Positions 1 through 64,000 of a DNA stretch of 64,000 nt are shown piece after piece; position 1 is the stretch's first letter, and every line of letters begins with the position of its first letter. The notes beneath the pieces were generated by a model. That model was given only the letters and a program-made list of their open reading frames with translations, did not search any database and had not been told where the DNA came from. The DNA comes from Halomonas sp. HL-48 (lineage in GTDB: Bacteria > Pseudomonadota > Gammaproteobacteria > Pseudomonadales > Halomonadaceae): positions 1 to 64,000 of the forward strand of contig NZ_LJZS01000007.1 of the NCBI RefSeq assembly GCF_001314875.1, written 5' to 3'. The position numbers were made by a program, and so were the translations under genes.

Positions 1-98
1 CCCGAGTTCGGGGTAAGTTAATGGCATGAGCCGTATACGTGACCCGTATGTACGGTTCTGTGAGAGGGATGAGGCGGCAACGCCTCACCCTACTCGAT
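1..98 (+). mobile_element. 3' end of a group II intron (domain V and domain VI); intron body lies upstream of the window
   Basis: GAGCCGTATACGTGACCCGTATGTACGGTTC (28-58) folds as domain V: 8-bp lower stem GAGCCGTA/TACGGTTC with AGC triad, 2-nt bulge TG, upper stem TACG/CGTA. It is followed by a domain VI-like hairpin AGGGATGAGGCG-GCAA-CGCCTCACCCT and a terminal TACTCGAT (AY end). Confidence 0.85.
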
Positions 99-183
99 GT
101 ATGTGTATGAAAAATAGTCACATTACTCGCCCCGGCCGCTGCTTTGCGCTAGGGTGACGTTTTTAAGTAAGGAATGGATGACC

Positions 184-849
184 ATGACAGCGCCTGGCGA
201 ACTCATCATCGAACCGAAAAGCGGCAAGCCCGCCGATGCGTGCGTATTCATACTCCATGGGCTGGGTGCAGACGGGCACGACTTCGAGCCTCTGGTGCCG
301 GCGCTTGGGTTGCCTGCCAGCGTAAACGTGCGCTTTATCATGCCCCATGCCCCGCGACTGCCGGTCACCATCAACGGCGGCATGGTCATGCCCGCCTGGT
401 ACGATATCCTGGCCATGGATCTCGGCCGTCGAGTGGATGAAACGCAGTTGAAAGCATCCGCCGAGCGCGTTCAGGGGCTCATTCAGGAGCAAATTGACCA
501 GGGAATCGACAGTCAGCGGATCATTATGGCCGGGTTTTCCCAGGGCGGTGCCGTGGCCTACCACGCGGCGCTTTCCTTCCCGCAGCCGCTGGGTGGCCTG
601 CTGGCCATGTCGAGCTACTTTGCCACCGCCGACAGCATTGCGCTGGCCGAGGCGAACAAGCAGATCCCGATTGAGGTCCAGCACGGTAGCTTCGATCCCA
701 TTGTGCCTGAGAGTCTGGGTAAAAGCGGGGTAGACCGCTTGTCGAGCCTGGGCTACGCGGTCAACTATCGCCAGTATTCCATGGCTCATTCGCTTTGTCC
801 TCAGCAGGTGAGCGATATTGGCCGCTGGCTGGTGCAGCGCCTGAAATAA
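184..849 (+). CDS. carboxylesterase/phospholipase family alpha/beta hydrolase
   Basis: HGLGADGHDF, GFSQGGAVAYH nucleophile elbow, C-terminal SMAHSLCPQ; ATG at 184 preferred over the upstream ORF start. Confidence 0.9.
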   Translation: MTAPGELIIEPKSGKPADACVFILHGLGADGHDFEPLVPALGLPASVNVRFIMPHAPRLPVTINGGMVMPAWYDILAMDLGRRVDETQLKASAERVQGLIQEQIDQGIDSQRIIMAGFSQGGAVAYHAALSFPQPLGGLLAMSSYFATADSIALAEANKQIPIEVQHGSFDPIVPESLGKSGVDRLSSLGYAVNYRQYSMAHSLCPQQVSDIGRWLVQRLK

Positions 850-929
850 TGACTGCGTCGACAACCTTGCCAAAAGCAGGCGCGGTAAGGCGCTAATTCG
901 TCTCCGGTGCAAGGACGTAGCGAAAGCGA

Positions 930-1610
930 ATGATAGCCTCCTTTGATGCAACAGAAACGGTGTTAGCCCTCTGCCTGACAGGGATATCACTGGTTTGCCT
1001 TTACGATCGTCATCTTGTGCGCGCCTGCTGCTTTTTTGTAGCCTTTGCCCTGACGATGACCACCGCCTGGTGGCACATCGGCGCGTCCTGGCTGGCGGTC
1101 GTTGAATTCTTGCTGGGCGCGCTTATGACGGGGCTGAGCCTGTTTTATGCCCTGGGCCTCTTTTTGCCGCGCGGTGCCTCACCGCTTATACGCGATACAT
1201 TTGTTGACGTCTGGCCACGGAAAGTGGCCCGCGTGTTTCTGGTGCTTGGCTGGTTGGTTATGCTGGGCGCGGTGATCCGCTTTGCAATACCTGGATTGTT
1301 CAACGCTCCCCTCGAACAGCCGCTGCTTTTGGCAGGCATAATGATGATCGCCAGTGGGTTAGGTGCATTTGCCTTGCACCGTCATCTTGTACGGCGTCTG
1401 TTGGCGTTCAACATCCTTGGTTCCGGGGTGTTCATGGTGTTGGTGGGTGTCGCTGGTCCCACGGCAACCGCCCAGGCATTAATCAGCGTTGGGTTATGCA
1501 TTGCCTGGCTGGGGTCGATGCTGGCTGCGCTGTTGATCCAGCAACTGGTGTACTTGGCCGGTGCGGACAGCATGCGGGGTGATGGCGACCTCGGGGAGCG
1601 TGCAAGGTGA
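930..1610 (+). CDS. membrane protein resembling an MrpB N-terminal (DUF4040-like) region followed by an MrpC/NuoK-like region
   Basis: first gene of a stop/start-overlapping cluster of ND-type antiporter subunits; multiple TM; C-terminal half resembles MrpC/NuoK (HRHLVRRLLAFNILGSGVFMVLV...AQALISVGLCI). Confidence 0.6.
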   Translation: MIASFDATETVLALCLTGISLVCLYDRHLVRACCFFVAFALTMTTAWWHIGASWLAVVEFLLGALMTGLSLFYALGLFLPRGASPLIRDTFVDVWPRKVARVFLVLGWLVMLGAVIRFAIPGLFNAPLEQPLLLAGIMMIASGLGAFALHRHLVRRLLAFNILGSGVFMVLVGVAGPTATAQALISVGLCIAWLGSMLAALLIQQLVYLAGADSMRGDGDLGERAR

Positions 1611-3097
1611 TCTGGCGTTTTGGACTATCGGATAGCACCTTTGAACCCTTGATCAGCGCTCACTGGGCGCTGGGCGTTGCGCTTGCTGCGCCTCTGTTAC
1701 TGGGGCTGATGGGCGCTGTCTTACCACCCAAGCGTGCATGGCCTGTTGCGCTGGGCTACTTGCCGGTGCTGGTTTCGGGCGTAGCGCTGTTATGCACTTT
1801 TGAGCAGTCGGGGTTGATGCGTTGGCAGTGGGAGCTAGCCGGGGTCGGCGTCTCTCTGCGTTTGAATGGGCTTGGCGTATTGCTGCTGTTGACCACTCAG
1901 TGGATTGGGTTTGCCGCCGCGCTCTACACGCCCGGGCTGTTGCGCCTGGGTGAAACGGAACCGCTGTCGCGCTGGCTATGGCCGTTAATGGGTGGGCTTC
2001 TGAGTGCGCTTTCATTGATCTGGCTGGCCACCGACCTGCTAACCCTTTACGTGGCCTTGGAACTGATGGGACTGGCGGCGGTGGGCATGTTGATATTGTC
2101 AGGCAAGCCAGCGGCGCTGCTGGCCGGCATGCGCTACCTGCTTCTCGCGCTGGTGGGGTCGCTGGCCTATTTACTGGGTGTGGCGCTGGTTCTGGGGCAA
2201 TGGGGACGACTGGACCTTCAGGGCCTGGCGGAAATGGTCGAACCCGGGCCGGTCGCCTGGATCTCCGCTGCACTAATGGGCGCGGGCTTAGCCTTGAAAG
2301 CCGCCCTTTTCCCGCTTCATGGTTGGCTGTCACCAGTACATGGCAGTGCCTGGACTCCGGTGAGTGCGCTGCACGCTGCGCTGGTCATCAAAGCCTCGCT
2401 GTTTCTGCTCCTGCAACTATGGAGCATCTTACTGACAGACTCTTTCTATGCGCCGCATATTATCGCCTTGTTAGGGGCACTGGCGATTGTATGGGGAGGT
2501 GTGCTGGCATGGCGCACCGATTCGCTGAAAACGCTGGTGGCATCGTCAACCGTTGCACAGTTGGGCTACCTGATGGTTGTCTTTCCGTTGCTGCTGAGCC
2601 CCGACATCTCTCCGTTGTCGCGCGCATTAGCCTGGGACGGTTTCTGGCTCCAGCTAATAGGCCACGCCTTTGCCAAAGCGGCGATGTTCATGGCTGCTGG
2701 CAACCTGATGTTGGCAACGGGGGAGGCGACGCTCAAGGGGTTGGCAGGCACCAGCCGACGGATGCCTTTGTCGCTGTTAGTGTTGGGGATTGCCGCGGTA
2801 ACGTTGATGGGCTTACCCCCCAGTGCTGGTTTCACCGCTAAATGGTTGTTACTGGACGCCATGGTCAAGTCTCAGCAGTGGTGGGCCATCGCTGCGCTGT
2901 TAATCGGGTCGTTGCTGACGGCCGCTTATGTATTTCGCTTGTTTCGCTATTCGTTTTACGAGTCGGCTCCGCGCCATCACTACCAACCACTTGCTCCGGG
3001 TATGGATCTTATCGCACTCACGCTTGCTTTAGCCGCCTTTGCGCTGGGGCTGCTGGCACATTTCCCACTGACGTTGCTACACGAAGGTGGTGCATGA
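1607..3097 (+). CDS. proton-conducting transporter membrane subunit (MrpD/NuoN/NuoM-like)
   Basis: LYVALELMGLA with conserved Glu; ALKAALFPLHGWLSPVHGSAWTPVSALHAALVIKA; GLPPSAGFTAKW. Confidence 0.85.
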   Translation: MIWRFGLSDSTFEPLISAHWALGVALAAPLLLGLMGAVLPPKRAWPVALGYLPVLVSGVALLCTFEQSGLMRWQWELAGVGVSLRLNGLGVLLLLTTQWIGFAAALYTPGLLRLGETEPLSRWLWPLMGGLLSALSLIWLATDLLTLYVALELMGLAAVGMLILSGKPAALLAGMRYLLLALVGSLAYLLGVALVLGQWGRLDLQGLAEMVEPGPVAWISAALMGAGLALKAALFPLHGWLSPVHGSAWTPVSALHAALVIKASLFLLLQLWSILLTDSFYAPHIIALLGALAIVWGGVLAWRTDSLKTLVASSTVAQLGYLMVVFPLLLSPDISPLSRALAWDGFWLQLIGHAFAKAAMFMAAGNLMLATGEATLKGLAGTSRRMPLSLLVLGIAAVTLMGLPPSAGFTAKWLLLDAMVKSQQWWAIAALLIGSLLTAAYVFRLFRYSFYESAPRHHYQPLAPGMDLIALTLALAAFALGLLAHFPLTLLHEGGA

Positions 3098-4599
3098 ACG
3101 CGGCTTGGCTTCCGTTAACGACGCTTTTGACGTCGCTTTTGGCCGCGGCGGTCATTTTCACGTTGCCTGAGAACGCGCGGCAACTGCGGACCAGCGCCAA
3201 CCTATTGGCGGCTGTCGGTAAAATAATACTGGTAGGCCTGATGGCTGTGCGTGTTTCGGCGGGACATGAGGATACGTTCAGCTTTCAGATAGTGGGTAGC
3301 GTTGATTTCGTGCTGCGCGCTGACGCGCTCGGGGTAATGTTCGCCGGGCTTTCGTCACTGCTTTGGCTCTGTACGACGGTTTACGCGATAGGTTATCTGG
3401 AAGGTTCGGCCAATCGGAAACGCTTCTTTGGCTTCTTCAGCTTGTGTGTTGCCAGTACCTTGGGAATTGCGCTGGCAGGCAACCTGTTTACCTTCTTGAT
3501 TTTTTACGAGATGTTGACGCTTTCCACCTATCCGCTGGTGGTACATGCGGGTACTCAAAAAGCCCTTGATGCCGGGCGCATTTACCTGCGCTATACGCTA
3601 AGCGCCGGCGTCGTGTTGCTGCTAGGGGCTGTTCTATTATATGCCCTGACCGGTGAACACACCTTTTCATCGGAGGAAGGCCTTGGCAATTACCTGGCAC
3701 ATCACCGGGGCCTGCTATTGCTGATCTTTGCTTTGCTGGTGGGTGGTTTGGCTGTCAAGGCCGCGATGGTGCCGCTGCATGGCTGGCTCCCCAGAGCGAT
3801 GGTCGCCCCTGCGCCGGTAAGCGCTCTGTTGCATGCGGTGGCCGTGGTGAAGGCCGGTGCCTTCGGTATATTGAGAGTGATTTACGACCTTTACGGTATC
3901 GAGCTGAGCGTTGAGCTTGGCGTTACCACGGCATTGGCGGTGATGGCTTCCATCACGATTATTTACGGCTCGTTGCGCGCGTTGGCACAGCAAGAGCTCA
4001 AGCCACGCTTGGCGTTTTCGACTATCAGCCAGGTCTCCTATGTGGTGTTGGGAGTCAGTCTGTTTGGCCCTTTCGGTACGATTGGTGCACTGGCACACCT
4101 GCTCCATCAAGGATTGATGAAAGTCACCCTGTTCTTTTGTGCAGGAAATTACGCCGAAGAACTGGGTATCCATCGCATTGACGAAATGGACGGCGCGGGG
4201 CGTCGCATGCCGCTCACCAGTCTCGCCTTTACCATCGGGGCGCTGGGCATGATCGGGCTGCCTCCTTTGGCCGGGTTTATTACCAAATGGTATCTCGGAG
4301 TGGGTGCTGTTCAGGCTCAGATGTACTGGGTGGTCGCTGTGTTAGTGGCTAGTAGTAGTCTCAACGCAATGTATTTCCTGCCGATTCTGCACCGCCTGTG
4401 GTTCCGTACAGGGCCTGCGCACGGGCAAGGGCAGTGGCCAAAAGAGCAGCGTCTAGGTCGTTTGGAGACCCATGGCTGGCTGCTTTGGCCCATGGTGTTT
4501 ACGGCTCTGGCAAGCCTGGGCGCGGGGCTGTTGGCAGGTTTGCCGTTTAGCCCTTTGGACTGGGCAAGCCGCGTCGCCTCTGGGGAGTACCTGCCATGA
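3094..4599 (+). CDS. proton-conducting transporter membrane subunit (MrpD-like)
   Basis: ATG 3094 overlaps the stop of the previous gene; FLIFYEMLTLSTYPLVVH, GLAVKAAMVPLHGWLPRAMVAPAPVSALLHAVAVVKAG, GLPPLAGFITKW; the longer ORF start at 2842 overlaps the upstream gene. Confidence 0.88.
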   Translation: MNAAWLPLTTLLTSLLAAAVIFTLPENARQLRTSANLLAAVGKIILVGLMAVRVSAGHEDTFSFQIVGSVDFVLRADALGVMFAGLSSLLWLCTTVYAIGYLEGSANRKRFFGFFSLCVASTLGIALAGNLFTFLIFYEMLTLSTYPLVVHAGTQKALDAGRIYLRYTLSAGVVLLLGAVLLYALTGEHTFSSEEGLGNYLAHHRGLLLLIFALLVGGLAVKAAMVPLHGWLPRAMVAPAPVSALLHAVAVVKAGAFGILRVIYDLYGIELSVELGVTTALAVMASITIIYGSLRALAQQELKPRLAFSTISQVSYVVLGVSLFGPFGTIGALAHLLHQGLMKVTLFFCAGNYAEELGIHRIDEMDGAGRRMPLTSLAFTIGALGMIGLPPLAGFITKWYLGVGAVQAQMYWVVAVLVASSSLNAMYFLPILHRLWFRTGPAHGQGQWPKEQRLGRLETHGWLLWPMVFTALASLGAGLLAGLPFSPLDWASRVASGEYLP

Positions 4600-5942
4600 T
4601 GTCGCTGCTTTTGGCATTGTCACTGCTATGGCCGCTCGGCGTGGCGATGCTTGTAGCGGGGCAGGTGTACTGCACCCCTGTTGGAAAGCATGACTACTTT
4701 TCGTGGTGGTGGCTAAGCGCAGCCTGGCCGGCATTGTTGTTAGCCTACGGCGGTGAAGCCCAGTGGACAATCGATGTCTGGATGCTGGGTGGGGAGTGGG
4801 AATTGAACGCGCTAACTCGCCCGTGGCTGGCTTTCACCGCTCTTTTATGGAGCCTGGCAGCCGTGCATGCCAGAGGATACTTTGCCGCCGAGCAGCAGCA
4901 AGCGCGAAGTGGTGATCAAGCCGCCCAGCGTCGGCTGGCGCGCTTATCGCTGTTGTGGCCGTTAACCCAGCTTGGCAACGTGATGCTTATTGTCGCGCAG
5001 GATATTGCCAGTTTTTACTTGGGCTTTGCGCTGATGACATTTGCGGCCTATGCGCTGGTGGTGCATAGCGGCACCGAAAAAGCCCGTTTGGGGGCCAGGG
5101 CTTATATCATCCTGGCTGTCGTCGGAGAGGGGCTGATCCTTGGCGGCTTTCTGTGGTCAGCGGGTGAAGCCGACACGCCAACACTTCAGGGGGTACGCGA
5201 AAGCATCCTGGTGGCAGATCATGGCGCCTGGATGGCTGCCTTGCTATGCCTGGGTTTTGGGGTGAAAGCGGGCGTTATCGGGCTGCACGTATGGTTGCCC
5301 TTGGCCCACCCTGTAGCGCCTGCGCCTGCCAGCGCGGTATTGAGCGGTGCGATGATCAAAGCGGGTCTGCTGGGATGGATCAGCGTATTACCTCTGGGCG
5401 AAGCTGGGATGTCAGCGCCCTTGACGCAATTGGGTCAGGTGATGCTCGTGGGAGGTCTAGCAGGCGCTTTTCTGGCAGCATTTTATGGGGTTTTTCAGCA
5501 CCACCCTAAGGCCGTATTGGCTTATTCAAGCATCAGCCAGATGGGCATGCTGACAGCGCTGGTGGCGATGGGGCTGGTTGCCCCAGACGTCTGGTCAATG
5601 CTTTGGCCGGCGGTAGTGCTGTTTACTGCCCACCACGCACTGGCTAAAGGCACGCTTTTTATGGGGACCAGCATCAGCGAGCATATGCCGCGCTGGTCGC
5701 AGGCTTTCATCTGGCCACTTCTGGCGCTGCCGGGCATTTCCCTGGCCGGTGCCATCGGCGCGGGCATGGTGACTAAGTGGGCTGTCAAAAGCCCGCTCTA
5801 CGAGATGGAGCATGGCGCCTTGATCAAGCTGCTTAGCTGGGCAGCTATCGGCACGGCAGCGCTGGTAAGTGTTGCACTTTGGCGACAGTGGCAGCAGCGT
5901 CAGCGGGGGGCAGCAATGGCTGGCAGTGGGGAGCTTGGCTGA
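4596..5942 (+). CDS. proton-conducting transporter membrane subunit, divergent
   Basis: ATGA overlap with previous gene; FGVKAGVIGLHVWLPLAHPVAPAPASAVLSGAMIKAG; TM5 motif reads FYLGFALMTFAAYALVVH (Glu replaced by Ala). Confidence 0.82.
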   Translation: MMSLLLALSLLWPLGVAMLVAGQVYCTPVGKHDYFSWWWLSAAWPALLLAYGGEAQWTIDVWMLGGEWELNALTRPWLAFTALLWSLAAVHARGYFAAEQQQARSGDQAAQRRLARLSLLWPLTQLGNVMLIVAQDIASFYLGFALMTFAAYALVVHSGTEKARLGARAYIILAVVGEGLILGGFLWSAGEADTPTLQGVRESILVADHGAWMAALLCLGFGVKAGVIGLHVWLPLAHPVAPAPASAVLSGAMIKAGLLGWISVLPLGEAGMSAPLTQLGQVMLVGGLAGAFLAAFYGVFQHHPKAVLAYSSISQMGMLTALVAMGLVAPDVWSMLWPAVVLFTAHHALAKGTLFMGTSISEHMPRWSQAFIWPLLALPGISLAGAIGAGMVTKWAVKSPLYEMEHGALIKLLSWAAIGTAALVSVALWRQWQQRQRGAAMAGSGELG

Positions 5943-6367
5943 TGGGTATTGCAGCGGCATTGATAACACCGCTGTGGCTGCCGTTACCCGCAGAGAGCAT
6001 TACGATGCCGCCCCTGAAGGAATGGCTGGGGATTCTATGGCCACTCCCCGTCGGCATAGCACTAGTGGCCACCGGTCGCCTTTTGCTTCGCCTTATCAAT
6101 GTGGTCGCGCCACCGGCTGGTGACCTGTGGTGGATATATGCAAGCGTCACCGCTGCCGGGCTGGCGCCTGTCAAGCGTATTAACTATTGGTGTTCCGAAT
6201 TGAAAACGGCGTGCGTGATATCATGCTGGAAAGTTGAACGTACGCTCATGGACGCTTTAACACGCATGCTGAAGGCTGAGAACTGGATGCGACATCATGC
6301 CAGTGGCTTGATGATGGCTCTCGCCGTATTACTTGCAGCGTTATTGATATGGGAAGGCCAGCGATGA
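5942..6367 (+). CDS. small membrane protein, last gene of the antiporter-like operon
   Basis: TGATG overlap with the preceding gene; 141 aa, hydrophobic N-terminal helices and a C-terminal TM; not recognised as a named family. Confidence 0.6.
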   Translation: MGIAAALITPLWLPLPAESITMPPLKEWLGILWPLPVGIALVATGRLLLRLINVVAPPAGDLWWIYASVTAAGLAPVKRINYWCSELKTACVISCWKVERTLMDALTRMLKAENWMRHHASGLMMALAVLLAALLIWEGQR

Positions 6368-6388
6368 TACTTCTGCCAGGAGAGATTG

Positions 6389-7396
6389 ATGGGTAAATTT
6401 GCCCGTGGCCGAAAAGCCGAACTTCCCAAGGAAATTCCCAAGGCGGGCTGGCACGACATTGTCTGGCGGGTCATTCGCTCGGCAAGACGGGACCGCATCA
6501 TGCTGCTGGCGGCAGGGGTCGCCTTTTATGCCCTGCTGGCGCTGTTTCCGACCATTGCCGCTGTCATTTCTATCTGGGGATTGTTTTTCGATCCTCACGA
6601 AGCCAGCCAGCAGCTCTATAATCTGATTCGATTGATGCCCCCCGAAGCGGCCAAGCTCATCGACGAGCAGGCCCAGGATGTGGTGGATGGCGTCGACTCG
6701 AGCAATGAAATGGCGGCGCTGGCGGGCTTGCTGGTGGCCATGTTCATTGCTTCTAAAGGCGTCAGCGGGCTGATTGTCGGGCTCAACGTCGTCTACGGCG
6801 AGAAGGAGCAGCGCAGCGTCTGGTGGCTGGGACTGCTGGTCACCACCATGACCTTTGGGTTGATCGGCATGACACTGGTGACCCTTGGCTTCATTGCGCT
6901 GGTGCCAATGCTGGTCGATGCCCTGGCGGTGGCGGCGCCGTTCGATCGGGTGATCGATTTCATGCGCTGGCCCGCGCTGCTTGTCATGATGAGTGCGGTC
7001 ATTGCCCTGCTCTACCGCTTTGCACCTTACCGTCGCTCGGCCAAATGGCAATGGCTGAGCGTCGGTACGTTGGTGGCCACCCTGCTATGGTTACTGGGAT
7101 CGGCGGGCCTGTCGCTTTATGTGCGCTACTTCGCCAACTTCAGCGAGCTCTACGGCTCTCTGGGGGCGGTGGTCGTCTTGATGCTGTGGTTTCTGCTCTC
7201 CGCTTTCGTGGTGTTTCTGGGCGCCGAGATCAACTACGAGCTCGAGCGCCAGACCCGTCAAGATACCACCATCGGCGAGGACCGCCCGCTGGGCTACCGC
7301 AACGCCTATGCCGCCGATACGCTGGGGCGAATGCATCCCTGGAAAAGCGAGGACGATACCGTGACGGCCGAGAAGGACGCTCCCCGCCGCGAATAA
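6389..7396 (+). CDS. YihY/virulence factor BrkB family protein
   Basis: AAGVAFYALLALFPTIAAVISIWGL, SLYVRYFANFSELYGSLGAVVVLMLWFLLSAFVVFLGAEINYELERQ. Confidence 0.93.
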   Translation: MGKFARGRKAELPKEIPKAGWHDIVWRVIRSARRDRIMLLAAGVAFYALLALFPTIAAVISIWGLFFDPHEASQQLYNLIRLMPPEAAKLIDEQAQDVVDGVDSSNEMAALAGLLVAMFIASKGVSGLIVGLNVVYGEKEQRSVWWLGLLVTTMTFGLIGMTLVTLGFIALVPMLVDALAVAAPFDRVIDFMRWPALLVMMSAVIALLYRFAPYRRSAKWQWLSVGTLVATLLWLLGSAGLSLYVRYFANFSELYGSLGAVVVLMLWFLLSAFVVFLGAEINYELERQTRQDTTIGEDRPLGYRNAYAADTLGRMHPWKSEDDTVTAEKDAPRRE

Positions 7397-7494
7397 TCTC
7401 GATTTCGGGTGACAGGCGCGGTTTGCCATACGCACCGGCGGAAGAGCGTGCTAGGCTGTTATCAAATATAAGATGATAATAATAAGGGGGAGCG

Positions 7495-8361
7495 ATGACG
7501 CATCCCGGAGCGCCCAACCCGCAGGCCTTGCTGCAAGAGCTTGAACACGCCAATGCCTACCTGATGCAGTCGGAAAAACTGGCCTCTATCGGTCAGCTTG
7601 CGGCTGGCGTCGCTCACGAGATCAACAACCCCGTGGGCTATGTGTTTTCGAACCTTTCCACGCTGGGCGGCTACGTCAAAGAGCTGCTCGAACTGATCGA
7701 CGCCATGGACGACGTGGAGAGTCTCGACGCGCTACGCGCGCGCAAGCAGCTTAGCGACTACGCCTATATTCGCGAAGACGCCCAGGCGCTGATCCGCGAA
7801 TCCGAAGAGGGCATCGAGCGGGTCAAAAACATTATCAGTTCGTTGAAGGATTTCTCGCATATCGACGAAGACACCTTCACCTACGCGGATCTGCAGCGCG
7901 GGATTGAAACCACACTCAATCTGGTCAACAACGAAATCAAATACAAGGCTGACGTCGTCAAAGCCTTTGGATCGCTGCCCCTGGTCGAATGCGTACCCTC
8001 GCAGATCAATCAGGTCGTCCTCAATCTGCTGACCAATGCCGTGCAGGCGATCGAGGCACGCGGCACCCTGTATCTGCGCACCGGATACCAGCCCGAGGGG
8101 CAGAAAGGCGAGGGCGTCTGGCTGGAGGTGGAAGACACCGGGAAGGGGATTACCGACGAGCAGATGCCCCACCTGTTCGAACCTTTCTTCACCACCAAGC
8201 CCGTGGGTGAAGGGACGGGCCTCGGGCTGTCGCTTTCCTACAGCATCGTGGCGAAACACCATGGCCACATCGAGGTGGCGAGCGAGCCGGGCGTGGGCAG
8301 TCGCTTTCGCGTCTGGCTGCCTGTTCATCAGCCGGCGTTCAACCAGGAGCCTGCGTCATGA
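7495..8361 (+). CDS. soluble sensor histidine kinase
   Basis: H box KLASIGQLAAGVAHEINNPVGYV, N box QVVLNLLTNAVQAI, G boxes DTGKGI and GEGTGLGLSLSYSIV. Confidence 0.93.
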   Translation: MTHPGAPNPQALLQELEHANAYLMQSEKLASIGQLAAGVAHEINNPVGYVFSNLSTLGGYVKELLELIDAMDDVESLDALRARKQLSDYAYIREDAQALIRESEEGIERVKNIISSLKDFSHIDEDTFTYADLQRGIETTLNLVNNEIKYKADVVKAFGSLPLVECVPSQINQVVLNLLTNAVQAIEARGTLYLRTGYQPEGQKGEGVWLEVEDTGKGITDEQMPHLFEPFFTTKPVGEGTGLGLSLSYSIVAKHHGHIEVASEPGVGSRFRVWLPVHQPAFNQEPAS

Positions 8362-9743
8362 CCGATACCGCGATGCTTTCCCCCTCTCCGACAACGCCCG
8401 TGGCCGAGCCCGCCTGCGTGCTGTTGGTGGATGACGAGCCCAATGTGCTGTCGGCGCTCACCCGGGCGCTGCGGGGTGAGCACTACCACCTGCTGACCGC
8501 AACCGATGGCGACCGGGCACTGGCGCTGATGGACGAACACAGCGTCGACGTGGTGATAAGCGACAGCAAAATGCCGGGCATGGATGGTGTGGCGCTGCTC
8601 AGTCGTATTCAGGCGGCGTATCCGCGCTGCCTACGCCTGCTGCTGACCGGCCACCACGACCTGAGCGCGGTGATTCAGGCTATCAATGAGGGCCATATTT
8701 ACCATTACATCGCCAAGCCATGGCGCGATGATGACTTACGGCTCAGCCTACGCCAGGCGGTAGCACTCCAGCAGAGCGAGCGTGAGCGGGAACGCCTGGA
8801 GGCGGTTACCCAGGCACAAAACGATGCGCTCAAGCGTTTCAACGCCGACCTGGAAGCCCGCGTTGCGGCAAGAACGGCAGAACTCAAGCAACTGGCGGAC
8901 TGGCTGGACGCCGCCAATCAGGCGCTGGAGCACAGCTACGAGACCGCCACGCGGGTGTTTTCGTCTCTGCTGTACCAGCGGCTACCGCCCGCACATCAGA
9001 CCCATCATCAGATTGGCAACGTTCTGCGCGCGTTTCTGGACCACCACCCGGTGGAGGAACGACTGCGTCGTGATGTGCTGATGGCCGCCTCGCTCTACAA
9101 CCTGGGCAAGCTGAGTTGGGACGACCACTTATTGGGATTGTCGTCGGAGAAGATGTTCGGGGATGACCGCGTCCGCTATCTGGCGTATCCGACGAGTGTG
9201 GAAGATTTGCTGATGGCGCTGGAGCCGCTGCAGGGCGCGGCCAAGCTGATCCGTCATCACCAGGAGCGTTGGAACGGGTCGGGCTTTCCCGGCCATTTGC
9301 ACGACGAAGCGATTCCATGGGGAGCGAGGCTGCTTCGTCTGGCGATTGACTTTATCGAGCTGCAGCACGGTTTGATGCTGGATCGTGAGGTGAGCCGCAA
9401 TAACGCTTTGATGCTGCTTAAAAAGCTTGCCGGGCGTGTGTACGATCCCGAGTTGAGCCAGGTGTTTGTCGCCTTTTGCACTGACCACGCGCCGGACATG
9501 GGCATGGCGGATGCCTCGGTCATGGCACTGGGAACCGACAAGCTCCAAGCCGGCATGCGGCTGGTGCGCGATCTTTACTCCGGGGCAGGGCATCTGCTGC
9601 TGAACGAAGGCCGTGAGCTGACCCAGGGTCTGATCGACAAGCTGATTCGCTTCGAAACTGCCGAAGATGAACGCTATACCGTACTGGTGCGCGAACCGGG
9701 TCAGGAAGATAAGGTGGATGAAGCGCCGATTGAGTCCACCTGA
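8358..9743 (+). CDS. response regulator with receiver domain and degenerate HD-GYP (YN-GYP type) domain
   Basis: LLVDDEPNVLSALTRAL...ISDSKMPGMDG receiver; C-terminal AASLYNLGKLSW and HHQERWNGSGFPG in place of HD...GYP; ATGA overlap with the kinase gene. Confidence 0.88.
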   Translation: MTDTAMLSPSPTTPVAEPACVLLVDDEPNVLSALTRALRGEHYHLLTATDGDRALALMDEHSVDVVISDSKMPGMDGVALLSRIQAAYPRCLRLLLTGHHDLSAVIQAINEGHIYHYIAKPWRDDDLRLSLRQAVALQQSERERERLEAVTQAQNDALKRFNADLEARVAARTAELKQLADWLDAANQALEHSYETATRVFSSLLYQRLPPAHQTHHQIGNVLRAFLDHHPVEERLRRDVLMAASLYNLGKLSWDDHLLGLSSEKMFGDDRVRYLAYPTSVEDLLMALEPLQGAAKLIRHHQERWNGSGFPGHLHDEAIPWGARLLRLAIDFIELQHGLMLDREVSRNNALMLLKKLAGRVYDPELSQVFVAFCTDHAPDMGMADASVMALGTDKLQAGMRLVRDLYSGAGHLLLNEGRELTQGLIDKLIRFETAEDERYTVLVREPGQEDKVDEAPIEST

Positions 9744-9750
9744 GAATGGC

Positions 9751-9776
9751 GGCCTCCTGCCGACAGGCAGGAGGCC
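9751..9776. terminator. bidirectional hairpin between convergent genes
   Basis: perfect 11-bp stem GGCCTCCTGCC-GACA-GGCAGGAGGCC between the convergent 9743 (+) and 9800 (-) gene ends. Confidence 0.65.
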
Positions 9777-9799
9777 GGTTGGGGATGGTAAGCCCGACG

Positions 9800-11221
9800 C
9801 TAGAGGAGTTCTTCGGCGGCCAGAGCCAGACGCGAACGCTCGACGCTTTTCAGCGTGATATGTCCGGCATGGGGCCAGTCGCGGAACTTCTCCACCACAG
9901 CGGCCATGCCGCAGGTGTTGGCGGTCAGGTAGGGCGTGTCGATTTGTCCAACGTTGCCTAGGCAGACGATCTTGGTATTGCGTCCGGCCCGGGTGACCAG
10001 CGATTTCAGCTGTTTGGGGGTGAAGTTCTGTGCCTCGTCAATGATCAGGAAGGTATCGTTGAGGGTGCGCCCGCGCATGAAGCTGGGCGCGCGTATCTGT
10101 ACCCGCGAACCAATCAGCTGCCGTGTGGCGCCGTTATCCCAGGTGGACTCGCCTTCTTCATTGCGCAGCAGGTTGTCCATGTTGTCGTGGAAAGCGCCCA
10201 TCCACGGCGACATTTTCTCCTCTTCGGTGCCGGGTAGAAAGCCGATATCCTCGCCCATGGGAATCGGCGCGCGGGTAAACAAGATGCGTTCGAACTGCTT
10301 CTGATCGAGGGTCTGCTGGAAGGCGGCGGCCAGCGTCATGAAGGTCTTGCCGGTGCCCGCGTTCCCCGCGATGGTGACCAGGTCGATCTCCGGGTCCATC
10401 AGCAGATTCAGGGTGAAGTTTTGCCGGCTGTCGTGGGCGTGAACCCCCCAGACGCCAGCATGGTGACGATAGTTGGTGAGCAGTTGCAGCCGCGCTGAGG
10501 AAGGCCCCAGCTCACGAACGATGGCTTCGAATTCGGCGCCGTTTTCGCTATCCGACACCAGCATCCCGACATGCCAGTGCCGCGGCATGTCACCACTCAG
10601 TTGATAGAAGGTGTGATGGTCGATTCGCTCGACGGTCACGTCCACGTTGAGCGCTTCCCAAAGCGAGGCGCCGTGCGGGCCCGCCGAGGTGTATACCTGG
10701 GCGCCTTCGATCATCGCGTCGCTGTCATCAAAGGCGCGATCGTTCAGATAATCCTCTACAGGGACTTTCAGGGCCGCCGCTTTTACGCGCAGATTGATGT
10801 CCTTGGTAATCAGGATCACCGAGGCATCGGGGCGTTCTTCGCGCAGCCGACACGTTTCGGCGAGAATACGGTTGTCGGGGCTGTCGTCCAGGGAATCAAA
10901 GGGTTTGAGGTCGCGATAGCACAGAAAGTGCAGCTTGCCGGACTCGCCGGTAATGCGGGGGATGGGAATGCCTTGCTGTATTTCGTCGAAGGTTACCTGG
11001 CTGGTTAAATCCGAGAGAGTACGGCTGATCTGGCGGGCCGTGCGGGCGATTTCGCGAATACCGTTTTTGTGCTTGTCCAGCTCCTCCAGTACGGTCATGG
11101 GGATAACGACATCGTGCTCATCAAAGTTGTAGAGCGCGGCGGGGTCATGAATCAGGACATTGGTGTCCAGCACGTAAAGCCTGGTTGCTTTCTTATCGAG
11201 TCGTACCATCGTGGCATTCAC
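9800..11221 (-). CDS. PhoH family protein with N-terminal PIN domain
   Basis: YVLDTNVLIHDPAALYNF PIN start; IAGNAGTGKTFMTLAAA Walker A; FLIIDEAQNFTPKQLK; NVGQIDTPYL. Confidence 0.93.
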   Translation of the reverse strand: MNATMVRLDKKATRLYVLDTNVLIHDPAALYNFDEHDVVIPMTVLEELDKHKNGIREIARTARQISRTLSDLTSQVTFDEIQQGIPIPRITGESGKLHFLCYRDLKPFDSLDDSPDNRILAETCRLREERPDASVILITKDINLRVKAAALKVPVEDYLNDRAFDDSDAMIEGAQVYTSAGPHGASLWEALNVDVTVERIDHHTFYQLSGDMPRHWHVGMLVSDSENGAEFEAIVRELGPSSARLQLLTNYRHHAGVWGVHAHDSRQNFTLNLLMDPEIDLVTIAGNAGTGKTFMTLAAAFQQTLDQKQFERILFTRAPIPMGEDIGFLPGTEEEKMSPWMGAFHDNMDNLLRNEEGESTWDNGATRQLIGSRVQIRAPSFMRGRTLNDTFLIIDEAQNFTPKQLKSLVTRAGRNTKIVCLGNVGQIDTPYLTANTCGMAAVVEKFRDWPHAGHITLKSVERSRLALAAEELL

Positions 11222-11403
11222 TCCGTGGTTGACGGCAACATCGACACTGGCAGGTGCGTCTTACGCCCTAATGACACTTGCCTGTGTCGTTAAGATGGCG
11301 TGTCCTGGTACCTCCTTATTTAGCGCTTTTTAATAGCGTGGAAGGCTTTGGCGGTTTTTTCCACTAAAACTATTTCAACGCTGCGCCAGCGCCGTCGGGT
11401 ATC

Positions 11404-12309
11404 ATGGAGCCAACCCAAGAACGCCAAGAACGCAACGGAGCCCCCGTGACCCCCTTTATCGCTGAGCGCCGCGCGCTACGCCTGTCTGCGCTATCGGCCG
11501 GCCTGTTTGCTCTGGCCGGGCTGGTGCTCGGGCTGGCGAGCGGATCGATCACCATTTTGTTCGATAGCGGCTATTCGCTGCTCAGTTTGGTGCTGGCCTC
11601 GCTTTCACTGTTGGCGCTCAAGCAGGCGCGCAAACCGGCAGACGATCACTATCCCTTTGGGCGGCTCACGGTAGAGCCGCTTGCGGTGTTGCTCAAAGGC
11701 GTGGTGATTGCGCTGGTGTGTCTGTTCTCGCTGGTGTCGGCACTGTGGAGTCTGATGCATGGCGGGCAGGTCGTGACCCTCGACCTGGCGCTGTTCTTCG
11801 GGGCCGCCAACGTCAGCGGTTGTCTGCTGACCTGGTGCTGGCTGAAGCGCTATGCGCGCATCGCCGATTCCTCGCTGCTCACCGCTGAACTGCGCCAGTG
11901 GCAGATGGATACCGGGTTAAGCGCCGCGGTCATGCTCGGGTTCGCCTTGACCTGGGGGCTGACGCTGACCCCTTGGGCCGATTACGCGCGGTTTGCCGAC
12001 CCGGTGATGGTGCTGATGATTGCCGGTTACTTCCTGCCCATGCCGATCCGCATGGTGCGCGAGGCCCTGCGCGAGCTGATGTTTGGCGAGCCGGTGGGCA
12101 GCGTGCGCCAGGAAGTCGTCAGGGAAGTGGCCGAGTTCGATATTGCCGATGACGACGTGCGCCTGGCGCAGGTAGGCAGCTTTCTGATGGTGGACATCCA
12201 GATCGACAAGCAGCAGATCGACAACGCCGAGGACATTGTCGAAAGCGTCGAGCAGCACTGCAAAGCGCGCAACCTGCGACCGGTGACCAGCATCACTCTG
12301 GCCACCTGA
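11404..12309 (+). CDS. cation diffusion facilitator family transporter
   Basis: LVLGLASGSITILFDSGYSLLSLVLASLSLLALKQARKPADDHYPFGRLTVEPL. Confidence 0.85.
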   Translation: MEPTQERQERNGAPVTPFIAERRALRLSALSAGLFALAGLVLGLASGSITILFDSGYSLLSLVLASLSLLALKQARKPADDHYPFGRLTVEPLAVLLKGVVIALVCLFSLVSALWSLMHGGQVVTLDLALFFGAANVSGCLLTWCWLKRYARIADSSLLTAELRQWQMDTGLSAAVMLGFALTWGLTLTPWADYARFADPVMVLMIAGYFLPMPIRMVREALRELMFGEPVGSVRQEVVREVAEFDIADDDVRLAQVGSFLMVDIQIDKQQIDNAEDIVESVEQHCKARNLRPVTSITLAT

Positions 12310-12348
12310 TCACTCATCATACGGGCGCTGGTGCTTCAACGATGTGTT

Positions 12349-12540
12349 TCACCCATCGTTGTCTTTCTTCTGCGGCTTGCCCTTGCGTTTTGTGCCGGCC
12401 ATTTCCTCCAGCTCGTCCTCGTCCATGGAGTCGTACATATCCTTGGAGGCGCCGACGAGCTCGCTTGGCTTGGTTTCGCCGCGTTTGGCGGAAAGCGCCG
12501 CACCCGCGGCTTTTTGCTGTGCTTTGGACGTGGCTTTCAT
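12349..12540 (-). CDS. DUF3008-type small hydrophilic protein
   Basis: 63 aa; KAQQKAAGAALSAKRGE...GASKDMYDSM...ELEEMAGTKRKGKP. Confidence 0.8.
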   Translation of the reverse strand: MKATSKAQQKAAGAALSAKRGETKPSELVGASKDMYDSMDEDELEEMAGTKRKGKPQKKDNDG

Positions 12541-12643
12541 AGATGACTCCTGTCGATTGACTTCCTTTGGTCTGTCGCGCTATCAAGCTTAGCAGCCAGC
12601 CAATGGCTTTCCACTCGATCGACTTTACCCAGAGACAGGTACC

Positions 12644-13111
12644 ATGACACCGGCGATTAACAGCGCAAAACACGCGGGCATTGCTTTTCAAATTCACGAC
12701 TATGCACACGATGCCGCCGCCGAGTCCTACGGCCTGGAAGCGGCGGAGAAGCTCGGCGTTCCCCCCGCCCGGGTGTTTAAGACCCTGGTGGTAATGCTCG
12801 ACGGCAAGCAGCTGGCGGTGGGCATGGTGCCGGTGGATAAGCAGCTGGGCCTGAAGCAGATCGCCAAGGCGGCAGGAGCCAAGAAGGCGACCATGGCCGC
12901 CCCCGCAGAGGTCGAGCGTGCCACCGGCTATGTACTGGGCGGTGTCAGCCCGCTGGGCCAGAAGAAGCGTCTGGCCAGCTTTCTGGATGCCTCTGCCGAG
13001 GGGTTTGCTACGCTATATGTCAGCGCAGGCCGTCGCGGGCTCGAAATCGAGCTGGCGCCGAACGATCTGCTGGCGCTCAGCCAGGCGCAGTTGGCGCCTA
13101 TCGCCGCATGA
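12644..13111 (+). CDS. ybaK: Cys-tRNA(Pro)/Cys-tRNA(Cys) deacylase YbaK
   Basis: HDYAHD...SYGLEAAEKLGVPPARVFKTLVV...GYVLGGVSPLGQKKRL. Confidence 0.9.
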   Translation: MTPAINSAKHAGIAFQIHDYAHDAAAESYGLEAAEKLGVPPARVFKTLVVMLDGKQLAVGMVPVDKQLGLKQIAKAAGAKKATMAAPAEVERATGYVLGGVSPLGQKKRLASFLDASAEGFATLYVSAGRRGLEIELAPNDLLALSQAQLAPIAA

Positions 13112-13204
13112 CAACAGCGCGGGGCGAGGCACTTTCTGGTATGGTGCGTGGCATTAAGGCCGCTCATGCTTTGCAGGGCATTTTCGCCCCTTCAGGAAAT
13201 TTCT

Positions 13205-14602
13205 GTGTCCGACACTTCTTTTGCATCTCTGGCGCTGCCCGGCGCACTCGCCAGTAATCTCTACTCGCTTGGTTATCACCATATGACGCCGGTGCAGGCG
13301 CAAAGCCTGCCACCGATGCTGGCTGGCCGCGACGTGATGGCCCAGGCCAAGACCGGCTCGGGTAAAACCGCTGCCTTTGGTTTGGCGTTGCTGGCCGGTC
13401 TGCGCGTTGACGCCTTTGCAGTGCAGGGACTGGTGCTTTGCCCCACGCGGGAACTGGCCGATCAGGTGGCCGAGGAGCTACGCCGCCTGGCCCGGGCCAT
13501 GCCCAATGTGAAAATCCTCACCCTCTGCGGCGGGGCGCCGCTGGGGCCGCAGCTGTCCTCGCTGGATCACGGCGCGCATATCGTGGTGGGCACGCCGGGG
13601 CGCATCGAAGAGCACCTGCGTAAAGGCTCTCTGACGCTGGGGTCGTTGACGGCGCTGGTGCTGGATGAAGCCGACCGCATGCTGGACATGGGCTTTCAGG
13701 CATCGATCGACGCGATCATCGCGGACACCCCGGCGGATCGCCAGACGCTGCTGTTCAGCGCGACCTTTCCTGAAGAGCAGGCGTCCGGTGACCTGGCGGC
13801 CATGACGCGTGGCGTGATGCACGACCCGGTGACAGTCAAGGTTGCCGAGATGCACGATGCCAGCACCATCGAGCAGCATTTTTACAGCGTGGCCAACGAG
13901 GAGGCCCGCTTTGACGCGCTCAGGCAACTGCTGCTGGTCAATCAGCCCACTACCAGCGTGGTGTTTTGCAATACCAAGCGGGAAACCCAGGCGGTGGCCG
14001 ATCGGCTGGTAGACGACGGTTTCAGCGCCGTGGCGCTCCACGGCGGCCTGGAACAGAAAGATCGTGACCGCCTGCTGGTGCTGTTTGCCAACCAGAGCGC
14101 TTCGATTCTGGTCGCCACCGACGTGGCGGCTCGCGGGCTGGATATCGCCCAGTTGGACGCCGTCTTCAACTACCAGATCGCCCGGGAACTCGACGTTCAC
14201 GTCCACCGGGTAGGCCGCACGGGGCGGGCCGGGGCGAGCGGCATTGCCTGCACCCTGGTGACCCCAAAGGAAGCCTATCGCCTGGAGCGGCTGGCCGACG
14301 TGCTGGGCGAAAGCCTGGCCACCGAGCCGTTGCCCAAGGCCACCAGCAATGTGCCGTTTGAGCCGCCGATGGCGACGCTGCAGCTGGCGGGTGGCAAGAA
14401 AGACAAGCTGCGACCGGGAGACATTCTCGGCGCCCTGACCAGCGCTGGCGGTATCCAGGGGCATCAGGTGGGTAAAATCAGCGTGCAGGCACGCAGCGCC
14501 TATGTGGCGGTCGCCCGCGAGGTGGTCCAGCAGGCGCAGGCAAAGCTTGAGCGGGATAAATTAAAAGGGCGAGCCTTCCGCGTTCGTCGCATTCGCCATT
14601 GA
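13205..14602 (+). CDS. dbpA: ATP-dependent RNA helicase DbpA
   Basis: AQAKTGSGKTAAFGL, VLDEADRMLDMGF, SATFPE, HRVGRTGRAG, DbpA-type C-terminus KLRPGDILGALTSAGGI; likely GTG start at 13205. Confidence 0.9.
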   Translation: MSDTSFASLALPGALASNLYSLGYHHMTPVQAQSLPPMLAGRDVMAQAKTGSGKTAAFGLALLAGLRVDAFAVQGLVLCPTRELADQVAEELRRLARAMPNVKILTLCGGAPLGPQLSSLDHGAHIVVGTPGRIEEHLRKGSLTLGSLTALVLDEADRMLDMGFQASIDAIIADTPADRQTLLFSATFPEEQASGDLAAMTRGVMHDPVTVKVAEMHDASTIEQHFYSVANEEARFDALRQLLLVNQPTTSVVFCNTKRETQAVADRLVDDGFSAVALHGGLEQKDRDRLLVLFANQSASILVATDVAARGLDIAQLDAVFNYQIARELDVHVHRVGRTGRAGASGIACTLVTPKEAYRLERLADVLGESLATEPLPKATSNVPFEPPMATLQLAGGKKDKLRPGDILGALTSAGGIQGHQVGKISVQARSAYVAVAREVVQQAQAKLERDKLKGRAFRVRRIRH

Positions 14603-14647
14603 ACGCATAGCTGAGCGTTCGAAAACAAGGAGCCAACGCAGCGACCC

Positions 14648-15526
14648 ATGAAAATCCCTAAACGATTACAGCCCCTGGTCGATGACGGCATGATCGACGA
14701 CGTCGTGATGCAGCTGATGAGCGGTAAGGAAGCGCAGGTCTATGTGGTGCGCTGCGGTGACGAAGAGCGCTGTGCCAAAGTATTCAAGGAGGCCAAGCAG
14801 CGCAGCTTCAAGCAGGCGGTGCAGTATCAGGAAGGGCGCAAAGAGCGCAACAGCCGCCGGGCCAGGGCGATGGCCAAGAAAACCCGCTACGGTCAAAAAG
14901 AGCAGGAGCAGGCCTGGCTCACCGCCGAAGTGGATGCCCTCTATCGGTTGGCGGCCGCCGATGTGCGCGTGCCCAAGCCGTACGGCTTTGTCGACGGCGT
15001 GCTGCTGATGGAAATGATCACCGACGCCGAGGGCGTGGTAGCGCCGCGTCTGGGTGACGTCACGCTGACCCATGAGCAGGCGCTGCGCTATCACGCCAAG
15101 GTCATCCAGGACGTTATTCGCATGCTGTGTGCCGGTCTGATTCACGGCGATCTGTCGGAATTCAACGTGCTGGTGGACGGCGAAGGCCCGGTGATTATCG
15201 ATCTCCCCCAGGCAGTTGACGCCGCCGGCAATAACAGCGCCGCGGCCATGCTTTACCGCGATGTGAATAATATGCGCGACTATTTCGGTCGCTTTGCCCC
15301 TGAGCTATTGTCCACCCATTACGGTAAGGAAATGTGGGCGCTGTACGAATCCGGCGAGCTACACCCGGATAGCAAGCTGACCGGCCACTTCGACTTTGAT
15401 ACTCACATTGCCGACGTCGATGAACTCATGGAAGTGATCGACGACGCCAAAGAGGAAGAGGCCGAGCGTCAGGCGCGGATGCGCGATGATGAGGAGGATT
15501 ACCCGGAGCCGCCTCAGCCCTACTGA
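14648..15526 (+). CDS. RIO1-type serine protein kinase
   Basis: MSGKEAQVYVV...CAKVFKEAKQRSFK, LIHGDLSEFNVLV, VIIDLPQAVD. Confidence 0.92.
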   Translation: MKIPKRLQPLVDDGMIDDVVMQLMSGKEAQVYVVRCGDEERCAKVFKEAKQRSFKQAVQYQEGRKERNSRRARAMAKKTRYGQKEQEQAWLTAEVDALYRLAAADVRVPKPYGFVDGVLLMEMITDAEGVVAPRLGDVTLTHEQALRYHAKVIQDVIRMLCAGLIHGDLSEFNVLVDGEGPVIIDLPQAVDAAGNNSAAAMLYRDVNNMRDYFGRFAPELLSTHYGKEMWALYESGELHPDSKLTGHFDFDTHIADVDELMEVIDDAKEEEAERQARMRDDEEDYPEPPQPY

Positions 15527-15583
15527 CGTGAGACGCAAGCGCCACCCGCCATCCTCGACCCACAAGTAACGTAAGGACCTTAC

Positions 15584-17473
15584 ATGCTTTTGCGTATGCT
15601 CACGCCGCTGTTTCGTTACTTTGAAACCCGGGTAAATCCCTATCCAGAAGGCGAGGTGGCCACGCCGCCCAAGGGCCTGGCGCCGTTTATCTGGCATTTT
15701 TCCCGCCCGGTGTGGCCGCTGTTGCTGCTGATGTCGCTGTTCACCGGCCTGGTCTCCGCTGCCGAGGTGGTGTTTTTCAGCTATATGGGCGAGCTGGTGG
15801 ACTGGCTGGGCAACGTCGAACGGGCGAATTTCTGGGCTGAAAATGGCCCCTGGCTGGCCGGGGTGGGCGTGATGGTGCTGATTGGCCTGCCGCTGCTGGT
15901 ACTGCTGCAGTCGCTGGTGACGCACCAGAGCATCTTCGGCAACTATCCGATGATTGGCCGCTGGCTATCGCACCGCCATATGCTCAGCCAGAGCCTGGCG
16001 TTCTATCAGGACGAGTTTGCCGGGCGGGTGTCGCAGAAGGTCATGCAGACCGCGCTTGCGATTCGTGAAACCGTCACCAAGGTGATGGACCTGCTGGTGT
16101 ACGCGGTGGTGTATTTTACCGGCGCCGCCATTCTGCTGGGCCGTGCTGACCCCTGGCTGCTGTTGCCCCTGGGGATCTGGCTTGCGGGCTATCTGGCGAT
16201 CATGCGCTTTTTCGTGCCGCGCCTGCGCGATGTGTCCATGGCTCAGGCGGATGCCCGGGCGCAGATGACCGGCCGGGTGGTGGACAGCTACAGCAATATC
16301 CAGACCATCAAGCTGTTTGCCGACACCCTGCGCGAGCAGGGCTACGCCAAGGACGCCATGGAAGGGTTCATGGGCACCGTGCATCGGCAAATGCGCCTGG
16401 TGACCATCATGAGCGTGTGCCTGACGCTGCTCAATACCGCGCTGCTGGTGGGCACCGCGGGCATGGCGATCAGTGCCTGGTACCTGGATGCCATCTCGTT
16501 GGGCGTGCTGGCCATTGCCATCGCGCTGGTGATGCGCATTCGTTTCATGTCCGACTGGATCCTGTGGGAAGTCGCCGGGCTGTTTGAAAACATCGGCACG
16601 GTACAGGACGGCATGAACACCATTGCCCAGGAACCCACGGTGCGCGATGCGCCCAATGCCAAGGCGTTGCGCGTGCCCCACGGGGCGATAGCCTTTGAAG
16701 GGTTGCGCTTTGGCTATGCCCAGGCCAAGGGCGAAAACAAGACCGTGTTCGATGGACTGAGCCTGAACATCGCACCGGGCGAGAAAATCGGCCTGATCGG
16801 CCGCTCCGGGGCGGGCAAGTCGACCCTCGCCAATCTGCTGCTGCGCTTTTACGACCTGCAGGGCGGCCGGATTCTGATCGACGGGCAGGACATCGCCGCG
16901 GTCACCCAGACCTCCCTGCGCCATCAGATTGGCATGGTGACCCAGGACACCTCGTTGCTGCACCGCTCGCTGCGCGACAACATCCGCTATGGCAGCCCGC
17001 ATGCCAACGATGACGATGTCTGGGAGGCGGTGTGCCGCGCCCACGCCGATACGTTCATTAACGACCTGGTCGATCCCAAGGGGCGGCGCGGCCTGGATGC
17101 CCACGTCGGCGAGCGCGGTGTGAAGCTTTCCGGCGGCCAGCGTCAGCGCATTGCCATCGCCCGCGTGCTGCTCAAGAACGCGCCGATTCTGGTACTGGAC
17201 GAAGCCACGTCGGCACTGGACTCCGAGGTGGAAGCGGCCATTCAGGAACAGCTCGACACGCTGATGGAGGGCAAGACCGTGATTGCCATCGCCCACCGGC
17301 TGTCGACCATCGCCATGCTCGACCGGCTGATCGTGGTGGACGAGGGGCGTATGGTGGAAAGCGGCACCCACGCCGAGCTGTTGGCTCGCGACGGTATCTA
17401 CGCGCGTCTTTGGCGTCGTCAGTCGGGTGGATTCATTGGCCTTGATGTTGGTGCCGATCGCCCCAACGATTAA
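15584..17473 (+). CDS. ABC transporter ATP-binding protein/permease (exporter type)
   Basis: N-terminal TM domain; GRSGAGKSTLANLLLRFY, GERGVKLSGGQRQRIAIARVLL, ILVLDEATSALD. Confidence 0.93.
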   Translation: MLLRMLTPLFRYFETRVNPYPEGEVATPPKGLAPFIWHFSRPVWPLLLLMSLFTGLVSAAEVVFFSYMGELVDWLGNVERANFWAENGPWLAGVGVMVLIGLPLLVLLQSLVTHQSIFGNYPMIGRWLSHRHMLSQSLAFYQDEFAGRVSQKVMQTALAIRETVTKVMDLLVYAVVYFTGAAILLGRADPWLLLPLGIWLAGYLAIMRFFVPRLRDVSMAQADARAQMTGRVVDSYSNIQTIKLFADTLREQGYAKDAMEGFMGTVHRQMRLVTIMSVCLTLLNTALLVGTAGMAISAWYLDAISLGVLAIAIALVMRIRFMSDWILWEVAGLFENIGTVQDGMNTIAQEPTVRDAPNAKALRVPHGAIAFEGLRFGYAQAKGENKTVFDGLSLNIAPGEKIGLIGRSGAGKSTLANLLLRFYDLQGGRILIDGQDIAAVTQTSLRHQIGMVTQDTSLLHRSLRDNIRYGSPHANDDDVWEAVCRAHADTFINDLVDPKGRRGLDAHVGERGVKLSGGQRQRIAIARVLLKNAPILVLDEATSALDSEVEAAIQEQLDTLMEGKTVIAIAHRLSTIAMLDRLIVVDEGRMVESGTHAELLARDGIYARLWRRQSGGFIGLDVGADRPND

Positions 17474-17503
17474 TGTACCAGTCATTCCAACTGAGAGGTT
17501 TTC

Positions 17504-18511
17504 ATGCAGGCGATTCAACTGACAGCACCCGGCGGTCTCGATAACCTGAACGTGGTCGATCAAGCCGCACCCGGCGAGCCGGGGGCAGGCGAGATTCGTG
17601 TGCGCTTGCACGCCAGCTCGCTGAATTTTCACGACTATGCGGTAGTGGCAGGCATGATCCCCACCGACGACGGTCGGATTCCCATGTCGGACGGCGCGGG
17701 CGTTGTCGATGCCGTGGGCGAGGGCGTGACTGAATTCGCCGTCGGCGATCCGGTCGTCTCGACGTTCTTCCCCGGCTGGCTGGAAGGCCCCGCGCGGGTC
17801 GGTGATTTTCGCACGACCCCCGGTGATGGCATCGATGGCTATGCGCGGGAGCAGGTGATCGCGCCTGCCACGTCGTTTACCTACCAGCCGGCAGGCTACA
17901 GCCATGCCGAGTCGGCTACGCTGACCACCGCCGGGCTGACCGCCTGGCGCGCGCTGGTGGTCGACGGCGGCCTTAAAGCCGGCGACACCGTGCTGGTGCT
18001 GGGCACCGGTGGCGTGTCCATCTTTGCGCTGCAGTTTGCCAAAATGATGGGCGCACGAGTGATCGCCACGTCGTCCTCCAACGAGAAGCTGGCGCGCCTG
18101 CGTGAGCTCGGCGCCGAGCACACCATCAACTACAAGGAAACGCCCGAGTGGGGCAAAGCCGTCAAGGCGCTGACCGAAGGCGAGGGCGTGGATCATGTAG
18201 TGGAAGTCGGTGGCTCTGGTACGCTGCCGCAGTCGATCGATGCGGTCAAAATCGGTGGCCACATCGCGCTGATTGGCATCTTGACCGGCCGTGAGGGCGA
18301 GATTCCTACCGCCAAGCTGATGGCCAAGCAGGCGACGTTGAAAGGCCTGATCGTGGGCAGCCGTCGCGACCAGATCGAGATGACCCGCGCCATCGAGGCC
18401 AACGGTATGCGGCCGGTGATCGACCGTGAGTTTGCGCTGACCGACATCGCTAACGCCTTCCGTCATCAGGAAGCCGGCAAGCACTTTGGCAAGATTTGCC
18501 TGACGTTCTAA
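17504..18511 (+). CDS. NAD(P)-dependent zinc-type alcohol dehydrogenase family protein
   Basis: MDR fold: MSDGAGVVDAVGEGVTEF, VLVLGTGGVSIFALQFAKMMGARVIATSSS. Confidence 0.88.
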   Translation: MQAIQLTAPGGLDNLNVVDQAAPGEPGAGEIRVRLHASSLNFHDYAVVAGMIPTDDGRIPMSDGAGVVDAVGEGVTEFAVGDPVVSTFFPGWLEGPARVGDFRTTPGDGIDGYAREQVIAPATSFTYQPAGYSHAESATLTTAGLTAWRALVVDGGLKAGDTVLVLGTGGVSIFALQFAKMMGARVIATSSSNEKLARLRELGAEHTINYKETPEWGKAVKALTEGEGVDHVVEVGGSGTLPQSIDAVKIGGHIALIGILTGREGEIPTAKLMAKQATLKGLIVGSRRDQIEMTRAIEANGMRPVIDREFALTDIANAFRHQEAGKHFGKICLTF

Positions 18512-18545
18512 CGACGCCGTCGTTGAAACGCATTTGGGTGAACGG

Positions 18546-18578
18546 GAGCGGCCATTCGCATAGAATGGCCGCTCTTTT
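18546..18578 (+). terminator. Rho-independent terminator
   Basis: 12-bp perfect stem GAGCGGCCATTC-GCATA-GAATGGCCGCTC followed by TTTT. Confidence 0.85.
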
Positions 18579-18598
18579 ATGGGCACCAGGAGTAGGTC

Positions 18599-19378
18599 GT
18601 GCAGCTTCCAACGGGGAGTTCTCAACCGGTGTATTACGTGGGCTGGGACGTAGGCGGCTGGAACTGCGACGCCAACCCCGCCAGCCGCGATGCGCTGGTG
18701 GTGCTGGATGCCGCGCTGAATCTGGTCGGGGCGCCGTGGCGGGGAAATCTGCGCACGACACTCAATGACGCCCACAACACCCGCGACCTGATCGAGCGCC
18801 TGCTGGGTCTGTGCCAGCTTCAGGCGCAGGGCGCTGAACATGTGGTGATGGCTATCGATACGCCGTTGGCGTTGCCAAGCGCGCTTCTGGCGCTGGCCCG
18901 CGGCGACGCGGTCAGTGCGCTGGGCCGCTCCCAGGAGAATCCTTACCTGTATCGGGAGACGGAGCGCTGGCTGTTTCAGCGGGGTATTACGCCGCTGTCG
19001 CCGATCAAGGACATGATCGGCAGCCAGGCCACCAAAGGCATGCACCTGCTGGCGCGCTTCGCACCACATATCGCCGCGTGCGGCCAGTGGCAAAGCGACG
19101 ACCAGACGCTGACCGTGGTTGAAGGCTATCCGTCGCCTGCCAAGCGCTCCCCGGCGTTTGCGGCCCTGCGCCAGCGGGTGAGCATGCCCGTCTCGCTTGA
19201 AGCCATGCTGCACCAGCCAACCCCCAAGCAGCAGGATATCCAGGATGCCTGGCTGTGTGCGATGCTGGCTTGGAGCCTACCGCATGCCGCGCAGAATGTT
19301 GCGTGGCCGCCGGCCACCATGCCGGCGGAGGAAGGCTGGATCTTTGTCCCCGCTGACAGCCTGAAACCGACCGTTTGA
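18599..19378 (+). CDS. DUF429-like protein
   Basis: YYVGWDVGGWNCDAN N-terminus; VVMAIDTPLALP; EGYPSPAKRSPAF; GTG start. Confidence 0.6.
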   Translation: MQLPTGSSQPVYYVGWDVGGWNCDANPASRDALVVLDAALNLVGAPWRGNLRTTLNDAHNTRDLIERLLGLCQLQAQGAEHVVMAIDTPLALPSALLALARGDAVSALGRSQENPYLYRETERWLFQRGITPLSPIKDMIGSQATKGMHLLARFAPHIAACGQWQSDDQTLTVVEGYPSPAKRSPAFAALRQRVSMPVSLEAMLHQPTPKQQDIQDAWLCAMLAWSLPHAAQNVAWPPATMPAEEGWIFVPADSLKPTV

Positions 19379-19388
19379 CGCGGGCGGA

Positions 19389-20120
19389 TTACTCGCTTTC
19401 GGCGGGCAGCTCAGCGCTGTGGTAGACGTTCTGCACGTCGTCCAGGTCGTTCAGCATGCCGAGCAGTTTTTCAAACATCGCCACGTCATCGCCTTCCAGG
19501 GGCGTGGTGGTTTGCGGCAGGAACTGAATCTCGTCGGCTTCGAAGTCGATCTCGCCAAAGGTGTCGAGCAGCGCCTGCTTGGCCTTGGCGTAGTCGGTAT
19601 GCGGCGCAAACACGGTGATGCGGCCGTCTTCCTGCTCGATATCGGTAACGTCGACGTCCGCTTCCATCAGCGCTTCCAGCACGGCTTCCTCGTCGCTGCC
19701 GGCAAATGCGAAGATCGCGCAGTGATCAAACATGTGGCTGACGCTGCCGGGGGTGCCGATTTTACTCTTGGTCTTGGTGAAGCAGCCGCGCACGTCGCCG
19801 AAGGTGCGGTTTGGATTGTCGGTCAAGCACTCGACGATCAGCATGGCATTGCCGGGGCCGAAGCCTTCGTAGCGGGCGGCGGAAAAGTCTTCGCCACCGG
19901 CGCCGCTGGCTTTATCCAGCGCCTTGTCGATCACGTGCGAGGGTACCTGGTCTTTCTTGGCACGCTCCATCAGGCCGCGCAGCGCCAGGTTGCTGTGGGG
20001 GTCAGTGCCGCCCGCCTTGGCGCAGACATAAATCTCGCGCCCGTACTTGCTGTAGACCTTTGTCTTCGCATCGGCCGTTTTGGCCATGGATTCTTTACGG
20101 TTCTGAAAAGCCCTACCCAT
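19389..20120 (-). CDS. YebC/PmpR family transcriptional regulator (YeeN-like)
   Basis: [32 protein letters not shown]...[29 protein letters not shown]. Confidence 0.9.
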
Positions 20121-20315
20121 GTTGACGTCCTGTAATCAGCAATCACCTCTGCAGGTCAGAGGCATTATCAAAAGGCCAAAGTTTACCCAACAGCGTATCA
20201 TGCTAACAGCGTTATTTGCGCACGCGCAGGGGTCGCCTCGCTGGGCGTGAGGTACACTGTGCGCGTCACCCTACGCCGGTGGCAAAAGGAATAATAAGCG
20301 AGCAAGGAGAACCAC

Positions 20316-20933
20316 ATGCCATTCTCACTTTGGCTATCGTTGGCGGCGGTATGCGCCATGGGTGCCATGTCGCCGGGGCCGAGTCTGGCACTGGTGCTGC
20401 GCCATACGCTGGGCGGCGGCAGGCTGGTCGGCATGACGGCCGCGCTATGCCATGCCGGCGGGGTGGGAGCCTATGCGCTGCTCACCGTGTTGGGCTTGGG
20501 CGCCTTGATTGCCAAGTCGCCCGCGCTCTTTCAACTGATTACCTGGGCGGGGGCTGCCTACCTGGCGTGGTTGGGCATTCAGGCGTTGCGCGCGGGTGGC
20601 GCGGGGGCCATGCAGCAACAGGGCGCGGTCACTTCCAACGCTCGGGCTGCCAAAGAAGGCTTGCTGGTGGCGCTTGGCAATCCCAAGCTGATCATTTTTT
20701 TCATTGCCTTGCTGAGCCAGTTTGTGACGCCCGACATGAGCCTGCTCGGCAAAGTATTGATCGTGGTCACGGCGATGGTCATCGACGGCGGATGGTACGT
20801 GCTGGTGGCCGTTGCGCTGTCCCATTCGCGGGTGCTGCCCTGGCTTCAGCGGCGGGCCCACTGGATCAACCGGATTACCGGCGTGTTGCTGCTGGCACTG
20901 GCGCTGCGAGTTGTGGCGGGCCCGCTCGGCTAG
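20316..20933 (+). CDS. LysE/RhtB family translocator
   Basis: AMSPGPSLALVLRHTLGGGRLVGM...KEGLLVALGNPKLIIFFIALLSQFV. Confidence 0.92.
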   Translation: MPFSLWLSLAAVCAMGAMSPGPSLALVLRHTLGGGRLVGMTAALCHAGGVGAYALLTVLGLGALIAKSPALFQLITWAGAAYLAWLGIQALRAGGAGAMQQQGAVTSNARAAKEGLLVALGNPKLIIFFIALLSQFVTPDMSLLGKVLIVVTAMVIDGGWYVLVAVALSHSRVLPWLQRRAHWINRITGVLLLALALRVVAGPLG

Positions 20934-21024
20934 ACGGCGCATGCCTGGCTCGGCGAACTGGTGCATGGAGCGCAGACATGGCATGGTAAGCGGTTAGGCG
21001 AGGCGTTCCGGGGGGAGGCGGCAA

Positions 21025-21510
21025 ATGACACTTTACGATCAGGATTGTTATACCCACACGGGGCAGCCGTTCAACCTGCGTGCCCTACAGGGGCAGGTGT
21101 TGCTGGTGGTCAATGTCGCCAGCCGTTGCGGTTTTACCCCACAGCTCAAGGAGCTGGAAGCGCTCTATCAGCGCTATCGCGACCGGGGATTTACCGTGCT
21201 GGGGTTCCCCTGCGACCAGTTTGGCAAGCAGTCGCCGGAAAGTGCCGAGGCGTTCTGTGCCTTTGGCGAACAGCAGTTCGGGGTGACGTTTCCGCTGATG
21301 GAAAAGGTCTGCGTCAACGGCCCCAAGGCCCATCCGCTGTTTGTGCAGCTCAAGCGCGAAGCGCCCGGCCTGCTTGGCACCCGCATGATCAAGTGGAATT
21401 TCACCAAGTTCCTGGTCGGCCGCGATGGCAAGGTGATTGCCCGTTTCGCCCCCCGCGACCATGGCCGAGAGCTCCGTCTGCGCCTGGAGCGTGCCCTGGA
21501 CGAGGCTTAG
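21025..21510 (+). CDS. glutathione peroxidase
   Basis: VNVASRCGFTPQLKELEALY, LGFPCDQFGKQ, KWNFTKFLVGRDG. Confidence 0.94.
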   Translation: MTLYDQDCYTHTGQPFNLRALQGQVLLVVNVASRCGFTPQLKELEALYQRYRDRGFTVLGFPCDQFGKQSPESAEAFCAFGEQQFGVTFPLMEKVCVNGPKAHPLFVQLKREAPGLLGTRMIKWNFTKFLVGRDGKVIARFAPRDHGRELRLRLERALDEA

Positions 21511-21890
21511 GCCTCACTGCGGGCGATCATCACCCGGCTCATCAGCTCGTTCCAGCGGTGGCGCACCATCATCGTGGTCATACCCGAAAACAGCGCCCAA
21601 CTCTTGCGCCGCCAGCCTTTCAAACGCAGGTTATGGCTGACCAGCTGCTGCATCAGTTTGCGGTCGTTGAACTGCCGCCATTCGCTGGCGATAGACAGCT
21701 GATACCGGGCCATCACCGGGGCCATTTCGAGCCGAAACATCCACTCCAGCTCGTGAAACGACATCTGATACCGCTCCACCACCTCCACCATCTGGGCATA
21801 ATCGCGCTCGCTGGGTTCGCGGTCCAGCCACAACGGGGCCAGTGCCAACCATAAATCACCGCGTTCATCGACTAGCTGCTGTGCGTTCAT
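21507..21890 (-). CDS. conserved hypothetical protein
   Basis: 127-aa ORF filling the gap between glutathione peroxidase and fabV; family not assigned confidently. Confidence 0.6.
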   Translation of the reverse strand: MNAQQLVDERGDLWLALAPLWLDREPSERDYAQMVEVVERYQMSFHELEWMFRLEMAPVMARYQLSIASEWRQFNDRKLMQQLVSHNLRLKGWRRKSWALFSGMTTMMVRHRWNELMSRVMIARSEA

Positions 21891-22044
21891 TTACAAAGCC
21901 TCGTGGGCGGTCGTAGGTGAAACGATATCCTGACGTGAAAGGTCAATAAGCTCAATAGCGGACAGCGCCGCCTGAGCCCGCTAGAATGGCGTCACTCCAA
22001 GACGGTGCGACACCGAATACGTTTTTTCGAAGAAGAGGTTCACT

Positions 22045-23250
22045 GTGATTATCAAACCCAAAGTACGCGGCTTTATTTGCACGACCACCCACCCGGTTGG
22101 CTGCGAGCAGAACGTTCGCGAGCAGATCGAGGCCACTCGCGCCCGCAATCTGGATAAAAGCGCCGGGCCCAAAAAGGTGCTGGTGATCGGGGCTTCCAGC
22201 GGGTACGGCTTGGCGGCGCGGATCACCGCGGCGTTTGGCTACGGTGCCGATACCCTGGGCGTGTTCTTTGAAAAACCTGCCACCGAGAGCAAACCCGGTA
22301 CCGCAGGCTGGTACAACAGTGCGGCGTTTGACAAGTTCGCCAAGCAGGAAGGCCTTTACAGCAAATCGATCAACGGCGATGCCTTCTCTCACGAAGCGCG
22401 TCAAAAAGCCATTGAATTGATCAAGCAGGACATGGGCGAAATCGACCTGGTGGTGTATTCGCTGGCGTCGCCGGTGCGCAAGCTGCCGGATAGCGGCGAG
22501 CTCAAGCGCTCAAGCCTTAAGCCGATTGGCGAAACCTATCGGGCGACGGCGATCGACACCAACAAAGACGCCATTATCGAAGCCGAGGTGGAGCCCGCCA
22601 CCCAGCAGGAAATCGACGACACCATCACCGTGATGGGCGGCGAGGACTGGGAACTGTGGATGGACGCGCTCGACCAGGCCGGCGTGCTGGCCAAGGGCGC
22701 GCGCAGCGTGGCGTTCAGCTACATCGGCACGGAAATTACCTGGCCGATTTACTGGCACGGTGCCCTGGGCAAAGCCAAGGAAGACCTCGATCGCGCCGCG
22801 ACGGCGATCGACAGCAAGCTCAAGGCCACCGGCGGCGGTGCCAACGTGGCGGTGTTGAAGTCCGTGGTCACCCAGGCCAGCGCGGCCATTCCGGTCATGC
22901 CGCTGTATATCGCCATGGTCTACCGCATCATGAAAGAGCAGGGCGTCCACGAAGGCACTATCGACCAGCTCAACCGCCTGTTCGGCGAGCGGCTGTATGC
23001 CCCACAGGGCGGTGAGCTGGTGACCGACGAGGCGGGCCGCGTTCGCCTGGATGACTGGGAGCTGCGCGACGATATCCAGAAGGCCTGCCAGGACCTGTGG
23101 CCGGAAGTCACCACCGACAACCTGTTCGAGATCACCGACTACGCCGGCTACAAGCACGAGTTTCTGAAGCTGTTTGGCTTTGAGCGTGACGATGTCGATT
23201 ACGATGCTGACGTCGACACGCTGCTCGAGTTTGATGTGGTCAACCTATAA
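22045..23250 (+). CDS. fabV: trans-2-enoyl-CoA reductase FabV
   Basis: [57 protein letters not shown]. Confidence 0.96.
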
Positions 23251-23293
23251 GCGCATGGCGCTGCTGCCACGCGCGCATTGCGTTATCGCAGGA

Positions 23294-23319
23294 CGTCGGG
23301 CCTATGGCCCGGCGTTTTT
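23294..23319 (+). terminator. Rho-independent terminator after fabV
   Basis: CGTCGGGCC-TAT-GGCCCGGCG (one G-T pair) followed by TTTTT. Confidence 0.85.
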
Positions 23320-23417
23320 GCATTTGCACGGGGTATTTTTTTCCTCGCGACGCCGTCGCTGCCTTTACCCAAGCAATTGGTTAAGATGGCGGTTTGTTTT
23401 CGTCACGGCGGTTTTCC

Positions 23418-24395
23418 ATGCAGCATAGCGCAGCCAATTCTCCCCATGCCGCCTCGCGACGGCGGGTAGCGTTTGTGCTGCTGCCGGGGTTTTCGCTGCT
23501 GGCCCATGCCAGCGCGCTGGAACCCTTGCAGATGGCCAACCAGCTCAGCGGGCAGATGCTTTATCACACCGTGACGCTGAGTATGGATAGCGAGCCGGTG
23601 CGCAGCGGCGCGCAGCTTTCCGTGCTCGCTCAGCACGCGCTGGACAATCCGCTTGGCCCGTTGGATCTGCTGCTGGTCTGCGCGCCGACACCGCTGCCCT
23701 ATGCGTTGCCTGCCAAACTCAATGAGTGGCTACGCGGGCATCTCGGTCGCGGGGTGATGCTTGGCGGGCTGGCCGGCGGTAGTGAGGTACTGGCCCGCTG
23801 CGGGTTGCTCGAAGGCTACCGCGCCACGCTGCCATGGCAGCGCTTCGATGCCTTTGCCCAGGCCTATCCCCAGGTCACGCTGTCCCAGCAGCTGTTCGAA
23901 ATCGATCGCGACCGGCTTTCCTGCGCGGGCGGTACCGCCGCCATGGACATGATGCTGACGTTGATTGGCCAGCATCACGGCGCGCGTCTGGCCGAGCAGG
24001 TCTCCGAGCAGTTTGTCTGCGACCGCATTCGCCTGGCAGACGAACGCCAGCACGTGCCGCTGCGCAGCCGTTTGGGCCACGCGCCGCAGAGCCTGGTGGA
24101 TGCCGTGACGTTAATGGAAGCCAATATCGAGGAGCCGCTGTCCACTCTGGAACTGGCCGAGCATCTGGGAATATCCCGGCGTCAGCTGGAGCGGCTATTT
24201 AAGAAGTACCTGCAGGCGGTGCCCAGTCGCTACTACCTCGACCTGCGATTGCAGGAAGCCCGCAAGCAACTGCGCGAGAGCGACCGGGCGGTAGGCGATA
24301 TTGCGTTTGCCACCGGGTTTTCCTCGGGGGCGCACTTTTCCACCGCCTACCGTCACCATTTCGGCATGACGCCGAGGGAGGAGCGTTTAGGTTAG
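23418..24395 (+). CDS. GlxA/ArgR-like AraC family transcriptional regulator (DJ-1/PfpI-like plus AraC HTH)
   Basis: RRVAFVLLPGFSLLAHASALEPL; C-terminal HTH ISRRQLERLFKKYLQAVPSRYYLDLRLQEAR. Confidence 0.9.
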   Translation: MQHSAANSPHAASRRRVAFVLLPGFSLLAHASALEPLQMANQLSGQMLYHTVTLSMDSEPVRSGAQLSVLAQHALDNPLGPLDLLLVCAPTPLPYALPAKLNEWLRGHLGRGVMLGGLAGGSEVLARCGLLEGYRATLPWQRFDAFAQAYPQVTLSQQLFEIDRDRLSCAGGTAAMDMMLTLIGQHHGARLAEQVSEQFVCDRIRLADERQHVPLRSRLGHAPQSLVDAVTLMEANIEEPLSTLELAEHLGISRRQLERLFKKYLQAVPSRYYLDLRLQEARKQLRESDRAVGDIAFATGFSSGAHFSTAYRHHFGMTPREERLG

Positions 24396-25181
24396 CGTAT
24401 CGACAATGCCGCCTTCCACGCGCAGGGCGGCGCCGGTGGTGGCGCTGGCCTGGGGCGAGGCCGCGTAGACGCTCATGCTGGCCACTTCTTCGGGGGTTGC
24501 CAGGCGCTGAATGATCGACGAGGGTCGGTTCTCCTGCACGAAGCGTGCTTCCACGTCCTCTTGCGAAACGCCCTCTTTGTCGGCCATTTCCTGGATCATG
24601 TTGAGCACGCCCTCGGAGCGGGTCGGCCCCGGTAAAATGGCGTTGACGGTCACCTGGGTGCCGCTCAATACTTTCGCAAGGCCTCGCGAAACCGACAGCA
24701 GCGCCGATTTGGTCATGCCGTAGTGGACCATTTCGCTAGGGATATTGATGCCCGATTCGCTGGACAGGAACTGGATGCGCCCCCAGTTGCGATCGCGCAT
24801 GCCTTGAGCGTAGTGGCGCGAAAGGCGCACGGCGCTCATGATATTAACGTCGAAGAACTGCTGCCAGGTGGCGTCGTCGACCTCAAAAAAGTCCTGTGGG
24901 CCAAAGATGCCCACGTTATTGATCAGGATGTCGGTCTCCGGCTGCTGATCGATCAGCGTCTGGCAGCCTTCGGCGGTACCCAGGTCGGCGGCCACGCCCG
25001 TCGCTTTGGCGTTGGGAACGTCTTTCTTGATGGCCGCGATGGCCTCGTCAATTCGCGCCTGGGTGCGCCCGGTGATAACCACCTCGGCACCTGCATTGGC
25101 CAGGCCCTGGGCAATCGCAAAGCCGATACCTGCTGTCGAGCCGGTGATAATCGCGTGCTTGCCGTTGAGATCAATCTGCAT
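24387..25181 (-). CDS. SDR family oxidoreductase
   Basis: HAIITGSTAGIGFAIAQGLANAGA, INNVGIFGP, YGMTKSALLSVSRGLAK. Confidence 0.93.
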   Translation of the reverse strand: MQIDLNGKHAIITGSTAGIGFAIAQGLANAGAEVVITGRTQARIDEAIAAIKKDVPNAKATGVAADLGTAEGCQTLIDQQPETDILINNVGIFGPQDFFEVDDATWQQFFDVNIMSAVRLSRHYAQGMRDRNWGRIQFLSSESGINIPSEMVHYGMTKSALLSVSRGLAKVLSGTQVTVNAILPGPTRSEGVLNMIQEMADKEGVSQEDVEARFVQENRPSSIIQRLATPEEVASMSVYAASPQASATTGAALRVEGGIVDTLT

Positions 25182-25347
25182 GGAGTGCTCCTCTCGTCCT
25201 GAGTATCAGTACCTCACTACACAACGAATAACTTTATAGCTTGCTAAGGAATATGGGGCTCTTACGGCGCTCTTCAAGGGCAGCGTTCTTCCATGTGCCA
25301 GGCTCATTCATGCTAAATGTGATCGCTAGCCTCACGCCCGGTTATGA

Positions 25348-25662
25348 CTAGGCATTTGGCGGCATCACCACCCACTCCGGCTCCTCGAATTCGCCGATCA
25401 GGCGGATCTCGCAGCAGGGGGCCGCACGACGGATGATCTCCTTGATCTCCGGGTTGGGCTGGGCTTCCATGGCGTCGCGGCTGGCCTTGCTGTCCCAATG
25501 GGCGATGGCGATCAGGGTGTTGGGGTCGCCGATCTTACGATGCAGTTCGGTGCCGCGTGCCCCTGGTGCCTGCTGGATGAGTTGGCTGGCGCGGACCCAG
25601 GCATCGGCGTAGTCCTCGGCGCGGTAGCCGTCGCGGATATGCACTTCGAAGATATATTTCAT
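25348..25662 (-). CDS. antibiotic biosynthesis monooxygenase-like (ABM/dimeric alpha-beta barrel) protein
   Basis: 104 aa; GARGTELHRKIGDPNTLIAIAHWDSKASRDAM. Confidence 0.65.
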   Translation of the reverse strand: MKYIFEVHIRDGYRAEDYADAWVRASQLIQQAPGARGTELHRKIGDPNTLIAIAHWDSKASRDAMEAQPNPEIKEIIRRAAPCCEIRLIGEFEEPEWVVMPPNA

Positions 25663-25756
25663 GGCGCTTCTCCCTGTTGCTGCTGCTGAAGCTTTCGATC
25701 CTGGGCCAGTGTATCCCGCCCACCGTCCTGATCCCGCGGCCTCTTTTCTCGCGCTG

Positions 25757-26797
25757 CTAGTCGAGCGCGATGCTCAGCGTCTGCCGGGTCTTGCAGGGGT
25801 AGCCGTGGCGCAGGTGAAGGGTGCGCTCGTCGAGGGCCATCACCACCGCGAACAGGGTCTCCATGCGCTCGGCCTCGGGCAGGTCGATGTCGGTGTGCTT
25901 GCAGATCGACATGGGCGCATTGTGGTGGTCGCTCAGTACGTCGAACAGCGCGTTGACGCTGGCCTTGGGCGGTGGGTCGAGCAGCTCATCGAGGCGGCGC
26001 AGGCGCACATGGGAGTCGGGCTTGGGGAAATCGGCGACACAGGCGGTGGCGGCCGCGGCGTAGAGGTGGTTGGTATGGGTTACCCGCCCGCCGCTGGGCT
26101 CGAGTACCCCCGGCGGCCCGGGCTGGACCTCGAAGCCCGCGGCCTGGCCTTTAGCGCTCGCGACCAGAAAGTGCGCCGGTGAAGCGACGCGGTCTTCCGC
26201 GACGATGCGCTGGGCGCTGGTGAAACCGTCGCTCTCGAGAAGTTTGCGCAGGGCGACGTGGATCGGCAGGCCGTCGCCGCAGGTCTGCGAGCGGATGGCG
26301 TTGAGACACACGCCGAGGCCGTGGGCGTTGAGGCCGATCTTGGCCAGCATCCCGGCCTCGCCAACGCTGACCAGCGGCGGGGCGTCGTCGCCCTCTATGT
26401 GCAGTACTACCACGTTGTCGAGCTGGTCGAGACGCCAGTCCCAGTTCTGAGCCAGCCATTGGCGACCCTGCTGGTAGAGCGAGAAGGCGGAACAGCCGCC
26501 GCTGGCTTGGGTTAGTGAGATCTCGCTGCGGCAGTTGAGGGTGAGGATGTCGTCGCGCTGCAGATCGGCGCCCTCGGCAATGCCCTCGAGCTCATCCAGA
26601 ATCGCCGGAAAGCCGCGTTCGATAGCCGGTATAAAGCGCCGCGCCGCCTGCCGGGCGGCGGCCCAGTCGAGGCCTACAAAGTCTTGAAACAGCCGGTCAT
26701 AGACCTCAATGCTGCGCTGAATCTGTGCGGCATGGCGCTGGCCATGGGCCACACCAATGGCATGGCGGCTACCACGTAGGTGGGTTACGTCGAGCAT
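25757..26797 (-). CDS. C45 family autoproteolytic acyltransferase/hydrolase (acyl-CoA:6-APA acyltransferase-like)
   Basis: EGIAEGADLQRDDILTLNCRSE, GGCSAFSL Cys nucleophile, AQNWDW, GLNAHGLGVCLN. Confidence 0.87.
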   Translation of the reverse strand: MLDVTHLRGSRHAIGVAHGQRHAAQIQRSIEVYDRLFQDFVGLDWAAARQAARRFIPAIERGFPAILDELEGIAEGADLQRDDILTLNCRSEISLTQASGGCSAFSLYQQGRQWLAQNWDWRLDQLDNVVVLHIEGDDAPPLVSVGEAGMLAKIGLNAHGLGVCLNAIRSQTCGDGLPIHVALRKLLESDGFTSAQRIVAEDRVASPAHFLVASAKGQAAGFEVQPGPPGVLEPSGGRVTHTNHLYAAAATACVADFPKPDSHVRLRRLDELLDPPPKASVNALFDVLSDHHNAPMSICKHTDIDLPEAERMETLFAVVMALDERTLHLRHGYPCKTRQTLSIALD

Positions 26798-27045
26798 GTG
26801 GCGTGCTCCTCAGGGAGGGGATTTGCTCAAGCCTACCGCGAACAGCGTTGAAGTGCAGGGGGCTTGGGTATGCAGGGTCACTGATACCGTGAGGTGAGCA
26901 AGGATGGATAATAGAGTGTTACAAAAAATGAGGGCGCCAGTTAAATGCTGCTTTTCATAATTTGCCGTCCCATTGCTGAAAGCAGTTACCCTATTCGGCC
27001 CCTTATACTGTTTTCATTCCCTTACTCCACTGGAGGTAGCGTCCC

Positions 27046-28260
27046 ATGAGCCACACCCCAAGCCGTCAGGATTTCGATCACTACATGGCGCCCAACTACT
27101 CGCCGCAGCAGGTCATTCCGGTGCGTGGCGAAGGCAGCCGCTTGTGGGACCAGGAGGGGCGTGAATATATCGATTTCGCCGGGGGCATCGCGGTCAATTC
27201 CCTGGGCCATTGCCACCCGGTGTTGGTCAACGCCCTCAAGACGCAGGGCGAAAAGCTGTGGCATCTCTCCAATGTGTTTACCAACGAGCCTGCGCTCAAG
27301 CTGGCCAAGGCGCTGGTCGAGCGAACCTTTGCCGACAAGGCTTTTTTGTGTTCGTCCGGGGGTGAAGCCAACGAAGCCGCGCTGAAGCTGGCGCGCCGCT
27401 GGGCGGTGGATCACCACGGCGAGTACAAGGACAAGATCATCTCGTTCTCTCAGTCCTTTCACGGGCGCACCTTCTTTACCGTAAGCGTGGGCGGCCAACC
27501 CAAGTACTCCCAGGGCTTTGGCCCGGTGCCGGGGGGCATTCTGCACGCCACCTACAACGATCTGGAAAGCGTGCGCAAGCTGGTCGGCGACGACACCTGC
27601 GCGATCATGGTCGAGCCCATGCAGGGCGAGGGCGGTATCGTGCCCGGCACGCAGGACTTCCTCCAGGGGCTGCGCGACCTGTGCGACGAACACCAGGCGC
27701 TTTTGATCTTTGACGAGGTGCAAACCGGCGTGGGTCGCAGCGGCGAGCTCTACGCCTACAAGAATTACGGTATTACCCCGGATATTCTCACTAGCGCCAA
27801 ATCCCTGGGCGGCGGCTTCCCCGTAGGGGCTATGCTGGCGACCGATGCGGTGGCTAAATCCTTGGCAATCGGCACCCACGGCTCGACTTACGGCGGTAAC
27901 GCCTTGGCTTCGGCGGTGGCGCTTGCGGCGGTCGAGTTCATCGACACCCCCGAGGTGCTCGCGGGGGTCAGGAAACGCCACGATCTGTTCCGCGAGCACC
28001 TGGAGACCATCAATCGCAAACACGGCGTGTTCAAGGAGATCCGCGGCATGGGGCTGCTGATGGGGGCGCAAATGTCCGATGCCTTCGAGGGCCGCGCCAA
28101 AGATATACTGCCGCTGGCCATCGAAGAAGGCCTGATGGTGCTGATTGCCGGCCCTAATGTACTGCGCATGGCGCCGTCGCTGGTGATTCCCGAGGCGGAC
28201 ATTGCGGAAGGCATGGCCCGTCTGGAGCGTGCCATCGAACGGTTGGTTGCGACCGAATGA
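27046..28260 (+). CDS. aruC: succinylornithine/acetylornithine transaminase
   Basis: class III aminotransferase with PLP Lys in [16 protein letters not shown]; first gene of arginine succinyltransferase cluster. Confidence 0.93.
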
Positions 28261-29363
28261 GCGAGCCGCACGCAGCCACACCACAGGGGGCGTTGAGGAT
28301 GCTGGTAATTCGACCGGTGAAAATGGCGGACCTGCCGGCGCTTGAGCAGCTGGCCGAGCACGCGGTACCCAGACTCACCAACCTGCCCGCCAACCGCGAG
28401 CGGCTTGAGGAGCGTATCGCGCGTTCTGAAGCCGCCTTCAACGACGAGGTGGAGTTCCCTGGCAACGAGCATTATACGTTTGTGCTGGCCGACGATACCC
28501 GCGATGAAGTGCTGGGCACAGCCACCATTCGTGCCCAGGCGGGCGCCAACGAGGCGTATTACACCTACCGTCAGGAAACGCTGATTCATGCGTCGCAGCA
28601 GCTCAATGTGCGCCGCGAGGTGCAAACCCTGGCGCTATCCCACGAAGTCTCGGATGCCACGCTGCTCTGCGCGCTGTCGCTCAACCCCCGCTACAAGGGC
28701 ACCAGCGCGGAAAGCCTGCTGCGTCGAGCGCGGCTGATGTTTATCGCCCAGTACCCGGAGCGTTTTTCGCGCATCCTCGCCGTGGCGTTTCCCGGCTACC
28801 TGGACACGCGCAGCGAATCACCGTTCTGGGAAAGCGTCGGCCGGCACTTTTTTGCGCGCAGTTTTCAGGAGATGAACCACATTGCCGGGGTACGCTCGAA
28901 AAGCTTTATCGCTGAAGTGATGCCCCAGTTCCCGCTCTATTTGCCGCTGCTAACGCCCCAGGCGCGGGCGGCGATTGGTCGTGAACACCCCGCCCACGAA
29001 GAAGCCCTGGAAGAAATGCTGGCGGAAGGTTTCGTGCGTTCCCGCCACGTGGATATTTTCGATGCCGGGCCGATCGTCAAGACCGAGCGCGAGCAGCTGG
29101 AAACGTTTCGGCGCGCCGCCTGGCACCCGGTGCGACTTCGCCCCGAGCATGCCTTGCCCGATGCGGAGCCGGCGATGATAGCCAACCAGAAGCTGGGCGG
29201 CTTTCGCTGCATCGTGGCGCGCTATGCGCTGTCGCCCACCGGTCAACTGATGCTGTCGCCCGAGCATGCCGAGCGCCTGGGTGTTGAAGAGGGCCGCGCG
29301 GTGCTGGCCGCGCCGTTAACCCTGCCGAGCGCGGTGGACGCCCTCGATGAAGGAGAAATGTAA
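28257..29363 (+). CDS. aruF: arginine N-succinyltransferase, first subunit (AruF-like)
   Basis: AstA family: [20 protein letters not shown]...[15 protein letters not shown]; start either 28257 (ATGA overlap) or 28299. Confidence 0.88.
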
Positions 29364-30394
29364 TGCGCATTCGACCCATTGCCCGGGACGATCTGGATGG
29401 GCTTCAGGCGCTTGCGCAGCAGGCCGGAGTGGGGTTTACCTCGCTGCCGGATAACCGTGAGTTCCTGGCCGGCAAGATTGAGGCCGCTGCCCGCGCCTTT
29501 GAAGAGCGCACCCCGGTGGATGACCGGCTCTACTTCTTCGTGCTCGAAGACGAAGACAACGGCGAGCTCGCTGGCTGCTGCGCCATTGAAGGCCAGGTCG
29601 GTCGCGAAGTGCCGTTTTACAACTATCGGCTGGGCACCCTGGCGCACTCATCGGTGCAGCTGGACCTGCACCGCACCATCGATACGCTGTTTTTAAGCTC
29701 CGACCACACCGGCGATGCCGAAGTGTGTTCGCTGTTTCTGCGCCCGGAATACCGTGGCGAGGCCAACAGACACCTGCGCAACGGTGCGCTGCTCTCCAAG
29801 GCGCGCTGGCTGTTCATCGCCCAGTTCCGTGACCGCTTCCCCGACAAGGTGCTTGCGGAAATGCGCGGCGTATTCGACGAGCACAACACCAGCCCCTTCT
29901 GGGAAAGCCTGGGCAAGCACTTTTTCCCCATGGACTTCAATGAAGCCGACCGCCTGACCGGCCTGGGGCAAAAGAGCTTTATCGGCGAGCTGATGCCCAA
30001 GTTTCCGATCTATACCACCTTCATGTCGGAAGAGGCGCGGGCCTGCATTGGCCAGGTGCATCGCCATACCCGCCCGGCGCTGGAAATGCTCAAGAAAGAA
30101 GGGCTGCGCTGGGAAGGCTACATCGATATCTTCGACGGCGGCCCGACGGTAGAAGCCTATATCGACGATGTGCGCGCGATTCGTAATTCCCGGCTCTGCC
30201 AGGTGGAAGTAGCCGATAACGCCGCCGACGAGAGCATCAGCCGCTGGCTGGCCGCGACCTCCGACATGCTCAGCTTTACGGCCAGTTGGATAGGCCGCGC
30301 GCCCACCCCCGACAACACCATTGTGCTTAGCCAGCAAGAAGCCAAACGCCTCGGGGTCACCACCGGTGACCAGATCCGCTTGTTGGAAACCTAA
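29363..30394 (+). CDS. aruG: arginine N-succinyltransferase, second subunit (AruG/AstA-like)
   Basis: [39 protein letters not shown]; tandem AstA-family paralogue. Confidence 0.92.
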   Translation: MRIRPIARDDLDGLQALAQQAGVGFTSLPDNREFLAGKIEAAARAFEERTPVDDRLYFFVLEDEDNGELAGCCAIEGQVGREVPFYNYRLGTLAHSSVQLDLHRTIDTLFLSSDHTGDAEVCSLFLRPEYRGEANRHLRNGALLSKARWLFIAQFRDRFPDKVLAEMRGVFDEHNTSPFWESLGKHFFPMDFNEADRLTGLGQKSFIGELMPKFPIYTTFMSEEARACIGQVHRHTRPALEMLKKEGLRWEGYIDIFDGGPTVEAYIDDVRAIRNSRLCQVEVADNAADESISRWLAATSDMLSFTASWIGRAPTPDNTIVLSQQEAKRLGVTTGDQIRLLET

Positions 30395-30430
30395 GCACCG
30401 CATTTGTTCGGTAATGTCCAGGAGACAACC

Positions 30431-31903
30431 ATGCACGCCCAACAGCAGCAACTGATCAACGGCGCCTGGGTAGCGGGCGAAGCCGATACGCTGACCAAGC
30501 GCGACCCGGTTTCCGCGTCGCTGCTATGGCAGGGCGCCGAGGCCTCGAGCGAGCAGGTCGCCGCCGCGGTGAACGCGGCACGCGGCGCTTTCCCCAACTG
30601 GGCGCGCACGCCGTTTGCCGAACGCCAGGCGCTGGTCGAGCGTTTTGTCGAGGTGCTGACCGCCCGCCGCGAAGATCTGGCCGTGGCGATTGCCTCCGAG
30701 ACCGGCAAGCCGCTCTGGGAAGCACGCACCGAAGCGGGGGCGATGATCGGTAAAGTGGCGCTTTCCTTGAAGGCCTATCACGAGCGCACCGGCGAGCGCG
30801 AAAAAACGGTCGGCAGTGCAAAGGCCGTGCTGCGTCACCGTCCCCACGGCGTGATGGCGGTGTTTGGGCCCTACAATTTCCCCGGCCACCTGCCCAACGG
30901 CCATATGGTGCCTGCGCTGCTGGCGGGTAATACCGTGGTCTTCAAACCCAGCGACCAGACGCCGCTCACCGCCGATCTAACCCTGCAATGCTGGCTGGAA
31001 GCCGGGCTGCCCGCTGGGGTGATTAACTTGGTCCAGGGCGGCGTCGCGGTAGGTCAGGCGCTGGCGGGTAATCCGGCTATTGATGGTCTGCTGTTTACCG
31101 GCAGCGCCAAGGTGGGCGGCATGCTCCACCAGCAGTTTGCCGGGCAGTTAGATAAAATTCTGGCGTTGGAACTGGGGGGCAACAACCCGCTGGTAGTCAA
31201 AGACGTGCCCGATGAACGCGCGGCGGTGCTGGCAATTTTGCAGTCGGCGTTTCTATCCGGCGGCCAGCGTTGTACCTGTGCGCGGCGCTTAATGGTGCCG
31301 GTAGGCGCAGTGGGCGATCGATTGATCGATGCGCTCTCTGAGGCGATCACCAAGCTACATATAGCGGGCCCGTTTGAGGAGGAGCCCGCACCGTTCTACG
31401 CCGGTTTGGTCAGCGTGGCCGCCGCCGATGGCCTGCTCAAAGCCCAGGATGATCTGGAAGCGCTGGGCGGCACGGTGATCAATCGCATGCAGCGCCTGGA
31501 GGAGGGTACCAGCCTGTTAAGTCCTGCGCTGATTGACGTCACCGGCCTGGACGTGCCCGACGAAGAGCACTTCGGTCCGCTGCTCAAGATCCACCGCTAC
31601 GGCGATTGGGACGAAGCGCTACGGCTTGCCAACGACACCCGTTACGGGCTTTCCGCCGGGCTGATTGGCGGCGAGCAGGCCGATTGGGACGACTTCCTGC
31701 TGCGCATTCGCGCCGGGATCGTCAACTGGAACCGCCAGACTACCGGCGCTTCCGGCGATGCGCCCTTCGGCGGCGTGGGCGACAGTGGCAACCATCGCCC
31801 CAGCGCCTACTATGCGGCGGATTACTGCGCCTACCCGGTGGCCTCCATGGAAGCCGATAGCCTGGAAATGCCCGACACCCTGCCACCGGGAGTCAATTTA
31901 TGA
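30431..31903 (+). CDS. astD: succinylglutamate-semialdehyde dehydrogenase
   Basis: [54 protein letters not shown]. Confidence 0.95.
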
Positions 31904-33255
31904 ACACGGCGGCCATCAGCAACGTCCAGGAAGTCAATTTCGACGGCCTGGTCGGTCCGACCCATAACTACTCGGGCCTGGCCGTGGGTAACGTGGCCTC
32001 GATGAGCCACGGCGGCCTGGTGTCCAATCCCAAGGAAGGCGCGCTTCAGGGGCTTTTAAAAATGAAGTCGCTGATGGACGCCGGCTACGCCCAGGGTGTA
32101 CTGCCTCCCCAGCAGAGGCCGGACATTGGCGCACTGCGCGATCTGGGCTTTAGCGGCAGCAACCGTGAGGTGCTGGCCCGTGCTGCCAAAGAGGCACCGC
32201 AGCTGCTGCGTGCGGTCTGCTCGGCGTCCAGCATGTGGACCGCCAACGCGGGTATGATGACGCCCAGCCTGGACGCGACGGACGGCCGGGTGCATTTTAC
32301 GCCAGCTAATCTTCAGTCCAGCTTTCACCGCTATTTAGAACCGCAAACCACCGGCCGCGTGCTCCAGGCAATCTTCCGCGACGAACGGCACTTCGCGCAC
32401 CACCCGGTGCTGCCCGCTACCCCCGCCTTTGCCGATGAAGGCGCGGCCAATCACACCCGGTTATGCGGTGAATACGGCGAGCCAGGCGTTCACCTGTTTG
32501 TGTATGGCCGCCAGGCGTTTGGCGGTGAAAAAGAGCCAAAACGCTATCCTGCAAGGCAAACTCTGGAAGCCAGCCAGGCGGTGGCGCGCCAGCATGGGCT
32601 GACGGAGGCACAAACCGTCTTTGCCCAGCAGCATCCGGAGGCCATCGACGCGGGCGTTTTCCACAACGACGTGATTGCCGTGGGCAACGGGCCCGTGCTG
32701 CTCTACCACGAAATGGCCTTCCTGGATGAAGAGGGCACGCTCGATGAGCTGCGCGCCAAAATGGCCACGCCGTTAATTCCCGTGCGGGTCCCCGTAGAGG
32801 CGGTGAGCATGGAAGACGCCGTGGCGTCGTATCTGTTCAACTCGCAACTGCTCTCCAACCCGGATGGCACCATGACCCTGGTCGTGCCCGGCGAATGCCA
32901 GGAGCGCGAGGCGGTATGGCGCACCATTCAAGATTCGCTGCTGGCGGGTAATAATCCGATCAGTGAGGTGATCGTAAAGGACGTCAAGCAGAGCATGCGC
33001 AACGGCGGCGGCCCCGCCTGCCTGCGACTGCGCGTGGTTCTTTCCGAGACAGAGCGAGCAGCGCTAACCGGCCGCGTGCTGCTCACCGATGCGCTCTATG
33101 ATGAGCTGACAGCCTGGGTGGAGCGCCATTATCGCGACCGCTTAGCCCCTGATGATCTAGCCGATCCAGCGCTGGCGGAAGAGTCTCTCACCGCGCTGGA
33201 CGAACTGACGCAGTTGTTAAAGATTGGCTCGGTTTATCCGTTTCAGTTGGGCTAG
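31900..33255 (+). CDS. astB: N-succinylarginine dihydrolase
   Basis: [60 protein letters not shown]. Confidence 0.97.
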
Positions 33256-33276
33256 GGGATACGCCCGGCCTGAAAC

Positions 33277-33308
33277 CAAAACGCCAGGGCGGCTGCCTTG
33301 GCGTTTTG
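33277..33308 (+). terminator. hairpin terminator at end of the aru operon
   Basis: CAAAACGCCA-(12 nt)-TGGCGTTTTG with T run inside the 3' arm. Confidence 0.75.
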
Positions 33309-33357
33309 TCCTCTATGCGTTCAAACTATCCCCGCAGGCTAAAACGCAGAGAGCTGT

Positions 33358-33783
33358 ATGGACGCCATTATTCAGCGAACTGACGACAAGGCGTTCGCGG
33401 AAAGCATTATTCGTCAAAACATGACGGCCTACTATCAGCAGTTGGATATGCACTGGGACCCCGTCTTGTTCGATAAAGACTGGCGCGAGCTAGACAGTTA
33501 CGCGTTGGTTATCAACGCTTGCCAAGTGGGTTTGTTGTGCATCAATCACGATGAAAACGCCTACTATATCCGCGAACTGCAAATTGATCCGCAGTGGCAG
33601 CGCCAAGGGTTAGGTGAAGCAGCCATACGCCACGTGATGGACATCGCCCAACGCGCAGGGATTCACCGGGTCCGGCTCCGAGTATTCTGTATCAATCCCG
33701 CCTTGGCGCTTTATGAGCGGATGGGGTTTCGCATTTGTAAAACACAGGGCAATACTCACTACATGGAGCGGCGTATCCTTTAA
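33358..33783 (+). CDS. GNAT family N-acetyltransferase
   Basis: YIRELQIDPQWQRQGLGEAAIRHVMDIAQ...PALALYERMGFRI. Confidence 0.9.
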   Translation: MDAIIQRTDDKAFAESIIRQNMTAYYQQLDMHWDPVLFDKDWRELDSYALVINACQVGLLCINHDENAYYIRELQIDPQWQRQGLGEAAIRHVMDIAQRAGIHRVRLRVFCINPALALYERMGFRICKTQGNTHYMERRIL

Positions 33784-33819
33784 CGACAATCCCCATCAGT
33801 AAAAGGCCCGATCAGCACG

Positions 33820-34497
33820 ATGACCACCTCGAACCAGCGTTTTTCCGATGCCGAGCGGCGTGGCCTTTACCGCGCCATCTTTGAGCGGCGCGATGTGCGC
33901 GCGCAGTTTCTGCCCGACCCGATTCCCAAGGATGTGCTGACCCGCCTGTTGGAGGCGGCACACCACGCGCCGTCCGTGGGGTTTATGCAGCCCTGGGATT
34001 TCATCGTGATTGAAAGTCGCGACGTCCGGGAAGCGGTGCTGGCATTGTTCGAGCAGGAGAACCAGAAGGCCGCAGAGCGCTTTGAAGGCGAACGTAAAGA
34101 GCATTATCGCAGCCTTAAGCTGCAAGGGATTATGGAAAGCCCGCTGAACCTTTGCATTACCTGCGATCGCAGCCGTGGCGGGCCCCATGTGCTGGGGCGC
34201 AATAGCATTGTGGAAACCGACCTGTTCAGCACCTGTTTAGCCGTGCAAAACCTCTGGCTGGCGGCGCGGGCAGAAGGCATTGGCGTTGGCTGGGTGAGTA
34301 TTCTCGACCAGGCGCAGCTAAGCGAGGCATTAAACCTGCCAGAGCACGTTTACCCGCTGGCGTATCTCTGCCTTGGCTACGTGAGCGAGTTTTTAGACCA
34401 GCCGGAACTTGAAGCCAAGGGCTGGCGCGCTCGTCTGCCATTAAGTGATTTGGTGCATAGCGATCAGTGGGGTCAGCCACGAGGCAGCGGCTGGTGA
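33820..34497 (+). CDS. bluB: 5,6-dimethylbenzimidazole synthase
   Basis: RRDVRAQFLPDPIP, HHAPSVGFMQPWDFIVI, nitroreductase-like BluB family. Confidence 0.93.
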   Translation: MTTSNQRFSDAERRGLYRAIFERRDVRAQFLPDPIPKDVLTRLLEAAHHAPSVGFMQPWDFIVIESRDVREAVLALFEQENQKAAERFEGERKEHYRSLKLQGIMESPLNLCITCDRSRGGPHVLGRNSIVETDLFSTCLAVQNLWLAARAEGIGVGWVSILDQAQLSEALNLPEHVYPLAYLCLGYVSEFLDQPELEAKGWRARLPLSDLVHSDQWGQPRGSGW

Positions 34498-34531
34498 CAT
34501 GCGTTTACAAGGGCGTCCACTTTGTCGTGCC

Positions 34532-36043
34532 TTATCCATGGTTTCTTTGCCTGCGGCGCTGGCTTTTGTCGAGGTACATGCGCTTATCTGCTAGCGCCAG
34601 GACCTGCTGGGCAGGGGCTTCGCTTGAGCTTGCGCACCCAAGGCTCACATCCAGCGCGAGAGCTTCTCGGTCGCCCTCAGCGGTTGTGATGATGCATTGT
34701 TGGTCAGGCAGGTGTTCCCTTATCAGGTCAGCCAGACGCCTAGCGGCCGAAAGGTCGGCAGACGGGAACAGAATGACGAATTCGTCGCCGCCATAGCGCG
34801 CCAGGATGTCACTGTCGCGGCAATGCTGCTGCAGGCTTTCGGCCACGGTGGTGATCAACTGGTCGCCTGCGATATGCCCATGGCGGTCATTGACGTCCTT
34901 GAGTCCATCGACATCCATCATCAGTAAGGCAAAATCCAGGCTTGGCGTTTGCGCTTTGCCCTGAATGCTTGCCTGTAGCGCGGATTCGAGAAAGCCGCGG
35001 TTGTAAAGGCCGGTGAGGCCGTCGCGCTCTGCGGTCTTCTGCAATTCCAGATGCAGCAGTTTGTTTTCGGTCGCCGCGGCGAGCTGATCGGCAAACAAGG
35101 GCAATATCGGCTCCAGCGTTCTGTTCGGCTTGGGCGCCTTCACGATCAGCCACCCCTCGTGCAGGCTGAGACGGCCACCCATGGAAGTGGCATAGAGCAT
35201 CTCACCGTCGCTTGTCTGGTGTGTCTTGAGAGAGTGGGGCGTTGGTGCTGAGAGGCTGGCGAACAAGTCCAACAGTTGTCGCTCATCTTTTGCGCCAATG
35301 CCTGCCGTGGCTGCATAGCGGATTACGTCCGGGCGTTGCCGTTCTTGCAGGTAAACGGCAAAGCCGTAATCAGGAAAATGGCTGTGAAGATGGTTTAAGG
35401 AATTATTCAGCAGGCGATGGATGTTGGTAGCACTATTGACGACTGTCCCGAGATCCAGCAAGGCATGAAAAACCCGGTTCTGAAATTTTATTTCGCCAAT
35501 GCTGCGGCCTATCTTACGGTTCTGGCTGTAGGTGACGCGGCCGATGGTCAGAAAATAGACGACGGCGCCCGTCCACTGGTAAATGTCTAACGGGGTGCTG
35601 ACATAGGGGCGAAAATCACCGCCGGTGAGGGCGCTTCCGCTTGCCGCCGCGATGCTGAACAGTGCCGCTGAAACAAGCATTTGGCGAGGGCCGCCGACCA
35701 CTAGATTATTCATCAAACACGCCAGACCAATGGTAACGGTGGCCAGAACGTAAAAGTCCAGTACGCTGCACCAAGCGCCAAACAGCAGACTGTCGCAGAG
35801 GAGGTTTCTGAACTCGGCGCGCTTGGAATTCTGAGCGCATGCGGCATGCAGGTACGCAAGGCCTGGCCAGATCAGCAGCAATACGCCCGGCAGAATAAGC
35901 TTCCAGCCGCTATCCTCGGCCACGGTGATCCAGACCGTTAGTCCGAAGGTATGACAGAAGGCAAAAACTCGCGGCGCAAGCGTCGCCAATGCAAGTCGAT
36001 GGGCATGTCTCACTGAAAGGGGCATGTGCGTTATGGTGGACAC
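34532..36043 (-). CDS. membrane-anchored diguanylate cyclase (GGDEF)
   Basis: N-terminal TM helices; DGLTGLYNRGFLE; RDSD-ILARY-GGDEF (RxxD I-site followed by an intact active site). Confidence 0.93.
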   Translation of the reverse strand: MSTITHMPLSVRHAHRLALATLAPRVFAFCHTFGLTVWITVAEDSGWKLILPGVLLLIWPGLAYLHAACAQNSKRAEFRNLLCDSLLFGAWCSVLDFYVLATVTIGLACLMNNLVVGGPRQMLVSAALFSIAAASGSALTGGDFRPYVSTPLDIYQWTGAVVYFLTIGRVTYSQNRKIGRSIGEIKFQNRVFHALLDLGTVVNSATNIHRLLNNSLNHLHSHFPDYGFAVYLQERQRPDVIRYAATAGIGAKDERQLLDLFASLSAPTPHSLKTHQTSDGEMLYATSMGGRLSLHEGWLIVKAPKPNRTLEPILPLFADQLAAATENKLLHLELQKTAERDGLTGLYNRGFLESALQASIQGKAQTPSLDFALLMMDVDGLKDVNDRHGHIAGDQLITTVAESLQQHCRDSDILARYGGDEFVILFPSADLSAARRLADLIREHLPDQQCIITTAEGDREALALDVSLGCASSSEAPAQQVLALADKRMYLDKSQRRRQRNHG

Positions 36044-36350
36044 TCAACGTTATTTGACTACCAGACTAGCAGCTTAGGGGACAGGGAGGGCTTTTATAAA
36101 GGAGGGTAGGCCGGTAAGCCCTCAGTCTTTTTTATGATGTCTCGAAAAGCGCTCAGCGACGCTCAACGCCTACGAAAACCGCATCTGCTGGCGATCACCC
36201 ATGCACTGGCTGGGTAGCGCTCACGAGTTTATCGTCGATGACTGAACGCCGAGATGCCGCTGAGCCTCGAGACGGTGGGCTGACTTAATCTCTTAACCTT
36301 TCTAGCCTACGCTGGTAGCAGAGCTTTTATGCACCGACAAAGGCATTGCG

Positions 36351-37673
36351 ATGAGTCATGCACTAACGGGACACAACCGCCCTCAGCAAGTAATCGAGGC
36401 CATTCAGCAGACCAACGCGCCACTGGCGGCGACGACTCGCCAGGCCAAGTACGCCAAAATGGCCGCATCGCCTTACCGCTTCTTTCGCGGCACCAATCAC
36501 TTGTACTGGCAGGATATGTGGCACGACTGGCGCTTTGCGCTTTTCGGCGGCTGGCCGGATACCCAAACCTGGCTGCAGGGCGACGCCCATGTCTACAACG
36601 TCGGCGCCTATGGTCACCATGATGACCAGGTGCGCTACGGTATGGATGATTTCGACGACGCCCTGATCGGCGACTATCAGTACGATGTGTGGCGCCTGGC
36701 GGTGAGCGTGGTGCTCGATGGCCGCGAAAATGCCGGGCTTAGCCCCAAGGCGATAGACAAAGCGCTTAAAACATTACTGGAAGGCTACTATCACACCCTG
36801 GCGGACTATACCGACGACAACCCCATCGAGGCAGTCACGCTGAATAGCGCCAAAGGTCCGCTAAAGCCCTTCATGAGCAAGGTGGCGGATAAGCAAAGCC
36901 GCGCCCGCATGCTGGAAAAGTGGACCACGCTGGATAAGCAGCAAGGCCGCCAGTTTGCCGAACGCCCGGGCAAGCTTGCCAACCTGCCGGCGGATGTCGC
37001 CAGCCAGCTGCGCCGCGTGATCGAGCAGGACTATCAGCAAACGCTTCAAGCGCCGCTCAAAGAAAGCGACCCCCATCATTTCCGCGTCAAGGATACCGCG
37101 CGGCGTCTGGATGCGGGCACCGGCTCGCTGGGCGTGGAGCGTTATTACGTACTGATTGAAGGCGGCGTCGAGCATGAGCACGACGACATCATTCTGGATG
37201 TGAAGGAGCAGGTGGCGCCTGACGCTTTTCGCTTGATGACGAAGCCCCAGCAGCAGGCGTGGCGAAAGCTGTTTCCCAACGAAGGCATCCGCCATGCGGC
37301 GGCGTTTCATGCCATTGCGGAACACCCGGACGCCTACCTGGGCTGGCTCTTCATGAACGACAAGATATTTTCGGTGCGTGAGCGCTCGCCGTTCAAGAAA
37401 GACTTTCCCACCCATAAGCTTTCAGGCGCAAAGCCATATCGTAAACTTGCTCGCCAATGGGGACAGATTCTGGCCCGCGAGCATCTGCGCGGGGCGCAGG
37501 CATTGAACAAGGGAGACCACAGGCCGTTTGCGCTGGCGGTTTGCCGACGCTTGGAAGAGCGTGAAGCCCAGTTTGTCGACGTGGTATCGACCCTGGCGGT
37601 GGCCTATGCCGATTGCGTCGAGCAGGACTACGGCGTGTTCATCGATCACTTTTTGGCCACGGACTCGCCTTAG
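36351..37673 (+). CDS. DUF2252 family protein
   Basis: MAASPYRFFRGTNHLYWQDM, WLQGDAHVYNVGAYG, YGMDDFDDALIGDYQYDVWRLAVSVVL. Confidence 0.88.
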   Translation: MSHALTGHNRPQQVIEAIQQTNAPLAATTRQAKYAKMAASPYRFFRGTNHLYWQDMWHDWRFALFGGWPDTQTWLQGDAHVYNVGAYGHHDDQVRYGMDDFDDALIGDYQYDVWRLAVSVVLDGRENAGLSPKAIDKALKTLLEGYYHTLADYTDDNPIEAVTLNSAKGPLKPFMSKVADKQSRARMLEKWTTLDKQQGRQFAERPGKLANLPADVASQLRRVIEQDYQQTLQAPLKESDPHHFRVKDTARRLDAGTGSLGVERYYVLIEGGVEHEHDDIILDVKEQVAPDAFRLMTKPQQQAWRKLFPNEGIRHAAAFHAIAEHPDAYLGWLFMNDKIFSVRERSPFKKDFPTHKLSGAKPYRKLARQWGQILAREHLRGAQALNKGDHRPFALAVCRRLEEREAQFVDVVSTLAVAYADCVEQDYGVFIDHFLATDSP

Positions 37674-37693
37674 CCGCAACGCAGACGTGACGG

Positions 37694-39508
37694 CTACTGG
37701 GGTTGCCGACGGCCGAGCATGAAGCCGTGTTCCTCGAACGAGGCAGACCAGACCACGCAGCGGTTCCGGCCGCTGCGTTTGGCGTGATAGAGCGCTTCGT
37801 CGGCATGCCGCAGCAGCTGTTTCGGTTCCTTGGTATGGTCGGGATAGGTGGCGATGCCGCAGGAAAAAGTGATGCATCTGAGCGGGGTTGCCCGGTGGGA
37901 CCAGTTGGTTTGGGTCACTACCTTCAATAAGGCGTTGGCGCTGGCTTCGGCGGCTTTGGCGGAGGTGCCTGGGAGCAGGGCGACAAACTCTTCGCCACCG
38001 ATGCGACAGACCACGCCCAGGTCCATGAAGTGCTGACGCATTAACGCGGCCATCTCGACCAGCACGGTATCGCCTGCATCGTGGCCGAAATGGTCGTTGA
38101 TGTCCTTGAAATGATCCAGGTCCAGCATCAGCAGCGACAGCTGGCTGCCATGCTGTTGTGCCCGGCGACACTCGTGGTCGAAGACCGTGTTGAAATGGCG
38201 TCGATTATGGAGCCCGGTGAGCGGGTCTTCAAAGGACAGGCCCTCGAGCTCGCGGACGAGCTGGTCGAGCTCAGCGGTACGTGAGGCCACTTGCTGTTCG
38301 AGGGTTTCGTTTGCCGAGGCCAGTTGCTGCTGGGTGCGCCGATAGTGCCACAGAAAAATCGCCGCAATCGCCAGGGAAAAGGCCAGACTGCCATAGCTCA
38401 ACGGTACCGAGCGCCAGGCCACAAAACCGTGCGCGACGATCATGTCGGCGAGTAACAGCGGGGCATAAAAGGTGAAGCTCAGCACCAGCAGGCGCTGTTC
38501 AAGGTTGAGCCGCCGGAAGCGGAACAGGGCGAGCAGCAACATAAATGGCATGGTCACGGCGAGCAGTACATCAAAGATGGGGAAGGTGATCGAAAGGCTG
38601 ATAACCCCCAGCTGTACCAGGCCAATGGCAACCGCCAGGTACGCCAAGTGCAGCGCCCACAGCCGGGTAATCCAGCGTTTTGCCGTGCCTTCAAGCCAAT
38701 AGCTGAGCAGCATCCCCAGCGCGATGGGCAGGGTGTAGTAACTGCCTGCTCGGAGCGTATCCCAGGCCAGGGCGCCGTCGGCGATCAGCTGCCGGGCGGG
38801 CGCCTCGGCCAGCAGCATTAGCCCAGAGGCATAGGCAAAGAGCGCGATGGCCATGAAGCCTCGCCGCTCCGGCCCGATAAGGGCGAAAATCGTCGCCAGA
38901 ATGGCGAGCACCAAGACCAGTGCGCTTACGCCCAGGTCTTGGGCCGAGTCATGAATGACCTGCTTGAGCACATCAATACGCTCCATCACCTGCACTTCAC
39001 CCCATAGACCAATGCTGGTGTAGTAGGAATAGAGGCGGAACGTGAGCGTCTGGCCGGCAGCGTCGTCCGGCAGGTCAATCATATGCCAGGGCCAGCCCGC
39101 AAAATCGCCGCGCCCCTGGTCGTCAAATTCGCCGTACTGGTAAACCAGTTCGTCGCCGAGGTAGGCCTGACCAATTAAATTGATACTGGTGATGTAGAGA
39201 ACGGGGTCGTTCCACTCGCCGTCAGGCAAGGTGGTACGTAACCACAGGTGCTGATGCCCATCACGCCCAGGCGGGTTGGACGGCGACATCACCGACTGCC
39301 AGTCGTCAGCGTCACTGTTCAGCCACTGGGGGGCGCCGTTGGCATCAAGGGGTGAGTCTCCCCAGCGGTATTCCCAGCTTTCCGGCGTTTGAGACAGGGC
39401 CTCCGCGCGCACAGCACCCGTCATCGCCATCAGCAACGCGAAGGCGATGAACACGAGAGTGCAAAGACGTATGGCGGACCCACGGGGCAACATGGTGAGC
39501 GTCCTCAT
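37694..39508 (-). CDS. diguanylate cyclase with N-terminal 7TM (7TMR-DISM-like) sensor region
   Basis: signal peptide, extracellular domain, 7 TM, coiled coil, DPLTGLHNRRHFN and RIGGEEFVALLPG. Confidence 0.9.
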   Translation of the reverse strand: MRTLTMLPRGSAIRLCTLVFIAFALLMAMTGAVRAEALSQTPESWEYRWGDSPLDANGAPQWLNSDADDWQSVMSPSNPPGRDGHQHLWLRTTLPDGEWNDPVLYITSINLIGQAYLGDELVYQYGEFDDQGRGDFAGWPWHMIDLPDDAAGQTLTFRLYSYYTSIGLWGEVQVMERIDVLKQVIHDSAQDLGVSALVLVLAILATIFALIGPERRGFMAIALFAYASGLMLLAEAPARQLIADGALAWDTLRAGSYYTLPIALGMLLSYWLEGTAKRWITRLWALHLAYLAVAIGLVQLGVISLSITFPIFDVLLAVTMPFMLLLALFRFRRLNLEQRLLVLSFTFYAPLLLADMIVAHGFVAWRSVPLSYGSLAFSLAIAAIFLWHYRRTQQQLASANETLEQQVASRTAELDQLVRELEGLSFEDPLTGLHNRRHFNTVFDHECRRAQQHGSQLSLLMLDLDHFKDINDHFGHDAGDTVLVEMAALMRQHFMDLGVVCRIGGEEFVALLPGTSAKAAEASANALLKVVTQTNWSHRATPLRCITFSCGIATYPDHTKEPKQLLRHADEALYHAKRSGRNRCVVWSASFEEHGFMLGRRQPQ

Positions 39509-39684
39509 CTGCTGGTAGCGGGCATTCTACTCATCAATGCAGCCACTGGGGTTATCAACGGTGTGAATGCGGTGTGAGGCCCATGCGCTTGAGCCACCCT
39601 TAGTTTAACCAAAAACGTGGTTCAGGCGACGATGTTTACTTCAACGTTGGTCGGTCTTTTTTTATATGCTCTCCAGACACAATA

Positions 39685-39710
39685 AAGCCGGGCCGCTATG
39701 GGCCCGGCTT
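39685..39710 (-). terminator. terminator of the slipin/NfeD operon
   Basis: 10-bp stem AAGCCGGGCC-(6 nt)-GGCCCGGCTT; on the minus strand followed by TATTGTG after TT. Confidence 0.7.
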
Positions 39711-39741
39711 GAACATCGATGGATGCTGGATAAACAGTTAA

Positions 39742-40797
39742 CTAGTTACCGCTGGCAGCACCACCGACAATCCCGCTCTGGAAGCCGTTTTCGCGACTGC
39801 CGTTACGGTTTTTCAGGTGGCTGGCCACGCTATCTTCCGGTGAGCCGGCCATTTCGCGGAACATGCCCATCGAGCCCAGCAAGGCAGACGACTCGTAGGG
39901 CACGAAGACCCGCTCGCCGTCTTTGGCCATGTTGGGCAGTCCTTTGATGTAGCTCTGGCCCAGCAGGTAGCCCACTACGGTGCGCTTGTTCTCTTCGCTG
40001 TCGCCAATGGCGCTGAGCACCAGCTTGATCGACTCCTGTTCACCCTGGGCGCGCAAGATGGCCGACTCTTTATCGCCTTCGGCATTAAGGATAGACGATT
40101 CCCGCTGGCCCTGGGCCATGGCGATGGCGGCGGACTTTTCGCCTTCCGCCTCGGTCACGGTGGCGCGCCGCTTACGCTCGGCAGCCATCTGCAGGCGCAT
40201 GGCGGACTCGACCTCATCCGGCATGGCGATATCTTGCACCTCGACGCGGGAGATCTTGACGCCCCACTTGGAGGCCGGTTCTTCCATGGCGGCCTGGATT
40301 TCGTTGTTCACCTCCGCGCGGGATTCGAACAGTTTGTCCAGCTCCATCTTGCCGACCACCGAACGCAGGGTGGTCTTGGCCAGCACTTCCACCGCCTGGC
40401 TCATGTTCTCGACTTCGTAGACCGCCCGCTTGGGGTCGATGATCTGATAGTAGAGCGCGCCATTGATACGCACGGTGACGTTGTCGGTGGTCACCACCGG
40501 CTGACCGGGAAAATCCATTACCGTTTCGCGGCGGTCGATACGGGTCTCGTCGGTGGTAATGGCCGTGTAGTCCTCGCCCATCTTGCGGTAACGCAGCATC
40601 GTGATGGCCCGGGGTTGCTCGATAAACGGCACGATGATGTTGATGCCGCTTTCCAGCACGCGATGAAACGAACCGAGTCGCTCGATGACCATCACTTCAG
40701 ATTGGCGCACGATCACCAGGCCTTTCGAAATGATCAGTATGCCGATGACGACAATAATCAGGCTTATCAGTAAGCCAGGGCTAATGGGTAAATCCAT
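39742..40797 (-). CDS. SPFH/stomatin (slipin, QmcA-like) protein
   Basis: LVIVRQSEVMVIERLGSFHRVLESGINIIVPFIEQPR...VEVQDIAMPDEVESAMRLQMAAERKRRATVTEAEGEK. Confidence 0.93.
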   Translation of the reverse strand: MDLPISPGLLISLIIVVIGILIISKGLVIVRQSEVMVIERLGSFHRVLESGINIIVPFIEQPRAITMLRYRKMGEDYTAITTDETRIDRRETVMDFPGQPVVTTDNVTVRINGALYYQIIDPKRAVYEVENMSQAVEVLAKTTLRSVVGKMELDKLFESRAEVNNEIQAAMEEPASKWGVKISRVEVQDIAMPDEVESAMRLQMAAERKRRATVTEAEGEKSAAIAMAQGQRESSILNAEGDKESAILRAQGEQESIKLVLSAIGDSEENKRTVVGYLLGQSYIKGLPNMAKDGERVFVPYESSALLGSMGMFREMAGSPEDSVASHLKNRNGSRENGFQSGIVGGAASGN

Positions 40798-40799
40798 TT

Positions 40800-41294
40800 T
40801 TAAGGTTCCTTGGGTTGGGTCGTATCAGCCGAAGGGGCTGCATTGGCTGACGGGTGGAGCTGGACAAGGGCCGTTGTGCCCTCGAAGCGTTTAAATACCA
40901 CCGGAGTACCCGGAGGTAATTCGGTCTGGTCACTGTCGATGACGCGTAAGCGATAGAAATCACCGTTGACCTTGATCCCGGTGGCGTCATCGAAGTCGCG
41001 TTTTAGCGTGGTGTACTGGTTGTCTCTTTCAACACCGGTGCCGGTGGTGCCGTAAGCAACGCCCTTGGGCGAAAAGCGCGGGCGAATCACCATCACACCC
41101 AGGGGCACCAGCACACCGGCAAAAACGCCCATGCTGATCAACTGCCAGGGTAGGGTAAGCCCCAGCGCCGTGACCGCTGCCGTCAGCGCCGCGGCGACCC
41201 CCAGGGCGAGCAATAGCATCGCCCCGGAGGTCAATTCCGCCAGGCTGAGCAACAAGGCGAGTACAAGCCAGCTATAAGCGGGGTTCCAGTCCAT
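40800..41294 (-). CDS. NfeD family protein
   Basis: 4 TM-like N-terminus, C-terminal OB-type GTPVVKFRFEG-like segment; operonic with slipin. Confidence 0.88.
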   Translation of the reverse strand: MDWNPAYSWLVLALLLSLAELTSGAMLLLALGVAAALTAAVTALGLTLPWQLISMGVFAGVLVPLGVMVIRPRFSPKGVAYGTTGTGVERDNQYTTLKRDFDDATGIKVNGDFYRLRVIDSDQTELPPGTPVVFKRFEGTTALVQLHPSANAAPSADTTQPKEP

Positions 41295-41529
41295 GGGCGC
41301 TCCTGTTAATGATCGGTGGAATTCGCCTTAGAGTAACGTATTCAGTGATGCTTGCCCTAAACGCTGCACTTATTGAATCGAGTGATCTCAGCATATCTTA
41401 CAAACCGTGTCGGCAATCGCTTACAAAATAGGTCGCAGGTGATTAAAAAATGAGCAGCGTGGACCTTAATCGAGAAGGGGAGATGCTATCCTGCTTGCCT
41501 TGATTCACTAGCGGATAAAGGGGAAGCGC

Positions 41530-42246
41530 GTGTCGGGCGTTGTCTACTGGCTGGATATAGCGGGGGTCATCGTGTTTGCGCTGTCGGGCGTGATTTTGGC
41601 GTGCCGGTCGCGAATGGATCCCATTGGTATGCTGGTGCTGGCGGCGGTCACTGGCATTGGTGGCGGCACGCTGCGCGATCTGGTGCTGGGAGTGCGGCCG
41701 GTATTCTGGGTCACCGATCCAACCTACCTGTGGGTGATTTTCGCCACGGTGAGCGTGTCGCTGTTGGGGTTTCATTATATCCACCGCCTGTCGAGGGGCT
41801 TTTTGCCGGTGGCCGATGCCTTTGGATTGGCGCTGTTTACCGTCATTGGCACCCACAAGGCGCTGCTGCTGGGAAGTCCGGGGGTGGTCGCAGTACTGAT
41901 GGGCATGATGACCGGCGTGGCCGGGGGCATGATCCGTGATGTGCTGGCTCAGCGGGTGCCGATGGTGCTGCGCGAGGAGGTCTACGCCACGGCGGCGATG
42001 GCCGGGGGGATCGTCTATGTGGCCCTGCATGCGCTGGGAGCACCGCCTGCCGTGAGCATCGTCGCGTCGCTGAGCGTGACGCTGGGTTTACGCCTGGCCG
42101 CCATCCATTGGCAGCTGGCGTTGCCGGTGTTTGCCTGGGTGAGCGTGCCGCGCAAGGCCCCCAACGACACGGGCGAGCCGCTGTCGACGCCGCAAAAGGC
42201 CAAGGAGCGGGTGCGCATGATTCGTCATGAGCGTAAGCAGCGCTAA
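41530..42246 (+). CDS. trimeric intracellular cation channel (TRIC/UPF0126) family protein
   Basis: two repeats: GIGGGTLRDLVLGVRPVFWV and GVAGGMIRDVLAQRVPMVL. Confidence 0.93.
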   Translation: MSGVVYWLDIAGVIVFALSGVILACRSRMDPIGMLVLAAVTGIGGGTLRDLVLGVRPVFWVTDPTYLWVIFATVSVSLLGFHYIHRLSRGFLPVADAFGLALFTVIGTHKALLLGSPGVVAVLMGMMTGVAGGMIRDVLAQRVPMVLREEVYATAAMAGGIVYVALHALGAPPAVSIVASLSVTLGLRLAAIHWQLALPVFAWVSVPRKAPNDTGEPLSTPQKAKERVRMIRHERKQR

Positions 42247-42251
42247 CCGAC

Positions 42252-45200
42252 CTAGGGTCTGACGCGGCGGTGGGTTTCTCGCCAGCGCTCAAACCAGCGG
42301 CGTGGCTGGAGGACTTTCAGGGTGGGTTCGCGGTCCTCTAGCTCGACGCCCACACCGAGCCGCCCCAGGCGTGCGTAAAGCGCGCCGTTGGCGGTCTGCT
42401 CAGCCAGGGTCAGGTCAGCCAACAGCAGCAGTGGCCCGCCACTTAGCTGCAGATCATTCAGATCCAGCCGCTTGTCGTTCAAGCGGAGGAGGGCACTACC
42501 TTCGATATCGCGCACGCTGAGTAGCCGCCCAAGCCAGTCACTCTCCCGGGCCCGGGCGAGAAACAGCCGCGCGAGCAGGCCGCTGTCGCGCAGCCGCAGC
42601 CCCAGGCGGGCATTAAGATTGACGGGCGTCTCCCAGAGAAGCGCTGCCTCGTGCATATCCAGCTGTGCCCACCAGCCCGCATCGCTGGTCGCTGCGTTGC
42701 CCATTCTTGAGACGTTCTCCAGGCGCAGGAAGGAATCGTTGGCGACAAAGCGCATGGCCTCCAGATCGCCTTCGCTGAGTACCAGCTCCATGTGGATATC
42801 GCCACGCAGCCGTTGCTCAAGCAGTGAGAGCTCGGTGCCGAACGCCCTGAACGTTACGTCGCCTTCGCCCTGCATACCGCGTAACACAAGCTCGCTGGAT
42901 AGGCTCGCCTGACCATCCAGCAGTCTGACCCCAGCGCCCTCGGGCAGGTAGGCGTTGTAGCGGGTGATGTCCGGCACATCGATGATCGGCAAGCTGATCC
43001 GGGTGGTGAAGTGCTCGGGCTGCGGGTCGTCGATGACCGCGGAAAAGGCCTCGGTCGTGGTGGTGAGGGCCAGATGTCGGCCTTCCACATGAGGGCTGTC
43101 ATCGCCCTGGCGGGCTAGCGAAAAACGCGGAATGCCCAGGGAGAGCAGCGCCCGCTCGGTGCTGTCCAACTGCGCGGTCAGCTCACCCCGCCCGCTGGCG
43201 CGGTAATCCAGAAAATCAACCCGCAGAGGATTGGCCACCACGCGAAGCCGGGTGGGGGCGATCAATCGGTCAGCCTTGAAGCCACCCTGGGCTGATAGCT
43301 GTCCCTCGCCGTCGAGGGCAAGGCCGTGGGCGTCGGGCAGGAAGGCGTTGAGAAAGCCCAGGTGCTGGACGCTGCCGGACAAGGCGAACTGGCCGCCTGG
43401 TTGGCCATCTTCGCGCTGAAAACGCCCTTCGTGGAGGGTTAGCGCGCTTGTCAGCGTGCTCTCCTGGCGCGCTTGCCGAGCGGTGTCGCTCACCTGCCAC
43501 TCAAGGCGGCTGCCGCTGATGTCCAGCGTGCTGGCGTCCATCGCCGCCTGGTTGATGGCCAGGTCGAGCTGCATGTCGCTGGTCAGGCGATGGGTGTCAT
43601 TGGCGGTTGACCAATCGGTGATCCAGCGGCTGCCGGCGAGGGTGGCGTTACCGCTCAGCTGGTCGGGCGTCAGGGTTAGCCGCCCTTGGCTGCGCGCCTG
43701 GCCGCTGACCAGACGCAGCGGTGCCGCGTCGGGCAGGAAGGTGTCCACATAGCCTTGCAGCTCGCCAATATCGGGCAGCGTCGCCTCTTCCCAGCGCAAT
43801 GACCCCGTGGCATAGCGGCGCGCGGCGTCAGGGTCCAGCGGGCTGTTGGCGGTCAGCGTCAGCGACGCGTCGGCCAGCAGGGGGCGGGCGTGGTGTTGAA
43901 GTTTTGCCTGGGTCAGGTTGAGCGTGGCGGCGAACGTCTCGGGCGTGGGCAGATGCGCGTGGAGGGTGCCGTTGCCTTCCGCGGTCAACGCCATGGCGCT
44001 TGCGCGCAGCGCATTGGCGGTGACGGTCAGGTCCGCCGTTTCAAGGCGGTCATCTGACAGCGTCATCTCCAGGGCGAGGCGTCCGTCACCGGCAAGGTGA
44101 ATACCGCCGTCTAATGAGTCGGCGGCTGCCCGCTCAAGGTAGCGCTCCAGCATATCCAGCCGGAGCACGCGTCCCTCCAGGCTGAGCGCGGCGGCGTTTG
44201 GCGCCTTGAGCTGATCCAGGCGCCGGTTATCCAGCGAGGTATTGAATTCAAGGTGCGTGTTGTCGGCATAGGGCGCCGCCTGGCGAGCGGCAAGGCGTTC
44301 GGACAGCGCGACGTTATCCAACGTGGCGTCGAGGGTCAGCGTATCGGGTGACTCAGCGGGCACCCGCAACGCGATAACACCGTCTCCCTGGGCATTGTGT
44401 ACCGGGGGCTGCTGGTCGGGGCGCTGCCAGCGCGTTTCTTGCGCTTGCCCCAGGTAGGCTTCGTCGACGCGCATGACCAGCGCGGGGGCCGAGAGGGTCA
44501 TCTGGCTGCCGGGTTGAAGCTGGCCGTGGTCAAGGCGGATGTCACCGCGTAAATCCCCGCGGCCGTTGAGCGCAAGCCAGGGCAGGTCGCTCAGGTAGGG
44601 CATGAACACATCCCAGGCGTCGGCGTGGGCGCTGAGACGGGCGCTTGCTGAAAGCGCGCCGATAAGCTCGGGATCAAGCGCGCCTTCAGCGGTGGTGGGC
44701 GTTATGCGGTCGAGGGAGGCGCTGGCGTCTAACTGAATATCTCGGGCAAGGGTAGCGCCATCCTGATCACGCACCAGCCGCCCCTGGGTCAATTGTAGGT
44801 TCGCCTGGGGAATGGCCAGGGTGTCGCGACTGAGCGTGGTGTCCTTTAGGCTGAACCGGCCTTCCCCCTGAAGCGTCATCTCGCCAAGCTGTAGCTCGCG
44901 GATCCCCTCGGCATCCAGCGACTCGATGTGTAGCTCGCCACGCAGCAGGGCCATCAACGAGAGCTCGAGCGTTGCCCGGTCGGCGTCGAGCGTCAATTCA
45001 AGCGCGCCGTCATCGCGGCGTATCGTCAAGCCCTGGACTTCCCAGCGCCCGGGGTGGCGGCTGCTGCCCTGCTCCCAGCGGATATCCACCCCGGGCGCCT
45101 GTGACAGCCGCTCGGGCAGCCATTGGCTGTTGAGCAGCCAATAACTCCCCGCCAGCCAGAGCAGCAACAGGCCCACCACAGCACCCAACGTGATGGCGAG

Positions 45201-45272
45201 CCAGCGCGGTAAGCGTCGCTTCCAGACCTTGGCTTGCGCCGGGGATGTGGTATCAGGCGGTGGCGATGACAT
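42252..45272 (-). CDS. large N-terminally anchored AsmA/YdbH/TamB-like protein
   Basis: ~1006 aa, single N-terminal TM then long beta-rich repeats; ATG at 45272 (MSSPPPDTTSPAQAKVWKRRLPRWLAITLG) preferred over upstream ORF start. Confidence 0.6.
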   Translation of the reverse strand: MSSPPPDTTSPAQAKVWKRRLPRWLAITLGAVVGLLLLWLAGSYWLLNSQWLPERLSQAPGVDIRWEQGSSRHPGRWEVQGLTIRRDDGALELTLDADRATLELSLMALLRGELHIESLDAEGIRELQLGEMTLQGEGRFSLKDTTLSRDTLAIPQANLQLTQGRLVRDQDGATLARDIQLDASASLDRITPTTAEGALDPELIGALSASARLSAHADAWDVFMPYLSDLPWLALNGRGDLRGDIRLDHGQLQPGSQMTLSAPALVMRVDEAYLGQAQETRWQRPDQQPPVHNAQGDGVIALRVPAESPDTLTLDATLDNVALSERLAARQAAPYADNTHLEFNTSLDNRRLDQLKAPNAAALSLEGRVLRLDMLERYLERAAADSLDGGIHLAGDGRLALEMTLSDDRLETADLTVTANALRASAMALTAEGNGTLHAHLPTPETFAATLNLTQAKLQHHARPLLADASLTLTANSPLDPDAARRYATGSLRWEEATLPDIGELQGYVDTFLPDAAPLRLVSGQARSQGRLTLTPDQLSGNATLAGSRWITDWSTANDTHRLTSDMQLDLAINQAAMDASTLDISGSRLEWQVSDTARQARQESTLTSALTLHEGRFQREDGQPGGQFALSGSVQHLGFLNAFLPDAHGLALDGEGQLSAQGGFKADRLIAPTRLRVVANPLRVDFLDYRASGRGELTAQLDSTERALLSLGIPRFSLARQGDDSPHVEGRHLALTTTTEAFSAVIDDPQPEHFTTRISLPIIDVPDITRYNAYLPEGAGVRLLDGQASLSSELVLRGMQGEGDVTFRAFGTELSLLEQRLRGDIHMELVLSEGDLEAMRFVANDSFLRLENVSRMGNAATSDAGWWAQLDMHEAALLWETPVNLNARLGLRLRDSGLLARLFLARARESDWLGRLLSVRDIEGSALLRLNDKRLDLNDLQLSGGPLLLLADLTLAEQTANGALYARLGRLGVGVELEDREPTLKVLQPRRWFERWRETHRRVRP

Positions 45273-45380
45273 AAAACCGTCCTTGAAGATGACTCCTGCT
45301 AGTCCATGTTTTATGGCATTATGCGCCACGTAAGTCCGCAATCGACTTTTGATTTCAACGTAAAGCAGACAGCCAACGCC

Positions 45381-46094
45381 ATGTTCCAGGAATTTTACAC
45401 CCAGCGTGGAGAGTATGTAGTGATCTCCGCCGAGCAGGCCAGCCACTTCGCCAAGGGTGTGGCGGGAGATTACAACCCGATCCATAACCCTGACGCGCGG
45501 CGTTTTTGCGTGCCGGGCGATCTTCTCTTTGCCCTGGTGCTGGCAAAGTTTGGGCTGTCGCGGCATATGGAGTTTCGTTTCACCAACATGGTGGGGGCCG
45601 ATACCCCGCTGGTGTTCAGCGAAGCTGACAATGGCGAGCTAGAGGTGCGCGACGAAGGCGGCAAGTGCTATTTGCAGGTCACGCGGCGGGGGGAAAGCAC
45701 CTACGACGCCGCGGTGATCGAGGCTTTTGCCCGGTGCTACGTGGCATTTTCGGGCAAGAACTTCCCCCACTACCTGAAGCCGCTGATGGAGGAGCATGGC
45801 GTCATGTTCAACCCCAAGCGGCCGCTGGTTATCTACGACAGCATGGGCTTTTCGCTGGAGCGGCTGGACGGCATGTCGCCGGGGCTGACGCTTAACCACT
45901 CGTCGCTGGACGTACAGGGCAAGCGGGCCGACGCGCTGCTAGAATTTGCCATTCAATCCGACGGTGAGCCGGTTGGTATGGGCTCGAAAAAGCTCGTGGT
46001 CAGCGGATTGTGTGACTACGATTGCGAGGAAATGGCCGCGATTGTGGACGAATTCTATCGCCTCAAGGCGGCTTATCTGGCCTCGGTGGATTAG
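45381..46094 (+). CDS. DUF3581 family protein
   Basis: MFQEFYTQRGEYVVISAEQASHFAKGVAGDYNPIHNPDARRFCVPGDLLFALVL; longer start at 45306 also possible. Confidence 0.78.
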   Translation: MFQEFYTQRGEYVVISAEQASHFAKGVAGDYNPIHNPDARRFCVPGDLLFALVLAKFGLSRHMEFRFTNMVGADTPLVFSEADNGELEVRDEGGKCYLQVTRRGESTYDAAVIEAFARCYVAFSGKNFPHYLKPLMEEHGVMFNPKRPLVIYDSMGFSLERLDGMSPGLTLNHSSLDVQGKRADALLEFAIQSDGEPVGMGSKKLVVSGLCDYDCEEMAAIVDEFYRLKAAYLASVD

Positions 46095-46205
46095 CCACGC
46101 AGGCTCGGGATGCGACGTTAGTGTAAGTAGCTGCCCTCAACGGCGAGTGTGCGGTACGCTAAGGGCCATTAATCATGAGGCAGCGTTGGATCGCTGCCAT
46201 AGCGG

Positions 46206-47201
46206 ATGAGGCCCTGCATGAACCGACGTAAACTATTGACGCTCGCCGTTGCCGCCAGTTCGCTGGCGGTGGCGTCTCTCAACGCCCAGGCTCGCGATTT
46301 CCGCCTGGGGCTGATTACGCCGGCCCAGCATTTGTGGTCCACCGAGGCCGAAGCCTTTGCCGAGTCGCTCAATGAGCGCTCCGACGGCGAGCATAGCGTG
46401 TCGGTCTTTCCCGCGCAGCAGTTGGGCAATGAAGCGCAGATGGTCCAGCAGTTGCAAAGCGGCGCGCTGGACATGGCGTTTCTGACCATTGCCGAAATTT
46501 CCAACCGGATTCCCGACTTCGGCGCGCTTTATGCGCCTTATCTAGTCGATGACGTCAACCATGCCGCACGCTTGCTGCGTTCGGACGCTGCCGGCGAGCT
46601 GCTCGACCTGATGCCGCAAGACGTCGGCCTGGTCGGGGTGGGCTACGGGATGGTGGGCATGCGCCAGGTGCTCAGCCGCGACCCGATCGAAAGCGCTGAG
46701 GACCTGGAAGGCCAGCGGCTGCGGATTACCCCGTTCGAGCCGATCCGAGATTTCTATACCGCGACCGGTGCTGCCCCGGCGCCGATGCCGCTGCTCGAAG
46801 TCTACGATGCCCTGGCCAACGGTCAGGTGGATGCCATCGACATGGATTTCGACTCGATCCTGATTCTCAAATTCTACGAGCAGGCCGATCACCTGCTGAT
46901 CTCCAACCACATGATGTTCCCCATGGTGGGCGTGGTGTCCGGTCGCGTATGGCGCGAGCTGTCTGAAGAGGATCGCGAGCTGATCGATACCACCATGGCC
47001 GAGCACCTGGAGAACGTGCTGGTGGGCTTTGAAGAAAAAGATGCCGCCCAGGAAGAAGAGATCCGCGAATTGGATATCAACATTGTTGAAGCGGACGCCG
47101 AGTTCTTTTCCGACGCGATAGCCGAGTGGGAAGCGATCTGGGAACCCAAGGCGCCCATGCTCGAGACGCTGCGCGAAGAAGCCGACCGCCTGCGCGAGTA
47201 A
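46206..47201 (+). CDS. TRAP transporter substrate-binding protein DctP
   Basis: signal peptide; GQRLRITPFEPIRDFYTATGAAPAPMPLLEVYDALANGQVDAID. Confidence 0.93.
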   Translation: MRPCMNRRKLLTLAVAASSLAVASLNAQARDFRLGLITPAQHLWSTEAEAFAESLNERSDGEHSVSVFPAQQLGNEAQMVQQLQSGALDMAFLTIAEISNRIPDFGALYAPYLVDDVNHAARLLRSDAAGELLDLMPQDVGLVGVGYGMVGMRQVLSRDPIESAEDLEGQRLRITPFEPIRDFYTATGAAPAPMPLLEVYDALANGQVDAIDMDFDSILILKFYEQADHLLISNHMMFPMVGVVSGRVWRELSEEDRELIDTTMAEHLENVLVGFEEKDAAQEEEIRELDINIVEADAEFFSDAIAEWEAIWEPKAPMLETLREEADRLRE

Positions 47202-47249
47202 GCAACGCCAGGATAACGCCACGACCACCGACAAGAGCCTTCGACCATC

Positions 47250-47813
47250 ATGCTGCAACGCCTTTCCTCGGGGCTTGCCCGCTGTGAAGAAATCGCCGCT
47301 GCGGCCCTGGCCGCGGTGGTCACCTGCCTGATCCTGATCAATATTGGCTTTCGTGTGCTGGGCAGCCCGCTGTACTGGATAAGCGAGCTGTCGATTTACG
47401 CGATGATCTGGATGACGTTTCTGATCGCGGGCGCGGTGTTCCGGCGACGCCAGGGGGTCGCGGTGACCCTGCTCAGCGACCTGCTGCCGCGCACCGGCCG
47501 CAAGCTGGTCGGCCTGTGGGTGGACACCACGGTGCTGCTGTTTGCCGTGCTGCTCGCCTGGCTGTGCTGGCGCTGGTATCAGCCGCTGGCACTGGCCCGG
47601 TTGGGGTTCGATATCGGGGCGTTTCAGACCCAAACGTTCAACTTCATTTACGCCGAGAACACTTCGACGCTGGGCATCAAAAAATTCTGGGCGTGGTTGA
47701 TCGTGCCGTGGTTTGCGCTCTCGCTTAGCCTGCACGGGCTTGCCAACCTCATCCAGTCGCTTACCCAGTGGCGTGACCCCGGCGACGAACCGACCGCCGA
47801 GACGTGGCGATGA
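47250..47813 (+). CDS. TRAP transporter small permease DctQ
   Basis: four-TM protein between DctP and DctM. Confidence 0.9.
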   Translation: MLQRLSSGLARCEEIAAAALAAVVTCLILINIGFRVLGSPLYWISELSIYAMIWMTFLIAGAVFRRRQGVAVTLLSDLLPRTGRKLVGLWVDTTVLLFAVLLAWLCWRWYQPLALARLGFDIGAFQTQTFNFIYAENTSTLGIKKFWAWLIVPWFALSLSLHGLANLIQSLTQWRDPGDEPTAETWR

Positions 47814-47829
47814 TACAGGCGATGTACCC

Positions 47830-49095
47830 ATGACCATTGCGATATTTGTCCTGCTTCTGCTGGGGGCCGTCCCCATTGCGCTGGTGCTCGCGCTGACGGC
47901 GATGGTCTACATTCAGGTCTCGGGCAATACGGTGCTGTTTGATTCCTACCCGCAGCAGCTGTTCAGCGCCATCGAAAGCTACGGCCTGCTGGCGATACCG
48001 CTGTTCATGCTGGCGGGTGAATTGATGAACGAGGGCGGCCTCACCAAGCGCTTGATTGCCCTTGCGCGCATTCTGGTGGGCGGCTTTCGTGGGGGGCTGG
48101 CCTACATCAACCTGGTCGCCAACATGATGATGGCGGCGATTATTGGCTCGGCGGCCTCGCAGATCGCCATCATGTCCCGCGCCATGGTGCCGGCCATGGA
48201 AGAAGAAGGCTACGACACCCCGTACAGCGCGGCGATTACCGCTGCGGGCGGCCTGTTGTCGCCAATCATCCCGCCCTCGATGCTGTTTGTGCTGTTCGGG
48301 GTGATGGCCCAGGTGCCGATTGCCGAAATGTTCATTGCCGGGCTTCTACCGGGACTGCTGCTGGGCGCGAGTTTTTTCATCGTGATTGCACTCGTGGGAC
48401 TGGTGCAGCAATACCCCAAAGGGCAGTGGCCCAGTCGCCGCCAGGCGCGGCACGATGCGCTATGGGGGCTGCCGGCACTGTTGATTCCGGTGATCATCAT
48501 CGGCGGCATTCTGTTGGGCATTGCCACGCCCACCGAGTCGGCGGCGCTGGCTTCTCTGGCGGCCTTACTCTTGGGCCGCTTTGTCTACGGCGATCTGCGT
48601 CTGGGGCAAATGCCCCAGATACTCAAGCGCACGGCGGTCAACGCCGGGCTGGTGATCATGCTGATCGCCGCGGCCGGGGTGTTTGGCTGGGTGGTGGTCT
48701 ACGAGCGCCTGCCGCAAATGGCGGCCGCGTGGATCGCCGCGCTCACCGCTGACCCCTTTGTCTTTCTGTTGATGGTGATTGGCGCGCTGCTGCTGGTGGG
48801 CATGGTGATCGACGGCATTGCCGCATTGATTCTGGTGGTGCCGATTCTGATGCCGATTGCGGAAAATCAGTTTGCCATCAGCCCCTATCAGTTTGGCGTG
48901 GTCGTCTGCCTGACCCTGGTGATGGGGCTGTTAACGCCCCCGGTGGGAGCGGGGTTGTTCATTGCCTCCTCGATGACCGGCGCGCCGCCGCTGAAAATCT
49001 TCCGCGCGCTGCTGCCGTTCCTGCTGGCCACGCTGGTGACGCTGGTGCTGCTTGCCTGGCTACCCTGGTTAACCAACGGGTTGATCAGCCGCTAG
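47830..49095 (+). CDS. TRAP transporter large permease DctM
   Basis: LAIPLFMLAGELMNEGGLTKRLI, GLLSPIIPPSMLFVLFG, ATPTESAALA; ATG at 47830. Confidence 0.95.
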   Translation: MTIAIFVLLLLGAVPIALVLALTAMVYIQVSGNTVLFDSYPQQLFSAIESYGLLAIPLFMLAGELMNEGGLTKRLIALARILVGGFRGGLAYINLVANMMMAAIIGSAASQIAIMSRAMVPAMEEEGYDTPYSAAITAAGGLLSPIIPPSMLFVLFGVMAQVPIAEMFIAGLLPGLLLGASFFIVIALVGLVQQYPKGQWPSRRQARHDALWGLPALLIPVIIIGGILLGIATPTESAALASLAALLLGRFVYGDLRLGQMPQILKRTAVNAGLVIMLIAAAGVFGWVVVYERLPQMAAAWIAALTADPFVFLLMVIGALLLVGMVIDGIAALILVVPILMPIAENQFAISPYQFGVVVCLTLVMGLLTPPVGAGLFIASSMTGAPPLKIFRALLPFLLATLVTLVLLAWLPWLTNGLISR

Positions 49096-49950
49096 CGGCA
49101 TGACATCCACCTCGACCTCAAGCTGGTGGTCGCCACCGCCGTTCATGACCCCCTTGAGCGGCGCCACATCGGCGTAATCACGCCCCCAGCCCAACACCGG
49201 ATGCTGCTCACCGGCGACGGTGCCGTTGGTCGGGTCCAGCGCCAGCCAGCCCCAGTCGGGGATCCAGGTAGCCAGCCAGGCATGGGAGGCATCCGCCCCC
49301 ACCAGACGTTGCTGACCGGGAGGCGGCTGGGTTTCCAGGTAGCCACTGACGTAACGCGCCGCCAGGCCAATCGAGCGCAGGGCGCCGATCGCGAGATGGG
49401 CGAAGTCCTGACACACGCCGCGCTGTTGGGCGAGCACATCGCTCAGCGGCGTGGCCAGGGTGGTGACGCTGGGGTCGTATTCGAAAGAGGCGTGGATCAG
49501 CTGGTTGAGGGCCAGCGCCGCCTCGACCACCGGGCGCCCCGGGGTAAAACAGCGCCGGGCGAACGCCGCCAGCGCCTCGTTACGGCGAATGAATGGCGAG
49601 TCCAGCCGGTATAGCTGGCGATCAAAATGGCTGTCGACGCTAAGCTGCTCGGCCACGCGTTCCCAGGCGGGAGAGTGGGCGGGCAACGGGCCCAGCGGCT
49701 GGGTGCTGATTGGCGTGACCACGGTGACGTCCAGGGCCTGGTGGAGGGTTTCCAGCGCGAAATACAGCACGCGATTGCCGAACACGTCGCGGCGTTCCGC
49801 CTGGGCGTCCGGTAGCGGATGAATGGTCAACGCCGAGGCGCCGCACTGCTGGTGCGGCGTCTTGCGCGGCAGTACCCGCGCTTCGCTATGGCATAGCGTC
49901 ACCGGCGCCGTATAGCGGTAGCGGGTGGTATGGCGCAGGGTGTAGTTCAT
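49069..49950 (-). CDS. transglutaminase family protein
   Basis: N-terminal LRHTTRYRYTAPVTLCHSEARVLPR; triad in RGVCQDFAH, DASHAWL, LDPTNG. Confidence 0.93.
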   Translation of the reverse strand: MNYTLRHTTRYRYTAPVTLCHSEARVLPRKTPHQQCGASALTIHPLPDAQAERRDVFGNRVLYFALETLHQALDVTVVTPISTQPLGPLPAHSPAWERVAEQLSVDSHFDRQLYRLDSPFIRRNEALAAFARRCFTPGRPVVEAALALNQLIHASFEYDPSVTTLATPLSDVLAQQRGVCQDFAHLAIGALRSIGLAARYVSGYLETQPPPGQQRLVGADASHAWLATWIPDWGWLALDPTNGTVAGEQHPVLGWGRDYADVAPLKGVMNGGGDHQLEVEVDVMPLAADQPVG

Positions 49951-52355
49951 GCGTCCGGCTCCATGCTGACCAGCTGGCGCGGCCGCTCGACATGGCTGAA
50001 GTGGCTATGACTGATGGCATCCGACAGCGCGCTCAGCGGCTCGATCAGGGCGTCGAGCAACTGCTCCAGTGCAAGTTGCGCCTCGGGGGTATCGGCCAGG
50101 TGGCTCAGGCGCTCGATATCGGCCAGGTGCAGCGCCGCATTGGCCTGAATCAGCAGCCGCCGCTCGGCGTTGCGGTAAGGCGATGAGCCGCCGGGTAAGC
50201 GGTCGATTTGCCGTTCGAGGCGCTTGAGCATGTAGCCCACCGAGCGCGGGTTGGTTTCATCGAACAGCAGCAGGTCGAGGATCGCGGCCGGGTGAAGTTC
50301 GCTGCGATAACGCCGCCGGTAGGCGGTAAAGTTATCGGTCGTGGCGAGGACCACCTCCCAAAGTGCCAGCCCCGGTGAGGGCGGCGCGTTCAGCGTCAGT
50401 TTGAGTAATGACAAAAGCCCCAGCACGCGATCCAGAAAACGCCCGATATCCATGAACCGCCAGCCGTAATGGTGGGGCATGGTTTCGTTGCACAGCCCAA
50501 AGAAGGCCGCCAGCTGCGCGGTAAGGTCTTCGCAGGCGCGCCGGGCAGCGCTGGCGTCATGACCTGGGTGCATCCCGCCGACCCGTTGGCGCAGCTGGTG
50601 GAGCACACGCCAGGAATCATCGCCCAGATGGTCGCGTATGCTGCGTGCGTTGCCCAGCAGCTGGGCGAACAGCGGCGCCAGCGCCTGGGGATGGCTATCG
50701 TCGAACTGGGCCAGCAGAGCGTCGCGTTTCTGGATAAACCCTACCAGCGGTGCCTTGCTGGGCTCGCCATCGGCGTCCCGGGTCGCAATGTCTAGTATCA
50801 GCAGCAGTTCATCGAGCAGCCGGTCGGCAATGTCATCCTGGTCGACTTCCAGTAGTCGCAACAGCGCTTCGCGCAGCAGGCGTGAACGCGCATCCAGGCG
50901 CTCGCCGTAGCGGCCCAGCCAGAACAGGCTTTCGGCTACGCGGCTGGGCAGGTCGGTGCCATCGCGGGTGGCGACCACCGGGCCTCGCGCCTGACGCAGC
51001 TGGCTGACGTGGGGCTGTGGCGTATCGGCGGTGATCCATACGTCTTTGACCACCGGGCTTGCCAGGGACGGCGAGCCGGGAGCGCCCACCCAGGCCAGCC
51101 CGCCAGGCATGACATGATAGTGGCTGGCATGATCGCTCGCGGCGCTGACGCTGCCTGGGGTGCGCGAGACAAAGCAGCGCAGGTTGAGCGGGGTCGGCGT
51201 CAGGCGCTGCATGTGGGTATCGAACACCGGAGCCGTGGCGGTCGGGGTGTACGAGTTAGCCCATTGCAGCAACAGGGGTTCGCCGAGCAGGTGCTCGCAC
51301 AGCGCCGGCAAGTAGTCGGCAAGCGCGGGGAGTTCCAGCACGCCGACGCCCAGCGCGTTGGAGATGGCCACGCCGCTGGACCGTGCCGCCTGCAGCAATC
51401 CCGGTACGCCCAGCTGTGAGTCGCCCCTCAACTCCAGCGGGTCGCAGTAGGCATCGTCACAGTGGCGCAGCACCACGTCCACCGCCTGCAGCCCGCCCAG
51501 CGTACGCAGCCACAGCTGGCTGTCGCGCACGACCATGTCCTGGCCTTCGGCGAGGTCGATGTTGAGATAGTTGGCCAGGTAGGCGTGCTCGAAATAACGC
51601 GGGCTGGCAGGCCCCGGCGTGAGCAGTACGACCTTGGGGTTGTCACGGTGTTGATAGGCCAGCACGGTAAGCGTGCGGTGATACTTGTCCAGGAAGCCCG
51701 CCAAGCGTTTTAACGGCGCGTTGCGGTACATCTCGGGCAGTGCCCGGGCCATCAGAATGCGGTTTTCCAGGGCAAAGCCGGTGCCCGAGGGCGCCTGGAG
51801 GCGGTCACCCATGACGCGCCACTGGCCCTTGGTATCCTGGATGACATCGACACCGTGGAAGTTGATCGCGGGTCGGTCGCTGGGCTTTGCGCCGTGACAG
51901 GGCAGTAGAAAATGCGGCGACGCCAGCATCGACTGGGTCGGCAACAGGCCCGCATCAAACAGCGTGCGGGCACCGTAGATATCCTGGTACAGGGCGTTGA
52001 ACAGCCGGCTTCGCTGGGTCACGCCGGCTTCCAGCGCCTGCCAGTGTGCCTGGTCGATCACCCAGGGCAGCGGGTCGAGTCGCCACGTGCGCCCCTGGGT
52101 ACCATCGTGCATATTGAAGATGACGCCGTTCTCGGCCAGCAGCCGCTGGATCTCGTCATGCTGTCGATGGCGGCCCTCCTTGCCCAACGCTTCCAGCGCG
52201 CCGATAAGGTTCGCCCAACCCGGGCGCAGGCGACCGTGGCGGTCGAGCAGCGCGTCAAAAGTGCCGGGCTGTCCCTTGCCTAGCTGATGCCGATAGTCCT
52301 CAACCAGCCCGGCAGTGCCGAGCTCGAGCGGTGAGGGGGAGACAGGGGCCGTCAT
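49947..52355 (-). CDS. fused circularly permuted ATP-grasp-like + alpha-E domain protein
   Basis: N-terminal ~460 aa ATP-grasp-like (TPGPASPRYFEHAYLANYLNIDLAEGQDMVV); C-terminal ~330 aa alpha-E (RVAESLFWLGRYGERLDARSRLLRE); start/stop overlap with 49950. Confidence 0.88.
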   Translation of the reverse strand: MTAPVSPSPLELGTAGLVEDYRHQLGKGQPGTFDALLDRHGRLRPGWANLIGALEALGKEGRHRQHDEIQRLLAENGVIFNMHDGTQGRTWRLDPLPWVIDQAHWQALEAGVTQRSRLFNALYQDIYGARTLFDAGLLPTQSMLASPHFLLPCHGAKPSDRPAINFHGVDVIQDTKGQWRVMGDRLQAPSGTGFALENRILMARALPEMYRNAPLKRLAGFLDKYHRTLTVLAYQHRDNPKVVLLTPGPASPRYFEHAYLANYLNIDLAEGQDMVVRDSQLWLRTLGGLQAVDVVLRHCDDAYCDPLELRGDSQLGVPGLLQAARSSGVAISNALGVGVLELPALADYLPALCEHLLGEPLLLQWANSYTPTATAPVFDTHMQRLTPTPLNLRCFVSRTPGSVSAASDHASHYHVMPGGLAWVGAPGSPSLASPVVKDVWITADTPQPHVSQLRQARGPVVATRDGTDLPSRVAESLFWLGRYGERLDARSRLLREALLRLLEVDQDDIADRLLDELLLILDIATRDADGEPSKAPLVGFIQKRDALLAQFDDSHPQALAPLFAQLLGNARSIRDHLGDDSWRVLHQLRQRVGGMHPGHDASAARRACEDLTAQLAAFFGLCNETMPHHYGWRFMDIGRFLDRVLGLLSLLKLTLNAPPSPGLALWEVVLATTDNFTAYRRRYRSELHPAAILDLLLFDETNPRSVGYMLKRLERQIDRLPGGSSPYRNAERRLLIQANAALHLADIERLSHLADTPEAQLALEQLLDALIEPLSALSDAISHSHFSHVERPRQLVSMEPDA

Positions 52356-52432
52356 GATCCTTGTAGTCCTGAAGAAGGTAAGAAGCGGATTATCCTGCAG
52401 CCAGCGCGGATAAGAAAGTACTCACCAGTGGA

Positions 52433-55400
52433 TTAGCTTGGACACCAGCGTAAGTCCAGCGTGCAAGGCAGCTCCAGGCTGGGTATTTCCGACGGTGGTA
52501 CCTGGGTGCCATGGCGGTGTCCGCTTTCGCTGAAGCGTCCCAGGCGCCTTGCTTCTGCCTCGAAGGCGTTAACCGGGAAGGTATCAAAACTGCGCCCGGT
52601 GGGGTGCACTACATGATAGGTGCAGCCCGCCACGGAGCGCTGATTCCAGGTGTCGACCACGTCAAACACCAGTGGGGCGTGGACAGGAATCTGCGGGTGC
52701 AGCGCCGACGGCGGCTGCCAGGCCCGGTAGCGTACCCCGGCCACCGCCTCACCGTTACGCCCGGTGGAAGCGAGCGGTACGCGCCGCCCGTTACAGGTGA
52801 CCACGTAGCGGTCGCCGCTCATGCCGTTGACCTTGACCTCCAAACGCTCCACCGACGAGTCCACGTAGCGTGCGGTGCCTCCGGCAGAGGCTTCCTCGCC
52901 CAGCACGTGCCAGGGTTCGATGGCCTGACGCAGCTCGATATCCAGCATGGGGGTATGCAGCCGGCCATGCACCGGGAAGCGAAACTCGAGGAACGGCGCA
53001 AACCAGGCCAGATCGAAATCAAACCCATGATGACGCAGGTCGCCAAGGACGTCGTTCAGGTCTTCCCAGAGGTAATACGGCAGCATCCAGCGGTCCTGCA
53101 GGGCGCTACCCCAGCGCACCGGCTTGGCCCGGTAAGGGGTTTTCCAGCAGCGGGCGACCAATGCGCGAATCAGCAGCATCTGCATCAGGCCCATGCGGGC
53201 GTGGGGCGGCATTTCAAAGCCGCGTAGCTCCAGAAGCCCCAAACGGCCGCTGTCGCTGTCCGGCGAGTAGAGCTTGTCGATACAGAACTCGGCGCGGTGG
53301 GTATTGCCGGTCAGGTCGGTGAGCAGGTGGCGCAGCAGCCGATCGACCAGCCACGGCTGTACGACCTCGCCCTGGGGCATCTGCTGAAGGGCGATCTCCA
53401 GCTCGTAAAGTGCTTCGTGGCGCGCCTCATCTACCCGCGGTGCCTGGCTGGTGGGGCCGATGAACAGCCCTGAAAACAGATACGAAAGGCTGGGGTGGTG
53501 CTGCCAATAGGTGACCAGGCTGGCGAGCAGATCCGGGCGACGCAGAAACGGTGAATCCTCCGGCGTCACGCCGCCCAGGGTCACGTGGTTGCCGCCGCCG
53601 GTTCCCGTGTGGCGGCCATCGAGCATGAATTTCTCAGTACCCAGGCGCGCCTGTCGGGCCTCGTCGTAAAGCCGCTCGGTCTGCGCCACCAGGGTTTTCC
53701 AACTGGCCGCCGGCATGATGTTGACCTCGATCACGCCGGGGTCGGGGGTGATCATGAAGCTATCCAAGCGCGGGTCGCGGGGTGGGGCATAGCCTTCGAG
53801 CATCACCGGGCAGCCAAGATCGCGGGCGCACTCCTCAATGCTGCTGAGCAGATCCAGGTAGTGTTCAAGCTGGGTCAACGGCGGCAGGAAAATGTGTAAA
53901 CGTCCGTCCCGGGGCTCCACGCATAGGCTGGTGTGTATCACCTTGTGGTCGCGGTCGTTCTCGGCGCTGGGCTGCTGCTGAACGGCTTCGCCTTCGGGAT
54001 GACTCGAGCTTGGGTGCAGGCTTTGGCCGTGACGCTCGGCGCCGGTCAGGTGGGACTGCTCGGCGTGTCGCCTGGCCACTTCACCATGAATATCGCCAAT
54101 CTCGGGGCGGGGGGCAAACAGCGACTGTGGCTGCGGCTGGTCGTCCGGGTCAGCCCAAGGCAATGCCGACAGCGGCAGTCGCAGCCCCATGGGCGAGTCG
54201 CCGGGAACGAGATACAGCTGGTCGCGTTTTAGCGGCCAGTGACCGCTTTCCCAGCGGTGGGACTGAACAATCGAGTGGCGTAGCGGCAGGGCGTAGCCTA
54301 CTGCCGCGCCCAGGTCCTGTTCCAGCAGCCGGGCGAGACGGCGGCGCTCGGCGTCGTCTTTCAGATCAGCGTCGCGGGGGTCGACGCTTACCGGTAGGGT
54401 CTGCTCCTTCCACAGGTAGTAATAAACGTCCTCATAGGCTGGAATCCAGTGGCGTTCGGGCACGCCCAGCCGTTCGCTCAGCGCCAGGGTGAAGCGCTGG
54501 GCCATGGTATCGTCGGCTGTCACCTTGGGCGCGCCGTCCATGCAGGCGAGCCAATGCGGGTCGCGCCATAGCGGCACGCCATCCTTGCGCCAGTAGCAGG
54601 CAAGCGCCCAGCGCGGCAGCGGCTCACCGGGGTACCACTTGCCCTGTTGCTGCTGAATGACACTGCCCGGCGCAAAGGCGGCTTGCAGACGGGTCAGCAG
54701 CACCTCGGCGCGTTCGCGCTTGTGTTCACCCAGCGCTTCGGTGTTCCACTCGGGGCTCTCCATGTCGTCGAACGACACAAAGGTGGGCTCGCCGCCCATG
54801 GTCAGACGGACGTCCTGCTGGTTGAGCTCACTATCCACCTGATCGCCCAGCCGCAGGATCTGCTGCCACGCCTGATCGCTGTAGGGCTTGGTCACGCGCG
54901 GGTCTTCGTGGAGGCGCTCGACGCGCATTTCCACATCGAACTCGACCTCGCACTTATCCGAAAAGCCGGTGATCGCAGCGGCGCTGCCAGTGGTTGGCGT
55001 GGCCGCCAGGGGAATATGCCCTTCGCCGGCAAACAGGCCCGAGGTCGGGTCAAGCCCCACCCAGCCCGCACCGGGCAGGAAGACTTCGGTCCAGGCGTGG
55101 AGGTCGGTGAAATCCACATCGGTGCCGCTCGGGCCATCCAGCGCCTTGACGTCCGGGGTCAACTGGATCAGATAACCGGAGACAAAGCGCGCCGCCAGCC
55201 CCAGGTGGCGCAGTATCTGGACCATCAGCCAGGCACTGTCGCGGCAGGAGCCGCTACCCAGCGTCAGGGTTTCCTCGCAGCTCTGCACGCCCGGTTCCAT
55301 GCGCACCAGATAGCTGATGTCGTGCTGTAAACGCTGGTTGATGGCGACCAGGAAGTCGACGCTGGTGGTCGGCTCCAGGGACACATCCTTGAGCCACGCC

Positions 55401-55783
55401 ATCAGGCGCGGCCCGGCTTCGGTGACTTCCAGGTAAGGGCCGAGTTCCGCGCGCAGCGCGTCGGGGTAAGTAAACGGAATGGTCTGGGCGATGTCATCCA
55501 GGAAAAAATCAAACGGGTTGATCACCGTCATCGGGGCGATGAGTTCAACGGCAATGGTCAGCTCGCGCCGCGGCTCGGGGAAGACGATGCGCGCATTGAA
55601 ATTACCAAACGGGTCCTGCTGCCAGTTTACAAAATGATCGTCACCGGAAATGTTGAGCGAGTAGGCCTCGATGTGGGTGCGGCAGTGAGGGGCAGGGCGC
55701 AGACGGACCACATGCGGTGATAAGCGCACCGGTCGGTCAAAGCGGTAGGTCGTGTGATGGTGCAAGGCAACGCGAATGGTCAT
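52433..55783 (-). CDS. transglutaminase-like + DUF2126 protein
   Basis: LGSGSCRDSAWL, DLHAWTEV, LDPTSGLFAGEGHIPLAATP; DUF2126 region with MEGYAPPRDPRLDSFMITPDPGVIEVNIMP, GRHTGTGGGNHVTLGG. Confidence 0.93.
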   Translation of the reverse strand: MTIRVALHHHTTYRFDRPVRLSPHVVRLRPAPHCRTHIEAYSLNISGDDHFVNWQQDPFGNFNARIVFPEPRRELTIAVELIAPMTVINPFDFFLDDIAQTIPFTYPDALRAELGPYLEVTEAGPRLMAWLKDVSLEPTTSVDFLVAINQRLQHDISYLVRMEPGVQSCEETLTLGSGSCRDSAWLMVQILRHLGLAARFVSGYLIQLTPDVKALDGPSGTDVDFTDLHAWTEVFLPGAGWVGLDPTSGLFAGEGHIPLAATPTTGSAAAITGFSDKCEVEFDVEMRVERLHEDPRVTKPYSDQAWQQILRLGDQVDSELNQQDVRLTMGGEPTFVSFDDMESPEWNTEALGEHKRERAEVLLTRLQAAFAPGSVIQQQQGKWYPGEPLPRWALACYWRKDGVPLWRDPHWLACMDGAPKVTADDTMAQRFTLALSERLGVPERHWIPAYEDVYYYLWKEQTLPVSVDPRDADLKDDAERRRLARLLEQDLGAAVGYALPLRHSIVQSHRWESGHWPLKRDQLYLVPGDSPMGLRLPLSALPWADPDDQPQPQSLFAPRPEIGDIHGEVARRHAEQSHLTGAERHGQSLHPSSSHPEGEAVQQQPSAENDRDHKVIHTSLCVEPRDGRLHIFLPPLTQLEHYLDLLSSIEECARDLGCPVMLEGYAPPRDPRLDSFMITPDPGVIEVNIMPAASWKTLVAQTERLYDEARQARLGTEKFMLDGRHTGTGGGNHVTLGGVTPEDSPFLRRPDLLASLVTYWQHHPSLSYLFSGLFIGPTSQAPRVDEARHEALYELEIALQQMPQGEVVQPWLVDRLLRHLLTDLTGNTHRAEFCIDKLYSPDSDSGRLGLLELRGFEMPPHARMGLMQMLLIRALVARCWKTPYRAKPVRWGSALQDRWMLPYYLWEDLNDVLGDLRHHGFDFDLAWFAPFLEFRFPVHGRLHTPMLDIELRQAIEPWHVLGEEASAGGTARYVDSSVERLEVKVNGMSGDRYVVTCNGRRVPLASTGRNGEAVAGVRYRAWQPPSALHPQIPVHAPLVFDVVDTWNQRSVAGCTYHVVHPTGRSFDTFPVNAFEAEARRLGRFSESGHRHGTQVPPSEIPSLELPCTLDLRWCPS

Positions 55784-55842
55784 AAGCCACCCTCATGAAA
55801 GCCGGAATCAACCGAAAGCCGGTTAAAAATTAGGTTATTACT

Positions 55843-55858
55843 CGCAAGTATCGTTCCA
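55843..55858 (-). promoter_or_regulatory. putative sigma-54 (-24/-12) promoter for the 55783 transglutaminase/DUF2126 arm
   Basis: minus strand reads AAAAC-TGGAACG-ATAC-TTGCG; GG-N10-GC spacing; consensus TGGCACG-N4-TTGCW; 60 nt upstream of ATG. Confidence 0.6.
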
Positions 55859-56035
55859 GTTTTACTTTTTTGCAGCTGTCATTGCCGTTAAGCCGTTTAA
55901 GTAAGGTGTAAAACGGTTTTTGCACTAAAAAGAGGAAGTTTATGCACCGCTATAAAGCGTTTATTTCATAAACCGGCCCAATAAAGACGACGTTTTAAGC
56001 GCGTAGCTGTTTGAACGTTGAAAAAGCGCAAAAGA

Positions 56036-56051
56036 TGGTACGTATATTGCT
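56036..56051 (+). promoter_or_regulatory. putative sigma-54 (-24/-12) promoter for the 56138 ATP-grasp arm
   Basis: TGGTACG-TATA-TTGCT; GG-N10-GC spacing; one mismatch to TGGCACG-N4-TTGCW; 87 nt upstream of ATG. Confidence 0.65.
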
Positions 56052-56137
56052 GAGTTTGTTTACCCGTTTTTGGGCGCGACCTGCCTAAACTGATAGTCAA
56101 GCAGCCGCCGTCCTTCCCCTGCGCCAGGAGAGCGCCC

Positions 56138-57622
56138 ATGAGCCAAGTGAATTGGAATAACTATGCGTGTAGCGATTATTACGATGAACTGATGGCGGCA
56201 CCCGGCAGCCCCCGCGCGTCGGCAGGTGAGCTTTGCAATATGCTGGCGCGGTTCACGGCCGATGAGCTGGCCGAGCGTAAAACCGCTGCAGAAATCGCCA
56301 TTCGCACTATGGGCATCACTTTCACGGTGTATTCAGAAGGCGCCATGATCGATCGCGCCTGGCCGTTTGATATTGTGCCGCGCATTATTCCCGCCCATGA
56401 GTGGCGCAAAACCGAGGCGGGATTAAAGCAGCGCGTTCAGGCGCTCAACTTGTTTATCGACGATCTTTACCACGAGCAGAAAGTGGTCAAGGACAAGGTG
56501 TTGCCCGCCGAAGTACTGGCGCAGTCGGTTAACTTCCGCCCCCAGTGCGTGGGTATCAACCCGCCCCACGGCGTCTGGGCGCATATTTGCGGCTCCGATC
56601 TGGTCCGCGGCGGTGACGGGACCCTTTACGTGCTGGAAGACAACCTGCGCATCCCCTCCGGCGTCTCCTACATGCTCGAAAACCGCAACGTGACCAAACG
56701 TGTGCTGCCGGAGCTGTTTGCCTCTGGCAAGATCTTGCCCGTGGATGACTACGTGGCGCAGCTTTACGACATGCTGGCGGCCATGTCGCCACGCCCGGGC
56801 GACGAGCCACAGGTCGTGGTGCTGACCCCGGGGATCTACAACTCGGCGTATTTCGAGCACGCTTATCTGGCGCAGCAGATGGGTGTCGAACTGGTACAGG
56901 GCAGCGACCTGCTGGTGGATGACGATGACGTGGTCTACATGCGCACCGTGGAAGGGCTGCGGCGGGTGGACGTGATTTACCGACGCGTGGACGACGAATT
57001 TCTCGATCCCGAGGCCTTCAATCCAAACTCCATGCTGGGGGTGGCGGGCCTGATGCGTGCCTGGCGGTCGGGTAAGGTGGCCCTGGCCAATGCCCCGGGG
57101 GCCGGGGTCGCCGACGACAAGGTGGTTTACGCCTTCGTGCCCGAGTTGATTCGTTATTACCTGGATGAACAACCGCTGCTGCCCAACGTGCCCAGCTATT
57201 TGTGCATGTTCGAAGACGACCGCAAGTATGTGCTCGAACACCTGGACGAGCTGGTCGTGAAACCAGCCAACGAATCCGGTGGCTACGGCATGCTGATCGG
57301 CCCGCGCTCAACCAAAGAGACCCGTGACCAGTTCGTCGAGTTGATCAACGCCAATCCGCGTAACTACATGGCCCAGCCAACGCTTGCGCTGTCGACCACG
57401 CCGACGCTGGCCAATGGCCTGCCTCAGCCGCGCCATGTCGACCTGCGACCGTTTATTCTGTCCGGCCCTGAGACGCATGTAACGACCGGGGGCTTGACCC
57501 GTGTGGCGCTGGTGGAAGGCTCGCTGGTGGTCAATTCGTCCCAGGGAGGCGGCAGCAAGGACACCTGGATTGTCGAAACCGAGGATCACCCCGCGGCCGC
57601 CGCCGAGCGGACAGGAGCCTAG
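56138..57622 (+). CDS. circularly permuted type 2 ATP-grasp protein
   Basis: LDELVVKPANESGGYGMLIGP, NPRNYMAQPTLALST, SSQGGGSKDTWIVE. Confidence 0.95.
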   Translation: MSQVNWNNYACSDYYDELMAAPGSPRASAGELCNMLARFTADELAERKTAAEIAIRTMGITFTVYSEGAMIDRAWPFDIVPRIIPAHEWRKTEAGLKQRVQALNLFIDDLYHEQKVVKDKVLPAEVLAQSVNFRPQCVGINPPHGVWAHICGSDLVRGGDGTLYVLEDNLRIPSGVSYMLENRNVTKRVLPELFASGKILPVDDYVAQLYDMLAAMSPRPGDEPQVVVLTPGIYNSAYFEHAYLAQQMGVELVQGSDLLVDDDDVVYMRTVEGLRRVDVIYRRVDDEFLDPEAFNPNSMLGVAGLMRAWRSGKVALANAPGAGVADDKVVYAFVPELIRYYLDEQPLLPNVPSYLCMFEDDRKYVLEHLDELVVKPANESGGYGMLIGPRSTKETRDQFVELINANPRNYMAQPTLALSTTPTLANGLPQPRHVDLRPFILSGPETHVTTGGLTRVALVEGSLVVNSSQGGGSKDTWIVETEDHPAAAAERTGA

Positions 57623-57625
57623 CCC

Positions 57626-58630
57626 ATGCTGTCACGCGTCGCAGAAAACCTTTACTGGATGGCCCGTTATATCGAACGCGCCGAGGACACCGCGCGGTTA
57701 TTGAGCGTCAACAGTCACCTGATGCTGGATTTGCCTCGGCATCTGCCGCTTGGCTGGGGGCCGCTGATTGAAATGACCGGCACGCTCGAGGCATTCACGG
57801 AACGCCATGGTGACTTTGATGAGCGCAGCGTGGTGCACTTCTTGTGCGCCGATACCCAAAGCGGCAGCTCGATTCTTTCCGCCCTGGCCAGCGCCCGTGA
57901 AAACCTGCGCACCACCCGCGATGTGGTGCCCCGCGAGATATGGGAAGAGGTCAATCAGCTCTACCTGAGCGTTGCCGATCACGCCGAGAACGGCGTCAGC
58001 CCGCGACGTCGCGATGCTTTTTTGAAAAGCGTCATTCGTGGCTGCCAGACCCTGACCGGGCTGATCGAAGGTACGTTGAGCCACGGCCCGGCACGTACCT
58101 TCATTGAGCTTGGGCGCCAGCTGGAGCGGGTCGACATGACCACACGGATCGTCGACGTGCGCTCGGCGAGTCTGCTGCCGCAAAATCCCGAAGAACTGTT
58201 GCCGTTCGAAAACCTGCAGTGGATGAGCGTGCTGAAGTCGCTGACCGCCTACCAGATGTATCGCCAGCAGGTGCGCCTGCGCGTTCGCGGCCCGGATGTG
58301 CTGCGCTTTCTGCTTCAGGATCCCAATCTGCCGCGCTCTATCGCCTGCAGCCTGGAAACCTTGGGCCACGAGCTGCAGTTATTGCCCAGGCAGGACCGCG
58401 TGGCCGCCACCGTCTCGCTGGTGAGGGCGGATGTGGTGGATGCCGACATCCAGGCGCTGGCCCACTCGCCAAGCAAGCTGCACGCCTTTGTCGACGAGCT
58501 GCAGATTGGTTTTGCAGCGATTCACGACACCCTGAGCGCCACCTATTTTGTCAGTGCCGACAGCATTCCCCATGTGACCCAGCGGCAAACCCAGAGTCAT
58601 GCTGGCGATCAGGATATCGACGACGACTGA
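57626..58630 (+). CDS. alpha-E domain-containing protein
   Basis: MLSRVAENLYWMARYIERAEDTARLLSVNSHLMLD. Confidence 0.95.
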   Translation: MLSRVAENLYWMARYIERAEDTARLLSVNSHLMLDLPRHLPLGWGPLIEMTGTLEAFTERHGDFDERSVVHFLCADTQSGSSILSALASARENLRTTRDVVPREIWEEVNQLYLSVADHAENGVSPRRRDAFLKSVIRGCQTLTGLIEGTLSHGPARTFIELGRQLERVDMTTRIVDVRSASLLPQNPEELLPFENLQWMSVLKSLTAYQMYRQQVRLRVRGPDVLRFLLQDPNLPRSIACSLETLGHELQLLPRQDRVAATVSLVRADVVDADIQALAHSPSKLHAFVDELQIGFAAIHDTLSATYFVSADSIPHVTQRQTQSHAGDQDIDDD

Positions 58631-59685
58631 TCGTCATTGATCCTCGGGGCGTTGCGGATGAGTTCATGCACATACGCGAGCTTGTCGCGTACCGCCTGGG
58701 CTATCACGCCGGGCGCCAGGTCCAGCAGCCCCATGTCGCGGTTGAGCTCATTGACCGCCATGCCCGCCTGATGGAAAGCCTGCAGCATGCCGTCCAGCGA
58801 GCCGTCATACTCGGCTCGTGACAGCCCCATGTGCATGGCGGTATCCAGCACCGCCACCATATCCAGATAGAACGCAAAGGTTTCCGCAAAGTCTTCCCAC
58901 GGGTGCATGGCGGCATACGCCGAAATGAAGCGTGTCGGCCAGTCGGCGGGTGCCCCTTGTTGGTAATAGTGTTCCAGCGCATCCGCGTAGCTGGGGTGGT
59001 GATGATCGCCAAACACCCGGCGGCAGGTTGCTTCGTCGCGCGCCTTGACCAGTAGATCCCAGTAGTAGTGGCCGATTTCATGGCGAAAGTGACCGATCAA
59101 GGTGCGATGGGATTCGTTCATGTCGACCCGCAGGCGCTCACGTTCGACATCGTCGGCTTCTTTGACGTTGATGGTGATGTGGCCGTTGGCGTGACCGGTA
59201 TAGACTTTTTCCTGACTGGCGGTTGAGCGCCACAGCCCCTGGTCGGGCAGCGCATCGGCCATGAAGGAGAAGCTGAGCGGCACCTGGATGGCATCACCGT
59301 TGGTGCCATGGGGCAGACCCAGCACATCGAGGGTGTGAAACAGCCGACGCTTGGCGGCTTCGAGCGCTGCCCAGCGTTCACGGTTGCCCTCAATCGTCAT
59401 ATCCGGAATCACCGCGTTATATCGACAGCAGTCGCACAATTTGTCGCCATGCCCGTCGTCCATGACCACCATCCGATTGCAGACATTGTCGAAGGCGTAG
59501 TTATGGCACTTCATCAGGGGAGTGGCGCAGTCTGAATGAGTGCAGCGATAGCCGCCTTCGGGCAGCGCTTCCAGCGCGACGATGTTGGCACACGCCGGGC
59601 ACCAGCCCACCTCTGACCGGCAGGCAAGGCAGTGGGTGTTTTCAAAGAACAGCGGGTTGCCACAGCGGCAGCTGAACGTCTGCAT
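58609..59685 (-). CDS. zinc-ribbon plus putative zinc-binding metallopeptidase
   Basis: N-terminal paired Cys motifs (CRCGNPLFFENTHCLACRSEVGWCPAC); HFRHEIGHYYWDLLV (HExxH); HPWEDFAETFAFYLDMV. Confidence 0.9.
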   Translation of the reverse strand: MQTFSCRCGNPLFFENTHCLACRSEVGWCPACANIVALEALPEGGYRCTHSDCATPLMKCHNYAFDNVCNRMVVMDDGHGDKLCDCCRYNAVIPDMTIEGNRERWAALEAAKRRLFHTLDVLGLPHGTNGDAIQVPLSFSFMADALPDQGLWRSTASQEKVYTGHANGHITINVKEADDVERERLRVDMNESHRTLIGHFRHEIGHYYWDLLVKARDEATCRRVFGDHHHPSYADALEHYYQQGAPADWPTRFISAYAAMHPWEDFAETFAFYLDMVAVLDTAMHMGLSRAEYDGSLDGMLQAFHQAGMAVNELNRDMGLLDLAPGVIAQAVRDKLAYVHELIRNAPRINDDQSSSIS

Positions 59686-59817
59686 GCAGGTCTCCTGGTG
59701 GTGAGTCGCCTAAAACGGTGTTGGCGGGATAGTTCTCAAGCATAGCCAGCCACGCGTGGCGGGGGAAAGGCTAATTGACGCCGCGGGCGAGATTCTGTTT
59801 ACTCGTGCCATGGCCCT

Positions 59818-59833
59818 TTGACGTTTACGTCAA
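59818..59833. promoter_or_regulatory. LiuR-like palindromic operator upstream of methylmalonate-semialdehyde dehydrogenase
   Basis: TTGACGT-TT-ACGTCAA, perfect 7-bp arms, 107 bp upstream of mmsA. Confidence 0.55.
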
Positions 59834-59939
59834 CTTGCTGTGATGCGCTATTGAGCTTGCGGCGACGTCCCTTTGCTACGCATGCCGCCACGCTGTCGAC
59901 CGGCGCCGATCCCCCCATAATGACAACAGGAGCAATGCC

Positions 59940-61439
59940 ATGTCCGTTCGCGAAATCCCCATGTATATCGATGGTCAGCCCGTCACGTCGCAAAGCCGGG
60001 AGTGGCGCGACGTGGTGAATCCGGCCACCCAGGCAGTCGTCGCCCGCGTACCCTTCTGTACCGCAGACGAAGTCGAGCGCGCCGTTGCCAGCGCCAAAAC
60101 AGCCTTCAAGGAATGGCGCAAGGTGCCACTGGGCAAGCGCATGCGCATCATGCTCAAGCTGCAGGCATTGATTCGTGAGCACACCCCCGAACTGGCGGCG
60201 CTAATTACCGAGGAGCACGGCAAGACGCTGCCGGATGCCGAAGGTGAGGTGGGGCGCGGGCTGGAAGTGGTGGAGCATGCCTGCTCGATCACCTCGCTGC
60301 AGCTTGGCGAGCTGGCCGACAATGCCGCCAACGAAGTCGATGTCTACACCATGCACCAGCCGCTGGGCGTCGGGGCGGGCATTACCGCCTTCAACTTTCC
60401 GATCATGCTGCCGTGCTTCATGTTCCCGCTGGCCATTGCCACCGGCAATACCTTCGTTCTGAAACCCTCTGAGCAGGACCCAAGCTCGACCATGAGGTTG
60501 GTCGAACTGGCCCATGAGGCTGGTATTCCCGCGGGGGTGTTGAACGTGGTTCACGGCGGCCCTGAGGTGGCCAATCAGATCGCCGATCACCAGGATATCA
60601 AGGCGCTGTCGTTCATCGGCTCGACCCACGTAGGCTCACTGCTCTACAACCGGTCCGCCGCCGCGGGCAAACGTATGCAGGCGATGATGGGCGCTAAAAA
60701 CCATTGCGTGGTTATGCCGGACGCCAATCGCAGCCAAGCCATCGACAGCCTGCTGGGTTCCGCCTTCGGGGCCGCCGGGCAGCGCTGCATGGCCAACTCG
60801 GTAGTGGTGCTGGTCGGTGAAGCTCGCCAATGGCTGGATGACATTGTCCAGGGTGCGCGCGGTATGACCGTCGGCCCTGGTACCCAGCGCGATGCGGATC
60901 TGGGTCCGCTGGTGTCTCCCCAGGCCAAAGAGCGGGTCGAGCGCCTGATTACGGCCGGCGAGAAGGAAGGCGCCAGGCTGATGGTCGACGGTCGTGGCTG
61001 CACGGTGGAGGGTTACCCTGACGGCAACTTCGTGGGGCCGACGCTGTTTGCCGACGTCACCGCGGAGATGACGGTGTACCGCGAGGAAATCTTTGGCCCG
61101 GTGCTCTGCGTGGTCAACGTGGACACCCTGGATGACGCCATCGCCTTTATCAACGCCAACCCCAACGGCAACGGCACGTCGATCTTTACCAACTCCGGCT
61201 GGGTCGCGCGGCGCTTCGAAACCGATATCGATGTGGGCCAGATAGGTATCAACGTGCCCATTCCGGTGCCGGTCGCCTACTTCAGCTTTACCGGTTCGCG
61301 TGGATCGAAGCTGGGTGATCTGGGGCCGAACGGCAAGCAGGCGATTGCCTTCTGGACGCAAACCAAGACCGTGACCGCTCGCTGGTTCGAGCCGGAGAAC
61401 GTTTCCAGCGGTATCAACAGCACTATCTCGCTTGGCTGA
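59940..61439 (+). CDS. mmsA: CoA-acylating methylmalonate-semialdehyde dehydrogenase
   Basis: GITAFNFPIMLPCFMFPLAIATGNTFVLKPSEQDPSS, GAKNHCVVMPDA, FGAAGQRCMANSV. Confidence 0.94.
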   Translation: MSVREIPMYIDGQPVTSQSREWRDVVNPATQAVVARVPFCTADEVERAVASAKTAFKEWRKVPLGKRMRIMLKLQALIREHTPELAALITEEHGKTLPDAEGEVGRGLEVVEHACSITSLQLGELADNAANEVDVYTMHQPLGVGAGITAFNFPIMLPCFMFPLAIATGNTFVLKPSEQDPSSTMRLVELAHEAGIPAGVLNVVHGGPEVANQIADHQDIKALSFIGSTHVGSLLYNRSAAAGKRMQAMMGAKNHCVVMPDANRSQAIDSLLGSAFGAAGQRCMANSVVVLVGEARQWLDDIVQGARGMTVGPGTQRDADLGPLVSPQAKERVERLITAGEKEGARLMVDGRGCTVEGYPDGNFVGPTLFADVTAEMTVYREEIFGPVLCVVNVDTLDDAIAFINANPNGNGTSIFTNSGWVARRFETDIDVGQIGINVPIPVPVAYFSFTGSRGSKLGDLGPNGKQAIAFWTQTKTVTARWFEPENVSSGINSTISLG

Positions 61440-61509
61440 CGACAACGCTGAGCCTCCCTTCAGCCGGATAACCGCTTAAGGGAGGCGCTGGAAAGCTTGA
61501 GGCAATCGC

Positions 61510-62202
61510 CTAGAAGTCTTCAAAAATCGGCAGGCTCTCTTCCAGCAGCCGTTCGATGGGGTCCAACTGACTTTCGTGCAGCACCAGCAGCGACGGCTCG
61601 GTGATAAAGTGATTGCCGGTGGGTACCAGCAGCGCAAATTCGCCCTCTTCAAGATGAAATTCGTGAATCTCGCGCAGCCCATTGGGCGTGTAGCATTGGG
61701 CGCAGCGATAGGCTTCGTCCTCGCCGTAGACCAGGCGATGGTACATTTTGAACAGCGTGTAGAGCGCCAGGCCGCCTTCGAATGCCGGCCAGCGCGCCGG
61801 GATCGTGCGCGTCTCGTCGCTTAACGTCTGGCCATCTGCCTCGGCGTTGGCAATGGCATCTTCCAGCGGGGCGGCCAGCAGGGCGTCGTCATCGGCGGGC
61901 AGGGTCAGGTTGTCTTTTGACGCCTGGGTAAACTCATTCACCGCGCGTTTGAAATCGGCCACGGTATGCAGGGGGTAGTCGACGTGCTGCAGATCCTGGG
62001 GTTCGAAACCGCCGTTTTCCCACCCGTGGATCACGCGTAGCGTCATCAGACCGCGTTTCATCGGGCGTGCCAGCAACAGGTACAACGAGATGTGAATGTG
62101 TAGCTGCCGTTCGTCGGTATCGTTCTCAAACGCGTTGTAGGGGTCTGCAAACAGCTTGTGTAGCTTGCCCGGCGTATGTTCCTTGGCTTCTGTATAGCGC
62201 AT
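61510..62202 (-). CDS. conserved hypothetical protein
   Basis: 230-aa ORF with plausible context; no family recognised. Confidence 0.65.
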   Translation of the reverse strand: MRYTEAKEHTPGKLHKLFADPYNAFENDTDERQLHIHISLYLLLARPMKRGLMTLRVIHGWENGGFEPQDLQHVDYPLHTVADFKRAVNEFTQASKDNLTLPADDDALLAAPLEDAIANAEADGQTLSDETRTIPARWPAFEGGLALYTLFKMYHRLVYGEDEAYRCAQCYTPNGLREIHEFHLEEGEFALLVPTGNHFITEPSLLVLHESQLDPIERLLEESLPIFEDF

Positions 62203-62416
62203 CAGCGTTATCCCTTTGAGCGAACCGTTTTATTGTAGCGCGCGGTTTCTTTAACGTTATCGGGTTATCTGCTGAGTATGGCGAGCGGTCGCCCAGATTG
62301 AAAGGCCCTGGCGCGTGAAACGCAGAAAGCCTGCGCGCTTCGGCACATTCTTGGCGCTTTACGCTGACGCCGTTATCGTTGAGGATACTACCCGCTCAGA
62401 AAATTGTTCATTCACT

Positions 62417-62504
62417 GTCGCCAGGGGAGCCCCAACGGGCTGAGAGTGCGCTTCGCGCTTACCCTGGAACCTGATCCGGATGATACCGGCGGAGGAAGTG
62501 CGAC
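62417..62504 (+). ncRNA. TPP (thiamine pyrophosphate) riboswitch
   Basis: GGGGAGCCC..CGGGCTGAGAGTGCG..ACCCTGGAACCTGATCCGGATGATACCGGCGGAGGAA, closed by GTCGC/GCGAC. Confidence 0.95.
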
Positions 62505-63884
62505 ATGCCTTACCTGACATCAGCCGTGCTTGCCGCGGCACTCGGTTGTTTCATTCTGCTTGGTCTGCGTGCCCGCTGGGTCGATGGCACGGTTGACGAC
62601 TACATCACCGCGCGCAATTCCCAGTCGGGGGGCACGCTGGGGTTATCCTTCCTTGCCTCGGGCATGGGCGCGTGGATCCTATTTGCCCCGCCGGAAATCG
62701 GTGCCTTTGTGGGGCCTGTGGCGCTTGCCGGGTATGCCATCGGGTCGGCCCTGCCGTTCATCGTCCTGGGGCTTTATGGGCCTGCTATCCGCCGTGCGCT
62801 GCCCGAGGGCAGGAGCATCGCCGAGTTCGCCCAGGCCTGCTATGGCAGCGGCGTGCGGCGCTGGGTGTCGTTGGTGTCGGTGGCCTACATGGCGTGTTTT
62901 CTGGCCGCCGAGCTGACCGCTATTGGCGCGATTACTGCGCTGCTTTCCGATGTGCCTCCCGCCGCCGTGGTGCTGGGCGTTGCGCTAAGTACCCTGGCCT
63001 ATACCGTGATCGGCGGACTGCGGGCGAGCCTTGCCACCGACCGCTGGCAGGCCTGGCTGCTGGTGGCGTTATTGATTATCGTCAGCGGCGTGGCGTTTAA
63101 CTACCTGCCCGATATGCCCACGACCTCCTCGATGCCCAGCGTCCCGCTAGGCGAGGCGCTGGGGGTCGCGCTGACGTTAGTGATCGCGGTTACCGCGGCC
63201 AACCTTTTCCATCAGGGTTATTGGCAGCGGGTGTGGGCCGCCCAGGATGCCGGAAGCCTGGGCCGCGGCGCCTGGCTGGGCGGTGGCATGACCGTTGCCG
63301 TGGTCATGGTGATTGGCGGCCTGGGAATGCTGGCCGCAATGAGCGGCGTTGAGCTTGGCAGTCCGCCTATGCCGTTTTTTGCGCTGCTGGGCAATGCGCC
63401 GTCCTGGTTGGGGCTTGTGGCGCTGGTGCTGGCCGTGACGCTGGTGGCCTCGAGCGTGGATACGCTGCAAAACGCGATCGCCTCGCTGCTGGTCTCCCAG
63501 CATGAACAGCAGGGCAGGTCGCTGACCACGGCGCGCTGGCTGACCGTCGCGCTGATGGTGCCGGTGGTGGTGATCGCGCTGCAGGGGCTCTCGGTGCTGC
63601 GACTGTTTTTGGTTGCCGATCTGCTATGTGCCGCGATCGTCGTACCGGTGCTGCTGGGACTATGGCGGCGCATGAGCGCCGTGGCGGCGATTGCCGGCGG
63701 CCTTGCTGGGTTGCTGGGCGCCGTGCTGCCAGGCTGGGTGGCGAATGGCAGCCTGGCTGCCGGCCTCATGGCGGCCACCTTTCCCAACGGCATCCCCACG
63801 CTCGGCCCTTTCTTGGGCGCGCTGTGCGCTTCCACGCTGGTCAGCGTTGGTCTCGCGATGGTCGGGCGTTTCCGTACACATTGA
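62505..63884 (+). CDS. sodium:solute symporter (SSS) family protein, predicted thiamine or thiamine-precursor transporter
   Basis: SSS fold (DDYITARNSQSGGTLGLSFLASGMGAWILFAPPEIGAFVG); ATG abuts the TPP riboswitch. Confidence 0.85.
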   Translation: MPYLTSAVLAAALGCFILLGLRARWVDGTVDDYITARNSQSGGTLGLSFLASGMGAWILFAPPEIGAFVGPVALAGYAIGSALPFIVLGLYGPAIRRALPEGRSIAEFAQACYGSGVRRWVSLVSVAYMACFLAAELTAIGAITALLSDVPPAAVVLGVALSTLAYTVIGGLRASLATDRWQAWLLVALLIIVSGVAFNYLPDMPTTSSMPSVPLGEALGVALTLVIAVTAANLFHQGYWQRVWAAQDAGSLGRGAWLGGGMTVAVVMVIGGLGMLAAMSGVELGSPPMPFFALLGNAPSWLGLVALVLAVTLVASSVDTLQNAIASLLVSQHEQQGRSLTTARWLTVALMVPVVVIALQGLSVLRLFLVADLLCAAIVVPVLLGLWRRMSAVAAIAGGLAGLLGAVLPGWVANGSLAAGLMAATFPNGIPTLGPFLGALCASTLVSVGLAMVGRFRTH

Positions 63885-63947
63885 GCAAAGCGGTGGCGTT
63901 CGCGGTATGCTGGTAGTCCCCCGCCTACCAGCATGGGTGACACGCTA

Positions 63948-64000
63948 ATGAACTATCCAATTTTGCCCGACGAAGAGGCACGCCTGTCAGCGCTTTACGA
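63948..64000 (+). CDS. 5' end of a truncated CDS, possibly a GAF-domain signalling protein
   Basis: MNYPILPDEEARLSALY..., the type of N-terminus seen in GAF/GGDEF proteins; cut by the window edge. Confidence 0.45.
   Translation, partial: MNYPILPDEEARLSALY

Follow-up and report, generated by a model that had tools for sequence, protein, structure and literature searches.

Introduction

The stand-alone type of circularly permuted (CP) type 2 ATP-grasp protein (PF14403) is represented by a structure from Methylobacillus flagellatus (PDB 3n6x). A second point of reference is the Anbu operon of Yersinia bercovieri, which encodes an ATP-grasp protein, an alpha-E protein and a transglutaminase. The Yersinia stand-alone ATP-grasp relative releases phosphate from ATP by itself, and when Anbu served as bait in pull-downs, no specific interactions between proteins of its operon were picked up (PMC6376114). 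Related clusters are under NtrC/sigma-54 control in Burkholderia cenocepacia (PMC5491218) and are listed among the nitrogen-limitation responsive genes of Pseudomonas putida (PMC8050072). A related fold is also found in Escherichia coli glutathionylspermidine synthetase (GspS; PDB 2io7-2io9), in which the stretches RMD..YEYN and VKPIAGR (D318, E330-Y-N332) resemble motifs of the stand-alone protein described below; a sequence comparison of the stand-alone profile with E. coli GspS gives no significant alignment.

Results

The window, i.e. the whole stretch of 64,000 nucleotides that was analysed (Halomonas sp. HL-48, contig NZ_LJZS01000007.1, positions 1 to 64,000), contains a locus that encodes a CP-ATP-grasp type 2 domain twice, once fused to an alpha-E domain and once as a separate protein. 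The genes of the locus and one candidate regulatory site are as follows:

49069..49950, minus strand: transglutaminase with a Cys-His-Asp triad, its ATG overlapping the stop codon of the fused gene (ATGA)
49947..52355, minus strand: fused protein of 802 aa, a degenerate CP-ATP-grasp type 2 domain plus alpha-E (PF14403 partial, 274/374; PF04168 complete)
52433..55783, minus strand: transglutaminase domain plus DUF2126, a putative amidoligase (Pfam)
56036..56051, plus strand: sigma-54-like -24/-12 site TGGTACGTATATTGCT ahead of the stand-alone operon (motif scan)
56138..57622, plus strand: stand-alone CP-ATP-grasp type 2 protein with all signatures, namely EDNLR, VVKPANESGGYG and GGGSKDTW (Pfam, alignment)
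57626..58630, plus strand: stand-alone alpha-E protein (Pfam)
58609..59685, minus strand: Peptidase_Mx zinc metallopeptidase with a zinc ribbon, which adjoins the locus in most Halomonadaceae relatives

The Cys-His-Asp residues are kept in both transglutaminases of the locus. A transglutaminase lies directly downstream of the fused gene and in the same direction in 19 of 20 sampled fused-bearing genomes, and follows it in all Halomonadaceae-type loci examined; in most of the latter, the stand-alone ATP-grasp and alpha-E genes face opposite to the transglutaminase-DUF2126, fused and transglutaminase genes. No Anbu proteasome-like subunit is found among the immediate neighbours of the locus. In Vreelandella andesensis (L038) and V. 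zhaodongensis (L056), the DUF2126 amidoligase domain is gone and its transglutaminase part remains; both keep the fused and second transglutaminase genes despite this loss. Two further loci, L058 and L072, have frame breaks in several genes (across most of them in L072) that look like sequencing errors and not gene decay. On the IncFII plasmid NZ_CP116251.1 of Enterobacter roggenkampii (L163), all five genes run in one direction, and because this plasmid carries the whole five-gene set with IS26 nearby, the system is probably able to move between species.

The fused gene is an uninterrupted open reading frame of 802 codons that contains LLGEPLLLQWANSYTPTATAPVFDTHMQRLTPTPLNLRCFVSR and LASPVVKDVW. 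Its product matches PF14403 (CP_ATPgrasp_2) at residues 97-370 with 345 bits (curated cut-off 32), covering profile positions 1-274 of 374, whereas the stand-alone protein covers all 374. The alpha-E profile PF04168 is matched at full length (positions 1-294 of 294, 220.5 bits), and NCBIfam gives no match for the ATP-grasp or alpha-E proteins of the locus. The following features are placed within the fused gene:

49998..50951, minus strand: alpha-E domain (Pfam)
51036..51053, minus strand: VVKDVW, residues 435-440, remnant of GGGSKDTW (alignment)
51250..51268, minus strand: lid-deletion junction LLLQWANS, approximately residues 363-368, common to 41 sequences (alignment)
51795..51809, minus strand: GDRLQ, residues 183-187, the degenerate counterpart of the metal motif EDNLR in the stand-alone protein (alignment)

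In the alignment of the two proteins, 25 residues separate LLPN from the RHVDLR block in the fused protein, as against 84 in the stand-alone protein, where this stretch holds the lid, KPA..GGYG and AQPTLALST. The difference is a 59-residue deletion, and VVKPANESGGYG sits in the absent part. A preliminary description of this DNA had reported a missing segment of approximately 60-70 aa with the KPA..GG(Y)G and AQ..ALS motifs; the length and the loss of the first motif agree with the alignment, but AQPTLALST is degraded (to ANSYTPTAT) and not wholly absent. That LASPVVKDVW stands in place of GGGSKDTW is borne out by the reading frame and the alignment, and the frame and alpha-E domain are intact as described. 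The preliminary description had also asked whether the gap might be an assembly collapse, a reading that now has negligible probability and is excluded, as is chance, because relatives from two collections include 41 distinct fused sequences with the identical deletion, and these come from many Halomonas, Vreelandella and Halovibrio assemblies that are independent of one another.

A second motif loss had gone unnoticed. The pattern E-x-N-x-R is the usual metal motif of the ATP-grasp superfamily, and EDNLR of the stand-alone protein corresponds to GDRLQ in the fused protein (GSDLVRGGDGTLYVLEDNLRIPSG versus GVDVIQDTKGQWRVMGDRLQAPSG), with D kept and E replaced by G, N by R and R by Q. The assignment of this motif is based on the general E-x-N-x-R pattern, on fold similarity and on the visible E-Y-N and VKP resemblance to GspS, of which we take D318, E330 and N332 to be ligands. 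The last of the three replacements (R171 in stand-alone numbering) is a class-specific conserved change, found as Q in nearly all fused proteins. Five residues of the family, D154, R437, K474, D475 and W477 (stand-alone numbering), are still present in the fused protein, which might conceivably retain weak nucleotide binding or some other chemistry through them.

The distribution of these losses was surveyed in a set of 113 fused and 76 stand-alone proteins, in which the fused proteins were sampled through alpha-E matches in long reading frames, i.e. without selection on the ATP site, and further relatives were added. The E, N and R of the metal motif occur in 0, 0 and 3 of the 113 fused proteins, respectively, and each in all 76 stand-alone proteins. 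GGxG is likewise found in none of the fused and all of the stand-alone proteins, the lid lysine in 14/113 versus 76/76 and GGG in 1/113 versus 75/76. The fused class spans two phyla, and members from Sinorhizobium, the Enterobacter plasmid and Tsukamurella (Actinomycetota) obey the same motif loss. Salinicola, Kushneria, Marinospirillum and other relatives (approximately 50% identity) keep the length of the lid in the alignment without keeping its motifs. Two highly divergent fused proteins on long branches, L102 (G322) and L030 (G050), are likewise missing E and N from the metal motif. A search among long alpha-E frames for a fused homologue that is still active led to the candidates G141 and G257, whose loci have separate stand-alone ATP-grasp and alpha-E genes.

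The preliminary description had pictured one protein that lost catalysis while its full-length fused homologues kept it, and this picture falls, with all 113 fused proteins lacking the signature. The alignment that it had proposed with such homologues confirms the motif loss, but shows the homologues of normal length to be equally devoid of motifs. A recent, lineage-specific loss of catalysis is rejected on the same observation. The pseudoenzyme state is, from the residues compared, probably a property of the whole fused class, with the deletion a secondary, late trim of a degenerate lid. Since the catalytic motifs are absent even from fused relatives whose lid has its full length, the loss of catalysis most likely preceded the trimming of the lid, which among the sequences sampled is confined to the Halomonas/Vreelandella lineage. 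Inactivity of the whole fused type is not described in the literature searched, which did not include Iyer et al. 2009, reportedly the founding survey, in which the inactivity of the fused type is perhaps mentioned.

In a phylogenetic tree calculated without the metal, GGGSKD and lid columns, a single branch with full support divides the fused from the stand-alone proteins, whether the Actinomycetota and Deinococcota rows are included or omitted; the tree is unrooted and comes from a quick search, and thus shows that the two types are separate but not which way the change went. Purifying selection acts on the fused gene. Pairwise Nei-Gojobori omega values at 29 loci, which are rough because dS is high (approximately 1.4), are 0.064 for the whole fused gene and 0.019 for the stand-alone gene; within the fused gene they are 0.057 for the ATP-grasp remnant, 0.047 for alpha-E and 0.135 for the region around the deletion. 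Because the AlphaFold2 model of the full-length fused protein is mediocre (pLDDT 67.6, pTM 0.52), a domain model of residues 1-466 built from a 36-row alignment (pLDDT 84.4, pTM 0.87) is used instead. In a Foldseek search with this model of the remnant, the best PDB match is 3n6x (TM 0.72) and glutathione synthetases are also found, so that the remnant is predicted to fold and to keep a glutathione-synthetase-like core.

These results bear on two other readings of the fused gene. The large deletion and the disappearance of all catalytic motifs could mark a relic that is decaying and will eventually be lost, which is highly improbable for a gene with an omega of about 0.06 across its whole length, a frame open in nearly all relatives and a conserved pairing with a transglutaminase; purifying selection and the confident predicted fold lead to the rejection of this pseudogene reading. 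The fused protein could also still be an enzyme of another chemistry, e.g. an ATP-independent acyl or amide transfer by the five retained residues, with which the class-specific Q at position 171 and the strong purifying selection would agree. This is unlikely, as the Halomonas fused protein has neither a lid nor two of the three metal ligands expected, and the retained residues may do no more than keep the fold.

Counted by hand in the class sample with the own genome left out, a stand-alone alpha-E gene is present in 10 of 10 fused-bearing genomes from different families and in 32 of 140 others (Fisher p=1.3e-6). Every fused-bearing genome of a second sample also has one. Across genomes of the same genus as the window, fused and stand-alone genes are jointly present or jointly absent, as expected because one locus is gained or lost as a unit, and their joint presence thus partly reflects single-locus linkage. 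The claim of the preliminary description that a non-ligase paralogue is paired with an active split copy emerges from these data as the most likely one, given the additional loss of the metal motif, the selection and the constant presence of a stand-alone alpha-E gene. The converse association fails, since many genomes carry only the stand-alone pair. This matters for the reading in which the fused protein is an allosteric pseudoenzyme that assembles with the stand-alone ligase into a hetero-oligomer and either contributes part of the ligase's active site or activates the ligase. Such a role would fit a fused type that in the genomes sampled always occurs together with a stand-alone alpha-E gene and is set apart from the active type by one well-supported branch. 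It is rather improbable, however, because many genomes have a stand-alone ligase and no fused partner (32/42 alpha-E genomes, not counting the own genome), and in Yersinia the stand-alone enzyme needs no partner to free phosphate from ATP (PMC6376114).

The sigma-54-like site TGGTACGTATATTGCT ends 86 bases before the start codon of the stand-alone ATP-grasp gene. Most Vreelandella loci have a -24/-12 site in a similar place, against a strict background of 0.006 per 480 nt. Of 42 loci searched ahead of the DUF2126/fused operon, only 2 have one. The site suggests nitrogen control of the stand-alone ATP-grasp operon.

Discussion

Judged by its residues, the fused protein very probably performs no ATP chemistry. 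If it forms no acyl phosphate, it would therefore act as a non-catalytic subunit. The reading preferred here, which on balance appears probable, is that of an ancient pseudo-ATP-grasp subunit that either supplies substrate to the coupled transglutaminase or regulates the stand-alone ligase. In the first case, the stand-alone ATP-grasp/alpha-E ligase would make a peptide-like substrate, and the fused protein, by its alpha-E domain and what is left of its pocket, would bind this substrate and present it to the translationally coupled transglutaminase; in the second, the fused protein would act on the stand-alone ligase itself. Whether the transglutaminase is the partner of the fused protein is an evenly balanced call. 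The Anbu-baited pull-downs in Y. bercovieri (PMC6376114), with no specific interaction within the operon, count against physical contact of the fused protein with the ligase or the transglutaminase. On the preferred reading, the locus would comprise a pair of related ATP-grasp/alpha-E/transglutaminase modules, of which the first is active and the second has an ATP-grasp that has turned into a binding or scaffold part, with the fused module dependent on the product of the active module. We more tentatively consider a widespread relay, in Pseudomonadota and Actinomycetota at least, in which a pseudo-ATP-grasp/alpha-E subunit is needed to pass the ligase product to a co-translated transglutaminase.

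The database name 'circularly permuted type 2 ATP-grasp protein' implies a ligase, which the fused class, according to the residue survey, probably is not. Such inactivity would call for a different model of a poorly understood system that may be under nitrogen control. A natural deletion experiment is offered by the Halomonas/Vreelandella lineage, in that the role of the fused protein cannot require the ATP lid, and a single locus provides a clean active/inactive pair for probing the role of alpha-E.

Comparison with known systems

The fused protein shares the fold of the stand-alone CP-ATP-grasp type 2 protein 3n6x (phmmer E 6e-55, residues 33-366) but lacks the 59-residue lid, has lost ExNxR, the lid lysine, GGxG and GGGSKDTW and has gained a C-terminal alpha-E domain. 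The fold of E. coli GspS is also related (Foldseek E approximately 1e-6 from the remnant model), although the E-x-N pair and the lysine stretch of that enzyme are both absent from the fused protein. The ATP-grasp, alpha-E and transglutaminase trio is common to the Halomonas locus and the Anbu operon of Y. bercovieri (PMC6376114), whereas the Halomonas locus has no Anbu among its neighbours and has an extra fused pseudo-copy and a DUF2126 protein. The full-length fused proteins of Salinicola, Kushneria, Marinospirillum, Sinorhizobium, the Enterobacter plasmid and Tsukamurella have the same architecture, neighbouring transglutaminase and metal-motif loss as the protein described here; they differ in that they retain a lid, close to normal in length and degenerate in its motifs, which in the Halomonas fused protein is deleted.

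Follow-up and report, generated by a model that had tools for sequence, protein, structure and literature searches.

In an ntrC mutant of Burkholderia cenocepacia, expression of the genes for DUF404/407, DUF403, a transglutaminase and a large transglutaminase protein is reduced 8.2-, 9.4-, 9.4- and 6.0-fold, respectively, and these genes are named among the targets common to NtrC and σ54 (PMC5491218). DUF404/407 corresponds to the circularly permuted (CP) ATP-grasp family and DUF403 to Alpha-E. The cluster in strain H111 (I35_5080-5083) encodes the same families as the locus of Halomonas sp. HL-48 analysed here, and its large transglutaminase protein is probably a transglutaminase-DUF2126 protein. 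The parts of the report considered describe neither a promoter map nor a shared enhancer for the H111 cluster (PMC5491218), whereas both can be predicted for HL-48.

CP-ATP-grasp, Alpha-E and transglutaminase genes also occur in the operon of Anbu, a bacterial proteasome-like protein, for example PP_2685-2688 of Pseudomonas putida (PMC7801951, PMC8050072, PMC6376114). This operon is induced by nitrogen limitation, and the induction is ascribed to NtrB/NtrC as the proposed regulator (PMC7801951). Of its promoters, the one preceding the CP-ATP-grasp gene PP_2688 responds to nitrogen (3.7-fold), but the one preceding PP_2685 does not (PMC8050072). A table in PMC7801951 lists PP_2685-2688 and the urt genes as still induced in a P. 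putida rpoN mutant, which counts against the σ54 reading proposed below. The proteasome-type protease family COG3484 appears in a survey of predicted σ54 regulons (PMC12316311), and a marine metagenome study ties these domains to urea metabolism (PMC3597751). In contrast to the Anbu operon, the HL-48 locus has DUF2126, a CP-ATP-grasp-Alpha-E fusion and, as predicted, two divergent transcripts rather than one operon. The sole proteasome-family match in the HL-48 genome is HslV, which lies beside HslU. Since the genome has no Anbu gene, degradation by Anbu is not the partner step here.

The paradigm of a promoter with NtrC enhancers is the enteric glnAp2. At glnA in the genome analysed here (L092), as in the HL-48 gap, GCAC-N7-GTGC sites lie upstream of the -24/-12 promoter. 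However, glnA has one promoter, while the HL-48 gap has two that face away from one enhancer pair.

This 354-bp gap (55784-56137) separates two divergent gene arms on contig NZ_LJZS01000007.1. Its two outward-facing σ54 promoters, with NtrC-type sites between them, make it very probable that nitrogen shortage turns on the entire locus at once. We are confident in reading the gap as a bidirectional, nitrogen-controlled σ54 regulatory region, through which NtrC would raise both arms together.

Layout of the locus and its two predicted σ54 promoters

The genes and predicted regulatory elements of the locus lie in the window, by which we mean the whole 64-kb stretch of DNA analysed (Table 1).

Table 1. 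Coordinates of the genes and predicted regulatory elements at the HL-48 locus
Feature	Position	Strand	Details
Second transglutaminase-like protein	49069..49950	-	Left arm; 4-base overlap with preceding gene
CP-ATP-grasp (partial domain match) fused to Alpha-E	49947..52355	-	Left arm
Transglutaminase-DUF2126 putative amidoligase	52433..55783	-	PF08379, PF01841, PF09899; left arm, gene 1
Left-hand σ54 promoter (predicted)	55843..55858	-	TGGAACGATACTTGCG; -24 GG 55857-55856, -12 GC 55845-55844
Conserved left core	55846..55876	-	AGTATCG and TTTTTTGCAG (read on +); overlaps left σ54 site
NtrC-type site 1 (predicted)	55921..55937	+	TGCACTAAAAAGAGGAA; left half-site alone intact; 6.3 bits
NtrC-type site 2 (predicted)	55943..55959	+	TGCACCGCTATAAAGCG; 9.6 bits (p = 0.025, shuffled controls); spaced 22 bp from site 1
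Conserved block just 5' of right-hand -24 box	56014..56028	+	56014-56023: 1.1 changes per column (41 taxa) against 8.85 mid-gap
Right-hand σ54 promoter (predicted)	56036..56051	+	TGGTACGTATATTGCT; -24 GG 56037-56038, -12 GC 56049-56050
CP-ATP-grasp protein	56138..57622	+	PF14403/PF04174; right arm, gene 1
Alpha-E protein	57626..58630	+	PF04168; right arm, gene 2

NCBIfam supplied no informative name for the proteins of the locus. The translation of the transglutaminase-DUF2126 gene shows the transglutaminase triad (Cys, His and Asp). Across the transglutaminase-like proteins, the translations keep these residues at the expected motifs; judged from sequence, the proteins are candidates for cutting or transferring amide bonds. 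The CP-ATP-grasp domain of the fusion protein matches positions 1-274 of the 374 in the Pfam model before Alpha-E begins, so this domain is possibly catalytically incomplete.

Other genes adjoin both arms. A gene for a zinc-ribbon putative metallopeptidase (PF15887, PF10005; 58609-59685, -) is convergent with the right arm and at its end shares 22 bases with the Alpha-E gene. A TRAP-type transporter set (46206-49095) borders the left arm; from the translations, it comprises a binding protein and small and large membrane subunits.

We found the two outward-facing σ54 sites, both with GG-N10-GC spacing, exactly where a sequence-only reading of this DNA had placed them. Both sites have the context of the σ54 consensus TGGCACG-N4-TTGCW. 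When TGGNACG-N4-TTGCW was used as the pattern, the right-hand site had no mismatch and was among just three perfect matches in the 3.55-Mb genome, and the left-hand site had one mismatch, at its last base. Start sites were placed by counting the C of GC as -12, which puts the right start at ~56062 (+) and the left start at ~55832 (-). The resulting 5' UTRs are ~76 nt (right) and ~49 nt (left). Ribosome-binding sites (AGGAG, GAGG) are present at the ATGs of both arms, and no terminator was found in the gap.

Conservation of the two promoters in the genus

The gap was compared with its orthologues in the genus, where the named relatives are Vreelandella and Halomonas; V. boliviensis and V. titanicae are among the species that carry the locus. 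The ATP-grasp gene was present in 49 of 82 genomes and the gap was extracted from 47; changes were counted on a 41-taxon tree made from flanking coding DNA. The sequence-only reading had named conservation of GG and GC in orthologous gaps beforehand as a test of its claim. For the right-hand site this conservation was observed, as GG/GC is kept in 42 of the 47 gaps, although the orthologues are related and counts in the genus and beyond are not independent events. The exceptions are five genomes (L040-L044) that form a single group on the tree. Over the 41 taxa the four GG/GC columns show 0 changes, compared with 5.25 changes per column in the N4 spacer, 4.6 in the downstream flank and 8.85 in mid-gap. 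The absence of change at GG/GC beside a variable spacer and variable flanks is the signature of a -24/-12 promoter at the right-hand site.

The gap also holds two strongly conserved blocks that lie outside the σ54 and NtrC sites, one at 56014-56023 and a second at 55892-55911. These are possibly sites for a bending protein or a repressor.

Rearranged genes were seen at some orthologous loci. At L007, L008 and L009 (genomes G043, G003 and G080) the distance to the second ATP-grasp gene is ~3 kb shorter, and the left-arm gene there seems to have lost its DUF2126 part but kept its transglutaminase part, with the regulatory gap still present. At G007:C1:2954207-2957216 the ATP-grasp gene is in two pieces ~1.5 kb apart, consistent with an insertion.

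The left-hand site gave a different result. Here GG/GC is kept in only 25 of the 47 gaps and lost in the remainder. Within those 25 taxa GG/GC shows 0 changes though adjacent bases vary; over all 41 taxa GG/GC changes and the spacer core does not. Since the 25 genomes that retain GG/GC fall in two separate parts of the tree, loss in a 16-genome clade is simpler than two gains. V. stevensii is one example of a genome from the clade without the left GG/GC. Thus the earlier claim that σ54 drives both arms stands for HL-48 and its subclade, but it does not extend to the whole genus, about half of which has lost the left GG/GC.

The left σ54 site overlaps a conserved core. Both AGTATCG and TTTTTTGCAG are near-invariant across the 41 taxa, including those that have lost GG/GC, and they are still present in the 16-genome clade and in the majority of the five outliers. 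Persistence where GG/GC is gone marks the core as a further element, and it is possible that it is an overlapping non-σ54 promoter or a regulator site. The left arm may therefore use another promoter as well, or may use only that one where GG/GC has been lost. The core was rejected as a recurring regulon motif, the combined motif having no second match in the genome at ≤2 mismatches.

Tentatively, the left promoter may be composite, with the σ54 site laid exactly over the CGATACT and A-tract core. In that case σ54 and another holoenzyme would compete, and the DUF2126 arm would answer to nitrogen and another signal, the ATP-grasp arm to nitrogen alone. We consider this possible but doubtful. 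It is unlikely that the right arm alone is controlled by σ54 and NtrC, with the left 16-mer mimicking a σ54 site because the DUF2126 gene has a housekeeping or stress σ promoter whose -10 region is CGATACT with its upstream A-tract. CGATACT does resemble a σ70/σS -10 element, and the near-invariance of the core even where GG/GC is gone would suit such a promoter. Against mimicry, GG and GC stay unchanged in 25 genomes among varying neighbours, and at locus L157, from another genus of the family, the left 16-mer has GG/GC and no A-tract at that spacing. A scan of 55700-56200 found no σ70-type promoter, and outward σ54 sites with different spacers recur at divergent loci elsewhere, as described below. 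For HL-48 we prefer the reading in which σ54 serves both arms.

NtrC-type sites and the candidate activator

NtrC-type sites were scored with a matrix trained solely on 30 glnA promoters of the genus, with p values taken against shuffles. Two sites of the GCAC-N7-GTGC type were found between the promoters. Their centres lie upstream of both starts, at ~111 and 133 bp from the right one and 119 and 97 bp from the left one. Both are weak compared with the ~14-22 bits of glnA sites, and their right halves are poor. The GCAC of site 1 shows 0 changes in 25 taxa, and relatives have perfect GCAC-N7-GTGC palindromes at the orthologous position of site 2. We found an NtrC site at p < 0.05 in 39 of the 47 orthologous gaps, usually as two sites 22-24 bp apart and in the same place between the promoters. 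Some of these are the exact reverse complement of the glnA site of the HL-48 genome itself (GCACTATTTTGGTGC). No NtrC site was found in any of the five genomes that have lost the right-hand promoter. Because some perfect GCAC-N7-GTGC matches in the genome fall in coding regions (for example C6:75145), we did not rely on the palindrome by itself.

The genome has a complete glnA-ntrB-ntrC locus, in which the σ54 promoter of glnA is preceded by the same motif (GCACCAAAATAGTGC; TGGCACGTAAACTGCA). Its NtrC is intact and bears GAFTGA, the motif needed for contact with σ54, and there is a single, intact rpoN. The sequence-only reading had proposed that one enhancer-binding protein switches on the whole system, with nitrogen or stress control as examples. 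Our data support this and narrow it to NtrC: the sites predicted between the promoters with the glnA matrix, the glnA-ntrB-ntrC locus and rpoN, and the dependence published for B. cenocepacia (PMC5491218) together give good support for NtrC as the activator.

Both promoters could also depend on σ54 but answer to some other enhancer-binding protein and another signal (envelope or osmotic stress, for instance). The genome encodes about seven further proteins of this kind, and the weakness of the NtrC sites in the window would fit such an activator. We nevertheless find it quite improbable, as what is conserved between the promoters is the NtrC motif of glnA, recovered by a matrix that had been given glnA promoters only. 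A local enhancer-binding protein was also considered and rejected, there being no gene for one on the locus contig, and the same gene families depend on ntrC in Burkholderia (PMC5491218).

If NtrC is the activator, nitrogen shortage would cause phosphorylated NtrC to bind the paired sites (55921-55959), ~97-133 bp upstream of both starts. Bound NtrC would oligomerise and loop the DNA, and its ATP hydrolysis would open the σ54 polymerase waiting at each of the two promoters. The rightward transcript would then carry the CP-ATP-grasp and Alpha-E genes, and the leftward transcript the genes for transglutaminase-DUF2126, the CP-ATP-grasp-Alpha-E fusion and the second transglutaminase. The enzymes may handle amide or peptide nitrogen during starvation.

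Loci outside the genus and meaning of the arrangement

The bare σ54 pattern is not enriched. At ≤2 mismatches the 64-kb window has 28 matches against 39 expected, and at ≤1 mismatch the genome has 79 against 132 for a reversed control pattern. The sites alone would therefore prove little. What is notable is the presence of two good outward-facing sites within one 354-bp gap. Among 3000 dinucleotide shuffles of the gap, one had an equally good + site and none had both sites.

We also examined more distant loci. In members of the class outside the family, the DNA preceding the ATP-grasp gene was compared at 55 loci, and 20 of these had a correctly oriented σ54 site, compared with 1.2 in shuffles and 4 in the wrong orientation. 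An NtrC site was present at 12 of the 55 (shuffles 1.2), and nine had both (shuffles 0.025). Divergent DUF2126/ATP-grasp gaps from named records outside the genus gave a similar comparison with shuffles: 29 of 37 had the right-hand site, 19 had the left-hand site and 17 had both, where shuffles predict 0.8, 0.8 and 0.03. The distances between these sites and the start codons are for the most part steady. The facing pair was found, for example, in Nitrincola tibetensis, Halopseudomonas pachastrellae, Pseudohongiella, Plasticicumulans lactativorans and Contendobacter, and in N. tibetensis an NtrC site (TGCACTATTTTGGTGCT) lies between the two σ54 sites. The presence of the facing pair in 17 of 37 gaps outside the genus indicates that the divergent arrangement is old. 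In most other sampled genera of the family the gap is short and lacks both σ54 and NtrC sites, so this control is not universal and the genes can be retained without it.

It is hardly credible that AT-rich intergenic DNA produced the HL-48 sites by chance, even though the pattern at one to two mismatches is no commoner than controls in window or genome, since the shuffles did not yield the pair, the facing pair recurs in other families, and for the right-hand site chance is refuted by the unchanged GG/GC on the tree together with the shuffles.

The ntrC mutant data from B. cenocepacia and the induction by nitrogen limitation in P. putida agree with our reading, so this kind of control is already known. 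New here are the site-level anatomy, the predicted shared enhancer and the depth of conservation, with the divergent arrangement kept from Vreelandella to Nitrincola, Halopseudomonas, Pseudohongiella and Contendobacter. The promoter pair offers a clean readout, and its control gives condition-specific access to an enzyme system yet to be characterised. One nitrogen-starvation switch for both arms would tell when, and in which growth condition, to seek the product of CP-ATP-grasp/Alpha-E/transglutaminase/DUF2126 systems.
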